56,552 bases of DNA. Source: Acidobacteriota bacterium. Lineage in GTDB: Bacteria > Acidobacteriota > UBA6911. The position numbers and the translations under genes are program-made. Each line of letters opens with the position of its first letter. The first letter of the stretch is position 1. Shown piece by piece: positions 1-56,552 of the stretch. Under the pieces are notes generated by a model. That model was not told the DNA's origin. It did no database searches and saw only the letters and a program-made list of their open reading frames with translations. The DNA is taken from NCBI GenBank assembly GCA_012719355.1, contig JAAYAM010000034.1:1-56552 (forward strand), in the 5' to 3' direction.

Positions 1-21
1 GGTGCCACGACGTAACGAAAA

Positions 22-1881
22 TCAAACGTCGTATGGTGGGCTGACCGGGGCCTCATCGGGAGCGGTTTCGTCGTGGAGGAACTGGAGCCGGTAAAGGTGC
101 GCGTATAACCCGTTCAACCGCAACAGGTGTTCATGCCTGCCCTGTTCCACAATCATGCCTTCGTTGATGACGAAAATTATGTCCGCGCGCCGTATCGTAG
201 ACAGCCGGTGTGCGATCACAATCGTGGTCTTGCCTTCCATGAGCCGGTCAAGCGCCTCGAAAACGAGCCGCTCTGATGCTGCATCCAGTCCCGAAGTCGG
301 TTCGTCCAGAATCAGCAGGGGCGTGTCGCGTATGATCGCGCGGGCGATCGCGATACGCTGGCGCTGCCCGCCCGAGAGGGTGACGCCGCGTTCACCGACC
401 ACGGTATCGTACCCGTCGGGGAGCCGTGCGATAAATTCGTGCGCATTGGCGAGCTGGGCTGCGCGCAGGATCTCATCCCGCGTTGCCTCCGGTCTGCCAT
501 AGGCTATGTTTTCCCAGACGGGAGCATGGAAGAGGAGCGTTTCCTGGAGCACGAAACTTATCTGACTGCGGAACGATTTCTGCAGGAATCCGCGGATATC
601 ATGCCCGTCGATCCGGATCGTCCCGAAATCGGGATCGTAGAAGCGTGGAATTAGACTGATGACCGTTGTTTTGCCTGCCCCGGTCGGTCCGATAAGTGCC
701 GCGACCTGTCCCGGCTCCACGTGAAATGATACGCCGCGCAAAACCGGATAGTCGATGTGGTAGCTGAACCACACATTGTCGAACTCAACCCGTCCGGCAA
801 ATGGAGGGGCCGGACGCGCGTCGGGCAGATCATTCACCTGCCAGTGCGTCTCGAGAACTTCACGTATTCTCTCAAAGCCGACGGCCGCCTTTGAATATGT
901 GTCGGTCAACTTCGACAGGTCCTGCATAGGCTTGTACATCTTACTGAGATACGCGATGAAGACTATAAGGGAGCCTTCGGAAAGCTCTCCCGAAAGTACG
1001 AGCCTTACGCCGTACCACAGTACAATGCAGGTGCCAAGCGCGACGATCAACTCGACTATGGGCATCAGCTTGGCTTTCAGGTTGCGGGCTCGCATCGCGA
1101 TTTCGACATTCTCGAGACTGTGTTCTTCGAGCCGGCGCAGTTCGTAATCCTCCCTGGCGAAAGCTTTCACTACCCTGATGGAAGACAACACCTCGGTGAT
1201 TACCGATGCGATTTCGCCCTCTTTTTTTCTCACTTCTCTCGATGCGCGCTTGATTCTGCGGGTGTAGCTGTAGATTACGAGAAAGAGCGCAGGAACAACC
1301 GAAAGGGCCATCAAGGTGAATTCCCAGTTGAGATAAAACATGACGGTTATCATTCCCGCGATGGTCAGGCAGTTGATTACCACGCCGAGGAGTCCGGAAG
1401 TGACGAAGCTCTGAATGGCGTCGATATCGACCGTCGCCCTGCTGATCAGGTCGCCCGTCCGTTTCTGGTCATGATAGGCGAGGGAGAGGCGCTGCACGTG
1501 CGAATAGAGGGCGCGTCTCAGATCGTGCGTGATCCATTGGGCGACGCTTGTGGTGAAATACTTGTGAGCGTAACCTGACACCGCTCCAAGCATGGCTATC
1601 AGGAGCACGGTCGCGGCCGCGAGTCCCAGAATCGCCATCCTGTCATTACCTGCTATCTGGGTCAGGGTGTGGCTCAGCCAGCCCTCGACCGGCCGGTCCT
1701 TGAGCACGTTGTCAAAAACGATCTTCAGAGGAAGCGGCGCAAGCAGGTTTGCCGCAGCTTCACCGACGGCTGCGAAAAACCCGAAGACGATTTCCTTCAA
1801 GTGAGGTCTTAGCAGGGTGGCAAGTCTGAATAGTCCGTCCGGGGCGCGGAGTCCCGTCACCCGGCTGATACCGCGAAACAA
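22..1881 (-). CDS. ABC exporter, fused membrane and ATPase domains (MsbA-like)
   Basis: A 619-residue half-transporter that would work as a homodimer in the inner membrane, exporting a lipid, drug or peptide. Residues 30-320 form the six-helix membrane domain. The ATPase domain follows, with Walker A GPTGAGKT near 398-405, signature LSGGQ at 503-507, Walker B LLILDEP at 522-528 and the H-loop His in AHRLS near 558. All catalytic motifs are intact. The start read here is TTG at 1881; a GTG seven codons inside is an alternative. Because LPS genes lie in the window, MsbA-type lipid flipping is possible, but the substrate cannot be read from sequence and many such exporters are multidrug pumps. 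Confidence 0.9.
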   Translation of the reverse strand: MFRGISRVTGLRAPDGLFRLATLLRPHLKEIVFGFFAAVGEAAANLLAPLPLKIVFDNVLKDRPVEGWLSHTLTQIAGNDRMAILGLAAATVLLIAMLGAVSGYAHKYFTTSVAQWITHDLRRALYSHVQRLSLAYHDQKRTGDLISRATVDIDAIQSFVTSGLLGVVINCLTIAGMITVMFYLNWEFTLMALSVVPALFLVIYSYTRRIKRASREVRKKEGEIASVITEVLSSIRVVKAFAREDYELRRLEEHSLENVEIAMRARNLKAKLMPIVELIVALGTCIVLWYGVRLVLSGELSEGSLIVFIAYLSKMYKPMQDLSKLTDTYSKAAVGFERIREVLETHWQVNDLPDARPAPPFAGRVEFDNVWFSYHIDYPVLRGVSFHVEPGQVAALIGPTGAGKTTVISLIPRFYDPDFGTIRIDGHDIRGFLQKSFRSQISFVLQETLLFHAPVWENIAYGRPEATRDEILRAAQLANAHEFIARLPDGYDTVVGERGVTLSGGQRQRIAIARAIIRDTPLLILDEPTSGLDAASERLVFEALDRLMEGKTTIVIAHRLSTIRRADIIFVINEGMIVEQGRHEHLLRLNGLYAHLYRLQFLHDETAPDEAPVSPPYDV

Positions 1882-1962
1882 TACCTCTTCTCCCTTTTCG
1901 AATTGTGCCGTACTGCAGGCATGGCCACAAGGTGGACGGGAGGATCGGGTGCGGCTTCTATT

Positions 1963-2874
1963 CTATTTCCAGGAGAATCTGCTGACGGGACCGGCAGGGT
2001 CTCTCGTCCATTCTTCGAACGACCCGTCGTACAGTTTCACGTTTCTGTATCCAAGCAGTTGAGTCATGAGAAACCACCAGAGAGCGGCATAGCCGCCTAC
2101 TCCGCAATAAACCACGATCTCTTTTTTCGGGTCATTGCCGATGACGCCGTCGGCCATGGCGCGGAGTTCCCGGGTATCCCTGTAATTGCCGTCGCGCTGG
2201 AATACCCATGGGGCAGGCAGGTTAAACGCGCTCTTGATGTGCCCTCCGTTATGGATCCCGAAGTAGTCCTCCGGAATGCGCGCGTCTATAATAATCGCCT
2301 CGCCGATCCTGGAGAGGATCTCTTGTTTTGTCACCACTGACGAGCGGTCGATTGGGCCGGTAAAGGGAGTGGTGCGAGGGACAGGCTTCTCCGTGGTAAG
2401 CGTTCTCTTCTCCTTGACCCATCTGGTATGGCCGCCGTCGAGAACTGCGGTATTCTTCACTCCGGCCAGAATGCAGGTCCACGCAACGCGCGTGGCATCC
2501 GCACGGCTGAAGTCAGTCTCAGTTCTGTTAACGATGACAACGTGTGACGAAGCGGCAATTCCCGATTTCGTGAGAAGCGTTCGCAGTGCGGCGTCTGAGG
2601 GCAACTCCATTGAGATGCCGTCGGCCGAGACGGCCCAATCGGCCATGGGCACGTTGATTGCTCCGGCAATATGCCCCTTGTCGTATTGAGCGGTGCTCCG
2701 GATATCGACGATCACAACCTGTTGGCCGGCCGCATTCGCCTCCAGCCAGTCGGGGGACACAATGGGCGCCATCGTCCGCGCGGCGGGCTCCTTTCCGAAG
2801 AGCCGGGCTGAAGCCAGAGTCGCAGTCGTCGTCGCAACGAATTCTCTTCTTGTCAGCAGTCTGGCGGTTTCCAT
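1963..2874 (-). CDS. Exported tandem-rhodanese sulfurtransferase
   Basis: A two-domain rhodanese of the thiosulfate/3-mercaptopyruvate sulfurtransferase type. The N-terminal domain (DIRSTAQYDKGHI) lacks an active Cys, as is usual. The C-terminal domain carries the presumed catalytic Cys in VVYCGVGGYAA. The N-terminus has a twin-arginine-like stretch, TRREFVATTTATLASA, so Tat export to the periplasm is likely. I start at the ATG at 2874; an upstream in-frame TTG at 2892 would add six residues and neither has a strong ribosome site. It is transcribed away from the lipoprotein gene at 3108. The physiological sulfur donor and acceptor are unknown. Confidence 0.82.
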   Translation of the reverse strand: METARLLTRREFVATTTATLASARLFGKEPAARTMAPIVSPDWLEANAAGQQVVIVDIRSTAQYDKGHIAGAINVPMADWAVSADGISMELPSDAALRTLLTKSGIAASSHVVIVNRTETDFSRADATRVAWTCILAGVKNTAVLDGGHTRWVKEKRTLTTEKPVPRTTPFTGPIDRSSVVTKQEILSRIGEAIIIDARIPEDYFGIHNGGHIKSAFNLPAPWVFQRDGNYRDTRELRAMADGVIGNDPKKEIVVYCGVGGYAALWWFLMTQLLGYRNVKLYDGSFEEWTRDPAGPVSRFSWK

Positions 2875-3107
2875 GGATACACTATAATCCAATGGAGGTG
2901 TCTACTCCAGTCGAGTTCTTCCACTTTTCGAAAAGAGTCGGGCGTGTTACTCTCCTTTGGATTTGGATGTTCCCGGTTTGTCTCCGGAACCGATTGAAGG
3001 ATTGTGCTTTTGTGCCGCTCGTCACATGATATGGCGAGTCGATGATGATAATGTAAACTTCCCGGGCAGTTGAGAGCATCTAAAGTATTGTAAAAGGAGA
3101 TGATGCT

Positions 3108-3944
3108 ATGTCACGTATCAAATACGTCCTTTTGGCGCTGCTGCTGATGGTTTTCGCAGGGTGCAGCAGGACAAAGGAAGAGACGACAGAACAACAGCAG
3201 CCGGTACTTGAAGAACCGGCGGCGGAGCAGGGCCAGGAGAGTGCGGCAGAAGTTGCGGAGCCGGAACCGGAACCGCAGCGGGCAGCTCAGGCACCGCCTG
3301 CGCAAAGGCCCTCCACACGCCCGGTTGAACCTGAAGACGATCGTGTCCCGTCGCGACCGCGGCGACGTGCTTCCGAACCGGTTCAACAGGCTCAAGAGCC
3401 CGTACGTACGCAGCCGCCGCCACAGCCAAGATATGTCACAATACCGGTCGGAACTAACCTTCCGGTTCGGCTGCAGGATCCACTGGATTCCGGGGTCAAC
3501 AAGACAGGGGATACATTCCGGGTCCTGCTCGACCAGGATATCGTGGTTAACGGCAGAACCGTTGTTCCTCGCGGTGCTGTTCTGGAAGGGAAGCTGTCGC
3601 ATGTAGAGCGTTCCGGGCGCGTCGAAGGGCGTGCGGCTATGTCGATGCAGTTGACTAGTCTCCAGGCCGGAGGCCAGAGCTATCAGGTGCAGACCGGAGT
3701 TCTTGCCTTTGAAGCAGAGTCTTCGAAAAAGAAAGATGCAACCAAAGTCGGAGTTGGCGCCGGACTTGGTGCCGTCATAGGTGCGATTGCGGGAGGAGGA
3801 AAAGGAGCCGCGATCGGTGCAGCCGTAGGGGCGGGAGCAGGCGGAGCTACAGTGATGGCGACTCGCGGTAACGAAGTGAAATTCGATCCCGAGCACCAGC
3901 TCAGCTTTGAGCTTACGCGAGATGTAAGCGTAAGAGTCAGATAA
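3108..3944 (+). CDS. Lipoprotein with proline/glutamate-rich linker and glycine zipper
   Basis: A 278-residue predicted lipoprotein. The signal peptide ends in the lipobox VFAGC (Cys near residue 19). Residues 25-110 are a low-complexity stretch rich in Glu, Pro, Gln and Arg, probably an extended periplasmic tether. A folded region then begins with IPVGTNLPVRLQDPL and looks like a small beta-rich domain. Near residues 220-250 lies a Gly/Ala-rich zipper (GVGAGLGAVIGAIAGG) of the kind that inserts in or packs against membranes. The start is preceded by AAGGAG. The CAP-domain gene begins two bases after its stop, so they are probably co-transcribed. I do not recognise a specific function; an envelope structural role is inferred. 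Confidence 0.8.
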   Translation: MSRIKYVLLALLLMVFAGCSRTKEETTEQQQPVLEEPAAEQGQESAAEVAEPEPEPQRAAQAPPAQRPSTRPVEPEDDRVPSRPRRRASEPVQQAQEPVRTQPPPQPRYVTIPVGTNLPVRLQDPLDSGVNKTGDTFRVLLDQDIVVNGRTVVPRGAVLEGKLSHVERSGRVEGRAAMSMQLTSLQAGGQSYQVQTGVLAFEAESSKKKDATKVGVGAGLGAVIGAIAGGGKGAAIGAAVGAGAGGATVMATRGNEVKFDPEHQLSFELTRDVSVRVR

Positions 3945-3945
3945 G

Positions 3946-4437
3946 ATGAAGTTCGCTGGGACGGCGGTTCGGACCCTCTGCGTGGTATTGCTTGCAGCGG
4001 TTCCGTGCCTGCCGTCTCGGCCGGATCCGGCGGCGGATTTGCGCCGGCTGGAACTGCAGGTGCATCACGCGGTCAACCAGGAGCGCATACGAAGGAAACT
4101 TCCCCGTCTCGAATGGAGCGACTCCATGGCTGTTGAAGCCAGGAGGCATGCGGGCAATATGGCCCGCTACCGGTTTTTTGCCCATGCAGACCCGAGAAGA
4201 GGAGACATAGATGAACGTCTCGACCGTTCGGGCATACAGTGGCGGCGATGTGCCGAGAACCTGTACGAACAGAAGGGAGATCGGAACAACCTCGTGCCAT
4301 TGGCGGTAAAGGCCTGGTTGAACAGCCCCGGACACCGCAGGAACATGCTCGACTCCTTTTTTACCCACGCCGGAGTCGGAACTGCGGTTAGGAAAGATGG
4401 GACTGTGCTGCTGGTACAGAATTTTGTGTCGAAATGA
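3946..4437 (+). CDS. Secreted CAP-domain (SCP/PR-1-like) protein
   Basis: A 163-residue protein with an N-terminal signal peptide (hydrophobic TLCVVLLAAVPCL) followed by one CAP domain. Family hallmarks are visible: an opening helix HHAVNQERIRRKLPRLEW, the FAHADPR segment, CAENLY, and the GHRRNML motif near the end, which supply the conserved His and Glu residues of the CAP cavity. Bacterial members are exported and mostly uncharacterised. It starts two bases after the lipoprotein stop, and its own stop lies one base from the convergent bshA stop, leaving no room for a separate terminator. Confidence 0.85.
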   Translation: MKFAGTAVRTLCVVLLAAVPCLPSRPDPAADLRRLELQVHHAVNQERIRRKLPRLEWSDSMAVEARRHAGNMARYRFFAHADPRRGDIDERLDRSGIQWRRCAENLYEQKGDRNNLVPLAVKAWLNSPGHRRNMLDSFFTHAGVGTAVRKDGTVLLVQNFVSK

Positions 4438-4438
4438 A

Positions 4439-5563
4439 TCAGCAGCGCTCTATCACCCTGCGGTAGTAGTCCTCATAGGCCCCGATTATTTTCGTGGAGC
4501 AGAAGTGTCTTCCGGCCTTTTCTCTCGCGCGAATCCCCATTTGCCTGCGGCGGTCCCGGTCATGAAGTATTGACAGTGCGGCTCCGGTCATTCCGGTCAC
4601 GTCGTGCGGATCGATCAGGAATCCGTCTTCGCCGTCGGTGATTACCTCCGGCAGTCCCCCGACTCTGGAAGCGACAACCGGTACCTCACATGCCATTGCT
4701 TCCAATGCGACGAGTCCGAACGACTCGTTCTCGCTCGGCAGCAGCAGCAGATCGGAAATTCCGATAAGTTCCTGGATGTTGTCCTGTTTGCCCATGAAGT
4801 GTATCGAGCGCTCGATCCCTCTCTCGCGTGCGGTCCACTCAGCGTTGTTGCGCTCGGGACCATCACCGACCATGAGCAGGACAGCAGGAATTTCCTGCCG
4901 GACACGGGAGAAGATGTCGATCACCGTGGTCGGACGCTTGACGGGCCGGAAATTTGAAACGTGTATCAGGATCATCTCATTGGCCGGAGCGAAGCGTTCA
5001 CGCAGCGCCCGGTTATCGGACGGCTTATATATGTCGCAATTTACAAAATTGTATATGACCTCGATTCCCGCCTTCGCTCCGATCACGTTTATCGTAGCCT
5101 GCTTCAGGAAATGGGAAACCGCGGTTACTCCATCGGAGCGGTCTATTGAAAACCGCGTAATAGGGAGATACGACCTGTCGGATCCCACCAGCGTGATGTC
5201 AGTTCCATGGAGAGTCGTCACGACCGGAAGTTTGCGCGGATGGAGCATAGATTTTGCGAGAAATGCACTGACTGAATGCGGTATTGCGTAGTGACAGTGC
5301 AGCAGGTCCAGCCCGTGGAGTTCCGCGATTTCGGCCATTTTGGTGGCGAGCGCAAGCGCGTAGGGAGGATGATCGAAGAGGGGATAATTTGTCACCTCCA
5401 CCTCATGGAACTGAATATTGACGGACGGGGTGTTCAACCGCATCGGCAGCGAATAGCTTATGAAATGAATTTCGTGTCCTCTGTCGGCAAGTTCCTTTCC
5501 TAATTCCGTGGCAACGATTCCGCTGCCACCATAGGTGGGATAACAGGTAATTCCAATTTTCAA
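4439..5563 (-). CDS. bshA: N-acetyl-alpha-D-glucosaminyl L-malate synthase (bacillithiol step 1)
   Basis: A GT4 glycosyltransferase that joins UDP-GlcNAc to L-malate, the first step of bacillithiol synthesis. The 374-residue length fits the family. The N-terminus MKIGITCYPTYGGSG, then HCHYAIPHS and TTLHGTDITLVG, are typical of BshA rather than of other GT4 enzymes. The nucleotide-sugar site is seen in SNFRPVKR and in PSENESFGLVALEAMA. Translation starts at TTG (5563) behind a good AGGAG site. It lies 41 bases downstream of the oxoglutarate dehydrogenase gene on the same strand and may be read from the same transcript. BshB and BshC are not in the window. Confidence 0.9.
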   Translation of the reverse strand: MKIGITCYPTYGGSGIVATELGKELADRGHEIHFISYSLPMRLNTPSVNIQFHEVEVTNYPLFDHPPYALALATKMAEIAELHGLDLLHCHYAIPHSVSAFLAKSMLHPRKLPVVTTLHGTDITLVGSDRSYLPITRFSIDRSDGVTAVSHFLKQATINVIGAKAGIEVIYNFVNCDIYKPSDNRALRERFAPANEMILIHVSNFRPVKRPTTVIDIFSRVRQEIPAVLLMVGDGPERNNAEWTARERGIERSIHFMGKQDNIQELIGISDLLLLPSENESFGLVALEAMACEVPVVASRVGGLPEVITDGEDGFLIDPHDVTGMTGAALSILHDRDRRRQMGIRAREKAGRHFCSTKIIGAYEDYYRRVIERC

Positions 5564-5604
5564 GACGTCTCCTTACCCCGGGCTGAACTGCTTGGGCCGG
5601 CTCA

Positions 5605-8600
5605 TCATTCGAACGCTCTGATGATAATATCCTGCTGCTCTTTTTTGTAAGTCTTGAATGAACCGGATGCGGGGCTTGCCCTTTCTGGACGGCCGACATA
5701 GCGGAAATCGCGCCCGAATGGAAGGGTATGGGCGAGATGTCTCGATACGAAATTCCATGCTCCCATGTTCTGCGGCTCTTCCTGCACCCAGAAGACTTCG
5801 CGGGCACGCCGGTATCCCGACAGCACTCTTGACACATTCCATTCCGGGAACGGATACAGTTGTTCGATCCGGACCAGTGCTATGTGAGAGATCCCTCGGT
5901 GTGCCTTCTCCTCGAGAAGATCGTAGTAGATCTTTCCGGTACAGAGCAGGACGCGCCGAATTTGGTCCATGTGTGCGACGGACGGATCGTCAATCACCAG
6001 CTGGAACTGGCCCTCTGACAACTCATGGGGAGGAGAAGCGGATTTCGGATTTCGGAGCAGGCTCTTGGGAGTCATTACGACCAGAGGGATCCGTTTTGCA
6101 TCACGCATCTGCCTTCGGAGCACGTGAAAGTACTGGGCAGCGGTCGAAGGATAACAGACCCGCATGTTGTCCTCAGCGCACAGGGTAAGGAAACGTTCCA
6201 GCCTAGCGCTGGAGTGTTCCGGGCCCTGACCTTCCATTCCGTGCGGAAGAAGGAGGACGAGGTCGCATGGCTGCTGCCACTTGGCTTCGGAAGAGGCGAT
6301 GAAGTTGTCGATGATCACCTGGGCGCTGTTTGCGAAATCGCCGAATTGTGCTTCCCACAACACCAGGGCCAGCGGGTCGGCGACGCTGTAGCCGAACTCG
6401 AATCCGAGAACCGCGGCCTCTGAAAGGAGGCTGTCGAAAACGTCGAATCGTGCCTGGTCTCCGCTTATGTTCTGCAGCGGAATGTACTGCACGCCCGTGT
6501 CGAGATCGGAAAGGACTGCATGTCTCTGGCTGAAAGTGCCGCGCGAAGAGTCCTGGCCGCTCAGCCGCACCGGGGTGCCTTCATAGACCAGTGAGCCGAA
6601 TGCCAGCGCCTCGGCAAAACTCCAGTCGATATCGGGATTCCCCTCCACAAGCTCCCGTCGTTTGGTTATGAAGCCGGCGAGTTTGGGATGCAGGCGGAAA
6701 TTGTCAGGAATGGTCGAGAGTGCGCGCGCGATCTTTCGCAGCACGTCCATCGGAACGCTGGTGCCGCCGGGCGGCTGGAATTCGCGCAGTTCTTCTTCGG
6801 ACACCGCGAGAGGAACGTCCGGCTTGAAGGGCTGACCTCCTCTCTGGCCTTCCTGGTATGCGGTCTCGAGTTTTTCCCTGATTTCGCGTCGGATGTTCTC
6901 GACTTCTTCCTGCGTGATGATTCCTTCCCGCTGAAGAGAGTCTGCATAAAGAGTCAGGACCGAGGGCCTTTCGCTGATCTGCCTGTACAGCAGCGGCTGG
7001 GTATAACTCGGTTCGTCCGCTTCGTTATGTCCGTGGCGGCGATAGCAGAAGATATCGATCACCACATCTTTCTTGAAGCGGTTCCGGAAGGCAACCGCAA
7101 GCTCCGCCACCCGTGCGGCGGAATCCGGATCGTCTCCGTTGACGTGAAAGATCGGCGCCTGGACGGAACGTGCAAGATCCGTGGGATACGGGGAAGAGCG
7201 TGCTTCTTCAGGGAGCGTCGTGAAGCCTATCTGGTTGTTTATTACTATGTGGATGGTGCCGCCGGTCCTGTATCCGTAAAGCTGGGAGAGGTTGATCGTC
7301 TCCCACACGACTCCCTGGCCTGCAAATGCGGCATCGCCGTGAATCAGGACGGGGATGATCTTGTCACGCATCACATCTCCGCCTCTCTCCTGCTTGGCAC
7401 GCACAATCCCTTCGGCCACCGGGTTGACCCATTCGAGGTGACTGGGGTTGGGAGGGACTGAGACTGCTATTGTGCGCCCGTCCGGTGAGGTGAAGCGACC
7501 GGCGGAACCCAGGTGATACTTGACGTCACCGGAGCCCTGCGTCGTGAGAGGATCGACGATATCTTCAAACTCAGAGAAGATTCTCGCCAGCGGAGTGCCG
7601 ATTATATTTGCCAGAACGTTCAGCCGGCCGCGATGCGCCATCCCAATCACCGCTTCTCTCACCCCGGCGCCGGAGCACTCGGAGAGAACGGTTGCGAGGA
7701 CCGCGATAGTCGTTTCCGCACCTTCCAGGCTGAAGCGTTTGTGTCCCACAAATTTCGTATGGAGGTATTTCTCAAACACCTCCGCAGCCGCAAGATACCT
7801 GAGGATCTGCAGCCTTGTCGGGGCATCCATCGGCCCGCGTGCTTCCGGCGGCTCGATCCTGTCCTGGATCCAGGTCTTTTCGTCCGGATCCTGAATGTGG
7901 CGATACTCGACCCCGACATTTCGGCAGTAAGCTTCGCGCAGGGCCGAGAGTATCTGGCGCAGTGTGCCGCGTTCGAGTCCGCCGAGACCGCCTGTGAGGA
8001 ACTCTCGATCCAGGTCCCACATCGTGAGGCCGAAATTCTCCGGGTCGAGTTCAGAATGATAGATCTGGTGCTTGCCGAGCGGATCGAGGTTTGCGATAAG
8101 ATGGCCGCGCACGCGATAGAGGTTTATCAGTTCGAGCACGCCGATCTGTTTGTCCAGTTCTTCCTTCGCCGGTATCTGACGCAGCAGCGACGGGTGATGG
8201 TCGCGAGCCCATTGCAACGGAACCGTGGGGAGTTCGAGATCTTCAAATATGAGTTCGTAGAAAGAGTCCTGGCCGAGGAGCAATTCCTTTATCCGCCCCA
8301 GGAATTCGCCCGACTCCGCTCCCTGGATTATCCGGTGATCGTAGGTGCAGCTGATCATCATTACTTTGCTGAGTCCCAGGCTCGACAACGCTTTGGGGGA
8401 CCAGGCATGGTACTCCGGCGGATATCCGATCGTTCCGGTGGCTATGACGGCGCCCTGGTTCTTCATCAGGCGCGGCACCGAGGTGTAGGTCCCGACGGTG
8501 CCCGGATTCGTGAGCGTGATGGTGGTACCCTGAAAATCGGAGGGATCCATGACGCCGTTCCGGACACGCTCGATGAGCGCGCTGTAGGCGCCGATGAAAG

Positions 8601-9030
8601 AGCGAAAAGAGATCTTATCGGCGTTCTTGATATTCGGCACGATGAGCGTGCGGCCTCCGTCCTTGCGCACATGGTCGACCGCAATCCCGAGATTGACCTC
8701 GCGTCCTGTCCTGTGGTGCGGCACTCCATCGATGATTTCAAAAGAAGAGTTGATGTTAGGGTGCGTGTGCAGAGCCCGGACTATGGCCCAGGCGATGATG
8801 TGAGTGAACGAGACCTTCGGCATCCCGGTGGCCTCGAGATGTTCATTGATTATCCGCCGGTTTTCTTCGAGCAGCTTTACTGGAATGGCGCGATAGGATG
8901 TTGCAACAGGAATTGAAAGGCTGGCCTCCATGTTTTCGACGACGCGGAGGTTGCCGCCTCTGATCGGTTCCGTATAGGGGTGCTCGGGGCGTTGTTCCGA
9001 GTTTTCGACAACGGGCTCTTCAAATCGCAT
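5605..9030 (-). CDS. kgd: Fused oxoglutarate dehydrogenase E1 with E2-type acyltransferase domain (KGD/OdhA-like)
   Basis: An 1141-residue fusion. Residues about 25-270 are an E2 succinyltransferase catalytic domain ending in TYDHRIIQGAESG, with no lipoyl domain. The rest is a thiamine-diphosphate E1 of the SucA type, with GMAHRGRLNVLAN and RRHGHNEADEPSYTQP. This is the architecture of mycobacterial KGD and corynebacterial OdhA (about 1230 residues), which decarboxylate 2-oxoglutarate in the TCA cycle and borrow the lipoyl domain of a separate E2. Here lpdA, lipB and a lipoyl-bearing E2 lie at 17.3-20.9 kb. The N-terminus is shorter than in actinobacteria. Upstream on the same strand are a zinc-ribbon gene and a kinase homologue. 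Confidence 0.93.
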   Translation of the reverse strand: MRFEEPVVENSEQRPEHPYTEPIRGGNLRVVENMEASLSIPVATSYRAIPVKLLEENRRIINEHLEATGMPKVSFTHIIAWAIVRALHTHPNINSSFEIIDGVPHHRTGREVNLGIAVDHVRKDGGRTLIVPNIKNADKISFRSFIGAYSALIERVRNGVMDPSDFQGTTITLTNPGTVGTYTSVPRLMKNQGAVIATGTIGYPPEYHAWSPKALSSLGLSKVMMISCTYDHRIIQGAESGEFLGRIKELLLGQDSFYELIFEDLELPTVPLQWARDHHPSLLRQIPAKEELDKQIGVLELINLYRVRGHLIANLDPLGKHQIYHSELDPENFGLTMWDLDREFLTGGLGGLERGTLRQILSALREAYCRNVGVEYRHIQDPDEKTWIQDRIEPPEARGPMDAPTRLQILRYLAAAEVFEKYLHTKFVGHKRFSLEGAETTIAVLATVLSECSGAGVREAVIGMAHRGRLNVLANIIGTPLARIFSEFEDIVDPLTTQGSGDVKYHLGSAGRFTSPDGRTIAVSVPPNPSHLEWVNPVAEGIVRAKQERGGDVMRDKIIPVLIHGDAAFAGQGVVWETINLSQLYGYRTGGTIHIVINNQIGFTTLPEEARSSPYPTDLARSVQAPIFHVNGDDPDSAARVAELAVAFRNRFKKDVVIDIFCYRRHGHNEADEPSYTQPLLYRQISERPSVLTLYADSLQREGIITQEEVENIRREIREKLETAYQEGQRGGQPFKPDVPLAVSEEELREFQPPGGTSVPMDVLRKIARALSTIPDNFRLHPKLAGFITKRRELVEGNPDIDWSFAEALAFGSLVYEGTPVRLSGQDSSRGTFSQRHAVLSDLDTGVQYIPLQNISGDQARFDVFDSLLSEAAVLGFEFGYSVADPLALVLWEAQFGDFANSAQVIIDNFIASSEAKWQQPCDLVLLLPHGMEGQGPEHSSARLERFLTLCAEDNMRVCYPSTAAQYFHVLRRQMRDAKRIPLVVMTPKSLLRNPKSASPPHELSEGQFQLVIDDPSVAHMDQIRRVLLCTGKIYYDLLEEKAHRGISHIALVRIEQLYPFPEWNVSRVLSGYRRAREVFWVQEEPQNMGAWNFVSRHLAHTLPFGRDFRYVGRPERASPASGSFKTYKKEQQDIIIRAFE

Positions 9031-9084
9031 ATACGAGTCTCTCGTGTGCTGACGGGGGGAGCAGCGTTGATCATGAGCATCGCA

Positions 9085-9414
9085 TCAGTCCTGCCGGCGG
9101 CTTTCACCTGCAAAATAGGCGTCATAGAGTTCCCTGGCGCGGGCAAGGTCTCGCTTTTCAACCAGCAGGGAAGTCATCTCGGCCTTGCTGGCTATGCCGA
9201 TCGGATCGACTTCTCCTCTGACGACCGTCCTGATCCCATTCTTTTCGAGTAATTCATTGATCATCTCTGCCTGAGAAACGTTGAACAGTCTGGCCAGCTC
9301 CACGAGTTCCGTGCCTCCGGCATCGTCAGCGCTCTCGGGCAGCCTTACGCCGCAAACGGCACAGGCGCTTGCCCCGGGGGAATATTCGTTTTCACAGTTC
9401 GGACAAAACGGCAT
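9085..9414 (-). CDS. Small zinc-ribbon protein, DUF2007-like C-terminus
   Basis: A 109-residue protein. It opens with a zinc ribbon, CPNCENEY then CAVCGVR, giving two CxxC pairs. The rest (ELARLFNVSQAEMINELLEK through SLLVEKRDLARARELYDAY) resembles small ferredoxin-like DUF2007 signal-transduction domains. I chose the ATG at 9414 because it follows a strong AGGAGGAGG site and sits directly before the Cys motif; the longer open frame upstream is not supported. It lies 54 bases before the oxoglutarate dehydrogenase start and is probably in its operon. The function is unknown. Confidence 0.78.
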   Translation of the reverse strand: MPFCPNCENEYSPGASACAVCGVRLPESADDAGGTELVELARLFNVSQAEMINELLEKNGIRTVVRGEVDPIGIASKAEMTSLLVEKRDLARARELYDAYFAGESRRQD

Positions 9415-9547
9415 CTTCCTCCTCCTGGCCAGGCACGTCGGAAAGCGATGCACCTGCACCATCGCGTAATTGACCTCTAAAAACGCGCCTACCTGAATTA
9501 TTGCACCAAATTGGCGGCGAGAATAGGGGCGTACGGGCCAAGAGAGC

Positions 9548-10477
9548 TTAATGCTTCCAGAACCGCGGCAGGAACCACTTCCGAATTCCTGAAGGGCTTT
9601 GCAGCTGTCCCGGTTCGACTGTCGGTGCGTGGGCGGCCGAATCGAGGTCGGCGAGAAGTTCGGCGACGCTCTGATACCTGTCTTCCCGGTTCTTGGCGAG
9701 CGCCTTGCGAACAACGGGTTCCAGCTGTGTCGGGATGGGGGATTGTTTTGACAGAAGCAGAGGAGGCTCAGCTTCAAGGATGGCGCTGATTTGCGACAGC
9801 GAGCTGCGTGCATCGAACGGGTGCCGTCCGCTCAACATCTCGTACAGGATTGCGCCGAAGGAGAAGATATCGGTGCGGTAATCGACAAATTCGCCCCGGA
9901 CCTGCTCGGGAGACATGTAGGCCATGGCGCCGAGAGGAATCAAGGTATCGGCGAAGTCAACTCCCGGGTCTGACGATCGCATCCTGCCGCAGGAGGTCAA
10001 TTCGGTGAACCGGGCGATGCAGCAGTCGGAGAGGAGGATGGAACCGTCCGGATTATCCAGGATCCATATGTTGGCGGGTTTCAGGCCTCGGTGGGCCGCA
10101 CCTGCGTCGTGAATAGCGGCAAGCGCCGAGCCGATCTGCGAGGCTACGTGCAGCGCCTGCGACAGGCGAAGAGGTTTCTTCTCGATGCAACGGGCCAGCG
10201 TAACTCCATCGATAAACGGCGTGATCACGAAGAAATCGTCGTTGTCGTCCCCGATCTCGAGGATGGGGCAGATTCCCTTGTGTCGCAACCCGCTCGCGAT
10301 CAGTAGGCACTGAAGGAAGCGTTCGCGCTTTTCCATGTTGTAAAGAATCTGGGACCGCACATGTTTGAGAGCGACCGGACGGCCATCGGAATCCTCGGCC
10401 TTATACACCGTGCCCATGGTGCCGTTGCCGACGACCGCAATTATGGTGTAGTTGCCCAGTTTCTCGCCGATCATCAT
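9548..10477 (-). CDS. Serine/threonine protein kinase homologue lacking the catalytic Asp (probable pseudokinase)
   Basis: A 309-residue, single-domain, soluble relative of bacterial Ser/Thr kinases. Present are the glycine loop (VVGNGTMGTVYKAED), the ATP-binding Lys (VALKHV), the loop Lys and Asn (LKPANIW), the SPEQ segment and a D in RTDIFSFG. The HRD motif reads HRG (codon GGC), so the catalytic Asp is missing, and DFG reads DCC. The regulatory segment is otherwise long and ordered. This suggests an ATP-binding scaffold rather than an active kinase. I start at ATG 10477, directly before the kinase fold; an upstream ATG at 10567, three bases after the pentapeptide stop, would add 30 unconserved residues. 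Confidence 0.82.
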   Translation of the reverse strand: MMIGEKLGNYTIIAVVGNGTMGTVYKAEDSDGRPVALKHVRSQILYNMEKRERFLQCLLIASGLRHKGICPILEIGDDNDDFFVITPFIDGVTLARCIEKKPLRLSQALHVASQIGSALAAIHDAGAAHRGLKPANIWILDNPDGSILLSDCCIARFTELTSCGRMRSSDPGVDFADTLIPLGAMAYMSPEQVRGEFVDYRTDIFSFGAILYEMLSGRHPFDARSSLSQISAILEAEPPLLLSKQSPIPTQLEPVVRKALAKNREDRYQSVAELLADLDSAAHAPTVEPGQLQSPSGIRKWFLPRFWKH

Positions 10478-10570
10478 GGTGTAAGTGGAGGTACTGACCC
10501 TCGAACTCCTATATAGCACAAAGGGGAATGAGTTCACAGTTCCGAGTTTTCCCGGGAGCCGGGACATGCT

Positions 10571-11473
10571 TCACAGGTAGGGTCCGCGCATTCCGCTCGG
10601 AAGAACGGTACTGTAGGAGGTGATTGAGCGGGACAGTTGCTGACCCGTCAGGCCGCGTGCTCCTTCAAGGACCGAGCCCCGGAAATCGGTGGCCATGATA
10701 TTGGCGTTCCGGAAGTAGGAGTTCATCAGGAGAGCACCTGAGAAATCGGCTGCGCTGAGGTTCGATTCGCAGAGGTCGCAACTTGCCATCAGGGCCCTGC
10801 AGAAACTGCTCTGGCTGAGGTTGGAAAGATTGAGTTTCGCGGAATTGAGCTGTGCGCCGCGGAAATCGCAATCTGAAGCCTGTGCCGAGGATAAGTTGGC
10901 GCCCGCGAGTTTCGCTGCCGTGAAGCGGCAGGTTTGGAAACGGCTCCGAGAGAAATTGCAGCTCTCCAGTATGGACTCCGTGAAGCAGCACTCGGAAAAG
11001 GCTGAATGGAGAAACATCGCTCCTGTCAGGTTGGCGTAGGAGAAATCGCACAGGTTCAGGCGGACTTCGTAGAGCCTCGAATCACGCATGACCGCATCGC
11101 GGAACTGAACTCCATCCATTGTCGAATCGGAGAAATTGGTCTCTGCCAGAAGTGCGCGCTGAAACTGTACCCCGACCATCCTGCTCTGTGCAAAGTCGGT
11201 CTTGAAAAGCGTCGCGTTGCGGAAGTCGCATTCGTTCAGTTCGGCTTCGGTGAATTCTGCCTGCGAGAGGTCGGAATCGAGAAAGCTCACTCCTGTCAGG
11301 ACAGCCCGCCTGAAGTCGGCTTTGCGCAGGTCGGCGTCGCAGAGATTTGCTCCGACGACAACGGCTCTCTCGCCACCCTTGCCTGACAGCCACAGTGCGT
11401 GCCGCCTGAGTATCTCTTTCAGCGGCTTGCCCGCAACGATCAGCCGGGTCTGAGGTATCCTGTCTTCTCCCAT
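10571..11473 (-). CDS. Pentapeptide-repeat protein
   Basis: About 300 residues, nearly all of it pentapeptide repeats of the A(D/N)Lxx or xxFxx type beginning around ANLCDADLRKADF. Such repeats fold into a right-handed quadrilateral beta-helix. I count on the order of 45 units by eye. A short N-terminal segment (RLIVAGKPLKEILRRH) precedes the helix. The ATG at 11473 has a GGGAG site; an upstream GTG at 11515 would add 14 residues. It is followed by the kinase homologue, so the two are probably co-transcribed. Some family members mimic DNA and protect gyrase, but most have no known role, and nothing here points to gyrase. Confidence 0.85.
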   Translation of the reverse strand: MGEDRIPQTRLIVAGKPLKEILRRHALWLSGKGGERAVVVGANLCDADLRKADFRRAVLTGVSFLDSDLSQAEFTEAELNECDFRNATLFKTDFAQSRMVGVQFQRALLAETNFSDSTMDGVQFRDAVMRDSRLYEVRLNLCDFSYANLTGAMFLHSAFSECCFTESILESCNFSRSRFQTCRFTAAKLAGANLSSAQASDCDFRGAQLNSAKLNLSNLSQSSFCRALMASCDLCESNLSAADFSGALLMNSYFRNANIMATDFRGSVLEGARGLTGQQLSRSITSYSTVLPSGMRGPYL

Positions 11474-11547
11474 AACACTGCTCCCGTTCCCTGCGTACAC
11501 TCGGTCGGTATTCACTTGGGCATATCGTCGATGGGGAAAGGGAACTT

Positions 11548-11553
11548 TATAAT
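11548..11553 (+). promoter_or_regulatory. Possible -10 box for the TerB-like gene
   Basis: TATAAT, a perfect -10 hexamer, 25 bases before the ATG at 11578. No convincing -35 hexamer lies at the right distance, so it would need an activator or be chance. Confidence 0.35.
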
Positions 11554-11577
11554 TGAGACCGCGCGCAGGGGTATGTC

Positions 11578-12123
11578 ATGATAGTCGGTATGTCGATCTT
11601 TCGCTTATTCAGAATGAATGTGCCTGAAGCTCGGGAACGATCCACCGAAACCGAAACGGTCAGAAAGATTACGGAAGCGCTCGATCGAATGGAACCACAA
11701 CGCGCAAAGTTCCTCGCGGCGTTTGCTTATCTGCTCGGCCGCGTCGCGAGAGCGGATCTGAAGATCACCCCTGAAGAGATTCACGTGATGGAACGTATCG
11801 TAATGGAACACGGCGGATTGCCCGAAGAACAGGCGGTACTTGTAATCCAGATCGCAAAGACGCAGAACGTGCTTTTCGGTGGTACCGAAAATTATCTTGT
11901 TACGCGCGAGTTCAGAGAGATGGCAGGTCACGAAGAGAAGATGGCTCTTCTGGATTGTCTGTTCGCGGTCGCGTCGGCCGACAAATCGATCTCGACAATC
12001 GAAGACAACGAGATAAGCCAGATCGCGGACGAGCTGCGCATCGAACACCGGGATTTCATTTCGGTTCGCTCCAGATACCGGGACAGCCTTGCCGTCCTCA
12101 AAAACAGTCAAGAACCACAATGA
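11578..12123 (+). CDS. TerB-like (tellurite resistance B fold) helical protein
   Basis: A 181-residue helical protein with a TerB-like domain from about residue 40. The diagnostic pattern is an acidic helix pair: LLGRVARADLKITPEEIHVMERIV early and CLFAVASADKSISTIEDNEI later, each with the ADxxIxxxE spacing that binds metal in TerB. The first 25 residues are polar with Arg and Glu. Start is the ATG at 11578 behind AGGGG; a second ATG at 11590 is possible. It is transcribed away from the pentapeptide gene and is followed by the HEAT-repeat gene. The role is unknown; tellurite resistance should not be assumed. Confidence 0.75.
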   Translation: MIVGMSIFRLFRMNVPEARERSTETETVRKITEALDRMEPQRAKFLAAFAYLLGRVARADLKITPEEIHVMERIVMEHGGLPEEQAVLVIQIAKTQNVLFGGTENYLVTREFREMAGHEEKMALLDCLFAVASADKSISTIEDNEISQIADELRIEHRDFISVRSRYRDSLAVLKNSQEPQ

Positions 12124-12261
12124 TTGACATCCGTACGATGTCGAGTCATACTGCGCACGGTAAGCTTGGTCCTGAAGTTGTTCGCCACTGATTTGCGCCG
12201 ATCGGCCGGGGTCGTAGCGACGGTCAGTTCGCTGGAAGAGGCAAGGATACAGATCACCTTA

Positions 12262-12810
12262 ATGCACAAGACTATGACAGAGCCAAGAAGCCATCGCCGC
12301 CCCGTACGGAACCGTAAGAGGAACGCCATCCCGCTATATAAGCTGAGAACATCCGACGTCGTCAGGACGGTTGTCGATCATCCGCGGAGGCTCGAGGAGC
12401 TTCTGAAGATGCTCGAAGACACGGACAGGGACATACGGAGCAAAGCTGCCGCGACGGTCGCCCGTCTTTCCGAGGCGCACCCGGCTCGGCTGCTTCGTGC
12501 AACCTTCCGGCTCAAGGAAGCTCTTTCGGACGAATCCGCCTATGTGCGCTGGTACATGATCTACGCGCTGGGAGAACTGGGCACCCACTATCCTGCACAT
12601 GCCCGGCTGTTTCTAAACGAAGTCGTAGCCCGGCTCGACGATGATAACAGGGTCGTCCGCATCTTTACGTGCAAAGCTTTGAGGCAGGTTGCCACCCGGA
12701 ATCCGGCAGTGATTGAAGAGCTGTTCCAGAACCTCAAGAAAGACATACCGACTTCTGTTGCGCGCGTGCTCAGAGGCTCGAAGCGTGTGGTGAATAAACC
12801 GCGCCGCTAG
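12262..12810 (+). CDS. HEAT-repeat protein
   Basis: About 182 residues. After a basic N-terminus (RRPVRNRKRNAIP) come helical repeats of the HEAT or PBS-lyase type: LLKMLEDTDRDIRSKAAATV, then ALSDESAYVRWYMIYALGEL, then VVARLDDDNRVVRIFTCKAL, each with the conserved D-x-xVR turn. Such solenoids bind proteins. The frame is open back to a TTG at 12124, but the repeats and basic leader fit an ATG at 12262 or the next Met four codons in; no strong ribosome site settles it. Its 3' end overlaps that of the convergent Smr gene by a few bases. No specific function can be given. Confidence 0.7.
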   Translation: MHKTMTEPRSHRRPVRNRKRNAIPLYKLRTSDVVRTVVDHPRRLEELLKMLEDTDRDIRSKAAATVARLSEAHPARLLRATFRLKEALSDESAYVRWYMIYALGELGTHYPAHARLFLNEVVARLDDDNRVVRIFTCKALRQVATRNPAVIEELFQNLKKDIPTSVARVLRGSKRVVNKPRR

Positions 12811-13475
12811 GATCTCCCGTTTGCATGCCGGCTCAGGAGCACGTAAACCGCACCCACTCCTCCATCGCACTGCGGCGCCGAAGCATAAGCGAGCACATAT
12901 CGAGACATTTTCCTCGTCGAAAGGAGTCGTTGAAGACTCTCCTTCAGTGTGGCTTTAGCCGCGGGTGAATTGATCCCCCGGCCGTGGATGATTTTTACGC
13001 AGCACGACTGATAGCGTGACATTCCGATTATGTACTCTTCAACCGCCGCCTCTGCTTCCGCTTTGCCCAGCCCATGCAGATCGATCTGGCCCTGAATCGA
13101 ATACAGCCCGTCGCGCAGCCTGGGCAGCAGCTTCTTTCCCGCCACTCCTATCCAGCCTTCGATATATTCAGGATGATTCGAAATCGTGATGGGGGATTGT
13201 TCGTTCATGATTTCCTGCATCAGGCGCCTGCCTTCGGCGTCAGACTCCGGCTCGGGCCTGCGGCCGAGAGGAGGAGAAGAGAGCGGTGCGTGGCGCCAGG
13301 AAACACGTTCGATATTGGACATGGCCTGAGCAAACAGCTCATCATCACTCAACTCCCGGGGCTTCGGAGGTTGCGCTGGTTTGTCGGGATCTTTCAGCCG
13401 CACCCCTGCCTTATCGAGGAGGTCCGAAAGACGACTCAGCGAGTTGCCTGAAACGGTTCTGCCTTTGTCTGACAT
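12807..13475 (-). CDS. Smr-domain protein (MutS2 C-terminal type)
   Basis: A 222-residue stand-alone Smr protein. The N-terminal 100 residues are polar with conserved-looking ELSDDELFAQAMSNI. The Smr domain follows, with the IDLHGL motif, the amphipathic helix EAEAAVEEYI, and the IIHGRG motif, ending in a short beta segment (YVLAYASAP). Smr domains nick DNA or cleave RNA; family members act in ribosome rescue or recombination control. The ATG at 13475 has a GAGGG ribosome site, so I did not use the longer open frame. It diverges from the Fe-S carrier gene. Confidence 0.85.
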   Translation of the reverse strand: MSDKGRTVSGNSLSRLSDLLDKAGVRLKDPDKPAQPPKPRELSDDELFAQAMSNIERVSWRHAPLSSPPLGRRPEPESDAEGRRLMQEIMNEQSPITISNHPEYIEGWIGVAGKKLLPRLRDGLYSIQGQIDLHGLGKAEAEAAVEEYIIGMSRYQSCCVKIIHGRGINSPAAKATLKESLQRLLSTRKMSRYVLAYASAPQCDGGVGAVYVLLSRHANGRS

Positions 13476-13548
13476 TTCTCCCTCTGAAGTGCAAAGTATC
13501 CCACGGGTACACGGTCGGGTCCAACAGGTCGAATCACCGCGCCTTTTC

Positions 13549-13577
13549 TTGACTTTGAACCATGGATTGGCTACTTT
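13549..13577 (+). promoter_or_regulatory. Sigma70-like promoter of the Fe-S carrier gene
   Basis: TTGACT, 17-base spacer, TACTTT. Transcription would begin near 13584, 29 bases before the ATG at 13613, in accord with that start. Confidence 0.5.
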
Positions 13578-13612
13578 GGCAAGTTCGAAACCTGAAGGGA
13601 AGGAGAACCTTG

Positions 13613-13933
13613 ATGATAACGATGACGCCGGTGGCAATTGCCAAGGTCAAAGCCATCCTCGCGGAGCGCAACGAGGAGTCGGGCCTTAGAATCGCCGTCG
13701 CAGGTGGAGGCTGTTCGGGATTTCAGTATCAGATGACCTTGGATAAAGAGCCCCGAGCGGATGACAGAGTTCTGGATCTGGAAGGACTCAGGGTATTTGT
13801 CGACACGCGTTCGCTCCTCTATCTGAACGGGACGACAGTTGATTATGTGGATGGGGCCAACGGTTCGGGATTCAAGTTCGATAATCCCAACGCCAGGGCT
13901 TCGTGCGGTTGGGGGGAGACATTCGAGGCGTAG
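13613..13933 (+). CDS. A-type iron-sulfur carrier (IscA/ErpA family) with third Cys replaced by Trp
   Basis: A 106-residue HesB/IscA-family protein that would pass Fe-S clusters to apo-enzymes. The first ligand motif GGGCSGFQY is intact (Cys34). The C-terminal motif, normally CGCG, reads CGWG (Cys98, Trp100), verified in the codons TGC GGT TGG, so one of the three conserved cysteines is gone. Start is ATG 13613 after AAGGGAAGGAG, downstream of a sigma70-like promoter at 13549-13577 that rules out the longer frame. A classic terminator follows at 13963-13990, so the gene may be monocistronic. Complex I, NuoI/NuoB and the HdrD-like protein in this window are all possible clients. Confidence 0.88.
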   Translation: MITMTPVAIAKVKAILAERNEESGLRIAVAGGGCSGFQYQMTLDKEPRADDRVLDLEGLRVFVDTRSLLYLNGTTVDYVDGANGSGFKFDNPNARASCGWGETFEA

Positions 13934-13962
13934 TCAGGCCCGGCAGCCTGTCTACTTTGAGG

Positions 13963-13990
13963 ATGCGGGTTTTCGGACCCGCATTTTTTT
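13963..13990 (+). terminator. Rho-independent terminator after the Fe-S carrier gene
   Basis: Perfect 8-base stem ATGCGGGT / ACCCGCAT around the loop TTTCGG, followed by seven T. It lies 30 bases after the stop at 13933 and ends 12 bases before the folB ATG. Confidence 0.9.
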
Positions 13991-14002
13991 CGGTCGGGAA
14001 GC

Positions 14003-14374
14003 ATGGACAGACGAGAAGACGAGATCACGCTTGCGGGAATCAGGATCAGCGCCCGCATCGGCACGACGCCTGAGGAACGGAGCAGTCCGCAGGAATGTAC
14101 TGCAGACCTTACAATCACCGGGAGTTTTGCAGATGCCGCGGAGGCTGACGCACTTGACAGGTCCGTTGATTACACACGCGTTCTCGCACTTGTGCTCGAA
14201 ACCGCCGCCGCCCGGGAGTATAACCTGGTCGAGACACTTGCCTACAGGATTGTGCGGGCGGTTCTGCAGTCTTTTCCAGTTCGCCAGGCGCGCATCAGGC
14301 TCAGAAAACGCCCTGCGGTCATGAGTGGAGTAGTCGATTTCGTCGAAGTGAAGGTGGAAGAGTCTTCGTCATGA
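14003..14374 (+). CDS. folB: Dihydroneopterin aldolase
   Basis: A 123-residue FolB homologue that converts dihydroneopterin to 6-hydroxymethyl-dihydropterin in folate synthesis. Family marks are ITLAGIRISARIGTTPEER near the start, the SVDYTRVLALVLE helix, the catalytic-site segment YNLVETLAYRIV, and RLRKRPAVM near the end. The length is normal for a subunit of the homo-octamer. The start follows the T-run of a terminator by only 12 bases, so it must be read by leak-through or from a promoter I cannot see. map follows 67 bases later. Confidence 0.88.
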   Translation: MDRREDEITLAGIRISARIGTTPEERSSPQECTADLTITGSFADAAEADALDRSVDYTRVLALVLETAAAREYNLVETLAYRIVRAVLQSFPVRQARIRLRKRPAVMSGVVDFVEVKVEESSS

Positions 14375-14441
14375 GCGGGAGCTCTCTGTTGACAACCCGG
14401 ACGCCCCGGTCGATCATGAGTTGGGGGAGCAAGAAGGAGCT

Positions 14442-15191
14442 ATGATTAGTCTCAAGTCGAAGCGTGAAATCGGCATCATGGCCGAGGCGAGCAGGATTGT
14501 GGCTGAAGTCCTGCAGGAACTGCGAGAGCATTGCAAGGCCGGGGTGTCGACACTTGAACTGGATCGCATCGCCGAGGAGAAGACCGTTAAGTTGGGAGGC
14601 CAGCCGGCGTTCAAAGGATATCGCGGATACCCGAAATCACTCTGCACCTCGATCAATCAGCAGGTGGTCCACGGTATTCCGGGACACACGGTACTGAAGG
14701 AAGGGGACGTAATCGGCCTCGACTTCGGAGTGCTTTACAAAGGATATTTCGGTGATGCTGCTGTCACGGTTCCCATCGGCGCGATCGATCCGCAGACCGA
14801 GAGGCTGCTGCAGACTGCTGAAGAATGCCTCTATCGCGGAATTGAACAGCTGGTCCCATCCAACCACCTGTCTGATTTTTCCCGGGTCGTCCAAAATCAT
14901 GCCGAGTCAAACGGTTTTTCGGTCGTCAAGGAATTCGGCGGCCACGGAATCGGCAGGCAGCTGCATGAAGACCCGATGGTGCTGAATTATGTAGCGAACG
15001 GACGGGGTATCAAACTCAGGGAGGGCCTGGTGCTCGCGATAGAGCCCATGCTGAATGTGGGTACCGACCGTGTCCAGATTCTCAGTGACGGGTGGACTGT
15101 CGTGACCCTGGACGGCCAACCGTCCGCCCACTTCGAACACACTGTCGCGATTACTGATAACGGACCTGAAATTCTGTCGAAAGTGGCATAA
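14442..15191 (+). CDS. map: Methionine aminopeptidase type I
   Basis: A 249-residue type I enzyme that removes the initiator Met from nascent proteins. The five metal ligands can be placed: D in VIGLDFGVLYKGY, D in YFGDAAVTV, H in EFGGHGIGRQLHEDP, E in VLAIEPML, and E in AHFEHTVAIT. Start is ATG 14442 behind AAGGAG; the longer frame from 14421 is not needed. The methyltransferase gene begins seven bases after its stop. In many bacteria map sits in the ribosomal protein spc operon; here it does not, so a second map elsewhere is possible. Confidence 0.93.
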   Translation: MISLKSKREIGIMAEASRIVAEVLQELREHCKAGVSTLELDRIAEEKTVKLGGQPAFKGYRGYPKSLCTSINQQVVHGIPGHTVLKEGDVIGLDFGVLYKGYFGDAAVTVPIGAIDPQTERLLQTAEECLYRGIEQLVPSNHLSDFSRVVQNHAESNGFSVVKEFGGHGIGRQLHEDPMVLNYVANGRGIKLREGLVLAIEPMLNVGTDRVQILSDGWTVVTLDGQPSAHFEHTVAITDNGPEILSKVA

Positions 15192-15198
15192 TCCCTTC

Positions 15199-15987
15199 AT
15201 GATCTCAAAACTACTCCCCTTCATGCGCTGTCCTGTGTGCTCGCACGCCGTGGTCGTCGAGTCTTCCGAAGGCCTGATGTGCGACCGCTGCCATGCTTTC
15301 TTTCCGTTGAAGAGCGGAATAGTGGACATGCTGCCGAACGAAGCTGAAGAAGTCATCACCCCGTTTCAGCGACTGATGCAGACTCCGGCAATAGTATCGG
15401 TGTATGAAGGGATGTGGAGGCGGATCGGCTACTATCTGGCGAGTTCGCGCTCATTCGCGAGCGAGCTCGAGACCGTGCTGCGCATAACCTCGACCAGGGG
15501 GGATGCCGGCGCGCTGGATCTGGCATGCGGCACGGGTGTCTTCACTCGCCCCCTGGCCAGGAGTAAGCCGGGCCTCGTAATCGGGCTCGATCTTTCGTGG
15601 CCGATGTTGCGGCACGCCCGCAGACTTGTGACGCGCGAAGGGCTGGATAATGTGCTCTTCGTACGGGCAACCGCGTTCCGGATGCCTTTCAGAGACTCAG
15701 CGTTCCCTTTTGTCAACTGTTGCGGAGCGCTCCACCTGTTTGACCGCCCGGACGATGCGTTGAAGGAGATACGTCGTGTCCTTTCTCCAGGAGGCCGTTT
15801 TTCTGTCCAGACAACCATCCGCCCCGAAAGATCCGGGGGAATGGCGTATGTACTCGAGCGTTTCATACGCTTCGGCTTTTTCAACGAAGCCGTGTTGCGA
15901 CAAAAGTTGCAGCGTCACGGGTTTGACATAGTAGAGAGTGAACGCCACCGGATAAGCTTCACTTTCCTGGCTCGACGGATTGACTGA
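15199..15987 (+). CDS. Class I SAM methyltransferase with N-terminal Trm112-like zinc ribbon
   Basis: A 262-residue enzyme. Residues 8-50 form a Trm112-like zinc ribbon (MRCPVC, then CDRCHAFFPL, then GIVDMLP). The SAM-binding core begins near residue 100: DLACGTGVFTRPLA is motif I, VIGLDLSWPMLRHA is motif II, and LSPGGRF is motif post-III. It resembles UbiE/Methyltransf_11 enzymes acting on small molecules or lipids, similar to the RlmA-type layout of ribbon plus methylase. The substrate cannot be told. It follows map by seven bases and is probably co-transcribed. Confidence 0.82.
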   Translation: MISKLLPFMRCPVCSHAVVVESSEGLMCDRCHAFFPLKSGIVDMLPNEAEEVITPFQRLMQTPAIVSVYEGMWRRIGYYLASSRSFASELETVLRITSTRGDAGALDLACGTGVFTRPLARSKPGLVIGLDLSWPMLRHARRLVTREGLDNVLFVRATAFRMPFRDSAFPFVNCCGALHLFDRPDDALKEIRRVLSPGGRFSVQTTIRPERSGGMAYVLERFIRFGFFNEAVLRQKLQRHGFDIVESERHRISFTFLARRID

Positions 15988-16029
15988 TTCTTCCTGTCCT
16001 TGCCGTTCCGCTCAGAAGCCTGTCTTTAG

Positions 16030-16061
16030 TTGAAGATCATTTGCAGAGTGCGTGCTATGAT
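16030..16061 (+). promoter_or_regulatory. Extended -10 promoter candidate of the Fur-ferritin gene
   Basis: TGCTATGAT at 16053-16061 is an extended -10 element (TGN plus TATGAT). TTGAAG at 16030-16035 lies 20 bases upstream, too far for an ordinary -35. I see no Fur-box palindrome over it. Confidence 0.4.
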
Positions 16062-16093
16062 AGGGGCTCCGTGCGAGAGATGGGAGGAGTGAT

Positions 16094-17047
16094 ATGTCAA
16101 TGAGAAAGCTTAAGGAAGAAACTGAATTATTCTATTCCTATTTGCGGCAGAACGGACTCAAGAAGACCTACCAGAAAGACCTCATACTGGAAACCTTTCT
16201 CAACACTGAGGGACACCTCAGCGTAGAAGACATCTATGCTCTTGTGAAGAAAAGAGATAAGAAGGTGGGGGTCGTAACGGTCTTCCGCACCCTGAAATCT
16301 CTTACGGCGTGCGGCATTGCCAGGGAAATCACTCTGGGAGACGGACTTACACGCTTTGAGCACAGCTACCATCATCCTCATCATCATCACATCGTCTGCA
16401 CTGAATGCCACAGAGCCATTGAGTTTGTCTGCCCGGAACTGGAGCGGATACAGGACGAGATCATCCAGCGGTATCACTTCAAGCCGATCCACCACCGTTT
16501 CCAGACCTATGGGATCTGCGAGGACTGCCGGGAGCATCGGCCGGTGACTGAAATCCAGAAGCACGACACCGAGCGCATTTTTGCACGCGATGCCGTGAAG
16601 ATGGCGCTGGCGATGGAAAACCGCTGCCTCCAGTTCTACCGTGATGCGGCTCGGCGGAACCAGGACCTCGGCGGCAGAGAGGTGCTGCAACGGATGGTTG
16701 AGGAAGTGGAAGCCCATATTGCCGACCTTAACGCGCAACTCGAAGAGATCGTCCGGCAGGAGAAAAACCTCGAACGTGCCCCCATTTTCCTGCACTTCGA
16801 CCCCTGCGAACTGGAGGCTTTGATCCCTGACCTGTCAAAGTATGAGACTGACGGGGAATTCAGACTCGATGTCCAGGCTTCCACGGAACTCGCCCTCACC
16901 TTGAACAGCAACGCCGGCGAGTTCTTCAGGAAATACGCGGAGAGTTTTGACGAGACCAGGGGGAAGCAGATCCTGATCAAGTTTGCCGAACAGGAAGCCG
17001 CGCACAATGATCTCGTGCGGCAGCGGGTGCAGGAAACCGTTGTTTAA
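16094..17047 (+). CDS. Fur-family regulator fused to a ferritin-like domain
   Basis: A 317-residue fusion. Residues 1-155 are a complete Fur/PerR-type repressor: winged helix (KTYQKDLILETFLNTEGHLS, then VGVVTVFRTLKSL), a His-rich segment (HHPHHHH) and the two structural zinc pairs CTEC (102, 105) and CEDC (142, 145). Residues 160-317 form two helix pairs like a rubrerythrin/ferritin core, with E175 in ALAMENRCLQFY, an EEVEAH cluster at 203-208, and EQEAAH (E301, H304). The equivalent of E175 in the second half is N271, so the di-iron site is incomplete. The start follows GGGAGGAG. An extended -10 lies at 16053-16061. A sensor coupling DNA binding to iron or peroxide chemistry is inferred. Confidence 0.85.
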   Translation: MSMRKLKEETELFYSYLRQNGLKKTYQKDLILETFLNTEGHLSVEDIYALVKKRDKKVGVVTVFRTLKSLTACGIAREITLGDGLTRFEHSYHHPHHHHIVCTECHRAIEFVCPELERIQDEIIQRYHFKPIHHRFQTYGICEDCREHRPVTEIQKHDTERIFARDAVKMALAMENRCLQFYRDAARRNQDLGGREVLQRMVEEVEAHIADLNAQLEEIVRQEKNLERAPIFLHFDPCELEALIPDLSKYETDGEFRLDVQASTELALTLNSNAGEFFRKYAESFDETRGKQILIKFAEQEAAHNDLVRQRVQETVV

Positions 17048-17107
17048 AGGAACTCAGCGCTTCTCCCGACAGACGTTCCCGTCCCTGATCGCACGGGCGG
17101 GCCATCC

Positions 17108-17136
17108 TTGACTGTTCCTCTTACGGGATGTAACAT
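17108..17136 (+). promoter_or_regulatory. Sigma70-like promoter of lpdA-lipB-E2
   Basis: TTGACT, 17-base spacer, TAACAT. It is the best promoter match in the 284-base gap before lpdA and implies a leader of about 190 bases containing the repeat at 17209-17235. Confidence 0.5.
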
Positions 17137-17208
17137 CGAGACTTCTAATTGTTCAGCTTATAAGAAGTTGAGCGATTAGTTCTGTCTTTCCGGTTCCGAC
17201 CTTGCATG

Positions 17209-17235
17209 TTTTACCTGGATAGCTTTTACCTGAAT
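17209..17235 (+). repeat. Tandem direct repeat TTTTACCTGRAT before lpdA
   Basis: TTTTACCTGGAT at 17209-17220 and TTTTACCTGAAT at 17224-17235 are 12-base copies with one mismatch and a 15-base period. They could be two regulator sites in the lpdA leader or arise by chance. Confidence 0.6.
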
Positions 17236-17331
17236 CCAGAGTTCACGACCAGAGTTACCGATGTTGATCCGGGCAGGCAATAAGAACCTGCGCGCCGATG
17301 CAAACAAAGCCACGTTCCAGGAGAGGTAATC

Positions 17332-18738
17332 TTGAGCACAGAGTCCATTCTGTACGATGTTGCGGTTCTTGGCAGCGGACCGGGTGGTTACGTTGCAGCG
17401 ATTAAAGGCAGCCAGCTGGGGCTTAAAGTAGCCTTGATAGAGAAGTATTCCAAATTTGGGGGGACATGCCTGCACTGGGGATGCATTCCCACTAAAGCGC
17501 TGCTTCTTAATGCGGACCTTTATGAGAAGGCCATGCGCGGCAAGGAATATGGAATTCTTTATAAGGACATTAACCTCGACTTCAGACTCGTGAAAGCCCG
17601 CAAGGACAAGATTGTGAAGAAATTGTCCATGGGGACCGATTTCCTGATGAAGAAGAACAAGGTCGCAACGTTTCAGGGCAAGGGTAGATTGACGGCGCCG
17701 GGAACACTACAGGTTGAGGGTGACGTAACGACCGAAGTCCGGGCCAGACACACGATCCTGGCGACTGGATCGGAAGCAAAACTTCTTCCTGGTCTGGAAC
17801 TGGACGGACAGATCATCCTTACCAACAAAGAGATTCTTGATCTTGATGCCGTCCCCAAGTCGATGCTGGTGGTTGGAGCGGGTGCGGTCGGTGTCGAGTT
17901 TGCCTCCATCTTTTCCCGTTTCGGCACCGATGTGACGGTGATCGAGATGCTCCCTCGAGTGCTTCCGTTGGAAGATCACGAAATCTCGCAGGAAATCGAG
18001 CGGCTGTTGACCAAACGGCGCATCAAATTCATGACCGGTGCCCGGCTGGAAGACATCCGGATCGAGGAGGGGAAGGTGCATGCCACCGTCACTAATTCTG
18101 CGGGCGAGACAAAGGAAATGGTTGCGGAAAAGGCCCTGATAGCGGTAGGCCGACGTCCGGTCAGCGAAGAGATCGGTCTTGAGAAGCTGCACGTAGCCAC
18201 GTCGAAGGACTACATTACGGTCGACCGGAACATGCAGACGAACGTTCCCGGCATCTTCGCTATCGGGGATGTCGTTCCAACGCAGGCCCTGGCGCATCTG
18301 GCTTCACATGAAGGGATACTTGCCATGGAGCATATCGCCGGCAGGAATCCTGCGCCCATCAACTACGACCTGGTCCCCAACTGCACTTTCTGCCATCCGG
18401 AAGTTGCGAGCGTCGGTCTGACTGAGGCTGCGGCCCGCGAAAGAGGTATTGATGTAACGACGAGCAAATTTCCTTTTGCGGCTGTCAGCAAGGCGAGCAT
18501 ATTGGGCGAGAACGAGGGTTTCATAAAACTGGTCAGCGAGAAGAAATATCGACAGATCCTGGGAGTGCACATGATCGGCCCTCAGGTAACCGAGTTGATT
18601 GCCGAAGGAACGGCTTTGCTGGGGCTCGAAGCGGCGGCCGCCGACCTGTCGCATCTGATCCACGCGCATCCGACTCTTTCGGAAGGGATAATGGAGGCGG
18701 GACACGCCCTGTACAGCGGCGCCGCCATCCACATATAG
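17332..18738 (+). CDS. lpdA: Dihydrolipoyl dehydrogenase (E3)
   Basis: A 468-residue flavoprotein that reoxidises dihydrolipoyl groups with NAD+. The FAD motif GSGPGGYVAA opens it, the redox disulfide lies in GGTCLHWGCIPTKALL, the NAD fold in VVGAGAVGVEFASIF, and the active His-Glu pair in HAHPTLSEGI near the C-terminus. Start is TTG at 17332 with AGGAGAGG before it. The promoter candidate is at 17108-17136, leaving a leader near 190 bases that carries a direct repeat (17209-17235). lipB and an E2 gene follow, so it supplies E3 to that E2 and probably to the KGD protein. Confidence 0.95.
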   Translation: MSTESILYDVAVLGSGPGGYVAAIKGSQLGLKVALIEKYSKFGGTCLHWGCIPTKALLLNADLYEKAMRGKEYGILYKDINLDFRLVKARKDKIVKKLSMGTDFLMKKNKVATFQGKGRLTAPGTLQVEGDVTTEVRARHTILATGSEAKLLPGLELDGQIILTNKEILDLDAVPKSMLVVGAGAVGVEFASIFSRFGTDVTVIEMLPRVLPLEDHEISQEIERLLTKRRIKFMTGARLEDIRIEEGKVHATVTNSAGETKEMVAEKALIAVGRRPVSEEIGLEKLHVATSKDYITVDRNMQTNVPGIFAIGDVVPTQALAHLASHEGILAMEHIAGRNPAPINYDLVPNCTFCHPEVASVGLTEAAARERGIDVTTSKFPFAAVSKASILGENEGFIKLVSEKKYRQILGVHMIGPQVTELIAEGTALLGLEAAAADLSHLIHAHPTLSEGIMEAGHALYSGAAIHI

Positions 18739-18754
18739 ACCTGCGGGTGTTGAC

Positions 18755-19489
18755 GTGACTCATAGCAGGAAGTGCATTGCGGTGTGGTGTGGTGCCGTTT
18801 CATATTCCGATGCGCTGGAACTGCAGATGCGGATCTGCAACCTGAAAAAGCTCGGATTCCAGGATGATGTCCTCCTGCTGCTGGAACACCCGCCGACAAT
18901 TACGCTTGGGAGAAATGCCCATGCTGACAACCTGCTTGTCAGCGAAGAGCGTTTGAAAACGCTCGGCGTCGCCCTATGGAACGTCGACCGCGGCGGAGAT
19001 ATAACCTTTCATGGGCCCGGACAACTCGTCGGATATCCACTGCTCTCGCTGGGGCCGGGGGAGCGCGACGTTCACGGATACATGAGAAACCTGGAAGAAT
19101 CGCTGATCCGACTCCTTGCCGGTTATGGCATCGAGGGCGCCCGCAATTCAGGCTTCACCGGTGTCTGGACCGGGCGCGGGAAAATCGCCGCCATGGGAGT
19201 CCATTTGAGCAGGTGGATCACGCGGCACGGCTTTGCGCTCAACGTCAGCACGGATCTCTCTTATTACAACCTGATCGTACCGTGCGGGATCGTCGGGAAA
19301 GGGGTGACGTCAGTCGAACGTCTGATCGGTCGCGCTCCGGAATTGAGCGAAGTCGCTGAGAGGTACATTTTTGAATTCGGTTCCGTCTTTGGCCGTATCA
19401 TGGTGCAAAAGAGCAGGCGCGAGCTTTCCGCCGAACTTCTCAATTTCGAGAGGGCTCAGGAACAGGTCACCATATCCACCCCCCATTGA
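18755..19489 (+). CDS. lipB: Lipoyl(octanoyl) transferase
   Basis: A 244-residue enzyme that moves octanoyl from acyl carrier protein to the lipoyl domain Lys of E2 or GcvH. Signatures are TLGRNAHADNLL, RGGDITFHGPGQLVGYPLL, and GKIAAMGVHLSRW; the active Cys lies in YYNLIVPCGI. Start read as GTG at 18755, 16 bases after lpdA. The placement between E3 and E2 suggests that lipoylation of the following E2 is co-regulated with its production. LipA, which would insert the sulfurs, is not in the window. Confidence 0.93.
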   Translation: MTHSRKCIAVWCGAVSYSDALELQMRICNLKKLGFQDDVLLLLEHPPTITLGRNAHADNLLVSEERLKTLGVALWNVDRGGDITFHGPGQLVGYPLLSLGPGERDVHGYMRNLEESLIRLLAGYGIEGARNSGFTGVWTGRGKIAAMGVHLSRWITRHGFALNVSTDLSYYNLIVPCGIVGKGVTSVERLIGRAPELSEVAERYIFEFGSVFGRIMVQKSRRELSAELLNFERAQEQVTISTPH

Positions 19490-19566
19490 ATGCTGCGTAA
19501 CTATGGCGTGCTCCGGTTGTACAGGCACTCCGCTGAATTTACACGACTTAGGAGGTAGCACAGCCC

Positions 19567-20883
19567 ATGACGATTAAAGTGACAATGCCTCAAATGGGAG
19601 AATCCATATTTGAAGGTACAATTACCAAATGGCTGAAGAAAGTAGGCGACAGAGTTGTACGGGATGAACCTTTGTTTGAAATCTCGACCGATAAAGTGGA
19701 TTCCGAAATTCCGTCGCCGGCCTCCGGGGTCCTGAGCCAGATCCTTGTTCCGGAGGGGAAAACGGTCCAGATCAACACGGTTCTCGCCATAATCAACGGA
19801 GCAGGCGCGGAAGAGAAGGACGAGAGTATGTTTCATTCCGGCGACGTCGCGGCGCAGGAAATCCCCGAAGAAGAACCGCCCGCGAAGCCTGAACCTGTCC
19901 CGGAAGCCGAAGAGCCGCCTCCTCCTCGTGAGGCTCCGAAACCATCCGAAGTCGCGACCGGCATTCAGGCGCAGGACATCCGGACTTCGCCGCTGGTACG
20001 GAGGCTTGCCCGGGAGCACAACATCGATCTGTCCCGGATCCAGGGCACGGGGCTCGAAGGTCGAATCACGAAAGAGGACGTGCTGAATTATCTGGAGCGC
20101 ATCGAGGCGCCGCCGCGCGCCGAGGAACGAGTCGCGCCGACGCCTCCGTCGGCTCCTGCGCCGCCGCAGCCGGAACCTGTCACGTTTGCAGGCGAGAGTG
20201 AAGTCGTTCCGATGACTCCGATGCGCAAGGCCATTGCCGAACACATGGTCGCCAGCAAGAGGACGTCGGCGCACGTCCATACGATCTTTGAAATCGATAT
20301 GACGCCCATCGTGAATCTTCGGCAGAAGCACAAGAGTGATTTCGAACGAAGAGAGGGTGTCCCCCTTACTTACAGTCCGTTCTTCGCCAAAGCACTTGTC
20401 GATAATGTGCGGGAATTCCCCGTGTTCAACGCCTCGGTGTCGGGCGACGAAATCGTGTACAAGAAGCCTGTCAACCTGGGGATTGCGGTGGCTCTCGATA
20501 CCGGATTGATTGTGCCGGTCATCAAGAACGCCCATCTGAAAAGCCTCACGGGATTGGCGGTCGCGATGTACGACCTTGCCGAGCGGGCGCGCAGCAAACG
20601 GCTCAAGCCGGATGACGTGCAGAACGGGACCATCAGCATGACCAATCCCGGCAGCTTCGGGGCTCTTTTTGGAACACCGATCATCAGCCAGCCTCAGGTC
20701 GCCATCCTGGGGGTCGGAGGAATAGAGAAACGCCCCGTGGTAATCAATGATGCGATCGCAATACGATCAATGGTGTACCTTTCCCTTGCTTTTGACCACC
20801 GGGTGATTGACGGGGCCGTCGCGGATCAGTTCATGGCGAGGCTAAAGGAACGCCTGCAGTCCTGGACCAGCTGGATTGATTAG
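19567..20883 (+). CDS. Dihydrolipoamide acyltransferase (E2) with one lipoyl domain
   Basis: A 438-residue E2. Residues 1-78 are a lipoyl domain with the modified Lys in FEISTDKVDSEI. A Pro/Glu-rich linker follows to about 130, then a peripheral-subunit-binding domain (TSPLVRRLAREHNIDLSRI). After a second Pro-rich linker the catalytic domain ends with DHRVIDGAVADQF, holding the active His and Asp. A strong AGGAGG precedes the ATG. No E1 gene adjoins it; the acyl specificity (pyruvate, branched-chain or 2-oxoglutarate) cannot be settled. In actinobacteria the KGD/OdhA protein relies on exactly such an E2, so this one may serve the kgd product. Confidence 0.92.
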   Translation: MTIKVTMPQMGESIFEGTITKWLKKVGDRVVRDEPLFEISTDKVDSEIPSPASGVLSQILVPEGKTVQINTVLAIINGAGAEEKDESMFHSGDVAAQEIPEEEPPAKPEPVPEAEEPPPPREAPKPSEVATGIQAQDIRTSPLVRRLAREHNIDLSRIQGTGLEGRITKEDVLNYLERIEAPPRAEERVAPTPPSAPAPPQPEPVTFAGESEVVPMTPMRKAIAEHMVASKRTSAHVHTIFEIDMTPIVNLRQKHKSDFERREGVPLTYSPFFAKALVDNVREFPVFNASVSGDEIVYKKPVNLGIAVALDTGLIVPVIKNAHLKSLTGLAVAMYDLAERARSKRLKPDDVQNGTISMTNPGSFGALFGTPIISQPQVAILGVGGIEKRPVVINDAIAIRSMVYLSLAFDHRVIDGAVADQFMARLKERLQSWTSWID

Positions 20884-20890
20884 GAATCTG

Positions 20891-20923
20891 CCCGGACCGG
20901 AATTTCAGGAATTCCGGTCCGGG
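20891..20923. terminator. Two-way terminator hairpin between the E2 and HdrD-like genes
   Basis: A perfect 14-base stem, CCCGGACCGGAATT / AATTCCGGTCCGGG, with a five-base loop. It covers the last codons and stop of the minus-strand gene and follows the E2 stop by seven bases. No long T-run follows on either side, but the stem is very strong. Confidence 0.7.
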
Positions 20924-22905
20924 GTTTCCGTCTCGAGACCGTCGGCCAGGATTTCCGCGATATCCCTCACCTGGATGCGCTCCTCTGAATCGAGTGCTTT
21001 GACTCCGTCGCTCAGCATCGTCATGCAGAAGGGGCACTCGGAAGCAATAACCTCGGGCCGGAGCGACATCGCTTCTTCGGTTCGTTCGAGATTGATCCGT
21101 TTACCGATCTTCTCCTCCATGAACATTCTGGCGCCGCCGGCACCGCAGCAAAGGCCCCTGCTGCGCGACCGCTTCATCTCCAGAAGATCAGCGCCGGAGC
21201 CGGAGATCAGGTGCCGTGGAATATCGTAGATCGCGTTGTATCTGCCTATGTAGCAGGAGTCGTGAAACACCGTCCTGCTCCGATTTGCGGACAACCGGAG
21301 TTTGGATGAGCGGATCAGCTGCCACAGAAACTCAGTATGGTGCAGAACCTGGTAGGCAGCGCCAAAGCCCGGGTATTCATTCTTCAGGGTGTTGAAGCAG
21401 TGAGGGCAAGTCGTCACGATCCTGTTGAACGAGTAGCGATTCAGGGTTTCGACATTCTCGGTGATCAGCATCTGGGCGAGGTACTCGTTGCCGCTTCTGC
21501 GTGCCGGATCTCCGTTGCACTTTTCCTCCTTTCCCAGGATGGCGAAGTCAACTCCGGCGGCATTGAGCAGCGCAGCCATAGCACGCGAGACCTTCTGGTA
21601 GCGCGAGTCGTAGGAGCCGGCACAGCCCACCCAGTAGAGAACGTCGCACTTACCTCCTGCTTCAGCGATCGTCCTGGCGTTGAGGCCTTTCGCCCAGTCG
21701 CCTCTTGATTCAGGGCTGAAGCCCCATGGATTGAAGCTGGTCTCGAGACTCTTGTAGGCGGTTGTAAGCTCCTGCGGGAATCGTGATTCGGTCAGGACCA
21801 GCCAGCGGCGCATCTCCATGATGGCGGGAACATGCTCGATCATGACGGGGCATTCTTCCATGCAGGCGCGGCACGTCGTGCAATCCCACAACTCCTGCTC
21901 AGAGATGAAGGAATCGACCAGGCGGTGCCCGGTGAGTTCGTCCGTGCCGTCCCGGTTCAGCTCCGTCGTGCGCTGGCGTATGTTCATAATGATTTTGCGC
22001 GGACTGAGCGGCTTTCCGGTGATACTGGCAGGGCAGGCGGCGGTACATCGTCCGCAGTCGGTACAGGTAAACCCGTCGAGAAGCTGCTTCCACGTAAGGT
22101 CCTGAACGTCGGCCGCACCGTAGCTCTCGGCAGTCTCGTCTTCGAAATCGAGGCCTGACAGTTGTCCGCGAGGCTTCAGTGAGGCCAGGAAGACATTCGG
22201 GATGCTTGTGATGATATGCAGGTGCTTGGAATACGGCAGATAGTTGAGGAACCCCAGGATGACCACCAGATGCGTCCACCAGAACAGGCGCAGCCATGCG
22301 TCGGCACCGTCTGAAGAGAACAGCCCGGCAAGGCGGTTCGAAATGAAACGGGCAGGCGCGATCTCTGAAGAGGCTGCCGCGGAGGCAGAGTAGGTTCCGA
22401 ACATGGACGCCATAATGATCAGGATGAGGACAAGAACCAGTGCCGCATCCAGTCTTACAGGACCGGTGATTTCACGCCCGAAGAATCTGGCGGGAGGGAA
22501 GAGAAACCAGCGTGTCAGGGCGAAGAGACAAGACAGGATCACCAGGGCCCCGATGGTTTCCTGTAACGCCGCCAGAGGCGGGAAGAGAGGGCCCAGCATC
22601 GTGAGTGAAAACTCCGGCGCGATTCCCTGGATAACGGCCTCGACTACTGCCGAAAGCAGGATCATGAAACCCCAGAAAATGAAGAAATGCATTATTCCCG
22701 CGACAGGATCGCGGAGGAGCTTCGACTGGCCGAATGCAACGGTCAGGACATTCCAGAGCCGGGCGGGGATATTGTCGCTGCGCCTTTGGGGTTTTCCGAG
22801 AGAAAGGGCTTTGATCAGGCGCGAGCAGCTATACAGGAAGAAGCCGGCGGCGACAACTATCAGGGAGCAGAATACGAGTAACCTGAGCATTGCTAAAGAA
22901 TGCAC
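20905..22905 (-). CDS. Membrane-anchored HdrD/GlcF-like Fe-S oxidoreductase
   Basis: A 666-residue fusion. About the first 250 residues hold several membrane helices resembling NarI/HdrE cytochrome-b subunits. Next come two 4Fe-4S motifs, CTDCGRCTAACPASI and CTTCRACMEECPVMI. The last 300 residues hold two CCG domains, one in YWVGCAGSYDSRY with CPHC and one in FHDSCYIGRYN with CCGAGGARMF. Such proteins pass electrons between a soluble flavoprotein (often EtfAB or a dehydrogenase) and quinone. No etf genes are seen here. The gene diverges from the nuo operon, fitting a respiratory role. Its stop codon lies inside a strong hairpin shared with the E2 gene end. Confidence 0.87.
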   Translation of the reverse strand: MHSLAMLRLLVFCSLIVVAAGFFLYSCSRLIKALSLGKPQRRSDNIPARLWNVLTVAFGQSKLLRDPVAGIMHFFIFWGFMILLSAVVEAVIQGIAPEFSLTMLGPLFPPLAALQETIGALVILSCLFALTRWFLFPPARFFGREITGPVRLDAALVLVLILIIMASMFGTYSASAAASSEIAPARFISNRLAGLFSSDGADAWLRLFWWTHLVVILGFLNYLPYSKHLHIITSIPNVFLASLKPRGQLSGLDFEDETAESYGAADVQDLTWKQLLDGFTCTDCGRCTAACPASITGKPLSPRKIIMNIRQRTTELNRDGTDELTGHRLVDSFISEQELWDCTTCRACMEECPVMIEHVPAIMEMRRWLVLTESRFPQELTTAYKSLETSFNPWGFSPESRGDWAKGLNARTIAEAGGKCDVLYWVGCAGSYDSRYQKVSRAMAALLNAAGVDFAILGKEEKCNGDPARRSGNEYLAQMLITENVETLNRYSFNRIVTTCPHCFNTLKNEYPGFGAAYQVLHHTEFLWQLIRSSKLRLSANRSRTVFHDSCYIGRYNAIYDIPRHLISGSGADLLEMKRSRSRGLCCGAGGARMFMEEKIGKRINLERTEEAMSLRPEVIASECPFCMTMLSDGVKALDSEERIQVRDIAEILADGLETETPDRNS

Positions 22906-22945
22906 TAATCCAATGGCAAAGCAACCAGATTCCAGACTTTTCTTC

Positions 22946-22973
22946 TTGACCGGAATTGTGCCGCTTGGATAAT
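22946..22973 (+). promoter_or_regulatory. nuoA: Sigma70-like promoter of the nuo operon
   Basis: TTGACC, 16-base spacer, GATAAT. The start of transcription would be near 22980, giving a 5' leader of about 130 bases before nuoA. Confidence 0.5.
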
Positions 22974-23112
22974 CTTCAAAGTCGATTTCACCCAGACTGA
23001 CCTCAATCCACCCTGAAAATCGCTTGCAAAAATCAGGGGTGATAGGTAAGGTAAGCCGATCGAAAACGACTGTGTTCCACTCGGTTTAAGCACATCGAGC
23101 ACGGAGTGATTC

Positions 23113-23502
23113 ATGGCATTCGGGTTCGCAAGTGTTCTTCTGTTTTTCGTCATAGGTCTGATTTTCCTCGCCATCACGCTTTTCCTTTCGCGCCTGATTC
23201 AATACAAAGGGAAGCCGGGAGTTGACAAGTACATCCCTTACGAGTGCGGTGAAATACCTGAAGGGTCAGCATGGGTCAGGTTCAACATCCGCTTTTATGT
23301 CCTTGCCCTCATCTTCATTATCTTCGACGTCGAAATCCTCTTTCTCCTTCCCTGGGCCGTCGTGTTCAAGAAACTGGGATCATTCGCATTCATTGAAGGC
23401 CTGATTTTCATCGCGATTCTCGCGGTAGGGCTCGCCTACGTCTGGAAGAGGGGCGATCTCGACTGGGTGAAAGCCGGTGATCTGGAAGCGATGAAGGAAT
23501 AA
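23113..23502 (+). CDS. nuoA: NADH-quinone oxidoreductase subunit A
   Basis: A 129-residue three-helix membrane subunit of complex I. The loop after helix 1 carries the diagnostic YECGEIPEGSAWVRFN segment with its conserved Cys, at the quinone site gate. Helix 2 contains FIIFDVEILFLLPWA, with the conserved Asp and Glu. It heads the operon; GGAG lies before the ATG and a sigma70-like promoter at 22946-22973. nuoB starts 12 bases after it. Confidence 0.94.
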   Translation: MAFGFASVLLFFVIGLIFLAITLFLSRLIQYKGKPGVDKYIPYECGEIPEGSAWVRFNIRFYVLALIFIIFDVEILFLLPWAVVFKKLGSFAFIEGLIFIAILAVGLAYVWKRGDLDWVKAGDLEAMKE

Positions 23503-23514
23503 GAGGAGAACGGC

Positions 23515-24015
23515 ATGGGAATCTTGGAAGGGAAGTTCGAGGATAATGTTTTCATCACCTCTCTGGACTGGATTTTCAACTGGGCCCGTTCTTCTTCGCC
23601 GTGGCCTCTGTCGTTCGGTCTGGCCTGCTGCGCTATTGAGATGATGGCAACCGGTGCTGCGCGCTACGACCTTGCCCGTTTCGGGGCTGAGGTTTTTCGC
23701 GGGTCGCCACGGCAGGCAGATGTGATGATCGTTGCAGGGACCGTTTCGCTGAAGATGGCTTCGCGTATCAAGCGTCTCTATGATCAGATGCCCGCTCCCA
23801 AATACGTCATCTCGATGGGAAGCTGCGCGAATAAAGGCGGACCGTACTGGCAGCACGGCTACCATGTCCTGAAAGGTGTGGACCAGATCATCCCCGTGGA
23901 TGTGTACGTACCCGGTTGCCCGCCGCGTCCGGAGGCCCTGCTGGAAGGAATCATTCAGCTGCAGAACAAGATCAAACGCGAAACCCTGGCCAGGAAAAAA
24001 GAAGGTACGGTATGA
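23515..24015 (+). CDS. nuoB: NADH-quinone oxidoreductase subunit B
   Basis: A 166-residue peripheral-arm subunit carrying cluster N2, the last Fe-S centre before quinone. The Cys pair lies in [14 protein letters not shown], the third Cys in [12 protein letters not shown], and the fourth in [15 protein letters not shown]; all ligands are present. The stop overlaps the nuoC start (ATGA at 24012), which implies translational coupling. Confidence 0.95.
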
Positions 24016-24479
24016 ATGCTCAGGAAATCGCCGCACTCCTGACGGAGAAATTCGGCGGCAGGATCATCGAGTCGAAATCCGACGGCATCAATCCCTACAG
24101 CATAGTCGATCCCGCAGCGATTCTGGAGATCAGCCGGTTTCTATGTTCCGACGAACGTCTGGCATTGGACCATCTCGAACTGCTGGGCGGAGCGGACTAC
24201 AAAGACCGGATTGAGGTCGTCTACGTGCTGTACTCCATGAAGCACCATCACCGCTATACGGTCAAATGCCGGCTCCCCCGCGAGAACCCGTCTCTGCAAA
24301 CGGTCGAATCTGTCTGGAAGGTCGCCAACTGGCACGAGCGTGAAGCTTTCGATATGTTCGGAATTGTCTTTGAGGGACATAGCGACCTGCGCCGTATTCT
24401 TTGCCCGGATGACTGGGAAGGGTATCCGCTGCGCAAGGACTACAAATACCCGACCAGCTATCGGGACATGCCTGTCTAG
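24012..24479 (+). CDS. nuoC: NADH-quinone oxidoreductase subunit C
   Basis: A 155-residue 30-kDa-type subunit of the peripheral arm. The family segment [18 protein letters not shown] and the following [19 protein letters not shown] are plain. It is a stand-alone NuoC, not the NuoCD fusion of enterobacteria. The start is the ATG at 24012 overlapping the nuoB stop; an in-frame extension further upstream lies inside nuoB and is rejected. nuoD follows after nine bases. Confidence 0.94.
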
Positions 24480-24488
24480 GAGGGATGA

Positions 24489-25610
24489 ATGGAAGTCGAG
24501 TACAGCGGCGACGTCATGACCTTGAACATGGGGCCGCAGCACCCTTCGACCCACGGTGTGTTACGCCTCGAGCTGAAGACCGATGGGGAGATCGTCGCGG
24601 CTGCGATACCGCACATCGGATATCTGCACCGGTGTTTTGAGAAGCATGTCGAAAACGTCGACTATGCCGGCGTGGTTCCCTACACGGACCGGATGGATTA
24701 CTGTGCCGCGATGAACATGGAACTCGGCTACGTCCTCGCGGTTGAGAAACTGATGGGAATCGAGGTGAACAACCGCGTACGCTGCATCAGGATCGTAATG
24801 GCGGAACTCGGTCGCATTGCCAGCCACCTGATCGCGGCAGGGACTTACGGCAACGACATCGGATCATTCACCCCGTTTCTCTGGTGCTTCCGCGACCGCG
24901 AGAGGATCCTCGACATGTTCGAGGAAACCTGCGGTGCGAGGCTGCTCTACAACTACAATTGGATCGGCGGCCTGATGTTCGATATCAAACCGGGGTTCGA
25001 GGATAAGCTGATCGAGTTCCTGGATTATTTCGAACCCCAGGTGGACAACCTCAACCGGCTGCTGTCGGATAACTGGATATTCATCAAGCGGACCGCCGAG
25101 GTGGGGATTCTTTCTCCCGAGACTGCCATAAGCTACGGGGTAACAGGTCCGAATCTGCGCGGCAGCGGCGTAAAGTTTGATGTGCGCCGGGATGAACCGT
25201 ATCTCGGGTACGATGAATTCGACTTTGAGATTCCGGTGGGACAGGGCGAGTACGGCCCTGTCGGTTCGTGCTGGGACCGTTACATGGTCCGGATCCGCGA
25301 GGTCAAAGAGAGCTGCAAAATCATAAGGCAGGCGGTGGCGAAGCTGACTCCGGGCGACGTGCATGAATCCATTCCCAAACGGATCAAACCCCCGGCCGGT
25401 GAAATCTACATGCGGACCGAGTGCCCGCGCGGAGAACTCGGGTATTACATCGTCAGCGACGGAGGGCTGAAGCCGTACCGGCTGAAAGTGAAGTCCCCGT
25501 GTTTCACTGTGATGAGTGCGTTCGAGGAGGTGAGCAGAGGGGCTATGATTTCCGACGTTATAGCCATTCTTGGCAGCTTCGACATCGTGCTGGGTGAGAT
25601 CGATCGATAG
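24489..25610 (+). CDS. nuoD: NADH-quinone oxidoreductase subunit D
   Basis: A 373-residue 49-kDa subunit, which with NuoB forms the quinone-reducing pocket. It starts with TLNMGPQHPSTHGVLRLEL, holding the conserved His pair of the quinone loop, then HRCFEKHVENVDY and YTDRMDY. The C-terminus carries ECPRGELGYYIVSDG. An AGGAGGG ribosome site lies before the ATG. It is related to the large subunit of [NiFe] hydrogenases but lacks the Ni-binding cysteines, as expected. Confidence 0.95.
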   Translation: MEVEYSGDVMTLNMGPQHPSTHGVLRLELKTDGEIVAAAIPHIGYLHRCFEKHVENVDYAGVVPYTDRMDYCAAMNMELGYVLAVEKLMGIEVNNRVRCIRIVMAELGRIASHLIAAGTYGNDIGSFTPFLWCFRDRERILDMFEETCGARLLYNYNWIGGLMFDIKPGFEDKLIEFLDYFEPQVDNLNRLLSDNWIFIKRTAEVGILSPETAISYGVTGPNLRGSGVKFDVRRDEPYLGYDEFDFEIPVGQGEYGPVGSCWDRYMVRIREVKESCKIIRQAVAKLTPGDVHESIPKRIKPPAGEIYMRTECPRGELGYYIVSDGGLKPYRLKVKSPCFTVMSAFEEVSRGAMISDVIAILGSFDIVLGEIDR

Positions 25611-25624
25611 TAAAGGGGACGCCG

Positions 25625-26683
25625 ATGCAGTCCATTGCGGAACTTCTTGGATTATTGCCGGGATATAGCTCGATCCCGGAGACGTATCGGGCGCTGATCC
25701 CGGTTGTGGTCAGCTGTGTCGTGATATTTGCGTGCATGGCGCTTGCCGTGCTGTTTGCAGTGTGGCTCGAAAGGAAAGTCTCGGCGCATATTCAGGACAG
25801 GCTTGGGCCGATGTATGTGGGCGGATGGCATGGCTGGGCTCAGACGCTGGCCGACGCGGTGAAGCTTCTTCTGAAAGAGGACATCGTTCCGGCCTCTGCC
25901 GATAAGCTGCTGTTCAAGGTTGCCCCGTTCGTGGTCTTCCTGGGAGCCTTTGCCGCCTTTGTCGTGATTCCGTTCGGAGCATCTTCGTTTGTGGCCGACC
26001 TGAACATCGGGCTGCTGTATGTATTTGCGGTCGGCAGTCTCTCGGTCATCGGGATCATCATGGCCGGCTGGGCGTCGAACAACAAGTACTCCCTCTACGG
26101 CGGCATGCGGGCCGCAGCCCAGATCATCAGCTATGAAATCCCGTCGGCAATCGCCATAATGACGGTCGTTATACCGGTCGGAAGCCTTTCGCTTGTTGAG
26201 ATCGTCAACGCGCAGCAGGGTGGGATACAGAACTGGTTCATCTTCCGCTATCCACCGCTTGTCTTTCTTGGATTCATTATCTACTTTATCGCTTCGCTGG
26301 CCGAGGTGAACCGCACCCCCTTCGATATCCCGGAAGCGGAATCGGAACTGGTGGCGGGATACCATACCGAATATTCGGGGATGCGCTTTGCCTTTTTCTT
26401 CCTCGCCGAGTACGCAAACATGTTTCTGGTCGCGAGTGTCGCGACTGCGCTGTTCCTCGGCGGCTGGACCTGGTTTGTTCCCGAATCGGTCGTACCGCAG
26501 TTCATTCCGGGGCCGGTCCTGTTCTTCGGAAAGGTGCTGGCGCTGGTCTTTGTGCAGATGTGGCTGCGCTGGTCGCTGCCGCGGCTGCGTGTAGACCAGC
26601 TGATGTATCTGAGCTGGAAAGTACTACTTCCCGCTTCCCTCGCTCTGGTGCTGGGCGTGGGCTGGGTGACGGTTTACTGGTAA
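25625..26683 (+). CDS. nuoH: NADH-quinone oxidoreductase subunit H
   Basis: A 352-residue, eight-helix membrane subunit that joins the quinone pocket to the proton-pumping arm. Marks are VWLERKVSAHIQDRLGPMYVG, the loop LLLKEDIVPASADKLLF, the EIPSAIAIM helix, and NRTPFDIPEAESELVAGYH, which holds the charged loop at the quinone entry. AAAGGGG precedes the ATG. nuoI follows after 20 bases. Confidence 0.95.
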   Translation: MQSIAELLGLLPGYSSIPETYRALIPVVVSCVVIFACMALAVLFAVWLERKVSAHIQDRLGPMYVGGWHGWAQTLADAVKLLLKEDIVPASADKLLFKVAPFVVFLGAFAAFVVIPFGASSFVADLNIGLLYVFAVGSLSVIGIIMAGWASNNKYSLYGGMRAAAQIISYEIPSAIAIMTVVIPVGSLSLVEIVNAQQGGIQNWFIFRYPPLVFLGFIIYFIASLAEVNRTPFDIPEAESELVAGYHTEYSGMRFAFFFLAEYANMFLVASVATALFLGGWTWFVPESVVPQFIPGPVLFFGKVLALVFVQMWLRWSLPRLRVDQLMYLSWKVLLPASLALVLGVGWVTVYW

Positions 26684-26703
26684 AGGATTCAAGAGGAATT
26701 CTT

Positions 26704-27204
26704 ATGTGGAATTATTTCAGGGATATCGGTCTCGGGATTGTCACAGTCCTGACGTCGATGGGAGTAGCCTGGCGGCATCTGTTCACCCGTTCGGTCACGC
26801 TGCAGTATCCGACAGAGAAGTGGACCATGCCTGAGCGGTCCCGCATGCGGTTGTTCAACAAGATCGAGGACTGCATCGGCTGCGGCCAGTGCGCCAGGGC
26901 ATGTCCTACCGACTGCATCACGATCCAGACCGAGAAGCGAGGGAAAGACGAGCCGGAGGTATTCGCGTCCGACGGCACCCAGATCAAGCTGCGCACGTAT
27001 GTTTTCGACATCGATATGGCTCTGTGCTGCTACTGCTCTCTGTGTACCTTCCCCTGTCCGACCCACTGCCTGGTTATGACGCCCGAGTATGAGTATTCAG
27101 TCTACGACAAACTGGATCATATCTACCGCTTTGCCAAGGAGAAGCCGTTGAGCGGCAAAGCGCAAAAGCCGCATTCCGAAAAAACAGAAAGCCATGGACA
27201 ATAA
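26704..27204 (+). CDS. nuoI: NADH-quinone oxidoreductase subunit I
   Basis: A 166-residue peripheral-arm protein with two 4Fe-4S clusters (N6a and N6b). The motifs are CIGCGQCARACPTDCI and CCYCSLCTFPCPTHCL, eight cysteines in all. An N-terminal amphipathic stretch lies against the membrane. The ATG at 26704 sits behind AAGAGGAAT; the longer open frame starting in nuoH is rejected. The end overlaps the start of nuoJ. Confidence 0.94.
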   Translation: MWNYFRDIGLGIVTVLTSMGVAWRHLFTRSVTLQYPTEKWTMPERSRMRLFNKIEDCIGCGQCARACPTDCITIQTEKRGKDEPEVFASDGTQIKLRTYVFDIDMALCCYCSLCTFPCPTHCLVMTPEYEYSVYDKLDHIYRFAKEKPLSGKAQKPHSEKTESHGQ

Positions 27205-27700
27205 TCTGCTCGCACAAATCGTCTTTTATTCATTTGCCGTTCTCACGGTCGGCTCTGCTGCCGTGGTGGTTTTTTCAAAGAGCCTGATCCGGTCGGCTTT
27301 TGCTCTTCTGTTCACTTTTTTCGGCGTGGCCGCCCTGTACGCATTCCTGGGCGCGGATTTTCTGGCTGCGGCCCAGATGGTCATCTACGTCGGCGGCATC
27401 CTCGTGCTTCTTCTCTTCGGCGTGATGCTCACTCACAAACTCTATGATCTGAATCTCAGATCGGAGACCTTCCAGTTCGTGCCGGCGCTGGTTGTCGCGG
27501 CGGCGGTCTTCGCAGTGATCGTCACGTTCATGCTTAGAACCAGCTGGCATACAGGACCGCCGGCTTCGGACGCTCCCACGACGGCGGCAATCGGAGAGCT
27601 TCTGATGACCGACTACATTCTTCCGTTCGAGGCAGCCTCGATTTTGCTTCTCGTTGCCATGATCGGTGCGGCGATGATCGTCAGGAGAAGATCAGAATGA
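27194..27700 (+). CDS. nuoJ: NADH-quinone oxidoreductase subunit J
   Basis: A 168-residue membrane subunit with five helices. The conserved third-helix region FLGADFLAAAQMVIYVGGIL contains the pi-bulge Tyr-Val-Gly and is typical of NuoJ. The C-terminal FEAASILLLVAMIGA is also family-like. The start overlaps nuoI by 11 bases and the stop overlaps nuoK in ATGA. Confidence 0.92.
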   Translation: MDNNLLAQIVFYSFAVLTVGSAAVVVFSKSLIRSAFALLFTFFGVAALYAFLGADFLAAAQMVIYVGGILVLLLFGVMLTHKLYDLNLRSETFQFVPALVVAAAVFAVIVTFMLRTSWHTGPPASDAPTTAAIGELLMTDYILPFEAASILLLVAMIGAAMIVRRRSE

Positions 27701-28002
27701 TTGGACTCGGCCATTTCCTGGTTATAAGTGCTGCGTTGTTTTCACTCGGCATAATGTGCGTTCTTACCCGAAAGAACGCGGTCAACGTGCTCATGGGGGT
27801 GGAGCTTATCCTGAATTCCGCCAACATCAACCTGGTCGCGTTCTCAAAGTTTTCGGCCGGGAACATGAGCGGACAGATATTTGCCATCTTCATCATTGTG
27901 ATTGCAGCCGCAGAGGCGGCTGTCGCTCTCGCGATAGTCCTGTCGATGTACCGGATAATCAAATCGGTTGATCTGGATCGAGCAGATACTCTGAAAGGGT
28001 GA
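27697..28002 (+). CDS. nuoK: NADH-quinone oxidoreductase subunit K
   Basis: A 101-residue three-helix subunit, close to the family norm. Helix 2 has LMGVELILNSANINLVAF with the key Glu, and helix 3 has AAAEAAVALAIVLSMYR with the second Glu; both lie on the proton path. It starts within the nuoJ stop. The next gene is nuoN, three bases on, not nuoL as in most operons. Confidence 0.94.
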   Translation: MIGLGHFLVISAALFSLGIMCVLTRKNAVNVLMGVELILNSANINLVAFSKFSAGNMSGQIFAIFIIVIAAAEAAVALAIVLSMYRIIKSVDLDRADTLKG

Positions 28003-28005
28003 TCA

Positions 28006-29493
28006 ATGAATCCTCAGTTGCTTTTGGACCTTCAGAAGTTCTATCCGGAACTTGCCCTGACTGCAGCTTTTCTCTGCGTAATTGTCGCCGACATCGCGTT
28101 CCCCCGGATCAGGAAGAGGCTCACGTTCGCTATTGCAGCGCTCGGGCTGGCTGTCGCGTTTTTCCTCTCGCTTCCTCTCATCGGCGAGCCGGCGGGCACG
28201 ATATTTTCCGGAAGCCTCGCGCTCGACGAGATGGCTGTCTTCTTCAAGTGTTTCCTCATCGCCACCTCGCTACTGGTGCTGCTGGCTGCGCCCGGATCGA
28301 AGGAACTCTCGCAGCGCCATATGGGCGAGTTCTACATGCTTCTGCTCGGAGTCACTCTTTCGATGCTGCTGCTTGCGTCGAGCGTCGACATGCTGATGCT
28401 CTATCTTTCGCTGGAAATGGTTTCAATTGGAAGCTATGTGATGGTGGGGTACCTGAAAAACGACCGCCAGTCCAACGAAGCCTCGCTCAAATACCTTCTG
28501 TTCGGCACCGTGGCGACCGGCGCGATGCTCTACGGGATTACGATTCTCTACGGACTGACCGGCACCACCAAGATCGCCCTGCTGCGGGAAGCGCTAGCCA
28601 CAAACATCGCGACCGGAGAGAACGCGGCGATGCTGCTGATTGCAACCGCCCTGATCGTTGCAGGCTTCGGTTTCAAGACGGCTGCCGTACCGTTTCATTT
28701 CTGGTGCCCGGACGTTTACACCGGCGCGCCGACCCCTGTGACGGCGTTTCTGAGCGTCGCGCCCAAGGCTGCGGGATTCGCTATTCTGATACGGTTCTTC
28801 TTTACCGGCTTCGCCGAATCGGGCTCTCCGGGGAGCTGGACTGCGTTCAGTTTCATCGACTGGCGGCTGCTGATTATCGTGATATCGGTGGTCACGATGA
28901 CTTTCGGCAACATCGCCGCGCTTCGCCAGAACAATATCAAACGGCTGCTGGCGTACTCGTCGATCGCACATGCAGGATACATTTTAATGGGGACGGTCGT
29001 CCTCAATTCTCAGGGACTGCAGTCGGTGCTGATCTACCTGATTACGTATCTGTTCATGAATCTCGGAGCCTTCCTGATCGTCATCGAGATCTTCAACCGG
29101 ACCGGCAGCTTCGACATCGACGATTATCGCGGCCTGTCGCGCCGCTCACCTTTTCTGACCATCGCGATGACCATATTCATGCTGTCGCTGATGGGAATCC
29201 CTCCGTTTGCGGGCTTTTTCGGCAAACTGTACGTCTTCGGCGCGGCGGTGAATAATGACCTCGCGTGGTTTGCGGTGGTGGGTGCGTTGAACAGCGTCAT
29301 CTCGGTTTACTACTATGCGCGGGTTATCAGGGCCATGATTATCGAGCCCGGCCGGGAGACCTCGTTGATTCCACTGCCGTGGACCAGCCACGTGATGGTC
29401 TGGATCATGCTTCTTCCGACGGTAGGACTGATGCTGTTCTGGAACGACATACAGCAGCTGACGATGAGTTCGCTGAGATTGTTCCTGGGTTAA
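28006..29493 (+). CDS. nuoN: NADH-quinone oxidoreductase subunit N (antiporter-like)
   Basis: A 495-residue, 14-helix antiporter-like subunit. The pumping residues can be placed: Glu in LSLEMVSIGSYV, Lys in GFGFKTAAVPFHFWCPDVY, and Lys with His in NNIKRLLAYSSIAHAGY; FAGFFGKLYVF near helix 12 supplies a further Lys. The YTGAPTPVTAFLS segment and the start after nuoK favour NuoN over NuoM or NuoL. It ends seven bases before the convergent metallopeptidase. NuoL and NuoM are absent here, and complex I normally needs them. Confidence 0.92.
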   Translation: MNPQLLLDLQKFYPELALTAAFLCVIVADIAFPRIRKRLTFAIAALGLAVAFFLSLPLIGEPAGTIFSGSLALDEMAVFFKCFLIATSLLVLLAAPGSKELSQRHMGEFYMLLLGVTLSMLLLASSVDMLMLYLSLEMVSIGSYVMVGYLKNDRQSNEASLKYLLFGTVATGAMLYGITILYGLTGTTKIALLREALATNIATGENAAMLLIATALIVAGFGFKTAAVPFHFWCPDVYTGAPTPVTAFLSVAPKAAGFAILIRFFFTGFAESGSPGSWTAFSFIDWRLLIIVISVVTMTFGNIAALRQNNIKRLLAYSSIAHAGYILMGTVVLNSQGLQSVLIYLITYLFMNLGAFLIVIEIFNRTGSFDIDDYRGLSRRSPFLTIAMTIFMLSLMGIPPFAGFFGKLYVFGAAVNNDLAWFAVVGALNSVISVYYYARVIRAMIIEPGRETSLIPLPWTSHVMVWIMLLPTVGLMLFWNDIQQLTMSSLRLFLG

Positions 29494-29499
29494 TGCCAG

Positions 29500-30546
29500 C
29501 TAATCGATGTAGCGCCCGGTGTGCAGGTAGTTCATGACTACGGTGGTACCCAGTGCGGCAAGCGACGCCATGCTGGATATCTCCTGATCGGGCGGCATGT
29601 ACAGGTCCAGATCGCGGCAGCGCAGGTAAAACCTCCTGATGACGGGCGCAACCACCTTTTCGCGTGCTCCGGTCCACTGCGAGATGGTCTTGATCAGGAA
29701 ACGCCGGTTTCTGCGGATAAGCTCTTTGGCCGGGACCATCCTTCTTCTGTTTCCGTTGACCGCTGTGGAGAAGATGTTCCCGAGATCCTCATCATAAATG
29801 CCCAGCGCCTGGTCCTTGAAGTTGTCGAGTGTCTCGCCGTAGTACTCGATCAGGGTGTAAGTCTTGGAGTGATAGGGGGAGTCGAGCGGACCGCCGGTCA
29901 CGGTAGGCTTCCGGTTCCGGAGCTTCTTCATCACACGATCCACATATTCGAGCTTTTTGATTGACGGCCACTTCCGGTATACGGTGCGCCAGTTGGATCT
30001 GGGCGTCAGCCAGACTGCGAAAGTCTCCGCGAAATCCTCGTCCGGATGGGCCTGAGCGTAGTACTTCGGTTCTCCCAGGCTCTTGACGTAAGTGCGGCTG
30101 AACGGATTAAACTTAAACTTGAAGTTTGTCGGGTAAGTAGCGTAAAAATCGCCAAAAACCTCCCGCCATTCGTCCTGCTCATAGAGCTCGTAGGCATAGT
30201 TGATGGCATGCCCCGCCTCGTGTCGCAGCAGCACCATCAGGTCGTGACGGTCGTAGGTGGCGTAGCCCATTTCCTTCTCGATGCGCACCAGGCGGTTGTC
30301 GGCAAGGTGGAACGGGATCCCTATGATCGGAACCTTGTCGGGGCAGCCCCATTCGTCACCGGCGCAGGTGAAATAATACGGGGGGCGGAATGAGAGTCGC
30401 TTTGATTCCAGTTCAGTGTAAAGCTTATGGATACAACGGCATAGCAGTGTCTGCTCGAAGTTGAGCCTGAGATCGCAGATCCGCGTGTTCAGAAGCGCGT
30501 ACCTTTCGGTTTCCCAATTCAGCTCAAATCGCGTCGCGGTCGCCAT
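29500..30546 (-). CDS. Putative zinc metallopeptidase (HEAGH gluzincin-like)
   Basis: A protein of about 348 residues without signal peptide or membrane helices. The zinc motif HEAGH lies in VLLRHEAGHAINYAYELY, and a downstream Glu in DEDFAETFAVWL fits the third ligand of gluzincin-like enzymes. The YYAQAHPDEDFAETF region is typical of the bacterial family called putative zinc-binding metallopeptidase. Start is ATG 30546; a promoter-like TTCACC-N17-TATAAT at 30600-30628 supports it over the frame from 30597. The substrate is unknown. Confidence 0.78.
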   Translation of the reverse strand: MATATRFELNWETERYALLNTRICDLRLNFEQTLLCRCIHKLYTELESKRLSFRPPYYFTCAGDEWGCPDKVPIIGIPFHLADNRLVRIEKEMGYATYDRHDLMVLLRHEAGHAINYAYELYEQDEWREVFGDFYATYPTNFKFKFNPFSRTYVKSLGEPKYYAQAHPDEDFAETFAVWLTPRSNWRTVYRKWPSIKKLEYVDRVMKKLRNRKPTVTGGPLDSPYHSKTYTLIEYYGETLDNFKDQALGIYDEDLGNIFSTAVNGNRRRMVPAKELIRRNRRFLIKTISQWTGAREKVVAPVIRRFYLRCRDLDLYMPPDQEISSMASLAALGTTVVMNYLHTGRYID

Positions 30547-30599
30547 TGTCTGATGTCCGGGCGGTGAAGACGACTGGACCTTCCACCTCGGGTGCAATG

Positions 30600-30628
30600 A
30601 TTATAGTAGATGGCACGGGGATGGTGAA
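30600..30628 (-). promoter_or_regulatory. Sigma70-like promoter of the metallopeptidase gene
   Basis: On the minus strand, TTCACC, 17-base spacer, TATAAT. Transcription would begin near 30593, about 47 bases before the ATG at 30546. Confidence 0.55.
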
Positions 30629-30684
30629 GAGATCCGGACAGATATTTCGATTACTGCAACCGGGTGAAAACAGGAGACATACCG

Positions 30685-31017
30685 TTATTTCCCCTGTTCC
30701 TCAGTGGAAATCTTTATTTCGGTTGCGGCTCCGTCGATCGCCACCCCGTTTCTGCTGGATTTCTTCAACTCCTTCTTGATCTGAATGATGGAAAAAGCTT
30801 TCAATTCCTTGAATTCCGCCGGTTTGCCATTTACCGTGATTTTCGCCGATGCGGCGTCGAGCAGGAACTTGGTCTTGCCCGGTATCTCGGAAACAAGGAT
30901 CAGTTTTTCCGAATCAGAGACCGAAAGAAGGCGGTACATGCCTGTCTCGACTGCGAAGGAAAGCGCAGAGAAAAGCAGCAGAGCCGTCAACGTCCACACC
31001 GGTCCATTTTTCTTCAT
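30685..31017 (-). CDS. Small exported protein of unknown function
   Basis: A 110-residue protein that I do not recognise. It begins with Lys-rich MKKNGPVWTL and a hydrophobic stretch ending ALSFAVE, consistent with a signal peptide. The mature part is short and beta-like, with SEKLILVSEIPGKTKFLLD and KITVNGKPAEFKELKAF, and ends in a charged tail. A perfect TATAAT lies upstream on this strand at 31101-31106, without a clear -35. It precedes the metallopeptidase gene on the same strand and might be functionally linked to it, but nothing proves that. Confidence 0.55.
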   Translation of the reverse strand: MKKNGPVWTLTALLLFSALSFAVETGMYRLLSVSDSEKLILVSEIPGKTKFLLDAASAKITVNGKPAEFKELKAFSIIQIKKELKKSSRNGVAIDGAATEIKISTEEQGK

Positions 31018-31100
31018 CAGGGCACGCATTCTCCAGAATAGTTTTGAGTGATCCGGCCTTTGGAAGGTTCACCCTTCCTGTAATCTCGACCTTCGCCGTT

Positions 31101-31106
31101 ATTATA
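31101..31106 (-). promoter_or_regulatory. Possible -10 box for the small exported protein gene
   Basis: TATAAT on the minus strand, about 80 bases before the start at 31017. No clear -35 hexamer accompanies it. Confidence 0.35.
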
Positions 31107-31207
31107 CGCCCTGAGGCGGAGGAAGTTCATCCGGAGTGCGGATGCAAAAGCTGACGCTTTACAGGGCATTCAAAGCGTGGTAACCATACCCGACTGGAGA
31201 GTATCAG

Positions 31208-32404
31208 GTGACACGGCTGCTGACGTGGGCTTTTGTTTTGTTGGCTTTGACGGCTGTAGGGACGGCTGCCCCGGCAAAGGTGATCGTCTATCGTCTCGAG
31301 GGACCGTCGGGAAGCGATTCGCTCGAATGGCTTGGTGAGGGGATAGCGGAATCGATCTCGAAGCAGGTGAACGAGGACATCGGAACTGTCAACAGGGAAG
31401 AGCGCCTTAGACTTGTCGAAAGCCTTGATCTTCCTCCGGGCGCAAAGCTGAGCCATGGGAGCATGATCAAGGTTGCGCGGCGTGCGCCTGCAGACCTGCT
31501 GATTGTCGGAAGCTATCAAGGGTCGGAGAAGAACCTGCGAATTGCGATCAGGATTCTCGACCTGAAGACACTGAAGTTCAGCGGAGAAATCGTCGCTAAC
31601 GGGCCCTTGTCGGCGCTGCCGCAGATGGAGAACGAGTTGGCTTGGCTGGTCCTGAGCTACACCGGGCAGGGGAAGAATGTGTCGAGACAGCGTTTCCAGG
31701 AACGGAGGCGCAAAGTGGCCAATCAGGCATACCGGTATTACATCGAAAGCTTCGGAGCCGCCAGTGAAGCCGAACAGCAGCGCCTGCTGCTGAAGGCCGT
31801 TCAGGGAAGTCAGGTTTTCCCGGAAGCGCATCTCCTGCTCGGACGCAGCTACTTCCAGCGGGGGGATTGCGGCAATTCGATTCGTCACCTGCTGCCGGTC
31901 CGGGGAGAGAAGAAGATGCTCGTCGAGGCCGGGTTCATGCTTGGAACCTGTTCGGTACAGCAGGATAAGCATCTCGAGGCCATACAGTATTTCTGGCCGC
32001 TACTGCAGTCGGCACGCAGTTATTCGGTTCTCAACAATTTAGGGGTGGCGTATCTGCGCAAAGGGGACACTGCGCTCGCATCCAACACACTGGAGGAAGC
32101 CGCAGGGCTCGCGCCTGAAAACGCGACCGTGCGCCTCAATGCTGCGATCGTCCGGCACATCCAGGGAAACCGCGCGGCGGCCATGAACCTGGTGCAAGAG
32201 GCGGCGCAATCCCACCCGGAGAGTGGAATGCTGCAGTTCATGCTCGGTTTTCTGCTCAAAAGGGAAGGGAAGGCTGATTCGGCCGCAGCGGCCAGCGCCA
32301 AAGCTTCGAATCTCGGAGTGGATGTGGACACGCTTCTTCAGCAAGATCCAACCCGCTGGTCGCGACTGATTTTTGTCATGGAAGAATTCGGCGGCGAAAA
32401 TTAA
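31208..32404 (+). CDS. Exported TPR protein with TolB/CsgG-like N-terminal domain
   Basis: A 398-residue protein with a signal peptide (LLTWAFVLLALTAVGTAAPA). Residues 25-150 resemble the TolB/FlgO-type nucleotide-like domain: KVIVYRLEG, WLGEGIAESISKQV, then ADLLIVGSYQG and IRILDLKT. The C-terminal half holds tetratricopeptide repeats, such as SVLNNLGVAYLRKGDTALA and VRLNAAIVRHIQGNRAAAM. Start is read as GTG at 31208 behind GGAGAG. A TTTACA-N17-TAACCA sequence at 31158-31186 could be its promoter but is weak. It is probably a periplasmic scaffold; partner unknown. Confidence 0.75.
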   Translation: MTRLLTWAFVLLALTAVGTAAPAKVIVYRLEGPSGSDSLEWLGEGIAESISKQVNEDIGTVNREERLRLVESLDLPPGAKLSHGSMIKVARRAPADLLIVGSYQGSEKNLRIAIRILDLKTLKFSGEIVANGPLSALPQMENELAWLVLSYTGQGKNVSRQRFQERRRKVANQAYRYYIESFGAASEAEQQRLLLKAVQGSQVFPEAHLLLGRSYFQRGDCGNSIRHLLPVRGEKKMLVEAGFMLGTCSVQQDKHLEAIQYFWPLLQSARSYSVLNNLGVAYLRKGDTALASNTLEEAAGLAPENATVRLNAAIVRHIQGNRAAAMNLVQEAAQSHPESGMLQFMLGFLLKREGKADSAAAASAKASNLGVDVDTLLQQDPTRWSRLIFVMEEFGGEN

Positions 32405-32428
32405 GCAGGTCCGGAAGTCACCGGCTTC

Positions 32429-32457
32429 TTGACAGTTCCGATTCCCGACAGTAAGAT
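32429..32457 (+). promoter_or_regulatory. Strong sigma70 promoter of tRNA-Leu
   Basis: Perfect TTGACA, 17-base spacer, TAAGAT, ending 14 bases before the tRNA. The downstream radical SAM gene may be read from the same promoter, since no terminator lies between. Confidence 0.75.
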
Positions 32458-32471
32458 ACCTGTTCTTGATT

Positions 32472-32558
32472 GCCGAAGTGGCGGAACTGGCAGACGCGCT
32501 AGGTTCAGGGTCTAGTGATCTTAAGGTCGTGGGGGTTCGAGTCCCCCCTTCGGCACCA
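32472..32558 (+). tRNA. tRNA-Leu(CAG)
   Basis: An 87-base class II tRNA with encoded CCA. The acceptor stem pairs GCCGAAG with CTTCGGC. The anticodon arm is CTAGG, loop TTCAGGG, TCTAG, giving anticodon CAG for CTG codons. A long variable arm (TGATCTTAAGGTCG) and the T arm GGGGG-TTCGAGT-CCCCC follow. A consensus-like sigma70 promoter lies 15 bases upstream at 32429-32457. It stands alone, immediately before the radical SAM gene. Confidence 0.97.
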
Positions 32559-32691
32559 CCCGCCTCAGCCTTCTTCCTATTTTTTATCCCAAACGTTTTC
32601 AGATCGTGATATATTCGCCTGCCAAGAAACTAGTAGAGAGCGGTTGGTTCTTTGTGACAGGCAGTGGTGTTGGTCGAGGAGAAAAGGTTCT

Positions 32692-34593
32692 ATGCATAAG
32701 CCGGTGAAATACGTTGAGAAAATCCTCACTATCGCGGCAGGAGCAGCATTTGAGACGGTGGATTTCTTTACCAGATCGGAGAAACCTTCGTTCACTCCCA
32801 AATGGTCAGATAAACCTCTGCTGAAATCCAGTCAGAAATCCAAACCCCCACTGGGCTGGCCGAGGGAGACGGACTCGCTCTGCCCGAAGTGCATCATTGA
32901 AGCACGCAAGAAGATCCTGAACGGGGAAGAGGATTACAGGGTGCTCGTCGAAAAGAAGGTCGGCGAGATCAAGGCCGCGATTGTCGAGCGCGGCGGGCAG
33001 ATATGGATGGAAAAGGAGTGTCCGATTCACGGCAAATTCGAAGACATCCTTTCGCTCGACAGCAAATTCCAGGAACGGATCGAGAGCTTCTTCCCGGGGC
33101 GTGACATTGAGGCGCACAACGACACGGCGCTGCACAACCATGGCTCAAGCACGGTCAAATACGGCAGGGGAGCGGTTCTTACGGTGGACCTTACGAACCG
33201 CTGCAACATGATGTGCGATCCCTGCTTCACCGACGCGAACCAGGTCGGGTTTGTCTGTGAACTCGGCTGGGAGGAAATCAAGGCGATTCTGGACCGCGCC
33301 ATAGCAGTCAAGCCCCGGCGTCAGATGTCTGTCCAGTTTTCCGGCGGTGAACCGACGATCTCGCCGTATTTCATCGACGCGATAGCATATGCGCGTAAAG
33401 TCGGCTTCAACAGCGTTCAGGCTGCCACAAACGGCATCGAGTTCGCCAAGGACGCGAACCTGGCCAGACGCGCCTACGAGGCGGGACTCAGGTACGTCTA
33501 CCTGCAGTTTGACGGGATAGGGAATGAAGCCAACAGCCACCGGAAGATATCGAATCTGTTCGACGTGAAGCTCAGGGCGATCAACAACCTTCACAGCGCG
33601 GGAGTCGATATCGTTCTGGTCACGACCATTATAAACGGTATCAACAATGATCAGGTCGGCCCCATCATCCAGTTCGCGATGGACAATCCGAAAAAGATCG
33701 CGTTCGTCTCGTTTCAGCCCGTATCCTTCACGGGCCGTGATGAAGAGATCACCGACGAACGCCGGTTCCGCCAGCGCTACACGCTCTCGCATCTCGTTCG
33801 GGACGTCAGAAGCCAGTTGGGGGTTTCGGAACCGCTCAGAGACTGGTTTCCGATCTCGCTCATGAGTGTCTTCTCGGACTTCGGCGATCTGGTGCATGGA
33901 CCGCAGGCAAACTGGGGGCACCTGTGCTGCAGTTGCCACCCCGACTGCGGCGTCGGGACGGGATTCATGATAAACAAGGAGACCAAGGAAAAGGCCATGG
34001 TCCCGCAGTTCATCAACGTTCCCAGACTGGCCAGAGATACTGAGAGAGTCAATGACAAGGCACGCGGCAAGAAGTTCTCGAATTTCATGATGGCGCTCGC
34101 GCTGCTGCGCAACTACAACCCGTTCGGGGCCCCGCAGAGCCTGACGATGTCTGACATCCTCAAGAAGTTTGACAAGACCATGGGAGCGACAGGAAGGGAT
34201 TACGGCAAGGGGCTGGAGCGGAGAAATGACCCGTGGAACTTCCTGTTCGTAGCCGCCATGTGGTTCCAGGATCTGTTTACCTATGATTTCCGCCGTACCG
34301 AGATGTGCATCATCCCCTACGGCACCCAGGAGGGAGAGATTTCCTTCTGCGCCTACAACACGGGAGTCGGCTGGCGCAATGTCATCGAGAAGATGCACAT
34401 GAACTGCACGACCGCGGAATGGCATAAGAAGTACGGCAGGCATACGGTGTATGCCAATCGCAAACCCCTCGAACTCGACAGCTATGATCACAATCTTGTC
34501 GTGGATCCTGCCGCAGTGAATCGAAGGAGAACGCAGGGCTCCGCCGGTGAGGAGGCCGCCGCTCAGGGGCAGGAACTGGTGCAGATCAGGTAG
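32692..34593 (+). CDS. Radical SAM enzyme, Tes/MSS-like (candidate membrane-spanning lipid synthase)
   Basis: A 633-residue radical SAM protein. The cluster motif CNMMCDPC (171-178) is complete. An N-terminal Cys region, DSLCPKC (64, 67) and KECPIHGKF (110), and a later Cys-rich loop HLCCSCHPDCGVGTGF plus EMCIIPYG and SFCAYN indicate extra Fe-S clusters. This layout matches the archaeal tetraether synthase Tes and bacterial membrane-spanning lipid synthase homologues, which join fatty tails carbon to carbon; acidobacterial iso-diabolic acid is the likely product type. Start is ATG 32692 behind GAGGAGAAAAGG; the open frame running back into the tRNA is rejected. Other radical SAM families with N-terminal ribbons cannot be excluded. 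Confidence 0.72.
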   Translation: MHKPVKYVEKILTIAAGAAFETVDFFTRSEKPSFTPKWSDKPLLKSSQKSKPPLGWPRETDSLCPKCIIEARKKILNGEEDYRVLVEKKVGEIKAAIVERGGQIWMEKECPIHGKFEDILSLDSKFQERIESFFPGRDIEAHNDTALHNHGSSTVKYGRGAVLTVDLTNRCNMMCDPCFTDANQVGFVCELGWEEIKAILDRAIAVKPRRQMSVQFSGGEPTISPYFIDAIAYARKVGFNSVQAATNGIEFAKDANLARRAYEAGLRYVYLQFDGIGNEANSHRKISNLFDVKLRAINNLHSAGVDIVLVTTIINGINNDQVGPIIQFAMDNPKKIAFVSFQPVSFTGRDEEITDERRFRQRYTLSHLVRDVRSQLGVSEPLRDWFPISLMSVFSDFGDLVHGPQANWGHLCCSCHPDCGVGTGFMINKETKEKAMVPQFINVPRLARDTERVNDKARGKKFSNFMMALALLRNYNPFGAPQSLTMSDILKKFDKTMGATGRDYGKGLERRNDPWNFLFVAAMWFQDLFTYDFRRTEMCIIPYGTQEGEISFCAYNTGVGWRNVIEKMHMNCTTAEWHKKYGRHTVYANRKPLELDSYDHNLVVDPAAVNRRRTQGSAGEEAAAQGQELVQIR

Positions 34594-34603
34594 GAGCCAC
34601 GGA

Positions 34604-34631
34604 ATCCGGGCCGCTCATCAGCGGCCCGGAT
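34604..34631. terminator. Two-way terminator hairpin between the radical SAM gene and leuD
   Basis: A perfect 12-base GC-rich stem, ATCCGGGCCGCT / AGCGGCCCGGAT, with the loop CATC, in the 46-base gap between convergent genes. There is no T-run. Confidence 0.65.
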
Positions 34632-34639
34632 AGTCCGGG

Positions 34640-35227
34640 CTAGAGGGCGTTTTTCTCGTGTTCGGCTATCTTCGCAGAGAAAGAGAGCAGATATCCCAGG
34701 TCATCCAATCCCTGTAGGAGGCATTTCTTCGAGTACGGGTCTATCGGAAAGGGGACGCTCTCCCCGCCTGGGAGGAGCAGCGCCTGTGACTCGAGATCGA
34801 CTGTGACCTCGACTCCGGGGTCTTCCTTTACCATTTGAAACAGCTTTGCATGGACGGCTTTTTCCACCACTATGGGAAGAAGACCGTTCTTCAGGGAGTT
34901 GTTCCTGAAGATGTCGGCGAAAGTCGTGCTTATGAGTGCGCGGAATCCAAAATCGGTCAGCGCCCATGGCGCATGTTCTCTGGAACTGCCGCAGCCGAAG
35001 TTGTGCCCGGCCAACAAAATCGACGCTCCCGCCATCTCAGGCCTGTTGAGCGCGAAATCCGGTTTAGGGTTTCCCGATTCGTCAAAACGCCAGTCGCAGA
35101 AGAGGACCTTTCCGAGCCCGGTCTTCTCGGTAGTCTTGAGAAAGCGGGCAGGAATGATCTGATCGGTATCAACGTTTTCCTGCGGGAGCGGTATCATTCT
35201 GCTGCTGAATTTTCTGTAAGGTTCCAT
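34640..35227 (-). CDS. leuD: 3-isopropylmalate dehydratase small subunit
   Basis: A 195-residue swivel-domain subunit of isopropylmalate isomerase, step two of leucine synthesis. Marks are ENVDTDQIIPARFLK near the start and GHNFGCGSSREHAPWAL, which binds the substrate. The ATG at 35227 lies behind GAGGGA and 16 bases after leuC; the longer frame from 35269 overlaps leuC and is rejected. It ends beside a strong hairpin shared with the convergent radical SAM gene. Confidence 0.94.
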   Translation of the reverse strand: MEPYRKFSSRMIPLPQENVDTDQIIPARFLKTTEKTGLGKVLFCDWRFDESGNPKPDFALNRPEMAGASILLAGHNFGCGSSREHAPWALTDFGFRALISTTFADIFRNNSLKNGLLPIVVEKAVHAKLFQMVKEDPGVEVTVDLESQALLLPGGESVPFPIDPYSKKCLLQGLDDLGYLLSFSAKIAEHEKNAL

Positions 35228-35243
35228 TATCTGTTCCCTCGGA

Positions 35244-36647
35244 TCACAAAAGTTTCCTGACGTCCGCAACCGCTCCTTCGATGGCTGATGCAGCCGCTGT
35301 CATGGCGCCTGCCAGGAAGGTTCTACCGCCCTTACCCTGTCTACCCTCGAAATTTCTGTTGCTCGTGCTGACGCAGTACTGACCTGGAGTGAGCTCGTCT
35401 CCGTTCATGGCGATGCACATGCTGCATCCCGGTTCTCTCCATTCGGCACCGGCCTCGATGAAGATCCGGTCGAGGCCTTCGACCTGGGCTGCATTCTTGA
35501 TTGCACGCGATCCCGGGACAACCAGCGCTCTCACATTGGGATTCACCTTTCTGCCCTTGAGTACACGGGCTGCGGCGCGCAGGTCGGACATTCGTCCGTT
35601 CGTGCAGCTCCCGATGAATACCACATCGATTTTCTGACCGAGAATAGGTTGACCAGGACGCAGATCCATGTAGGAGAGCGCCTTGGAAAGGGCCTGCTTC
35701 TTCGAAGAATCGGGTTCCCGGTCGGGATCAGGAATGCTGCCCGAGATCGGAAGCCCCATACCGGGACTGGTGCCGTAGGTGATCATCGGTTCGAGTTTCG
35801 CCGCATCGATCGTGATCTCCCTGTCGTAGGATGCGCCGTCATCGGTGCGCAGCTGTGACCATTGTGAGACGGCCTTGTCCCATTCGGCTCCCTTGGGAGC
35901 GAACGGCCTGCCGGCAAGATATTCAAACGTTACGCTATCCGGCGCAATCATCCCGGCACGGGCGCCCGCTTCTATGGACATGTTGCAGACAGTCATGCGC
36001 TCATCCATGTTGAGCGAAGTAATGCCGCCTCCGGTATATTCGAAGACGGAGCCGGTGCCGCCATCGGCGCCGATTCGCGCAAGAAGGGAAAGAATTATGT
36101 CCTTTGCCTCGACCCCTGCCGCAAGTCTTCCATCCACATGTACCCGGAAGGTCCCCGGGCGACGCTGCAGGAGACACTGGGTGGCCAGAACCTGTTCAAC
36201 TTCGCTCGTACCGATTCCGAATGCGAGGGCCCCGAAGGCGCCATGTGTCGAAGTGTGACTGTCGCCGCAGACTATCGTCTTTCCCGGCTGCGTCAGCCCG
36301 AGCTCGGGCCCGATTATGTGGACAATACCGTTGTTGGAATGTCCTATCCCGTACAGCGAGATGCCGTACTCGGCGCAGTTCTTTTCCAGCTCTTTGACCA
36401 GTCTTGCCGCCAAAGGATCAGTGGGCGGCCCCGACTGGTTTCCGGTCGGCACGATGTGGTCCATGGTCGCCACCACCCTATGCGGAGCATGGACTCCGAG
36501 CCTGCGGTTGCGCAGGCCCTGGAACGCCTGTGGCGACGTGACTTCGTGAATCAGGTGAAGATCTATGTAAAGGACGACAGGGGAGTCGGGTTCAGAAACC
36601 ACGACATGAGACTCCCAGACTTTCTCAAACAGCGTTTTTGGTTTCAT
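35244..36647 (-). CDS. leuC: 3-isopropylmalate dehydratase large subunit
   Basis: A 467-residue aconitase-family subunit that binds the 4Fe-4S cluster used by LeuD. The first ligand lies in [14 protein letters not shown] and the other two in [13 protein letters not shown], with [20 protein letters not shown] at the active site. The length matches the bacterial type. It leads a leuC-leuD pair; leuA and leuB are not here. No clear ribosome site was found before the ATG. Confidence 0.95.
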
Positions 36648-36703
36648 ACGGTTACCATATCAGCAACATAGGATAAGGTCATCAACTTTTCACGGTGACC
36701 GGA

Positions 36704-37654
36704 TCAGATGACGACCACGGGAACTGGTATAAACGACACGATAAGGATTACAAGCGCAACGAAGGCCAGCAGGAGTCGCGGCAGACCGAGCCGGTCATCT
36801 TCAAGCAGCGTCGGCGGGTGATAGAAGCGGAATTTCAATCCCAAAACGAGCAGCAGGAGACAGAACAGCAGGTATGAGACAGTGGAAAAGCACACTGCCG
36901 TCAGCACTACCAGAGCGATCACCGACAGCCTCTTCTGCAGAGACTTCCCGAAAACTGAGTACGAAATGTGGCCGCCGTCGAGTTGCCAGATGGGCAGAAG
37001 GTTAAGGCTCGTTGCCAGAAGCCCGAACCATGCAGCCATCACAAACGGGTGCGCGAACATATCCTGGGTTTCCGGAGAATACCCGAGGATGATCCCGCCG
37101 AAAAGCCGCAGCAGCAACGGTTCACCGAACACCAGGCCCTGCGTTATGCGTCCCTTCGGTACTACCTCCGAAAGGGTTATCCCGATCCACAGGGTGGGAA
37201 TGATAAATACGAACCCGGCCAGCGGCCCGGCAATGCCGATGTCAAAGAGAGCTCGTTTGCTGATGAACTGCGATTTGATCTTGATAAACGCGCCCAGCGT
37301 GCCGGTGATCGGGATTGGGACCGGGATGAAGAAAGGGGGAGTACAGCGCATCCCATAGTAGCGGCAGGCCAGGAAGTGACCGAGCTCGTGAGCGGTCAGG
37401 ATGGCAAGAACCGGGACGGAAAACAGCAGTCCTCTTAGCATCAGCCCCGGATTGGAGAGAAGCCTGAGAGGAGCGAGAAATATCGCGTCCCCGGCCACAT
37501 AGAACAATCCGGCGAACGAGGTGGTGACAAATGTCAGTCCAAACAGAAGGGCAGAGATTATCCATTCGCGCGCCGGGGGACCCGGTTCGCGCTGATGAAG
37601 TTCGCCACTCCAGGAACAAGAGACGGGGGAGGATTCCGGAAAATCACTGCTCAC
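36704..37654 (-). CDS. Site-2-type membrane metalloprotease (M50 family)
   Basis: A 316-residue, multi-helix membrane protein. The zinc motif HELGH sits in LTAHELGHFLACRYYG near residue 90, and the third ligand Asp in NLLPIWQLDGGHISY near 220. No PDZ domain is seen, unlike RseP. The PPFFIPVPIPITGTLGAFI segment is typical of plant EGY-like and cyanobacterial members. Start is read as GTG at 37654 without a clear ribosome site, 22 bases after the HU gene. Regulated cleavage of a membrane factor is inferred from family; the target is unknown. Confidence 0.85.
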   Translation of the reverse strand: MSSDFPESSPVSCSWSGELHQREPGPPAREWIISALLFGLTFVTTSFAGLFYVAGDAIFLAPLRLLSNPGLMLRGLLFSVPVLAILTAHELGHFLACRYYGMRCTPPFFIPVPIPITGTLGAFIKIKSQFISKRALFDIGIAGPLAGFVFIIPTLWIGITLSEVVPKGRITQGLVFGEPLLLRLFGGIILGYSPETQDMFAHPFVMAAWFGLLATSLNLLPIWQLDGGHISYSVFGKSLQKRLSVIALVVLTAVCFSTVSYLLFCLLLLVLGLKFRFYHPPTLLEDDRLGLPRLLLAFVALVILIVSFIPVPVVVI

Positions 37655-37676
37655 AACAGTTCGGGGCTTTCTGGGC

Positions 37677-37961
37677 TCAGCTGGTAACGCCGATCTTGTC
37701 GGCTCTGATTTCTTTCCCGGGCTTGAAGCGGATGGTCTTGCCGGGCGGAATCGCTACTTCCTCACCAGTTCGAGGATTTCGTCCCACGCCACTCTTTCTT
37801 GGCTTGACGATGAAGACTCCGAATCCCCGCAGCTCGATTCGTTCACCTCGTTTCAGCGCATTCTTGAGTGAGTTGAAGACAGATTCCACCGCAATTTCCG
37901 CTTTTACCTTGGTGATATTCAGCTGCTCTGCGACACGGTTTACGATGTCCTGCTTGATCAC
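37677..37961 (-). CDS. HU/IHF-family DNA-binding protein
   Basis: A 94-residue nucleoid protein that bends DNA as a dimer. The helical half begins MIKQDIVNRVAEQLNITKVKA; the beta arm has RIELRGFGVFIVKPRKSGVGRNPRTG, holding the RNP loop that enters the minor groove, and ends IRFKPGKEI. Start is GTG at 37961 with AAGGGAGG before it. The promoter is an excellent TTGACA-N17-TAAAAT at 37990-38018. Whether it is HU or an IHF-like paralogue cannot be told. Confidence 0.92.
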   Translation of the reverse strand: MIKQDIVNRVAEQLNITKVKAEIAVESVFNSLKNALKRGERIELRGFGVFIVKPRKSGVGRNPRTGEEVAIPPGKTIRFKPGKEIRADKIGVTS

Positions 37962-37989
37962 GCTGAACCTCCCTTAACTTAGTGAGAGC

Positions 37990-38018
37990 ATTTTACTTGT
38001 GGCCCTGAGAGCTGTCAA
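37990..38018 (-). promoter_or_regulatory. Strong sigma70 promoter of the HU gene
   Basis: On the minus strand, perfect TTGACA, 17-base spacer, TAAAAT. Its -35 lies 10 bases from the -35 of the divergent dcd promoter. Confidence 0.75.
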
Positions 38019-38028
38019 GCCATTTCTA

Positions 38029-38057
38029 TTTACACGGTCACGGCCGGGTGATAGACT
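38029..38057 (+). promoter_or_regulatory. dcd: Sigma70-like promoter of dcd-lptE-holA
   Basis: TTTACA, 17-base spacer, TAGACT. Transcription would begin near 38064, 22 bases before the dcd ATG, which rules out the longer reading frame. Confidence 0.55.
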
Positions 38058-38085
38058 CGCCGCTTCAGGAACAACAGGAGACCTC

Positions 38086-38640
38086 ATGACCGTACTTCCA
38101 GACAAGTGGATAAAGGAAATGGCGAAGAGCCACCGCATGATAGAACCTTTTTCAGACCAGAAAGAACGGACTGGAAAAATCTCCTATGGAGCATCTTCGT
38201 ACGGCTACGATTTCCGGCTCGCAAGCGAATTCAAAGTACCCGACTTCGGAAGCGTCAAGTGCCTTGACCCAAAGAAGATGGATCAAATCGGCTTTCGTGA
38301 CGCAGTCGGCAGGTCGTGCCTGATTCCGCCCAACTCTTTTATCCTCGGCAGATCTCTTGAGTACTTCCGCATACCTCGAGATGTAATCGTCATATGCCAG
38401 GGCAAATCGACGTACGCTCGCAGCGGCATCGTCGTAAACATAACTCCGCTTGAGCCGGAATGGGAGGGGTACATTACGATTGCGCTCGTCAATACGGCTC
38501 CTGTTCCGTCAAAAGTTTATGCGGGAGAGGGAATTGCACAGTTGATATTCATCCGTGCGGAAGACGAATGCCTGGTTTCGTATGCCGACCGCAAAGGTAA
38601 GTACCAAGCCCAGAAACAGATCAGGGTCGCCCGTGTCTGA
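38086..38640 (+). CDS. dcd: dCTP deaminase
   Basis: A 184-residue homotrimeric enzyme that makes dUTP from dCTP for thymidylate synthesis. Marks are SYGASSYGYDFRLASEF near the start, GKSTYARSGIVVNITPLEPEWEG with the active Glu, and YAGEGIAQLIFI. Start is ATG 38086 after CAGGAG; a longer frame from 37999 is contradicted by the promoter at 38029-38057. The stop overlaps the next start. Confidence 0.94.
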   Translation: MTVLPDKWIKEMAKSHRMIEPFSDQKERTGKISYGASSYGYDFRLASEFKVPDFGSVKCLDPKKMDQIGFRDAVGRSCLIPPNSFILGRSLEYFRIPRDVIVICQGKSTYARSGIVVNITPLEPEWEGYITIALVNTAPVPSKVYAGEGIAQLIFIRAEDECLVSYADRKGKYQAQKQIRVARV

Positions 38641-39190
38641 CCTCACAAGATCGCGCATCTCGATGGTTGCAGCGGTTGCCGTTGTCCTGTTTACGGCCGC
38701 GGCCTTCTCGGGCTGTGGATACAGAGTCCGAAGTTCCGTGGGAAAGCTCCCTTCAGAGGCACAGTCGCTTGGAATTCCTACTTTCCGCAACCTGACGACC
38801 TACTACAAAATCGAGCAGCTCATAACCGGCGCAGTGCTGAAGGAATTTACACAGCGTACCCGCACCATCGTCAACTCCAGCAGTTCAGGAGTCGATCTTG
38901 TTCTGCTCGGAGAGATCACGGGAGTGGATTCCACTCCTGTAATTTTCAGAAACGAGAGGGAAGGGAGCGAAACATTCGGTTCGGCCTATCTGGTTACCGT
39001 GAAGCTTCGGGTAAGGCTTGTGCGCTCGAAGGATTCGGCGGTAATCTGGCAGAACAACGGCTACGTGTATCGCGAACGGTATGTTCTCAACAGCAGGGTC
39101 CAAGATTTTTTCTCGGAGGAGAACCCGGCGCTTGAAAGGCTTGCCAGAAATTTCGCAGCCAGCCTTGCCAGCACGGTCCTCGGGCGGTAG
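38633..39190 (+). CDS. lptE: LPS-assembly lipoprotein LptE-like
   Basis: A lipoprotein of about 185 residues. The leader MSDLTRSRIS plus AAVAVVLFTAAAFSGC ends in a lipobox Cys followed by GYRVRSSVGKLP, the typical LptE start. LptE plugs the LptD barrel and helps load LPS. The body has the IGIP-type TFRNLTTYYKIEQLITGAVL region and VTVKLRVRLVRSKDSAVIW. I chose the GTG at 38633, overlapping the dcd stop, because it supplies a positive N-region; an ATG at 38663 would not. Together with lpxD it shows an LPS outer membrane. Confidence 0.82.
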   Translation: MSDLTRSRISMVAAVAVVLFTAAAFSGCGYRVRSSVGKLPSEAQSLGIPTFRNLTTYYKIEQLITGAVLKEFTQRTRTIVNSSSSGVDLVLLGEITGVDSTPVIFRNEREGSETFGSAYLVTVKLRVRLVRSKDSAVIWQNNGYVYRERYVLNSRVQDFFSEENPALERLARNFAASLASTVLGR

Positions 39191-39192
39191 CG

Positions 39193-40188
39193 GTGATACT
39201 TCAGCAGATTGAAGAGCTCGAAAAACAGCTGCACCGGAAAGAGTTGCACCGCGTCTATCTGGTTGTCGGGCCTGAGCTCTACCACTGCCGTGCCGCGTTG
39301 AATCTGCTGAAAAAAAGCGTGATTACTCCCGACGCCTATGCGTTCGACTATTCCGAATTCACGGCCGGCGAGGACACGGTGGATGCCGTCATAGAGGCGA
39401 TCGAAACGTTCCCCATGATAGCGCCAAGAAGGCTTGTCGTCGTCACGCGGGCCGAGAAGCTCAAGGAAACTGAGCAGCATAAGCTGCTGGCCGCAATAGA
39501 AACGATGTCGAAGCGAACCGTGCTGATCCTGACGGCCGACGAACTGGACCACAGAAGAAGGTTCTACAAAGTCCTGTGTGAGAAGGGCTGCGTCGCCGAA
39601 TTCCCGAAACTAAAGGAAGCGGCTCTCGAGCGCTGGGCCGAGTCGTACGTACAGCGGCAGGGATACCGCATTTCCTCGGCTTCCGTCCGCAAACTCGTCG
39701 AAATGGCCGGCACGGATCTGCAGGGCCTTGCGACCGAGCTTGAAAAGGTAATTCTCTGGGCCGGCAACGAGAAGAACATTCCCGATTCGGCAATAGAGGA
39801 TTTGGTACGGGAAAGCCGTCACCAGGGGATCTTCGAACTGATCGGTGCGATAGGGGAGCGAAATCGCGGCAAGGCGCTCAGGAGCCTGGCGAATCTGCTG
39901 AGCATGGGTGACAACCCCATCGGGATAGCGGCAATGATGGCACGCCATTGCCGGCAGGTCCTGATTGCCAGGGAATGCCTGCTCCAGCGCAAAGATCCAA
40001 GAGAAATTGCAGGCGCGGTCCAGATGCCTCCGTACTTCCTCGACCGTTTCCTCCGGCAGGTCCGCGCAGCCGACTACGAGTCGATCCGGGAAATCTTTAT
40101 GCGACTCGCTGATGCGGACCGTCGGCTGAAATCCTCTTCAGTCGACGGTCGGATACTCCTGGAGAATATTATCTGCACGCTGGTCTGA
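39193..40188 (+). CDS. holA: DNA polymerase III delta subunit
   Basis: A 331-residue clamp-loader subunit that opens the beta clamp. The family layout is visible: VYLVVGPELYHCRAALNLL near the start, the RRLVVVTRAEKL strand, LILTADELDHRRRFYKVL, and a C-terminal helical region (LRSLANLLSMGDNPIGIAAM, with MARHCRQ) that contacts other loader subunits. Start is GTG at 39193, three bases after lptE. The lptE-holA pairing is also common in other Gram-negative bacteria. It converges with rpsT. Confidence 0.9.
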   Translation: MILQQIEELEKQLHRKELHRVYLVVGPELYHCRAALNLLKKSVITPDAYAFDYSEFTAGEDTVDAVIEAIETFPMIAPRRLVVVTRAEKLKETEQHKLLAAIETMSKRTVLILTADELDHRRRFYKVLCEKGCVAEFPKLKEAALERWAESYVQRQGYRISSASVRKLVEMAGTDLQGLATELEKVILWAGNEKNIPDSAIEDLVRESRHQGIFELIGAIGERNRGKALRSLANLLSMGDNPIGIAAMMARHCRQVLIARECLLQRKDPREIAGAVQMPPYFLDRFLRQVRAADYESIREIFMRLADADRRLKSSSVDGRILLENIICTLV

Positions 40189-40201
40189 TCCACGGGACCT
40201 A

Positions 40202-40474
40202 TCAGGCGGACTTGATGAAGCTGTTCAGGCGTCTTGTCAGGCGGGATTTCTGCCGGGCTGCCGCGTTCTTGCTGATAGCCTTCTTCTGCTGCGATTTGTC
40301 GATGGCGGCATACAGGGCCGACACGGAATTCCCGGCCTCGTCTGTCTTTCCTGCCTCGAGCTGTTCTTTGAATTTCTTCAGGGTAGTCCGCAGGCTGCTG
40401 CGGTTACTGCGATTTCTGTCCCGATGTTTGATGCTCTGCCGGTGGGCCTTGAGCGCCGACGCGTGATTGGCCAT
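40202..40474 (-). CDS. rpsT: Small ribosomal subunit protein S20
   Basis: A 90-residue basic, all-helical 30S protein that binds 16S rRNA. It starts MANHASALKAHRQSIKHRDRN and ends SRLTRRLNSFIKSA, as the family does. The ATG at 40474 follows AAAGGAG; the frame running to 40513 is rejected. The promoter is TTGACA-N17-TAATGT at 40544-40572, and the leader contains a stable hairpin at 40506-40528 that could serve feedback control. Confidence 0.95.
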   Translation of the reverse strand: MANHASALKAHRQSIKHRDRNRSNRSSLRTTLKKFKEQLEAGKTDEAGNSVSALYAAIDKSQQKKAISKNAAARQKSRLTRRLNSFIKSA

Positions 40475-40505
40475 CCTGAGTAACTCCTTTAATTGTCGGA
40501 CCAAC

Positions 40506-40528
40506 CCGGGCATACACTTGGCCCGGGC
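40506..40528 (-). other. rpsT: Hairpin in the rpsT leader
   Basis: Inverted repeat CCCGGGC / GCCCGGG (7 pairs) with a nine-base loop. It lies between the rpsT promoter and its ribosome site, a place where S20 or another factor could act on translation. Confidence 0.6.
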
Positions 40529-40543
40529 ACCATGAACCCTTTA

Positions 40544-40572
40544 CATTACAATCAGTTAACTTTCCTGTCAAA
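40544..40572 (-). promoter_or_regulatory. rpsT: Strong sigma70 promoter of rpsT
   Basis: On the minus strand, perfect TTGACA, 17-base spacer, TAATGT. The leader is about 60 bases long. Confidence 0.75.
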
Positions 40573-40586
40573 TCAAATTTTCTCGT

Positions 40587-40616
40587 TGACTTCAGCCGCA
40601 CACGCGACCTAGAATT
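40587..40616 (+). promoter_or_regulatory. Sigma70-like promoter of phoH-ddl
   Basis: TTGACT, 18-base spacer, TAGAAT, back to back with the rpsT promoter. The leader to the phoH ATG is about 110 bases. Confidence 0.6.
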
Positions 40617-40731
40617 TCGTTTAGACATGCGAGCGCAATCCTGGATGAGGTGTTTGATGTCCCACAGTTCAGGGACAGGTCATCCCTTCTTGAAATCCTT
40701 CCTTTCAGTGAGGTTAAAGCCAAGTACATAA

Positions 40732-41724
40732 ATGAGAAAAGTTTTGTTGTCCGATCGAAGCCTGCAGCTGCTGTTCGGCCCCCTGGATGAAAACGTAAGA
40801 TTCCTCGAAAACCTGTTCGGCGTGAGTATTCAGGCGAGAGATTCCGGACTTGTCATTGACGGGCAGGAAGAAGATGTAACGGCCCTTGAAAAGATACTAG
40901 CGGATTTTTCGGAACTGGTTGACAAGGGGCATTCGATCACAAATGGAGACCTCAAGTCGGCTTTCAAACAGATTGCAGAGGACGCAGCGCTGTCACTGCA
41001 CGACTTTTTTCCGAAGATGCAGCTGCTGACCACCGGAAAACGCCGCGTCACACCCAAGAGCCTCAACCAGCGTCGCTACATCGAAGCAATAAGAGCGAAC
41101 GACATCGTTTTCGGCATAGGTCCGGGAGGCACAGGCAAGACCTTTCTGGCGGTGGCGATGGCGATAACCTACCTGCTCGAAAGAACGGTGTCCCGCATAG
41201 TGCTCACGCGCCCGGCCGTTGAGGCAGGGGAAAAGCTCGGATTTCTTCCGGGCGATATCGAGGAGAAAATCAATCCCTATCTGCGTCCGCTGTACGATTC
41301 GCTTCATATCCTTCTCGACAGTGAGAAGATTCAGCGCTTAGTGGAAGAGGGAACAATTGAAATCGCCCCCCTGGCATTCATGAGAGGACGCACCCTCAAC
41401 GACGCTTTCATAATACTAGACGAGGCTCAGAACACGACATCGGAGCAGATGAAGATGTTTCTGACCCGTATCGGGATGAGATCGAAGGCTGTCATTACGG
41501 GCGACGTCACCCAGATAGACCTTCCCTTGGGACGATCCTCCGGCCTGATCGAAGCCAGGAACATATTGGGGGCGGTAAAAGGTATCTCGTTCTGCTACTT
41601 CAATGAGAACGATGTAGTGCGGCACCATCTGGTACGGCTGATCATCAAAGCCTATCAGCAGCATGCTGAGAACGAGATACGTTCCGAGGACGACGGGAAT
41701 AATGGCAAGGGGTCGAAGAACTAA
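40732..41724 (+). CDS. PhoH-like ATPase
   Basis: A 330-residue protein with a short N-terminal KH-like region and a PhoH ATPase core: GIGPGGTGKTFLAVAMA is Walker A, AFIILDEAQNTT is Walker B, followed by TRIGMRSKAVITGDVTQIDLP. PhoH proteins bind RNA and act in ribosome maturation or decay, often next to ybeY, which is absent here. The promoter at 40587-40616 is back to back with that of rpsT. The 3' end overlaps ddl by 23 bases. Confidence 0.9.
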   Translation: MRKVLLSDRSLQLLFGPLDENVRFLENLFGVSIQARDSGLVIDGQEEDVTALEKILADFSELVDKGHSITNGDLKSAFKQIAEDAALSLHDFFPKMQLLTTGKRRVTPKSLNQRRYIEAIRANDIVFGIGPGGTGKTFLAVAMAITYLLERTVSRIVLTRPAVEAGEKLGFLPGDIEEKINPYLRPLYDSLHILLDSEKIQRLVEEGTIEIAPLAFMRGRTLNDAFIILDEAQNTTSEQMKMFLTRIGMRSKAVITGDVTQIDLPLGRSSGLIEARNILGAVKGISFCYFNENDVVRHHLVRLIIKAYQQHAENEIRSEDDGNNGKGSKN

Positions 41725-42829
41725 GCTGGGAATCATTTTTGGGGGAAAGTCCGGAGAGCACGAAGTATCGTTGACGTCAGCCGCATCCGTCATCGGCGCT
41801 CTCGATCCCGACGAATTTGAGATAACGGTCATAGGCATTACGAAAACCGGTCGGCTGGCCGACGCATCTGAAATCGGCCGCATGCTTCCGGCATCAGTGC
41901 TGCAGCGCGTACGCACAAGCCCTTCCCTTGAAGCGGACAATTCGAAGATGAGAGTCCTGTCCGCTTCGTCCTCCGACCCGGGCGGGTTCACTACCGGGCC
42001 GGGAATAATTTTTCCCCTGCTTCACGGCCCCTATGGCGAAGACGGAACAATCCAGGGCCTGCTCGAAATTGCAGGAATACCCTATATCGGGTGTGGTGTG
42101 CTCGCTTCGGCGGTGGGGATGGACAAGGACGTCACAAAGCGCCTCTTCCTGCAGGAAGGGCTTCCCGCAACACCGTATCGTACGGTCCGTTCACGCGATC
42201 TCGGAAAAGATCTGACGGAACTGAGGCGTTGTGTCGAAGATGCATTCGGGTACCCGATGTTCTCCAAGCCGGCGAACCTGGGTTCCTCGGTGGGAGTAGT
42301 CAAGATACATTCTGCAGACGAATTCGAGCGCGGCGTGAGGTTCTCGGCTCAGTACGACAGGAAGATCCTCATTGAAAAAGGCATCTCGGGGCGCGAACTC
42401 GAATGCGCAATTATTGGCAACGATACTCCTTCGGCCTCCGTAGTAGGAGAAGTGGTTTCGGCTCACGAATTTTACGATTACGAAGCTAAGTATGCCAATC
42501 CTGAAAGCAGACTCGACATTCCGGCTCGCATCGATTCCGGTAAGGCCGAGGAGATCCGGGATCTGGCTGTGCGGGCTTTCAAGGCGATCGACGGCTCGGG
42601 ACTTGCCCGCGTCGATTTTTTTCTGGAACACGGTACCGGCAAGGTATGGATCAATGAGATCAATACCATGCCTGGATTTACTCCAATCAGCATGTACGCC
42701 AAACTGTGGGCGGCCAGCGGAATTGGATTCGAAGAACTGGTGAGAACTCTGATTCGCCTGGGTGAAGAGCGGTACCAGGAGCGGATCAGGATCTCGTCCA
42801 GCGGAAATCATGACGTAATTCAGACATGA
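41702..42829 (+). CDS. ddl: D-alanine-D-alanine ligase
   Basis: A 375-residue ATP-grasp enzyme that makes the D-Ala-D-Ala end of peptidoglycan. Marks are LGIIFGGKSGEHEVSLTSA, FPLLHGPYGEDGTIQG, GIPYIGCGVLASAVGMDK, FSKPANLGSSVGV and WINEINTMPGFTPISMY. The length is of the DdlA type. The ATG at 41702 lies within the phoH end; the frame from 41663 is deeper in phoH and is rejected. A hairpin begins at its stop codon. Confidence 0.93.
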   Translation: MARGRRTKLGIIFGGKSGEHEVSLTSAASVIGALDPDEFEITVIGITKTGRLADASEIGRMLPASVLQRVRTSPSLEADNSKMRVLSASSSDPGGFTTGPGIIFPLLHGPYGEDGTIQGLLEIAGIPYIGCGVLASAVGMDKDVTKRLFLQEGLPATPYRTVRSRDLGKDLTELRRCVEDAFGYPMFSKPANLGSSVGVVKIHSADEFERGVRFSAQYDRKILIEKGISGRELECAIIGNDTPSASVVGEVVSAHEFYDYEAKYANPESRLDIPARIDSGKAEEIRDLAVRAFKAIDGSGLARVDFFLEHGTGKVWINEINTMPGFTPISMYAKLWAASGIGFEELVRTLIRLGEERYQERIRISSSGNHDVIQT

Positions 42830-42858
42830 GCCTTTACCGGCATGCACCGGTGAAGGCT
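42829..42858 (+). other. Hairpin at the ddl stop
   Basis: A near-perfect 12-base stem, AGCCTTTACCGG / CCGGTGAAGGCT, starting on the last base of ddl. No T-run follows, so it may process or stabilise mRNA rather than end transcription. Confidence 0.55.
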
Positions 42859-42875
42859 GACAGGAGGTTAGGCCT

Positions 42876-43124
42876 ATGAGCGGTGTAACGAACGAGGCGG
42901 AACTCCGTGATCAACTGTTGAGAGAGAACCCGGAGTATCGCCGGCTGGCAGCGGAGCATCAGTCTTACGATGATCAGTTGGAGGGTCTGCTCAACAAGCA
43001 TTTCCTGAGCGAGGAAGAACAGCTGCAGGAGAAGACGCTCAAGAAGAAGAAGCTGATGCTTAAGGATCAGATGTATTCGATGGTACAGAAATTTCGCCGT
43101 GAGATTGAGGCCGGATCTCACTAA
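42876..43124 (+). CDS. Small YdcH/DUF465-like helical protein
   Basis: An 82-residue, highly charged helical protein. LLRENPEYRRLAAEHQSYD and LNKHFLSEEEQLQEKTLKKK give the DUF465 pattern, in which two helices form a hairpin. The family is widespread and has no firm function. AGGAGG lies before the ATG. Hairpins flank the gene (42829-42858 and 43139-43168), so it may be a separate transcript between ddl and psd. Confidence 0.8.
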   Translation: MSGVTNEAELRDQLLRENPEYRRLAAEHQSYDDQLEGLLNKHFLSEEEQLQEKTLKKKKLMLKDQMYSMVQKFRREIEAGSH

Positions 43125-43138
43125 GGCGCTGCCGCAGG

Positions 43139-43168
43139 GGGAGGAGTCGTGCATGGACGGCTCCTCCC
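43139..43168 (+). terminator. Hairpin after the YdcH-like gene, possible terminator
   Basis: Stem GGGAGGAG / CTCCTCCC with inner CGT/ACG pairs, followed by AATCTTTC. The stem is strong and the T-tract weak, so termination may be partial before psd. Confidence 0.55.
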
Positions 43169-43204
43169 AATCTTTCATTCCTGATTCTTCCGAAAGGACA
43201 ACGG

Positions 43205-43807
43205 ATGGTTCGCGATGCCTACAAACTTGCTCTTCCAGTGCTGACACTGGGCATCGTCCTCTTATTTCTGGATATCTGGTACGGCGCTGTTTTTTTCCTG
43301 CTTATAGGCGGCTTTATCTGCTATTTCTTCAGGAATCCCTACAGGGTTATCCCCGACGCTCCCAACCTCATCGTATCGCCTGCTGACGGAAAGGTCGTCA
43401 AAATCGCGGACGGGCCGGAAGGCGAGCGTACCATCAGCATCTTCCTCAGCATCTTCGACGTCCACGTGAACCGTTCGCCGGTGTCCGGCGAGTTGAAGAG
43501 CCTTGAGTACAAGCGAGGAAGGTTCAAGGCTGCGTTTGATGAGGAAGCTTCACGGGTGAACGAACAGAATATCCTGACGATTCAGGGTGACGGCATCCGG
43601 GTCACGGTGAGGCAGATTGCTGGGCTGATCGCGAGACGTGTGATATGCTGGAAAAAACCGGGTGATATCCTGAAACGCGGCGAGTTGATTGGGCTGATTC
43701 GCTTTGGATCAAGAGTTGACATCGTGATTCCGGAACGGACGAAGCTGATGGTAAAAGTGGGGGAACGGGTCCGGGGCGGAAGTTCCATCATCGGGGAGTA
43801 TTTATGA
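43205..43807 (+). CDS. psd: Phosphatidylserine decarboxylase, small type
   Basis: A 200-residue enzyme making phosphatidylethanolamine. It has two N-terminal membrane helices, then RNPYRVIPDAPNLIVSPADG and IFLSIFDVHVNRSPVSG. The self-cleavage motif is GGSS near the C-terminus, where a Ser becomes the pyruvoyl group. The short form is known in bacteria as archaeal-type Psd. Its stop overlaps the pssA start in ATGA, fitting the reaction order PssA then Psd. Confidence 0.93.
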   Translation: MVRDAYKLALPVLTLGIVLLFLDIWYGAVFFLLIGGFICYFFRNPYRVIPDAPNLIVSPADGKVVKIADGPEGERTISIFLSIFDVHVNRSPVSGELKSLEYKRGRFKAAFDEEASRVNEQNILTIQGDGIRVTVRQIAGLIARRVICWKKPGDILKRGELIGLIRFGSRVDIVIPERTKLMVKVGERVRGGSSIIGEYL

Positions 43808-44616
43808 GCGAACCGCCGGTGGAAGAAGAATTCCGGGAATTCATGCCCGAACCCGTGCAGCGGCGCAGGCGCCTGAGCCGAAGCGTGTTCGTCCTGCCGA
43901 GCATCTTCACTGTCGGAAACATCTTCTGCGGCTACTATGCAATACTGCTGACGATGTACGGCGGCTTCGACGCGGCGGCCAAGGCCATCGGGATCGCCAT
44001 CGTTCTCGATATGCTCGACGGGCGCATTGCACGGCTGACGAATTCCACGAGCGGATTCGGGCTGCAGCTCGATTCGCTGGCTGACGTGATCTCATTCGGA
44101 ATCGCCCCCTCCATTCTGGCGCTGGTCTGGGGACTCGGCGCTTCGGGCGTGGATCAGCGGCTGGCGTGGATTGCGGCATTCACATTCACGATCTGCGGAG
44201 CGATGCGGCTGGCCCGATTCAATGTCCAGGCCGGCAATCTGAAATATTTTGTCGGGCTGCCGATTCCTGCAGGAGGAGGCGCGATTGCCGCGGTAGTCCA
44301 CTTCTTCCCCGAACAGGTCAGGAGCCTGGCGGGCGGGCATCTGGTGGTTGCCGGGGTCTTTATCCTCGGGCTCCTGATGGTAAGCACAATCCGCTACAGC
44401 AGCCTGAAACAGCTCACGCTTGGGAAGAAATCGCACCTGACGGTGCTGGTGATCGCGTTGCTGGTGGCGTTGATCTTCTTTTTGTCCAAGTACGTACTCC
44501 TGGCGATCGCAGGGCTGTACGTTCTCTCAGGTCCGGCGTCCCGGATATATGCGTTTGTACGCCGCCGCAAGCCGGGCGAAGAGATGGCTCTGGCCGATTC
44601 GGCGCAACATCACTGA
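43804..44616 (+). CDS. pssA: CDP-diacylglycerol-serine O-phosphatidyltransferase
   Basis: A 270-residue membrane CDP-alcohol phosphatidyltransferase. The signature lies in DMLDGRIARLTNSTSGFGLQ followed by LDSLADVISFG, giving DGxxAR and GxxxDxxxD. The FVLPSIFTVGNIFCGYYAI helix is typical of PssA. The pairing with psd supports serine as the alcohol. Because an inositol-phosphate synthase lies at 48.5 kb, an inositol-using relative was considered, but neighbouring psd argues for PssA. Confidence 0.9.
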   Translation: MSEPPVEEEFREFMPEPVQRRRRLSRSVFVLPSIFTVGNIFCGYYAILLTMYGGFDAAAKAIGIAIVLDMLDGRIARLTNSTSGFGLQLDSLADVISFGIAPSILALVWGLGASGVDQRLAWIAAFTFTICGAMRLARFNVQAGNLKYFVGLPIPAGGGAIAAVVHFFPEQVRSLAGGHLVVAGVFILGLLMVSTIRYSSLKQLTLGKKSHLTVLVIALLVALIFFLSKYVLLAIAGLYVLSGPASRIYAFVRRRKPGEEMALADSAQHH

Positions 44617-44618
44617 CC

Positions 44619-45371
44619 ATGCCTGTCTACGAGGCCGAAGCTATCGTTCTCCGTCAGTACTCCCTTTTCGATTCAGACCGCATCGTCGTCTTCCTTACAA
44701 ATGAATTTGGGAAAGTGCGGGCGGTTGCACGGGGAGTCAAGCGCCCCAAGAGCAGGATGGGTGGATGCCTCGAGCCGCTCAATCATATAAAGCTCGAGTT
44801 TTATGCGCGGGAGGGAAGGGAACTCGGCCAGATCCGGCAGGCGGAACTTATACATTCCTATCTCGGGAAACAGACATCACTCAGCCAGATCTGTGCGTTC
44901 AACTACTTTGCCGAAATAGCAAACGAAATCGTTCAGGACAATCAGCCGAACCACAGATTGTTCCGGCTGTTTCTGGCATCCCTGAAGGCAGGGGAAGGCA
45001 AGGGCGCGAGCGAAGAGCTTATACGATATTTCGAAATCTGGAGCCTCAGACTCAATGGGCTTTTCCCCGATTATGGCTATTGCTCGAACTGCGGTAAGTG
45101 TGTTAAAGATGAAGGGTTTTTCGCCTGGTTCGAATCCTGCCAGGCGCGGTGCAGCCTGTGCTCAAAGGGAAGGGGGCTCCGGATCGGCGCCGCCGCGTCT
45201 TCCGCTTTGGCTGCAATGATGCGGCTTTCTCCGGATGAGTTCATGAACAGCCCGCTCGACCGGGCTGCCGCTGCTGAAATTGAACGTTTGTCCCAGAGGC
45301 TTCTGAGTTTCCACTTGGAGAAACAACTCAAATCCTACCGGGTTTTGCAGGAAATGGTCAACAATCAGTAA
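44619..45371 (+). CDS. recO: DNA repair protein RecO
   Basis: A 250-residue recombination mediator that loads RecA with RecR. The N-terminal OB fold starts [20 protein letters not shown] and has [20 protein letters not shown] zinc finger is formed by YCSNCGKC and [11 protein letters not shown]. The start is ATG 44619, three bases after pssA; the upstream open frame through pssA is rejected. The stop shares bases with the glyQ start. Confidence 0.92.
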
Positions 45372-46258
45372 TGAAACCGAAAAATATCCAGCAGGTCATT
45401 TTGGCGCTTGAGCAGTTCTGGGACCGTCAGGGCTGCGTGTTGCAGCAACCATACGATGTCGAGGTCGGGGCGGGAACGATGGCGCCCGAGACCTTTCTGC
45501 GGGTGCTTGGGCCCGAGCCGTATCGTGTGGCCTACGTGATGCCTTCCCGTCGCCCGACCGACGGACGGTACGGTGACAATCCAAACCGCGTGCAGAAACA
45601 CCACCAGTACCAGGTGATACTGAAGCCGGCTCCACGAGATGTCCAGGATCTCTATCTGCGCAGCCTGACTGCGCTCGGCATCAATCTGCGTGAGCACGAT
45701 CTGCGCTTCGAGGAAGACAACTGGGAGTCTCCGACTCTCGGGGCCTGGGGCATAGGATGGCAGGTTCTGCTTGACGGCCTGGAGATAACCCAGTTCACCT
45801 ATTTCCAGCAGGCCGGAGGGCTGGATCTCGATCCGATAAGCGCGGAAATCACCTATGGCCTGGAGCGGATCGGGACCTTCATCGCGCAGGTCGACAGCAT
45901 CTATGACCTGCGCTGGTCGGATGAGGTCAGTTACCGGGATATTCGGCACCGCGAAGAGGTGGAGTTTTCAGAATATAATTTCGAGGCAGCAAATACGGAC
46001 ATGCTTTTCCAGCTGTTCTCTCTTTACGAAGATGAAAGCAGGCGTCTCCTGGAACGGGGCCTGGTCCTGCCTGCCTATGATTACTGCCTCAAGTGCTCGC
46101 ACACTTTCAACCTGCTCGATTCGCGCGGGGCCATCAGTGTGACTGAGCGAGTCGGAATTATTGCACGCGTAAGACAGCTTGCCTGCGAAGTCGCCCGGCG
46201 CTACCTGGAGAGCCGTGAGAAGCAGGGATTCCCTCTGCTGCAGGCACAGACAGCATAG
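45371..46258 (+). CDS. glyQ: Glycyl-tRNA synthetase alpha chain
   Basis: A 295-residue catalytic subunit of the two-chain class IIc enzyme. Near the start [20 protein letters not shown] is diagnostic, as are [19 protein letters not shown] and [19 protein letters not shown]. The ATG overlaps the recO stop. glyS follows after 15 bases; both chains are needed for an active tetramer. Confidence 0.96.
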
Positions 46259-46273
46259 CCGGAGCCTTGAACA

Positions 46274-48358
46274 GTGGATATGAAGACAGGAGAACTCGTC
46301 GTCGAGTTGGGTGTGGAGGAGATACCGTCCTCAATGATTGAGGACGCAACCAGCCAGTTTGCAGGCAATCTCTCACGATTACTTAACGAACAGCACCTTT
46401 CTACAGGAGAGATCACGAAATGGTGGACGCCGCGTCGCATCATCGTGGGAATCTCCGATATCCCGGTGCGGCAGGATGATCGTCGTGAGACCGTCATGGG
46501 TCCGCCCAGGAGAGTCGCCTACGACGCTGCAGGAGCGCCGACCCGGGCGGCGACGGCCTTCGCCGAAAAGGCGGGCGTATTGATGTCTCGGATTAAGATC
46601 ATCCAGACTCAGAAAGGGGAATACCTTGCGGTTGACCGGGTTCTGCGGGGCGACAAGACCCTGAAGATTCTGCAGACCCTCATCCCTTCAGCCATCGCCG
46701 GCATCCAGTTTCCGAAAACGATGCACTGGACGGCAGACCATTTCCGTTTTGCCAGGCCGCTGCGCTGGATCGTGGCGCTGTTTGCGGGCAGGACGGTCCG
46801 GTTCACCATCGCTGACGTGAAATCGTCGAATGTCACAACGGGACACCGCTTCCTCGGCAAATCCAGGATTGCAGTCGATTCGCTGGCCTCACTGCAGGAG
46901 AAGCTGCGTGAGAATTCGGTCGTGGTCGATCCGGCCGAAAGGCGCGAGATCATCATGTCTGGACTCGGAATGGAGGCGCAGGCCTGTGGCGGCACGCTTT
47001 TGGAAGACCCCGATCTGCTGCAGACTGTGGTAAACCTCAATGAGGCGCCTTCCGTGATCCGCGGTGCGTTTGAAGAGCGGTTTCTGTCGCTGCCGAAGGA
47101 GATCCTGATCACCGTCATGCGTGAGCACCAGAAGTATTTTTCGGTGCTCGGAAGTTCAGGGGAACTCCTGCCCGCATTTCTTGCGGTCGTCAATCTGCAA
47201 CGCGACCCCGGCCACATTATCAGGACCGGACACGAGCGTGTGCTGCGCGCCAGGCTTGCCGACGCGTCGTTCTTCTGGGAGACCGACCGGAAGATACCGC
47301 TGGGCGACCGCGAACCTGCACTGAAAAACGTTCTGTTCCAGGAAAATCTCGGATCCTACCACGAGAAGACCCGGCGTATTCTCGCGCTCCTGCCCGAGGT
47401 GACTCGGGCTCTCGGCCGTCAGGATCTTCTGCCGGACCTCGAAACCGCCGCACACCTGTTCAAGTGCGATCTGATCACAGAGATGGTGAAGGAATTCACC
47501 GACCTGCAGGGGGTGGTGGGAGGTTTATACGCCAGAGCCGAAGGATATGCGCCGCCGGTCTGGCGGGCCGTCTACGAACAGTATTACCCGAAGAGCACGA
47601 CTTCGCCGTCTCCGGAATCGGAGACGGGCGCCATCCTTGCCCTGGTCGACCGGCTCGATACTGTCTGCGGCTGTTTCAGCGTGGGGCTGATTCCGTCCGG
47701 TTCGGGAGATCCGTTTGCTGTTCGACGGCAGGCGAACGGCATACTGAAGATCATTATTGATCACCGCCTGAGCCTTTCGCTCGATCATCTGATAGAGAAG
47801 AGCCTCTCGGGCTACGGCAGAATGGACGGAAGCCTTGCTGCTGAACTCAGGGGATTTTTCGAGGGAAGGTTACGGTTTCTGTTCGAGGAAATGGGGTACG
47901 GGTACGACTCTGTCAATGCCGTTTTGGCTGCCGGATTCGACAATCCGCTCGATGCGTTTGAAAGGCTCCGAGCTCTTGAGGATCTGCGCCAGGAATCTGA
48001 TTTTTTTGCGCTCGCTTCGAATTTCAAACGGATCGTCAACATTCTTTCACAGGCCGGGGAAGTGATCGGTACGCTCGACGAATCCACGCTGAAGGATCCC
48101 GCTGAAGTGGAGTTGTGGCGGACCCATTCAAGGATTGAACCCGAGGTGAACGCCGCAAGCGAGAAACACGATTATGGTGCGGCGCTGCGTGCGCTCGCTT
48201 CAATGCGCGGCGTGGTCGACGAGTTCTTTCGGCAGGTGATGGTAATGGACGAGAACCTTTCGGTGCGGCGTAATCGCATCTCGTTGCTGTCCATAGTGTC
48301 ACAGCCCTTCAAAAGGATAGCGGATATCTCCAGGATTGTGATAGAAAAGGGATCCTGA
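46274..48358 (+). CDS. glyS: Glycyl-tRNA synthetase beta chain
   Basis: A 694-residue tRNA-binding subunit. Marks are GELVVELGVEEIPSSMIEDA at the start, FPKTMHWTADHFRFARPLRW, and LVDRLDTVCGCFSVGLIPSG further on, with a C-terminal anticodon-binding-like region ending NRISLLSIVSQPFKRIADIS. Start is GTG at 46274 (ATG two codons inside is possible); the GGAG at 46261 fits GTG better. It ends the psd-to-glyS run, followed by a hairpin and then ino1. Confidence 0.95.
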   Translation: MDMKTGELVVELGVEEIPSSMIEDATSQFAGNLSRLLNEQHLSTGEITKWWTPRRIIVGISDIPVRQDDRRETVMGPPRRVAYDAAGAPTRAATAFAEKAGVLMSRIKIIQTQKGEYLAVDRVLRGDKTLKILQTLIPSAIAGIQFPKTMHWTADHFRFARPLRWIVALFAGRTVRFTIADVKSSNVTTGHRFLGKSRIAVDSLASLQEKLRENSVVVDPAERREIIMSGLGMEAQACGGTLLEDPDLLQTVVNLNEAPSVIRGAFEERFLSLPKEILITVMREHQKYFSVLGSSGELLPAFLAVVNLQRDPGHIIRTGHERVLRARLADASFFWETDRKIPLGDREPALKNVLFQENLGSYHEKTRRILALLPEVTRALGRQDLLPDLETAAHLFKCDLITEMVKEFTDLQGVVGGLYARAEGYAPPVWRAVYEQYYPKSTTSPSPESETGAILALVDRLDTVCGCFSVGLIPSGSGDPFAVRRQANGILKIIIDHRLSLSLDHLIEKSLSGYGRMDGSLAAELRGFFEGRLRFLFEEMGYGYDSVNAVLAAGFDNPLDAFERLRALEDLRQESDFFALASNFKRIVNILSQAGEVIGTLDESTLKDPAEVELWRTHSRIEPEVNAASEKHDYGAALRALASMRGVVDEFFRQVMVMDENLSVRRNRISLLSIVSQPFKRIADISRIVIEKGS

Positions 48359-48367
48359 CGGTACGTC

Positions 48368-48417
48368 TTTGGAGTTGTTGCAGCTCTTCCCGTAAGAAGG
48401 GCTCCAACAATCCCAAA
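48368..48417 (+). other. Long imperfect hairpin between glyS and ino1
   Basis: TTTGG, TTGTTG and CTCTTC pair in turn with GAAGGG, CAACAA and CCAAA, with small internal mismatches. No T-run follows. The decamer GTTGTTGCAG in its 5' arm recurs just after it near 48419-48427. Confidence 0.55.
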
Positions 48418-48493
48418 AGTTGTTGCAGTTTCGCGGGCAGATTCACACTAAATCGGATGATGCAGCTGCGTCATCCCTCTTGAGGAATTGAAC

Positions 48494-49810
48494 ATGATCT
48501 CCAAAGGAATGAAGATTTCGCCTTCGAACGGGAAACTGGGAGTCGTGATTCCCGGCATGGGCGCTATCACCTCGACCTTCATCGCGGGAGTGGAGGCCAT
48601 AAAAAAAGGACTCGCCAAGCCTATAGGTTCGCTGACGCAGATGGGCACCATCCGGCTGGGAAAACGGACAGACAATCGCGTACCCGCGATAAAGGACTTC
48701 GTGCCCCTGGCGAGTCTGGACGACCTTGTGTTCGGCGGATGGGACATATTTTCCGACAACATCTACCAGGCCGGAATCAAGGCGGGAGTTCTCGAACCGA
48801 CGCTTCTGGATAAGATCAGGCCCCAGCTCGAAGCCATCAGTCCCTGGACAGCGGCCTTCGACAGGGCGTACGTGAAAAGGCTGGACGGCACCCATGTGAA
48901 AAAGGCCGCCAACAAGATGGAGCTGGCCGAGCAGATCCAGGACGACATTACGATATTTCAGAAGCGGAACAATCTCACCCGCACCGTCATGGTGTGGTGC
49001 GCGAGCACTGAAATTTTTCTCAAACAGGAAGCCGTACACGCTACGATCGAGAGTTTTGAACAGGGATTGCTGAAGAATGATCCTGCGATAGCTCCGAGCA
49101 TGATATATGCCTATGCGGCAATAAAGGCGGGAATTCCCTACGCGAACGGCGCCCCCAATCTTACGGCGGATATCCCTGCCCTTACCCAGCTTGCAAAGGA
49201 CCGCGGCGTACCGATCTGCGGAAAAGACTTCAAGACGGGCCAGACGATGATGAAGACGATCCTAGCTCCAGGACTCAAGTCACGGCTCATAGGTCTGAAC
49301 GGCTGGTTCTCGACCAACATCCTTGGAAACCGCGACGGTGAAGTGCTGGATGATCCGGATTCATTCAAGACGAAGGAGGAAAGCAAGCTGTCGGTGCTGG
49401 AGCACATTCTGCAACCGCAGGTCTATCCCGATCTCTACTCCAACTACACGCACAAGGTCAGGATCAACTATTATCCACCCCGCGGCGACAATAAGGAGGG
49501 ATGGGACAATATTGACATCTTCGGCTGGCTCGGCTATCCGATGCAGATCAAGGTCGACTTCCTCTGCCGCGACTCCATCCTGGCGGCACCGCTCGTTCTG
49601 GACCTCGTCCTGCTCCTCGATCTTGCCCAGAGATGCGGAATGGCAGGCATCCAGGAGTGGCTGTCGTTCTACTTCAAGAGCCCGATGTGCGCACCGGAAC
49701 TCTATCCGGAGCACGATCTGTTCATCCAGCTGATGAAGCTGAAGAATACGTTGCGCTACTTGAAAGGGGAGGAACTGATCACCCATCTGGGACTGGAGTA
49801 CTACGACTAA
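48494..49810 (+). CDS. ino1: Inositol-3-phosphate synthase
   Basis: A 438-residue NAD-dependent enzyme that cyclises glucose 6-phosphate to inositol 3-phosphate. Marks are KLGVVIPGMGAITSTFIAGV for the NAD fold, VMVWCASTEIFLKQ, GKDFKTGQTMMKTILAPGL with the active Lys, and GLNGWFSTNILGNRDG. The ATG at 48494 follows GAGGA; a TTG two codons earlier is possible. In bacteria the product feeds inositol phospholipids or mycothiol; since bshA points to bacillithiol, a lipid use is more likely. It converges with ppdK over a hairpin. Confidence 0.92.
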   Translation: MISKGMKISPSNGKLGVVIPGMGAITSTFIAGVEAIKKGLAKPIGSLTQMGTIRLGKRTDNRVPAIKDFVPLASLDDLVFGGWDIFSDNIYQAGIKAGVLEPTLLDKIRPQLEAISPWTAAFDRAYVKRLDGTHVKKAANKMELAEQIQDDITIFQKRNNLTRTVMVWCASTEIFLKQEAVHATIESFEQGLLKNDPAIAPSMIYAYAAIKAGIPYANGAPNLTADIPALTQLAKDRGVPICGKDFKTGQTMMKTILAPGLKSRLIGLNGWFSTNILGNRDGEVLDDPDSFKTKEESKLSVLEHILQPQVYPDLYSNYTHKVRINYYPPRGDNKEGWDNIDIFGWLGYPMQIKVDFLCRDSILAAPLVLDLVLLLDLAQRCGMAGIQEWLSFYFKSPMCAPELYPEHDLFIQLMKLKNTLRYLKGEELITHLGLEYYD

Positions 49811-49832
49811 CCCCCCGATTATCTGCAGGCGT

Positions 49833-49866
49833 CCGGATTGAGCGGCAGAAACGCCACTCAATCCGG
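49833..49866. terminator. Two-way terminator hairpin between ino1 and ppdK
   Basis: Perfect 10-base stem CCGGATTGAG / CTCAATCCGG, extended after one mismatch by GGC/GCC, with the loop AGAAAC. It lies in the 177-base gap of two convergent genes. No T-run is present. I see nothing else in the gap. Confidence 0.65.
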
Positions 49867-49987
49867 CGTTGTACGACTATACCTGCAACGAAAACATCTC
49901 ACGCATAGCTGAAGATTTGTGGTCTGTCTGCGGAAGAATGGTCGGACGGCGGAGCCGCTCTATGCCGGCCCCGCCGCCTCGATGAGA

Positions 49988-52762
49988 TCATGCGGTGTGA
50001 GAAATGGTCTGTTGCGAGCCCAGTGCAGCCTGCGCCGCAGCAAGGCGGGCGATAGGAACCCGGTAAGGCGAACAGGAAACGTAGTTCAGCCCCACCATAT
50101 GGCAGAAGTGCACCGAGGAGGGCTCTCCACCGTGCTCCCCGCAGATCCCCACTTTGAGATCCGGCCGGGTCTTTCTTCCTCTCTCGGTTCCGATCTGCAC
50201 CAGCTGACCGACTCCTTCCCGGTCAAGCACCTGGAAAGGATCGTCCTTCAGGATGCCGGTCTGGATGTACATCGGCAGGAATTTACCCGAGTCGTCGCGC
50301 GAAATGCCGAACGTGGTCTGGGTAAGGTCGTTCGTGCCAAATGAAAAGAACTCGGCGACTTCGGCAATACGGTCGGCGGTCAGGGCCGCCCGCGGCAATT
50401 CAATCATAGTCCCGACCAGATATTCAAAATTCTGGCCCGTTTTCTCCATCACTTCTGAAGCGACTCTCCGGACAACCTCCGCTTGAAGCTTCAGTTCCTT
50501 AACATCGGATACAAGCGGGATCATCACCTCGGGAAGTACTTTGACCCCTTTCTTCTGCATGTTTGCGGCTGCTTCGAAAATGGCGCGAGCCTGCATTTCG
50601 GTGATTTCCGGGAACACGACACCGAGCCGGCACCCGCGGTGGCCGAGCATCGGATTCGCCTCATGCAGCGACTGCACTTTATCCCACAGGTTCTTGGCAT
50701 TTACCTTCAGTTTGCGCGCCAGCTTGCGAGTATCTTCCTCACCGTGAGGCAGGAATTCGTGCAGCGGCGGGTCGAGAGTCCTTATCGTGACAGGCAGACC
50801 GTCCATCGCGCGGAAGATGCCTTCGAAGTCCTTGCGCTGCAGGCGCAGGAGCGCGTTGAGTCCCCCTTTGTACAGGCGTTTCGGTTCTTCGAGATTCTTC
50901 TTGAGCTTTTGGCGGGTCTCCTGAAGCTGTTTGCGTCTCTTGGGTCCCCCGCCTCGCTGCAGCTCTGCCTCGACGAGCTGCAGTTCCCGTTCGAGCCGCT
51001 TGTAGTCCAGCGATCCGAGAATCATCTGGCGTACGGAGTCGATTCTGTCACCCGCAAAGAACATGTGTTCGGTCCTGCACAGTCCTATCCCCTGCGCTCC
51101 GAAACTGCGCGCCACCGCAGCGTCCGCCGGAGTGTCCGCGTTGGTCCGGATCTTCAGGGTGCGAATCTTGTCCGCCCATTCCATCAGCTGTCTGAAATCC
51201 TCCCCCAGTTCAGGATCAATCAGCGGCGCCTGGCCGAGAATGACGCGGCCGTTCGTCCCGTCGACCGTAATCCAGTCGCCCCGTCGCACCCGCGTACCGT
51301 TGACCGAAAATTCGTTCTTTGCGTAGTCGACGGCTATGGCGCCGGCGCCTACAACACAGGGCTTGCCCCAACCGCGTGCCACCACGGCTGCATGGCTGGT
51401 CGGACCTCCGGTCGAGGTCAGGATCGCCTGTGCCGCATCCATTCCGCGCACATCCTCCGGAGAGGTCTCGCGCCTTACCAGCACAACCCGCTCTCCCTTT
51501 TCCTTAAGCTGCTCCGCTTCTCCGGGAGTGAACACGACTTTGCCGGAAGCCGCTCCGGGGCTTGCGTTTATTCCCGTGGTCAGGACGTTCACTTTGGCTT
51601 TTGGATCGATCATCTTATGAAGCAGCTGATCGAGATCGTTGGCCGGAACACGCATCAGAGCGGTCTGTTCGTCAATCAGTCCTTCTTTGACCATATCGAC
51701 TGCGATCTTGACGCCGGCCGGCCCTGTCCGCTTTCCGTTCCTTGTCTGCAGCATCCAGAGTTTTCCGCGCTCGACGGTGAATTCAAGGTCCTGCATATCC
51801 CGGTAATGCCTCTCAAGTTTCGCCGCAACCTGCACGAACTGGTCATAGATCTCCGGCATATCCTCCTTCAGTTCGTCGATATGCTTCGGAGTCCGTATTC
51901 CGGCAACAACATCCTCGCCCTGTGCATTGAACAGGTAATCTCCAAACAGCTCCTTCTCGCCGGTAGCAGGGTTGCGTGTAAAGGCCACTCCCGTCCCCGA
52001 ATCTTCACCCATATTGCCGAAGACCATCGTCACCACGTTGACGCCGGTGCCGAGATTATCGGGAATCTTCTCGCGCCGTCGGTAGGCTATGGCACGATCG
52101 CCGTTCCAGGAGCGGAACACCGCCTTGATGGAGGCTTCGAGCTGCTGGAAGGGATCGGTTGGAAATTCAGAACCGGTCTCGCGTTTGATGATACGCTTGA
52201 ATGCCTTGCAGACTTTCGCAAGATCGGCGGCCTTGAGGTCGGTATCGGTTTTGGCTTTCACCGAACGCTTGACCTTCTCCAAAGCTTCTTCGAACAGGTC
52301 GCCGTCGATTCCCAGAACGATCTTGCCGAACATCTGGATGAACCTGCGGTAGGCGTCGTAAGCGAAACGCTGGTTCGAGGTGAGGGCGGCGAGCCCCTGC
52401 ATCGTTTCGTCATTCAGCCCAAGGTTCAATACGGTGTCCATCATGCCCGGCATGGAGAACTTCGCGCCGGATCGCACAGAGACCAGCAGCGGATTGGCCG
52501 CACTTCCGAATTTCTTGCCTGTGGCCGCTTCGACAGTCTCAAGAGCAGTCAGAACCTGGTCCCACATCCCCTCGGGAAACTGCTCTCCAGAATCATAATA
52601 GGCGTTGCACGCCTCGGTCGTAATGGTGAAGCCCGGAGGGACCGGCAGGCCCGCATTCGTCATCTCGGCCAGACCCGCCCCTTTTCCACCGAGCAGATCC
52701 TTCATCCCGCCGTTTCCTTCAGCCGCTCCATTTGCAAATAAATACACGTATTTGTTGGACAT
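49988..52762 (-). CDS. ppdK: Pyruvate, phosphate dikinase
   Basis: A 924-residue enzyme interconverting pyruvate, ATP and phosphate with PEP, AMP and pyrophosphate. The ATP-grasp part begins KDLLGGKGAGLAEMTNAGLP; the phosphorylated His lies in GGPTSHAAVVARGWGKPCVV; the PEP barrel carries TDLTQTTFG and the catalytic Cys in GICGEHGG. The start is ATG 52762 behind GGGAG; an in-frame ATG at 52807 would add 15 residues. Promoter TTGATC-N17-TAAGAT lies at 52820-52848. It suggests PEP-pyruvate cycling for gluconeogenesis or pyrophosphate-linked glycolysis. Confidence 0.95.
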   Translation of the reverse strand: MSNKYVYLFANGAAEGNGGMKDLLGGKGAGLAEMTNAGLPVPPGFTITTEACNAYYDSGEQFPEGMWDQVLTALETVEAATGKKFGSAANPLLVSVRSGAKFSMPGMMDTVLNLGLNDETMQGLAALTSNQRFAYDAYRRFIQMFGKIVLGIDGDLFEEALEKVKRSVKAKTDTDLKAADLAKVCKAFKRIIKRETGSEFPTDPFQQLEASIKAVFRSWNGDRAIAYRRREKIPDNLGTGVNVVTMVFGNMGEDSGTGVAFTRNPATGEKELFGDYLFNAQGEDVVAGIRTPKHIDELKEDMPEIYDQFVQVAAKLERHYRDMQDLEFTVERGKLWMLQTRNGKRTGPAGVKIAVDMVKEGLIDEQTALMRVPANDLDQLLHKMIDPKAKVNVLTTGINASPGAASGKVVFTPGEAEQLKEKGERVVLVRRETSPEDVRGMDAAQAILTSTGGPTSHAAVVARGWGKPCVVGAGAIAVDYAKNEFSVNGTRVRRGDWITVDGTNGRVILGQAPLIDPELGEDFRQLMEWADKIRTLKIRTNADTPADAAVARSFGAQGIGLCRTEHMFFAGDRIDSVRQMILGSLDYKRLERELQLVEAELQRGGGPKRRKQLQETRQKLKKNLEEPKRLYKGGLNALLRLQRKDFEGIFRAMDGLPVTIRTLDPPLHEFLPHGEEDTRKLARKLKVNAKNLWDKVQSLHEANPMLGHRGCRLGVVFPEITEMQARAIFEAAANMQKKGVKVLPEVMIPLVSDVKELKLQAEVVRRVASEVMEKTGQNFEYLVGTMIELPRAALTADRIAEVAEFFSFGTNDLTQTTFGISRDDSGKFLPMYIQTGILKDDPFQVLDREGVGQLVQIGTERGRKTRPDLKVGICGEHGGEPSSVHFCHMVGLNYVSCSPYRVPIARLAAAQAALGSQQTISHTA

Positions 52763-52819
52763 GTTCGTTAGATCTCCCGCATTGAACGTTTTCACGTCTT
52801 TTTTCAAGACGAATCCAAT

Positions 52820-52848
52820 ATCTTACATCAGAATTACCCTGGGATCAA
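52820..52848 (-). promoter_or_regulatory. ppdK: Sigma70-like promoter of ppdK
   Basis: On the minus strand, TTGATC, 17-base spacer, TAAGAT. Transcription would begin near 52813, about 50 bases before the ATG; a small hairpin (CGTCTT / AAGACG) lies in that leader at about 52796-52812. Confidence 0.6.
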
Positions 52849-52890
52849 AGGGAGGTTCTATTGGCAGATTAGTAGTCGGGGAGCAAGCGG

Positions 52891-52948
52891 GCCCGGCTCG
52901 CAACCAACGCCCCGGAGGGAACCGAAAGCGACTGGCGGCGGGCCGGGC
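52891..52948. repeat. GC-rich inverted repeat between lpxD and ppdK
   Basis: GCCCGGC at 52891-52897 pairs with GCCGGGC at 52942-52948 around a 44-base GC-rich interior that can pair further. It lies after the lpxD stop and before the ppdK promoter. It could be a terminator, an RNA element or an intergenic repeat; I do not recognise it. Confidence 0.5.
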
Positions 52949-52991
52949 ACCTGTCGAATAGCCTGGAGTGCTTATCGGCGTTTTCCGGAAA

Positions 52992-54038
52992 TCAATCACC
53001 CCTATTTTCCTGATTCTCCACAATATTCTTCAGCTGCCGGACCTCCTTCTCCAGGTCCCGTATTCGGCGCATAAGCTGGGGCAGCCTGGGGAAGATCGCG
53101 GTCGAACGCAGCCATGCAGCGTTTTCAAAAGCCGGAGATCCGGACACCACTCCTCCCGCCGGAATATCATGCGATGTGCCGCTCTGGGCAGTGATGATCG
53201 CTCCGTCTCCCACGTCGAGGTGGCCTGCGAACCCGACCTGTCCCCCCACCATCACGCGGCTCCCTATGCGCGTCGATCCCGCAACCCCGACCTGGGCGGC
53301 AAGCACACAGTCCTCGCCGATCTGCGCACCGTGCCCGACCTGCACGAGATTATCGAGTTTGGAACCGCGGCGGATGACCGTGTCTCCTACGGCGGCACGA
53401 TCGACCGTGGTGTTCGCCCCGATTTCGACATCGTCCTCGATCAGCACCCGCCCCGTCTGGCAGATCTTGTAGAACGTTCCCGTTTTGGTAGGTGCGAAAC
53501 CGAAGCCGTCGCCGCCGATCACGACTCCGTTCTGAAGAATCACCCTGTTTCCGACAACGCAGTCCTCACGAACGGTCACGAATGAGTGAAGGACGCAATC
53601 GCGGCCTATCGAAACCTCTGGATACAGAACCACATGGGGGTGGATCGTCACCCGCTCTCCGATCGTGCACCCGCTTCCGATGACGGCATAGGCGCCGATG
53701 CTGGCGCCCGCACCGATTTGCGCGTCCTCTGCAATCACAGCGGTTGGATGTATCCCGGGATCGGGTTCCCGAGGAACGAAGAAAAGCTCGAGAGCGCGGG
53801 CAAATGCCAGGTAAGGATCGTCGGTTCTCAGGCTGGGAATATCGACCGGTGGAATATCGTCGCCGAGAATAATGGCTGAGGCCCGGGTCGTCTTGATGTG
53901 GCTGACATATTTTCGATTGGAAACGAAGGTCAGGTCTCCCTGGCCCGCCTCATCGATGCCGGCGATTCTGACGATTTCGACGTCGCCATCGCCTGCGAGC
54001 CGGCAGTTGAGCCTGCCGGCGATTTCGGAAAGCTTCAT
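52992..54038 (-). CDS. lpxD: UDP-3-O-acylglucosamine N-acyltransferase
   Basis: A 348-residue trimeric acyltransferase, the third enzyme of lipid A synthesis. The N-terminal uridine-binding part has KLSEIAGRLNCRLAGDGD and ITVRIAGID-like strands. The left-handed beta helix of hexapeptide repeats runs from about residue 105 (IHPTAVIAEDAQIGAGASIG) to 310; the active His lies in QVGHGAQIGEDC. A C-terminal helix (RDLEKEVRQLKNIVE) follows, as usual. ATG at 54038 with AAGGGA is chosen over 54095. Confidence 0.94.
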   Translation of the reverse strand: MKLSEIAGRLNCRLAGDGDVEIVRIAGIDEAGQGDLTFVSNRKYVSHIKTTRASAIILGDDIPPVDIPSLRTDDPYLAFARALELFFVPREPDPGIHPTAVIAEDAQIGAGASIGAYAVIGSGCTIGERVTIHPHVVLYPEVSIGRDCVLHSFVTVREDCVVGNRVILQNGVVIGGDGFGFAPTKTGTFYKICQTGRVLIEDDVEIGANTTVDRAAVGDTVIRRGSKLDNLVQVGHGAQIGEDCVLAAQVGVAGSTRIGSRVMVGGQVGFAGHLDVGDGAIITAQSGTSHDIPAGGVVSGSPAFENAAWLRSTAIFPRLPQLMRRIRDLEKEVRQLKNIVENQENRGD

Positions 54039-54077
54039 AACAGCGGGTCCCTTCTGCAAGATAAGGCATCTCAATGT

Positions 54078-54106
54078 TTTACGATATTGAAGCACTATGG
54101 TAGTAT
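54078..54106 (+). promoter_or_regulatory. murJ: Sigma70-like promoter of murJ-xer
   Basis: TTTACG, 17-base spacer, TAGTAT. Transcription would begin near 54113, 27 bases before the TTG start of murJ. Confidence 0.5.
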
Positions 54107-54139
54107 TCTGCCCCCGTACACGTCAAGGAGAGGCTTGCC

Positions 54140-55735
54140 TTGGAGCCGACACCAGAGACCGCTCATAGGAGAGACGAAGGCATTGTTCTTGCGGCCGGTT
54201 CCGTAAGCATTGCGATCATGATAAGCCGTCTTCTCGGACTTGTCCGGGAAATCGTGCTCGCGCGCTATTTCGGCGCCGGAATGAGAACCGATGCATTCAA
54301 TATCGCATACCGGATCCCGAATCTTTTGCGCGACCTGTTTGCCGAAGGGGCCTTGAGTTCCGCGTTCGTCCCCACGTTCGTCCGGACCCTGACCCGTGAA
54401 GGCAAGGAGGAAGCGTGGCTGCTGGCAAACCGGGTGATCAGCCTACTTCTGACAGTCCTGGCCGTGGTAACGCTGGGGATCTTTTTCGGGGCGAAGCTCT
54501 TCGTCTATCTCCTGGCCGCCTCGTTTGCTTCCGATCCCGAAAAATTTGAACTCACGGTCCAGATGACGCGGATCATGTCGCCGTTTCTCGTGTGCATCGC
54601 GCTGGCGTCGGCGGGGATGGGAATACTGAATGCTTTCGGCACTTTCTTCGTGCCTGCGCTGGCGTCTTCGGCTTTCAATGTCTGCTGTATCCTGGCAGGG
54701 ATTTTCCTTTCCCCGCATATGCCTCGCTGGGGCATGGATCCGATTGTCGCGATGGCAGTCGGCGCCCTGGCGGGCGGCATGGCCCAGTTCATCGTGATGA
54801 TCCCTTCAACGCGCCGCCATGGTTTCAGGTTCCGCTTCGATTTGAAGTCTTCCGACGCGCGGTTGCGGCACATCCTCAACCTGATGGTTCCTGCAGTCAT
54901 AGGTCTTTCAGCCACCCAGATCAACATCACAGTCGACTCCCAGCTCGCATCCATATTCGGAGACGGACCGGTTTCATATCTGAACTATGGCTTTCGCCTG
55001 ATGCAACTCCCGATCGGGATCTTCGGCATCGCAATCGCGACCGTAACGATGGTTTCCGTATCCCGCTTTTCCGGGCAGGTCCGTACAACACTCGGCTCCA
55101 GTCTGCGTCTTGCAGCCTGTCTGACTTTTCCGGCGACGGTGGGTTTGATTCTGTTCCGGCACGAGATCGTGGCGCTGCTGTACGAAGGAGGGTCGTTCAC
55201 GGCCGCCGATACGTTGAAGACGAGTCAGGTGGTTCTCTTGTACGCTCTGGGGCTGTTTTCCTATTCCGCGGTCAAGATAGCCGTTCCGGTCTTCTACGCT
55301 CTCGATGACACGCGCACGCCGGTCACCGTGAGTCTATTGACTGTAGGGATCAAGATCGTGCTGAACCTCATCCTGATCGTCCCCTTCGGCTTTTTCGGAC
55401 TCGTTGCGGCGACAACGGCGGCATCGTGGTGCAATCTGGGGCTGCTCGCGAGACAGTTGCGGAAGAAAACCGGTGCTTTTCCGTGGGCGGAAGAGATAAG
55501 ATCCTATTTCATGATTGTGCTGGCTTCATGTCTTATGGGGATAGTCTGTCTCACTGTCTTTCGGATCTCCTGGCTGATTACGTCTGGACCGGACGTTCTG
55601 GAGCAGATATTCCGCCTCGGGACGGCCATTGCGGCAGGGATCGCCGTCATCTTCCCGATTCTTCGCATTTTGGGAGTCGAAGAGGGTCGTGAAATCCCGA
55701 GACGAATCAGGGCGCTGTTGGGCAGGTCTTCATGA
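54140..55735 (+). CDS. murJ: Lipid II flippase MurJ
   Basis: A 531-residue membrane protein of the MOP superfamily with 14 predicted helices; it flips lipid II across the inner membrane for peptidoglycan. The first helix region [19 protein letters not shown] and then [21 protein letters not shown] with GALSSAFVP are hallmarks, including the Arg residues of the central cavity. Start is TTG at 54140 behind AAGGAGAGG. A promoter candidate lies at 54078-54106. The stop overlaps the xer start in ATGA. Confidence 0.93.
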
Positions 55736-56552
55736 GCCGCGACCTTGTTGGTGAGTTCGAAACCTATCTGAGGGTTGAGAAAGGCTTTTCCCTCAATACT
55801 GTGGCAGCCTACAGGCGGGATCTGCAGAAACTGAGCTCATTCGTCCTTGAAAACGGTCTCGAGCTGGCCGGGGTGGGGCCGGAAGACCTTGAGAAGTGGA
55901 ACCGGGCGCTCGTCCGCTCCGGGCTTGCACCACGTTCGGCGGGCAGGTGCCTGGCTGCTGCCCGCAGTTTCTACCGTTTTCTGCTGGGTGACCGGATCAT
56001 CAGCTGCGATCCGACCGAGCATCTCGAAATGCCGCGCTTTCAAAAACCGCTCCCGCGCTACCTAGACAAGGATGAGGTGGAGAGCCTGCTGCACGCCCCG
56101 GACACTGAAGAAGCTATCGGGAGCAGGGACCGTGCCATGCTGGAGGTCCTATACGGTTCCGGTCTGCGGGTATCTGAGCTGGTGAAGCTCCAGATGACTC
56201 AGGTGGATCTTACGCTCGGAGTAGTAACCTGCATAGGGAAGGGAAGCAAAGAGCGGATAGTGCCGATTGGATCGGTGGCAAACGACAGAGTGCGGGAGTA
56301 CCTGAGGAGGCATCGCCCGGAACTGCTGCAGAGGAAGAAAAGCAATTTCATTTTTGTCACCCGTCGCGGCACGCACATGAGCCGTCAGGGCTTCTGGAAG
56401 ATCATAAAAGGTTACGGAGTGAAGGCGGGGATTTCAAAGCCTCTCACTCCGCACATGCTCCGGCACAGTTTTGCCACTCATCTGCTTGAAAACGGGGCGG
56501 ATCTCCGTTCGGTGCAGATGATGCTGGGCCATTCGGATATTTCGACCACCCA
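55732..56552 (+). CDS. Tyrosine recombinase XerC/XerD, 3' end beyond the window
   Basis: The visible 273 residues form a SAM-like N-terminal domain ([21 protein letters not shown]-type start) and most of the catalytic domain. The active residues seen are Arg in [10 protein letters not shown], Lys in [10 protein letters not shown], His-x-x-Arg in [12 protein letters not shown], and His in MLGHSDIST. The nucleophilic Tyr lies just past the end of the window. Length and motifs match the chromosome dimer resolution enzymes XerC/XerD, more like XerD. The ATG overlaps the murJ stop, so the two are coupled. Confidence 0.9.

Follow-up and report, generated by a model that had tools for sequence, protein, structure and literature searches.

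A predicted Fur-type regulator fused to a ferritin-like domain in Acidobacteriota, with diiron ligands conserved across most homologues and incomplete in nearly all of one family

Fur senses iron through a single regulatory site, and PerR gained peroxide sensing through a small change at that site. In the ferritin-like superfamily, of which an internal repeat is expected, classical rubrerythrin combines a rubredoxin FeCys4 domain with an extra glutamate in helix 3. Among open-licence PMC papers we found no report of a protein joining Fur to a domain of ferritin-like, rubrerythrin or erythrin type. Both domains are already known, and it is their joining, together with the deep conservation of the joined form, that is new in the gene described here. 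A Fur protein that carries, apart from its own site, a strictly conserved diiron domain would offer a different route to sensing iron and oxidants in one regulator. Acidobacteriota are abundant in soils, and the control of iron there has been little studied.

The gene lies in a 56,552-nucleotide stretch of Acidobacteriota DNA (assembly GCA_012719355.1, contig JAAYAM010000034.1), hereafter the window, at positions 16094–17047 of the forward strand. A single ATG-initiated frame of 317 amino acids, free of internal stops, joins a Fur domain to ferritin-like helices, as the preliminary description of this DNA had claimed, and the recurrence of the same frame elsewhere bears that claim out. The search of related genomes that it had proposed recovered the fusion: among 60 relatives searched, full-length copies turned up across the genus, family and class to which the window belongs, and the full-length architecture was detected in 48 of 247 sampled Acidobacteriota genomes, where a fusion was called at E ≤ 1e-42 with a match from the Fur CxxC onward. 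Free-standing ferritin-like proteins fell clearly apart in the phylum sample (E ≥ 1e-25), with nearly all of their matches beginning past the linker. The architecture recurs at 26–80% identity in dozens of other genomes, and a collection-wide scan with one genome per species, using a single peptide pattern that was itself built from Acidobacteriota sequences, returned 37 named loci, 37 of 37 from this phylum, to which the fusion is likely restricted. In a tree of the Fur half the fusion proteins group together, and their distribution takes three state changes, for which a single gain followed by two losses could account; this is compatible with one origin.

The preliminary description had also considered that homologues might carry the two halves as separate genes with a stop between them, and no such neighbouring pair was found among the homologues. 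Fur-only relatives occur, without an adjoining ferritin-like gene; an N-terminal gap at one locus (L074) is a run of N and one copy (G014) ends at a contig end, so that neither is a split gene. A chance event or an assembly artefact that fused two genes has practically no probability left, as an architecture common to those 48 phylum genomes and to the 37 named contigs, from independent studies and with no interposed stop in any, already refutes it. We also rejected the idea that the fusion is the sole Fur of its genome, since a second Fur is present there, cut by a contig end.

The N-terminal Fur domain (residues 20–139, positions 16151–16510, forward strand) comprises a winged helix and a dimerisation domain and matches PF01475 over profile positions 2–121 of 121 (E = 1.1e-28, 100.2 bits against a curated cut-off of 23.1). 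Its zinc site consists of the CxxC pairs C102/C105 and C142/C145, the second of which lies just beyond the Pfam match, and its regulatory site consists of three histidines and two carboxylates (H41, E89, H97, H99 and E110), which align with H37, D85, H91, H93 and D104 of PerR. These metal ligands are invariant in every homologue having the positions. Fur has a glutamate where PerR has Asp104, a residue that governs H2O2 access, and glutamate there is linked to H2O2 insensitivity (PMC4866751). A PerR-like sensor, with peroxide detected at the Fur site, has one point in its favour: B. subtilis PerR (2fe3, 1e-21) stands with Campylobacter Fur (6d57, 4ets) among the nearest solved structures. Nevertheless, we regard it as very improbable, since the counterpart of PerR Asp104 is Glu110 in every homologue having the position, and NCBIfam ranks its Fur model above its PerR model for the window protein (2e-28 versus 1e-17). 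On the evidence of Glu110, and with both carboxylate ligands being glutamates, we assign the Fur half to the Fur type rather than the PerR type, and peroxide sensing of its own is not expected. The initial reading of a complete Fur/PerR domain with two CxxC pairs is thereby narrowed: the domain is complete, and the PerR part of the label falls away.

For the C-terminal half (residues 159–316, positions 16568–17041, forward strand), AlphaFold2 predicts four long helices at residues 159–188, 192–221, 260–282 and 289–316 (pLDDT 89, pTM 0.83), and modelling this half alone gave a similar result (pLDDT 90, pTM 0.86). In Pfam the window copy by itself remains below threshold (Ferritin 0.005, Rubrerythrin 0.011) because it has diverged; Rubrerythrin (PF02915) is matched by 22 of 25 aligned family members, at best with 1e-13. 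Compared with solved structures, the family profile matches ferritin-like diiron proteins (2fzf at 2.7e-10, 1vjx at 2.4e-9, and also 2oh3), and hhalign aligns it end to end with free-standing erythrins of related genomes, over 153 columns and with 99.4% probability. The top Foldseek matches of the C-terminal half are nearly all ferritin-like (ferritin-like, Mn-catalase and Dps structures) at probability 1.0, with modest E-values (0.01 upward) and a TM of about 0.5, and the window protein also gives weak matches to the Er domain of MbfA (NF045676, 1e-5) and to bacterioferritin. Both the domain search and the structure prediction that had been suggested for this protein thus agree with a ferritin-like second half, of the rubrerythrin/COG1633 type, next to a strongly matching Fur domain. 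As separate observations, frames of 285–559 residues at G073:C1, G161:C95, G247:C9 and G209:C178 embed a ferritin-like domain and are possibly further erythrin fusions, and one free-standing erythrin gene (L035, G008:C211) lies less than 1 kb from a NorB-like COX1-family gene.

Alignment of the homologues places six diiron ligands in this domain, in the order E, ExxH, E, ExxH, and the window protein retains four of them. Glu175 in helix 1 (16616–16618) is kept and is Glu in 58 of 63 homologues; in helix 2, His208 (16715–16717) is kept and the residue three before it is Val205 (16706–16708), where 59 of 63 have Glu; in helix 3, Asn271 (16904–16906) stands at a position that is Glu in 54 of 63; and the helix-4 motif Glu301-Ala-Ala-His304 (16994–17005) is intact (Glu in 60 and His in all 63 homologues). 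All of these codons are on the forward strand. These residues agree with those noted at the outset, namely Glu175 in helix 1, Asn as its counterpart in helix 3, and an ExxH that is clean solely in helix 4. The spacing is identical in both halves of the domain, at 30 and 33 residues (E175 to 205 and 208; 271 to E301 and H304), in keeping with the internal repeat that this superfamily should show.

Outside the window's family, all 52 of 52 homologues carry the full set, and in the 50 of these that are full-length the six ligands are among only 17 invariant columns of 155; a hand calculation puts the chance that all six chosen columns are invariant near 1e-6, a value that serves as a guide only, the columns having been recognised in the same alignment. 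Inside the family, one protein in 11 (L061, gp18) has all six, and the other ten lack at least one. The ratio of C-half to Fur-half distance has a median of 3.2 there and 0.88 elsewhere, a large contrast, compared over a matched range of Fur identity, between pairs that are not independent; the window protein and its nearest relative are 96% identical over the Fur half and 66% identical over the C-terminal half.

With Val205 and Asn271 replacing two glutamates, the window protein probably lacks a normal diiron centre, although weak or mixed metal binding is possible, given that four of the six ligands remain. The original proposal that the protein carries its own iron- or peroxide-reacting site, and would be a direct sensor, therefore applies better to the wider family, most members of which have the complete ligand set, than to the window copy, where the site is doubtful and belongs to a lineage in which it decays. 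As the diiron site decays in just this family, the window copy is, judged by its ligands, the wrong place to seek a working second iron site. Anaerobic life was rejected as the reason for ligand loss: the window genome has five COX1-type matches, and the pattern across the family is unclean.

In 31 of 64 distinct loci, a gene for an ErpA/IscA-type Fe-S carrier lies directly upstream of the fusion on the same strand. Nearly all of these loci have gaps between -67 and +94 bp, in many cases of a few tens of bases, an operon-like arrangement. A directly preceding erpA is a feature of Vicinamibacteria-type genomes; the linkage holds for one large clade, and many other members of the fusion family are without it. 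Seven relatives in the window's family have erpA 3.4–6.4 kb upstream. In the window itself, an erpA/IscA-like gene (13616–13933, forward strand; PF01521, 2.9e-22) is found about 2.2 kb upstream of the fusion, separated from it by folB, a peptidase gene and a methyltransferase gene, and downstream of the fusion lie genes for a dihydrolipoamide dehydrogenase-type protein, a lipoyl transferase and a 2-oxoacid dehydrogenase acyltransferase. The product of the window's erpA-like gene ends in ASCGWGETFEA where relatives have CGCG, with Trp in place of one C-terminal Cys expected to hold the Fe-S cluster; this is a single-base change and possibly a sequencing error.

A probable promoter and operator of the fusion gene (16031–16061, forward strand) consists of TGAAGATCATTTGCA at 16031–16045 and the extended -10 element TGCTATGAT, with TATGAT at 16056–16061. 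In eight species of the genus, TGAAGATCATTTGCA and the extended -10 TGnTATGAT are kept at nearly fixed spacing while the surrounding DNA is not conserved, and the fusion gene likely has its own promoter. TGAAGATCATTTGCA agrees with the 7-1-7 Fur box (consensus after the review PMC7762939) at 10 of 14 positions; because this match is not significant by itself, with 13 equal-score matches in the window, repression by the fusion of its own gene is something we infer. Elsewhere, the erpA–fusion promoter has, in a single subclade, a palindrome, TATACCAA-N8-TTGGTATA, with variants, over its -10 (TATAAT), upstream of erpA at loci L079, L082, L086, L087, L092 and L094. Several of these palindrome-bearing promoters lie only 5–10 bases before the start codon, which suggests a leaderless mRNA. 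When an operator like that of the fusion gene was sought at feoB promoters, three orthologues yielded no more than a loosely similar sequence, TGAAA-N5-TTTCA; of its seven exact copies in the genome just one precedes an iron gene, and this line of evidence was rejected. In feoB orthologues of the genus (L155, at G000:C363 near 33480, L137 and L144), the sequence or a near match directly follows an extended -10 promoter resembling TGGTATGAT and is noted as a candidate iron operator.

Taken together, we consider it fairly probable that the fusion is a two-domain metalloregulator in which a Fur-type repressor is joined to a ferritin-like half whose ancestral diiron input is gone or changed in the window's family. 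The N-terminal half would repress genes by binding DNA in an Fe(II)-dependent manner. In its ancestral and still prevalent form, the C-terminal half would hold a diiron centre through the twice-occurring (E, ExxH) set; iron loading of this centre, or its oxidation by O2 or peroxide, could then tune how strongly iron and Fe-S genes are repressed, among them the fusion's own operon with erpA. Iron binding, oxidant sensing and autoregulation are steps that we infer for the fusion protein. Members of the window's family have lost diiron ligands piecemeal from a fast-evolving domain, and the window protein is best regarded as a functioning Fur in which the ferritin-like part is either a remnant or serves a different purpose, structural or with an altered metal. 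More tentatively, and at somewhat below even chances, the fusion may be a dual-input regulator found mainly or only in Acidobacteriota, its Fur site reading Fe(II) and its diiron domain reading O2, peroxide or a second iron level, which would jointly control an Fe-S assembly operon; if so, the window's family would amount to an experiment of nature, with the second sensor switched off and the first kept. The metalloregulator reading is weakened by the confinement of the erpA linkage to one large clade, by the distance of the window's erpA, by the weakness of the operator evidence, and by Foldseek E-values above 0.01 for the C-terminal half.

Two other readings account for parts of the same evidence. 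The C-terminal half could now serve structure or oligomerisation alone, in the window's family and perhaps beyond it, a reading that we hold to be rather unlikely although it suits the ten family members that lost ligands yet keep both helices and frame, the fast divergence of this half there, and the Fur-only relatives in the same clade, which indicate that the Fur half can stand alone; it leaves unexplained why the ligands are invariant over deep divergence outside that family. Less probable still is an attached iron buffer: as a ferroxidase or an iron-holding module, the ferritin-like domain would load the Fur site or shield it and would sense no oxidant. The ligand set, of the bacterioferritin/erythrin type and without the additional helix-3 Glu of classical rubrerythrin, speaks for such a module, as do the weak MbfA and bacterioferritin matches, but a role in regulation fits the links to a DNA-binding regulator and to erpA no less well. 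Since proteins with intact and with missing diiron ligands both occur in nature, what the second site does can be tested directly.

Compared with Fur proteins (PF01475), the fusion has the same winged-helix and dimerisation domains, Fur-type regulatory ligands and CxxC zinc pairs, and adds a C-terminal ferritin-like domain of 160–170 residues. It shares the four-helix fold with rubrerythrin-like/COG1633 diiron proteins (PF02915; 2fzf, 1vjx (TM1526) and 2oh3) and, in most members, the (E, ExxH) pair present twice, but is fused to Fur and, in the window copy, falls two ligands short. Unlike classical rubrerythrin, it has no rubredoxin domain (no Pfam match in the window protein), its four cysteines belonging to the Fur domain, and position 274, three residues after the helix-3 ligand position, is not Glu. 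MbfA, an erythrin domain joined to a VIT1 iron exporter (NF045676), likewise places an Er-type diiron domain on an iron-homeostasis protein, but is a membrane exporter, whereas the fusion is a predicted DNA-binding regulator. The idea of a diiron four-helix domain inside an iron regulator is also common to the iron and oxygen sensor FBXL5 (reviewed in PMC4356067), which is a eukaryotic ubiquitin ligase with a hemerythrin fold and an unrelated regulator.
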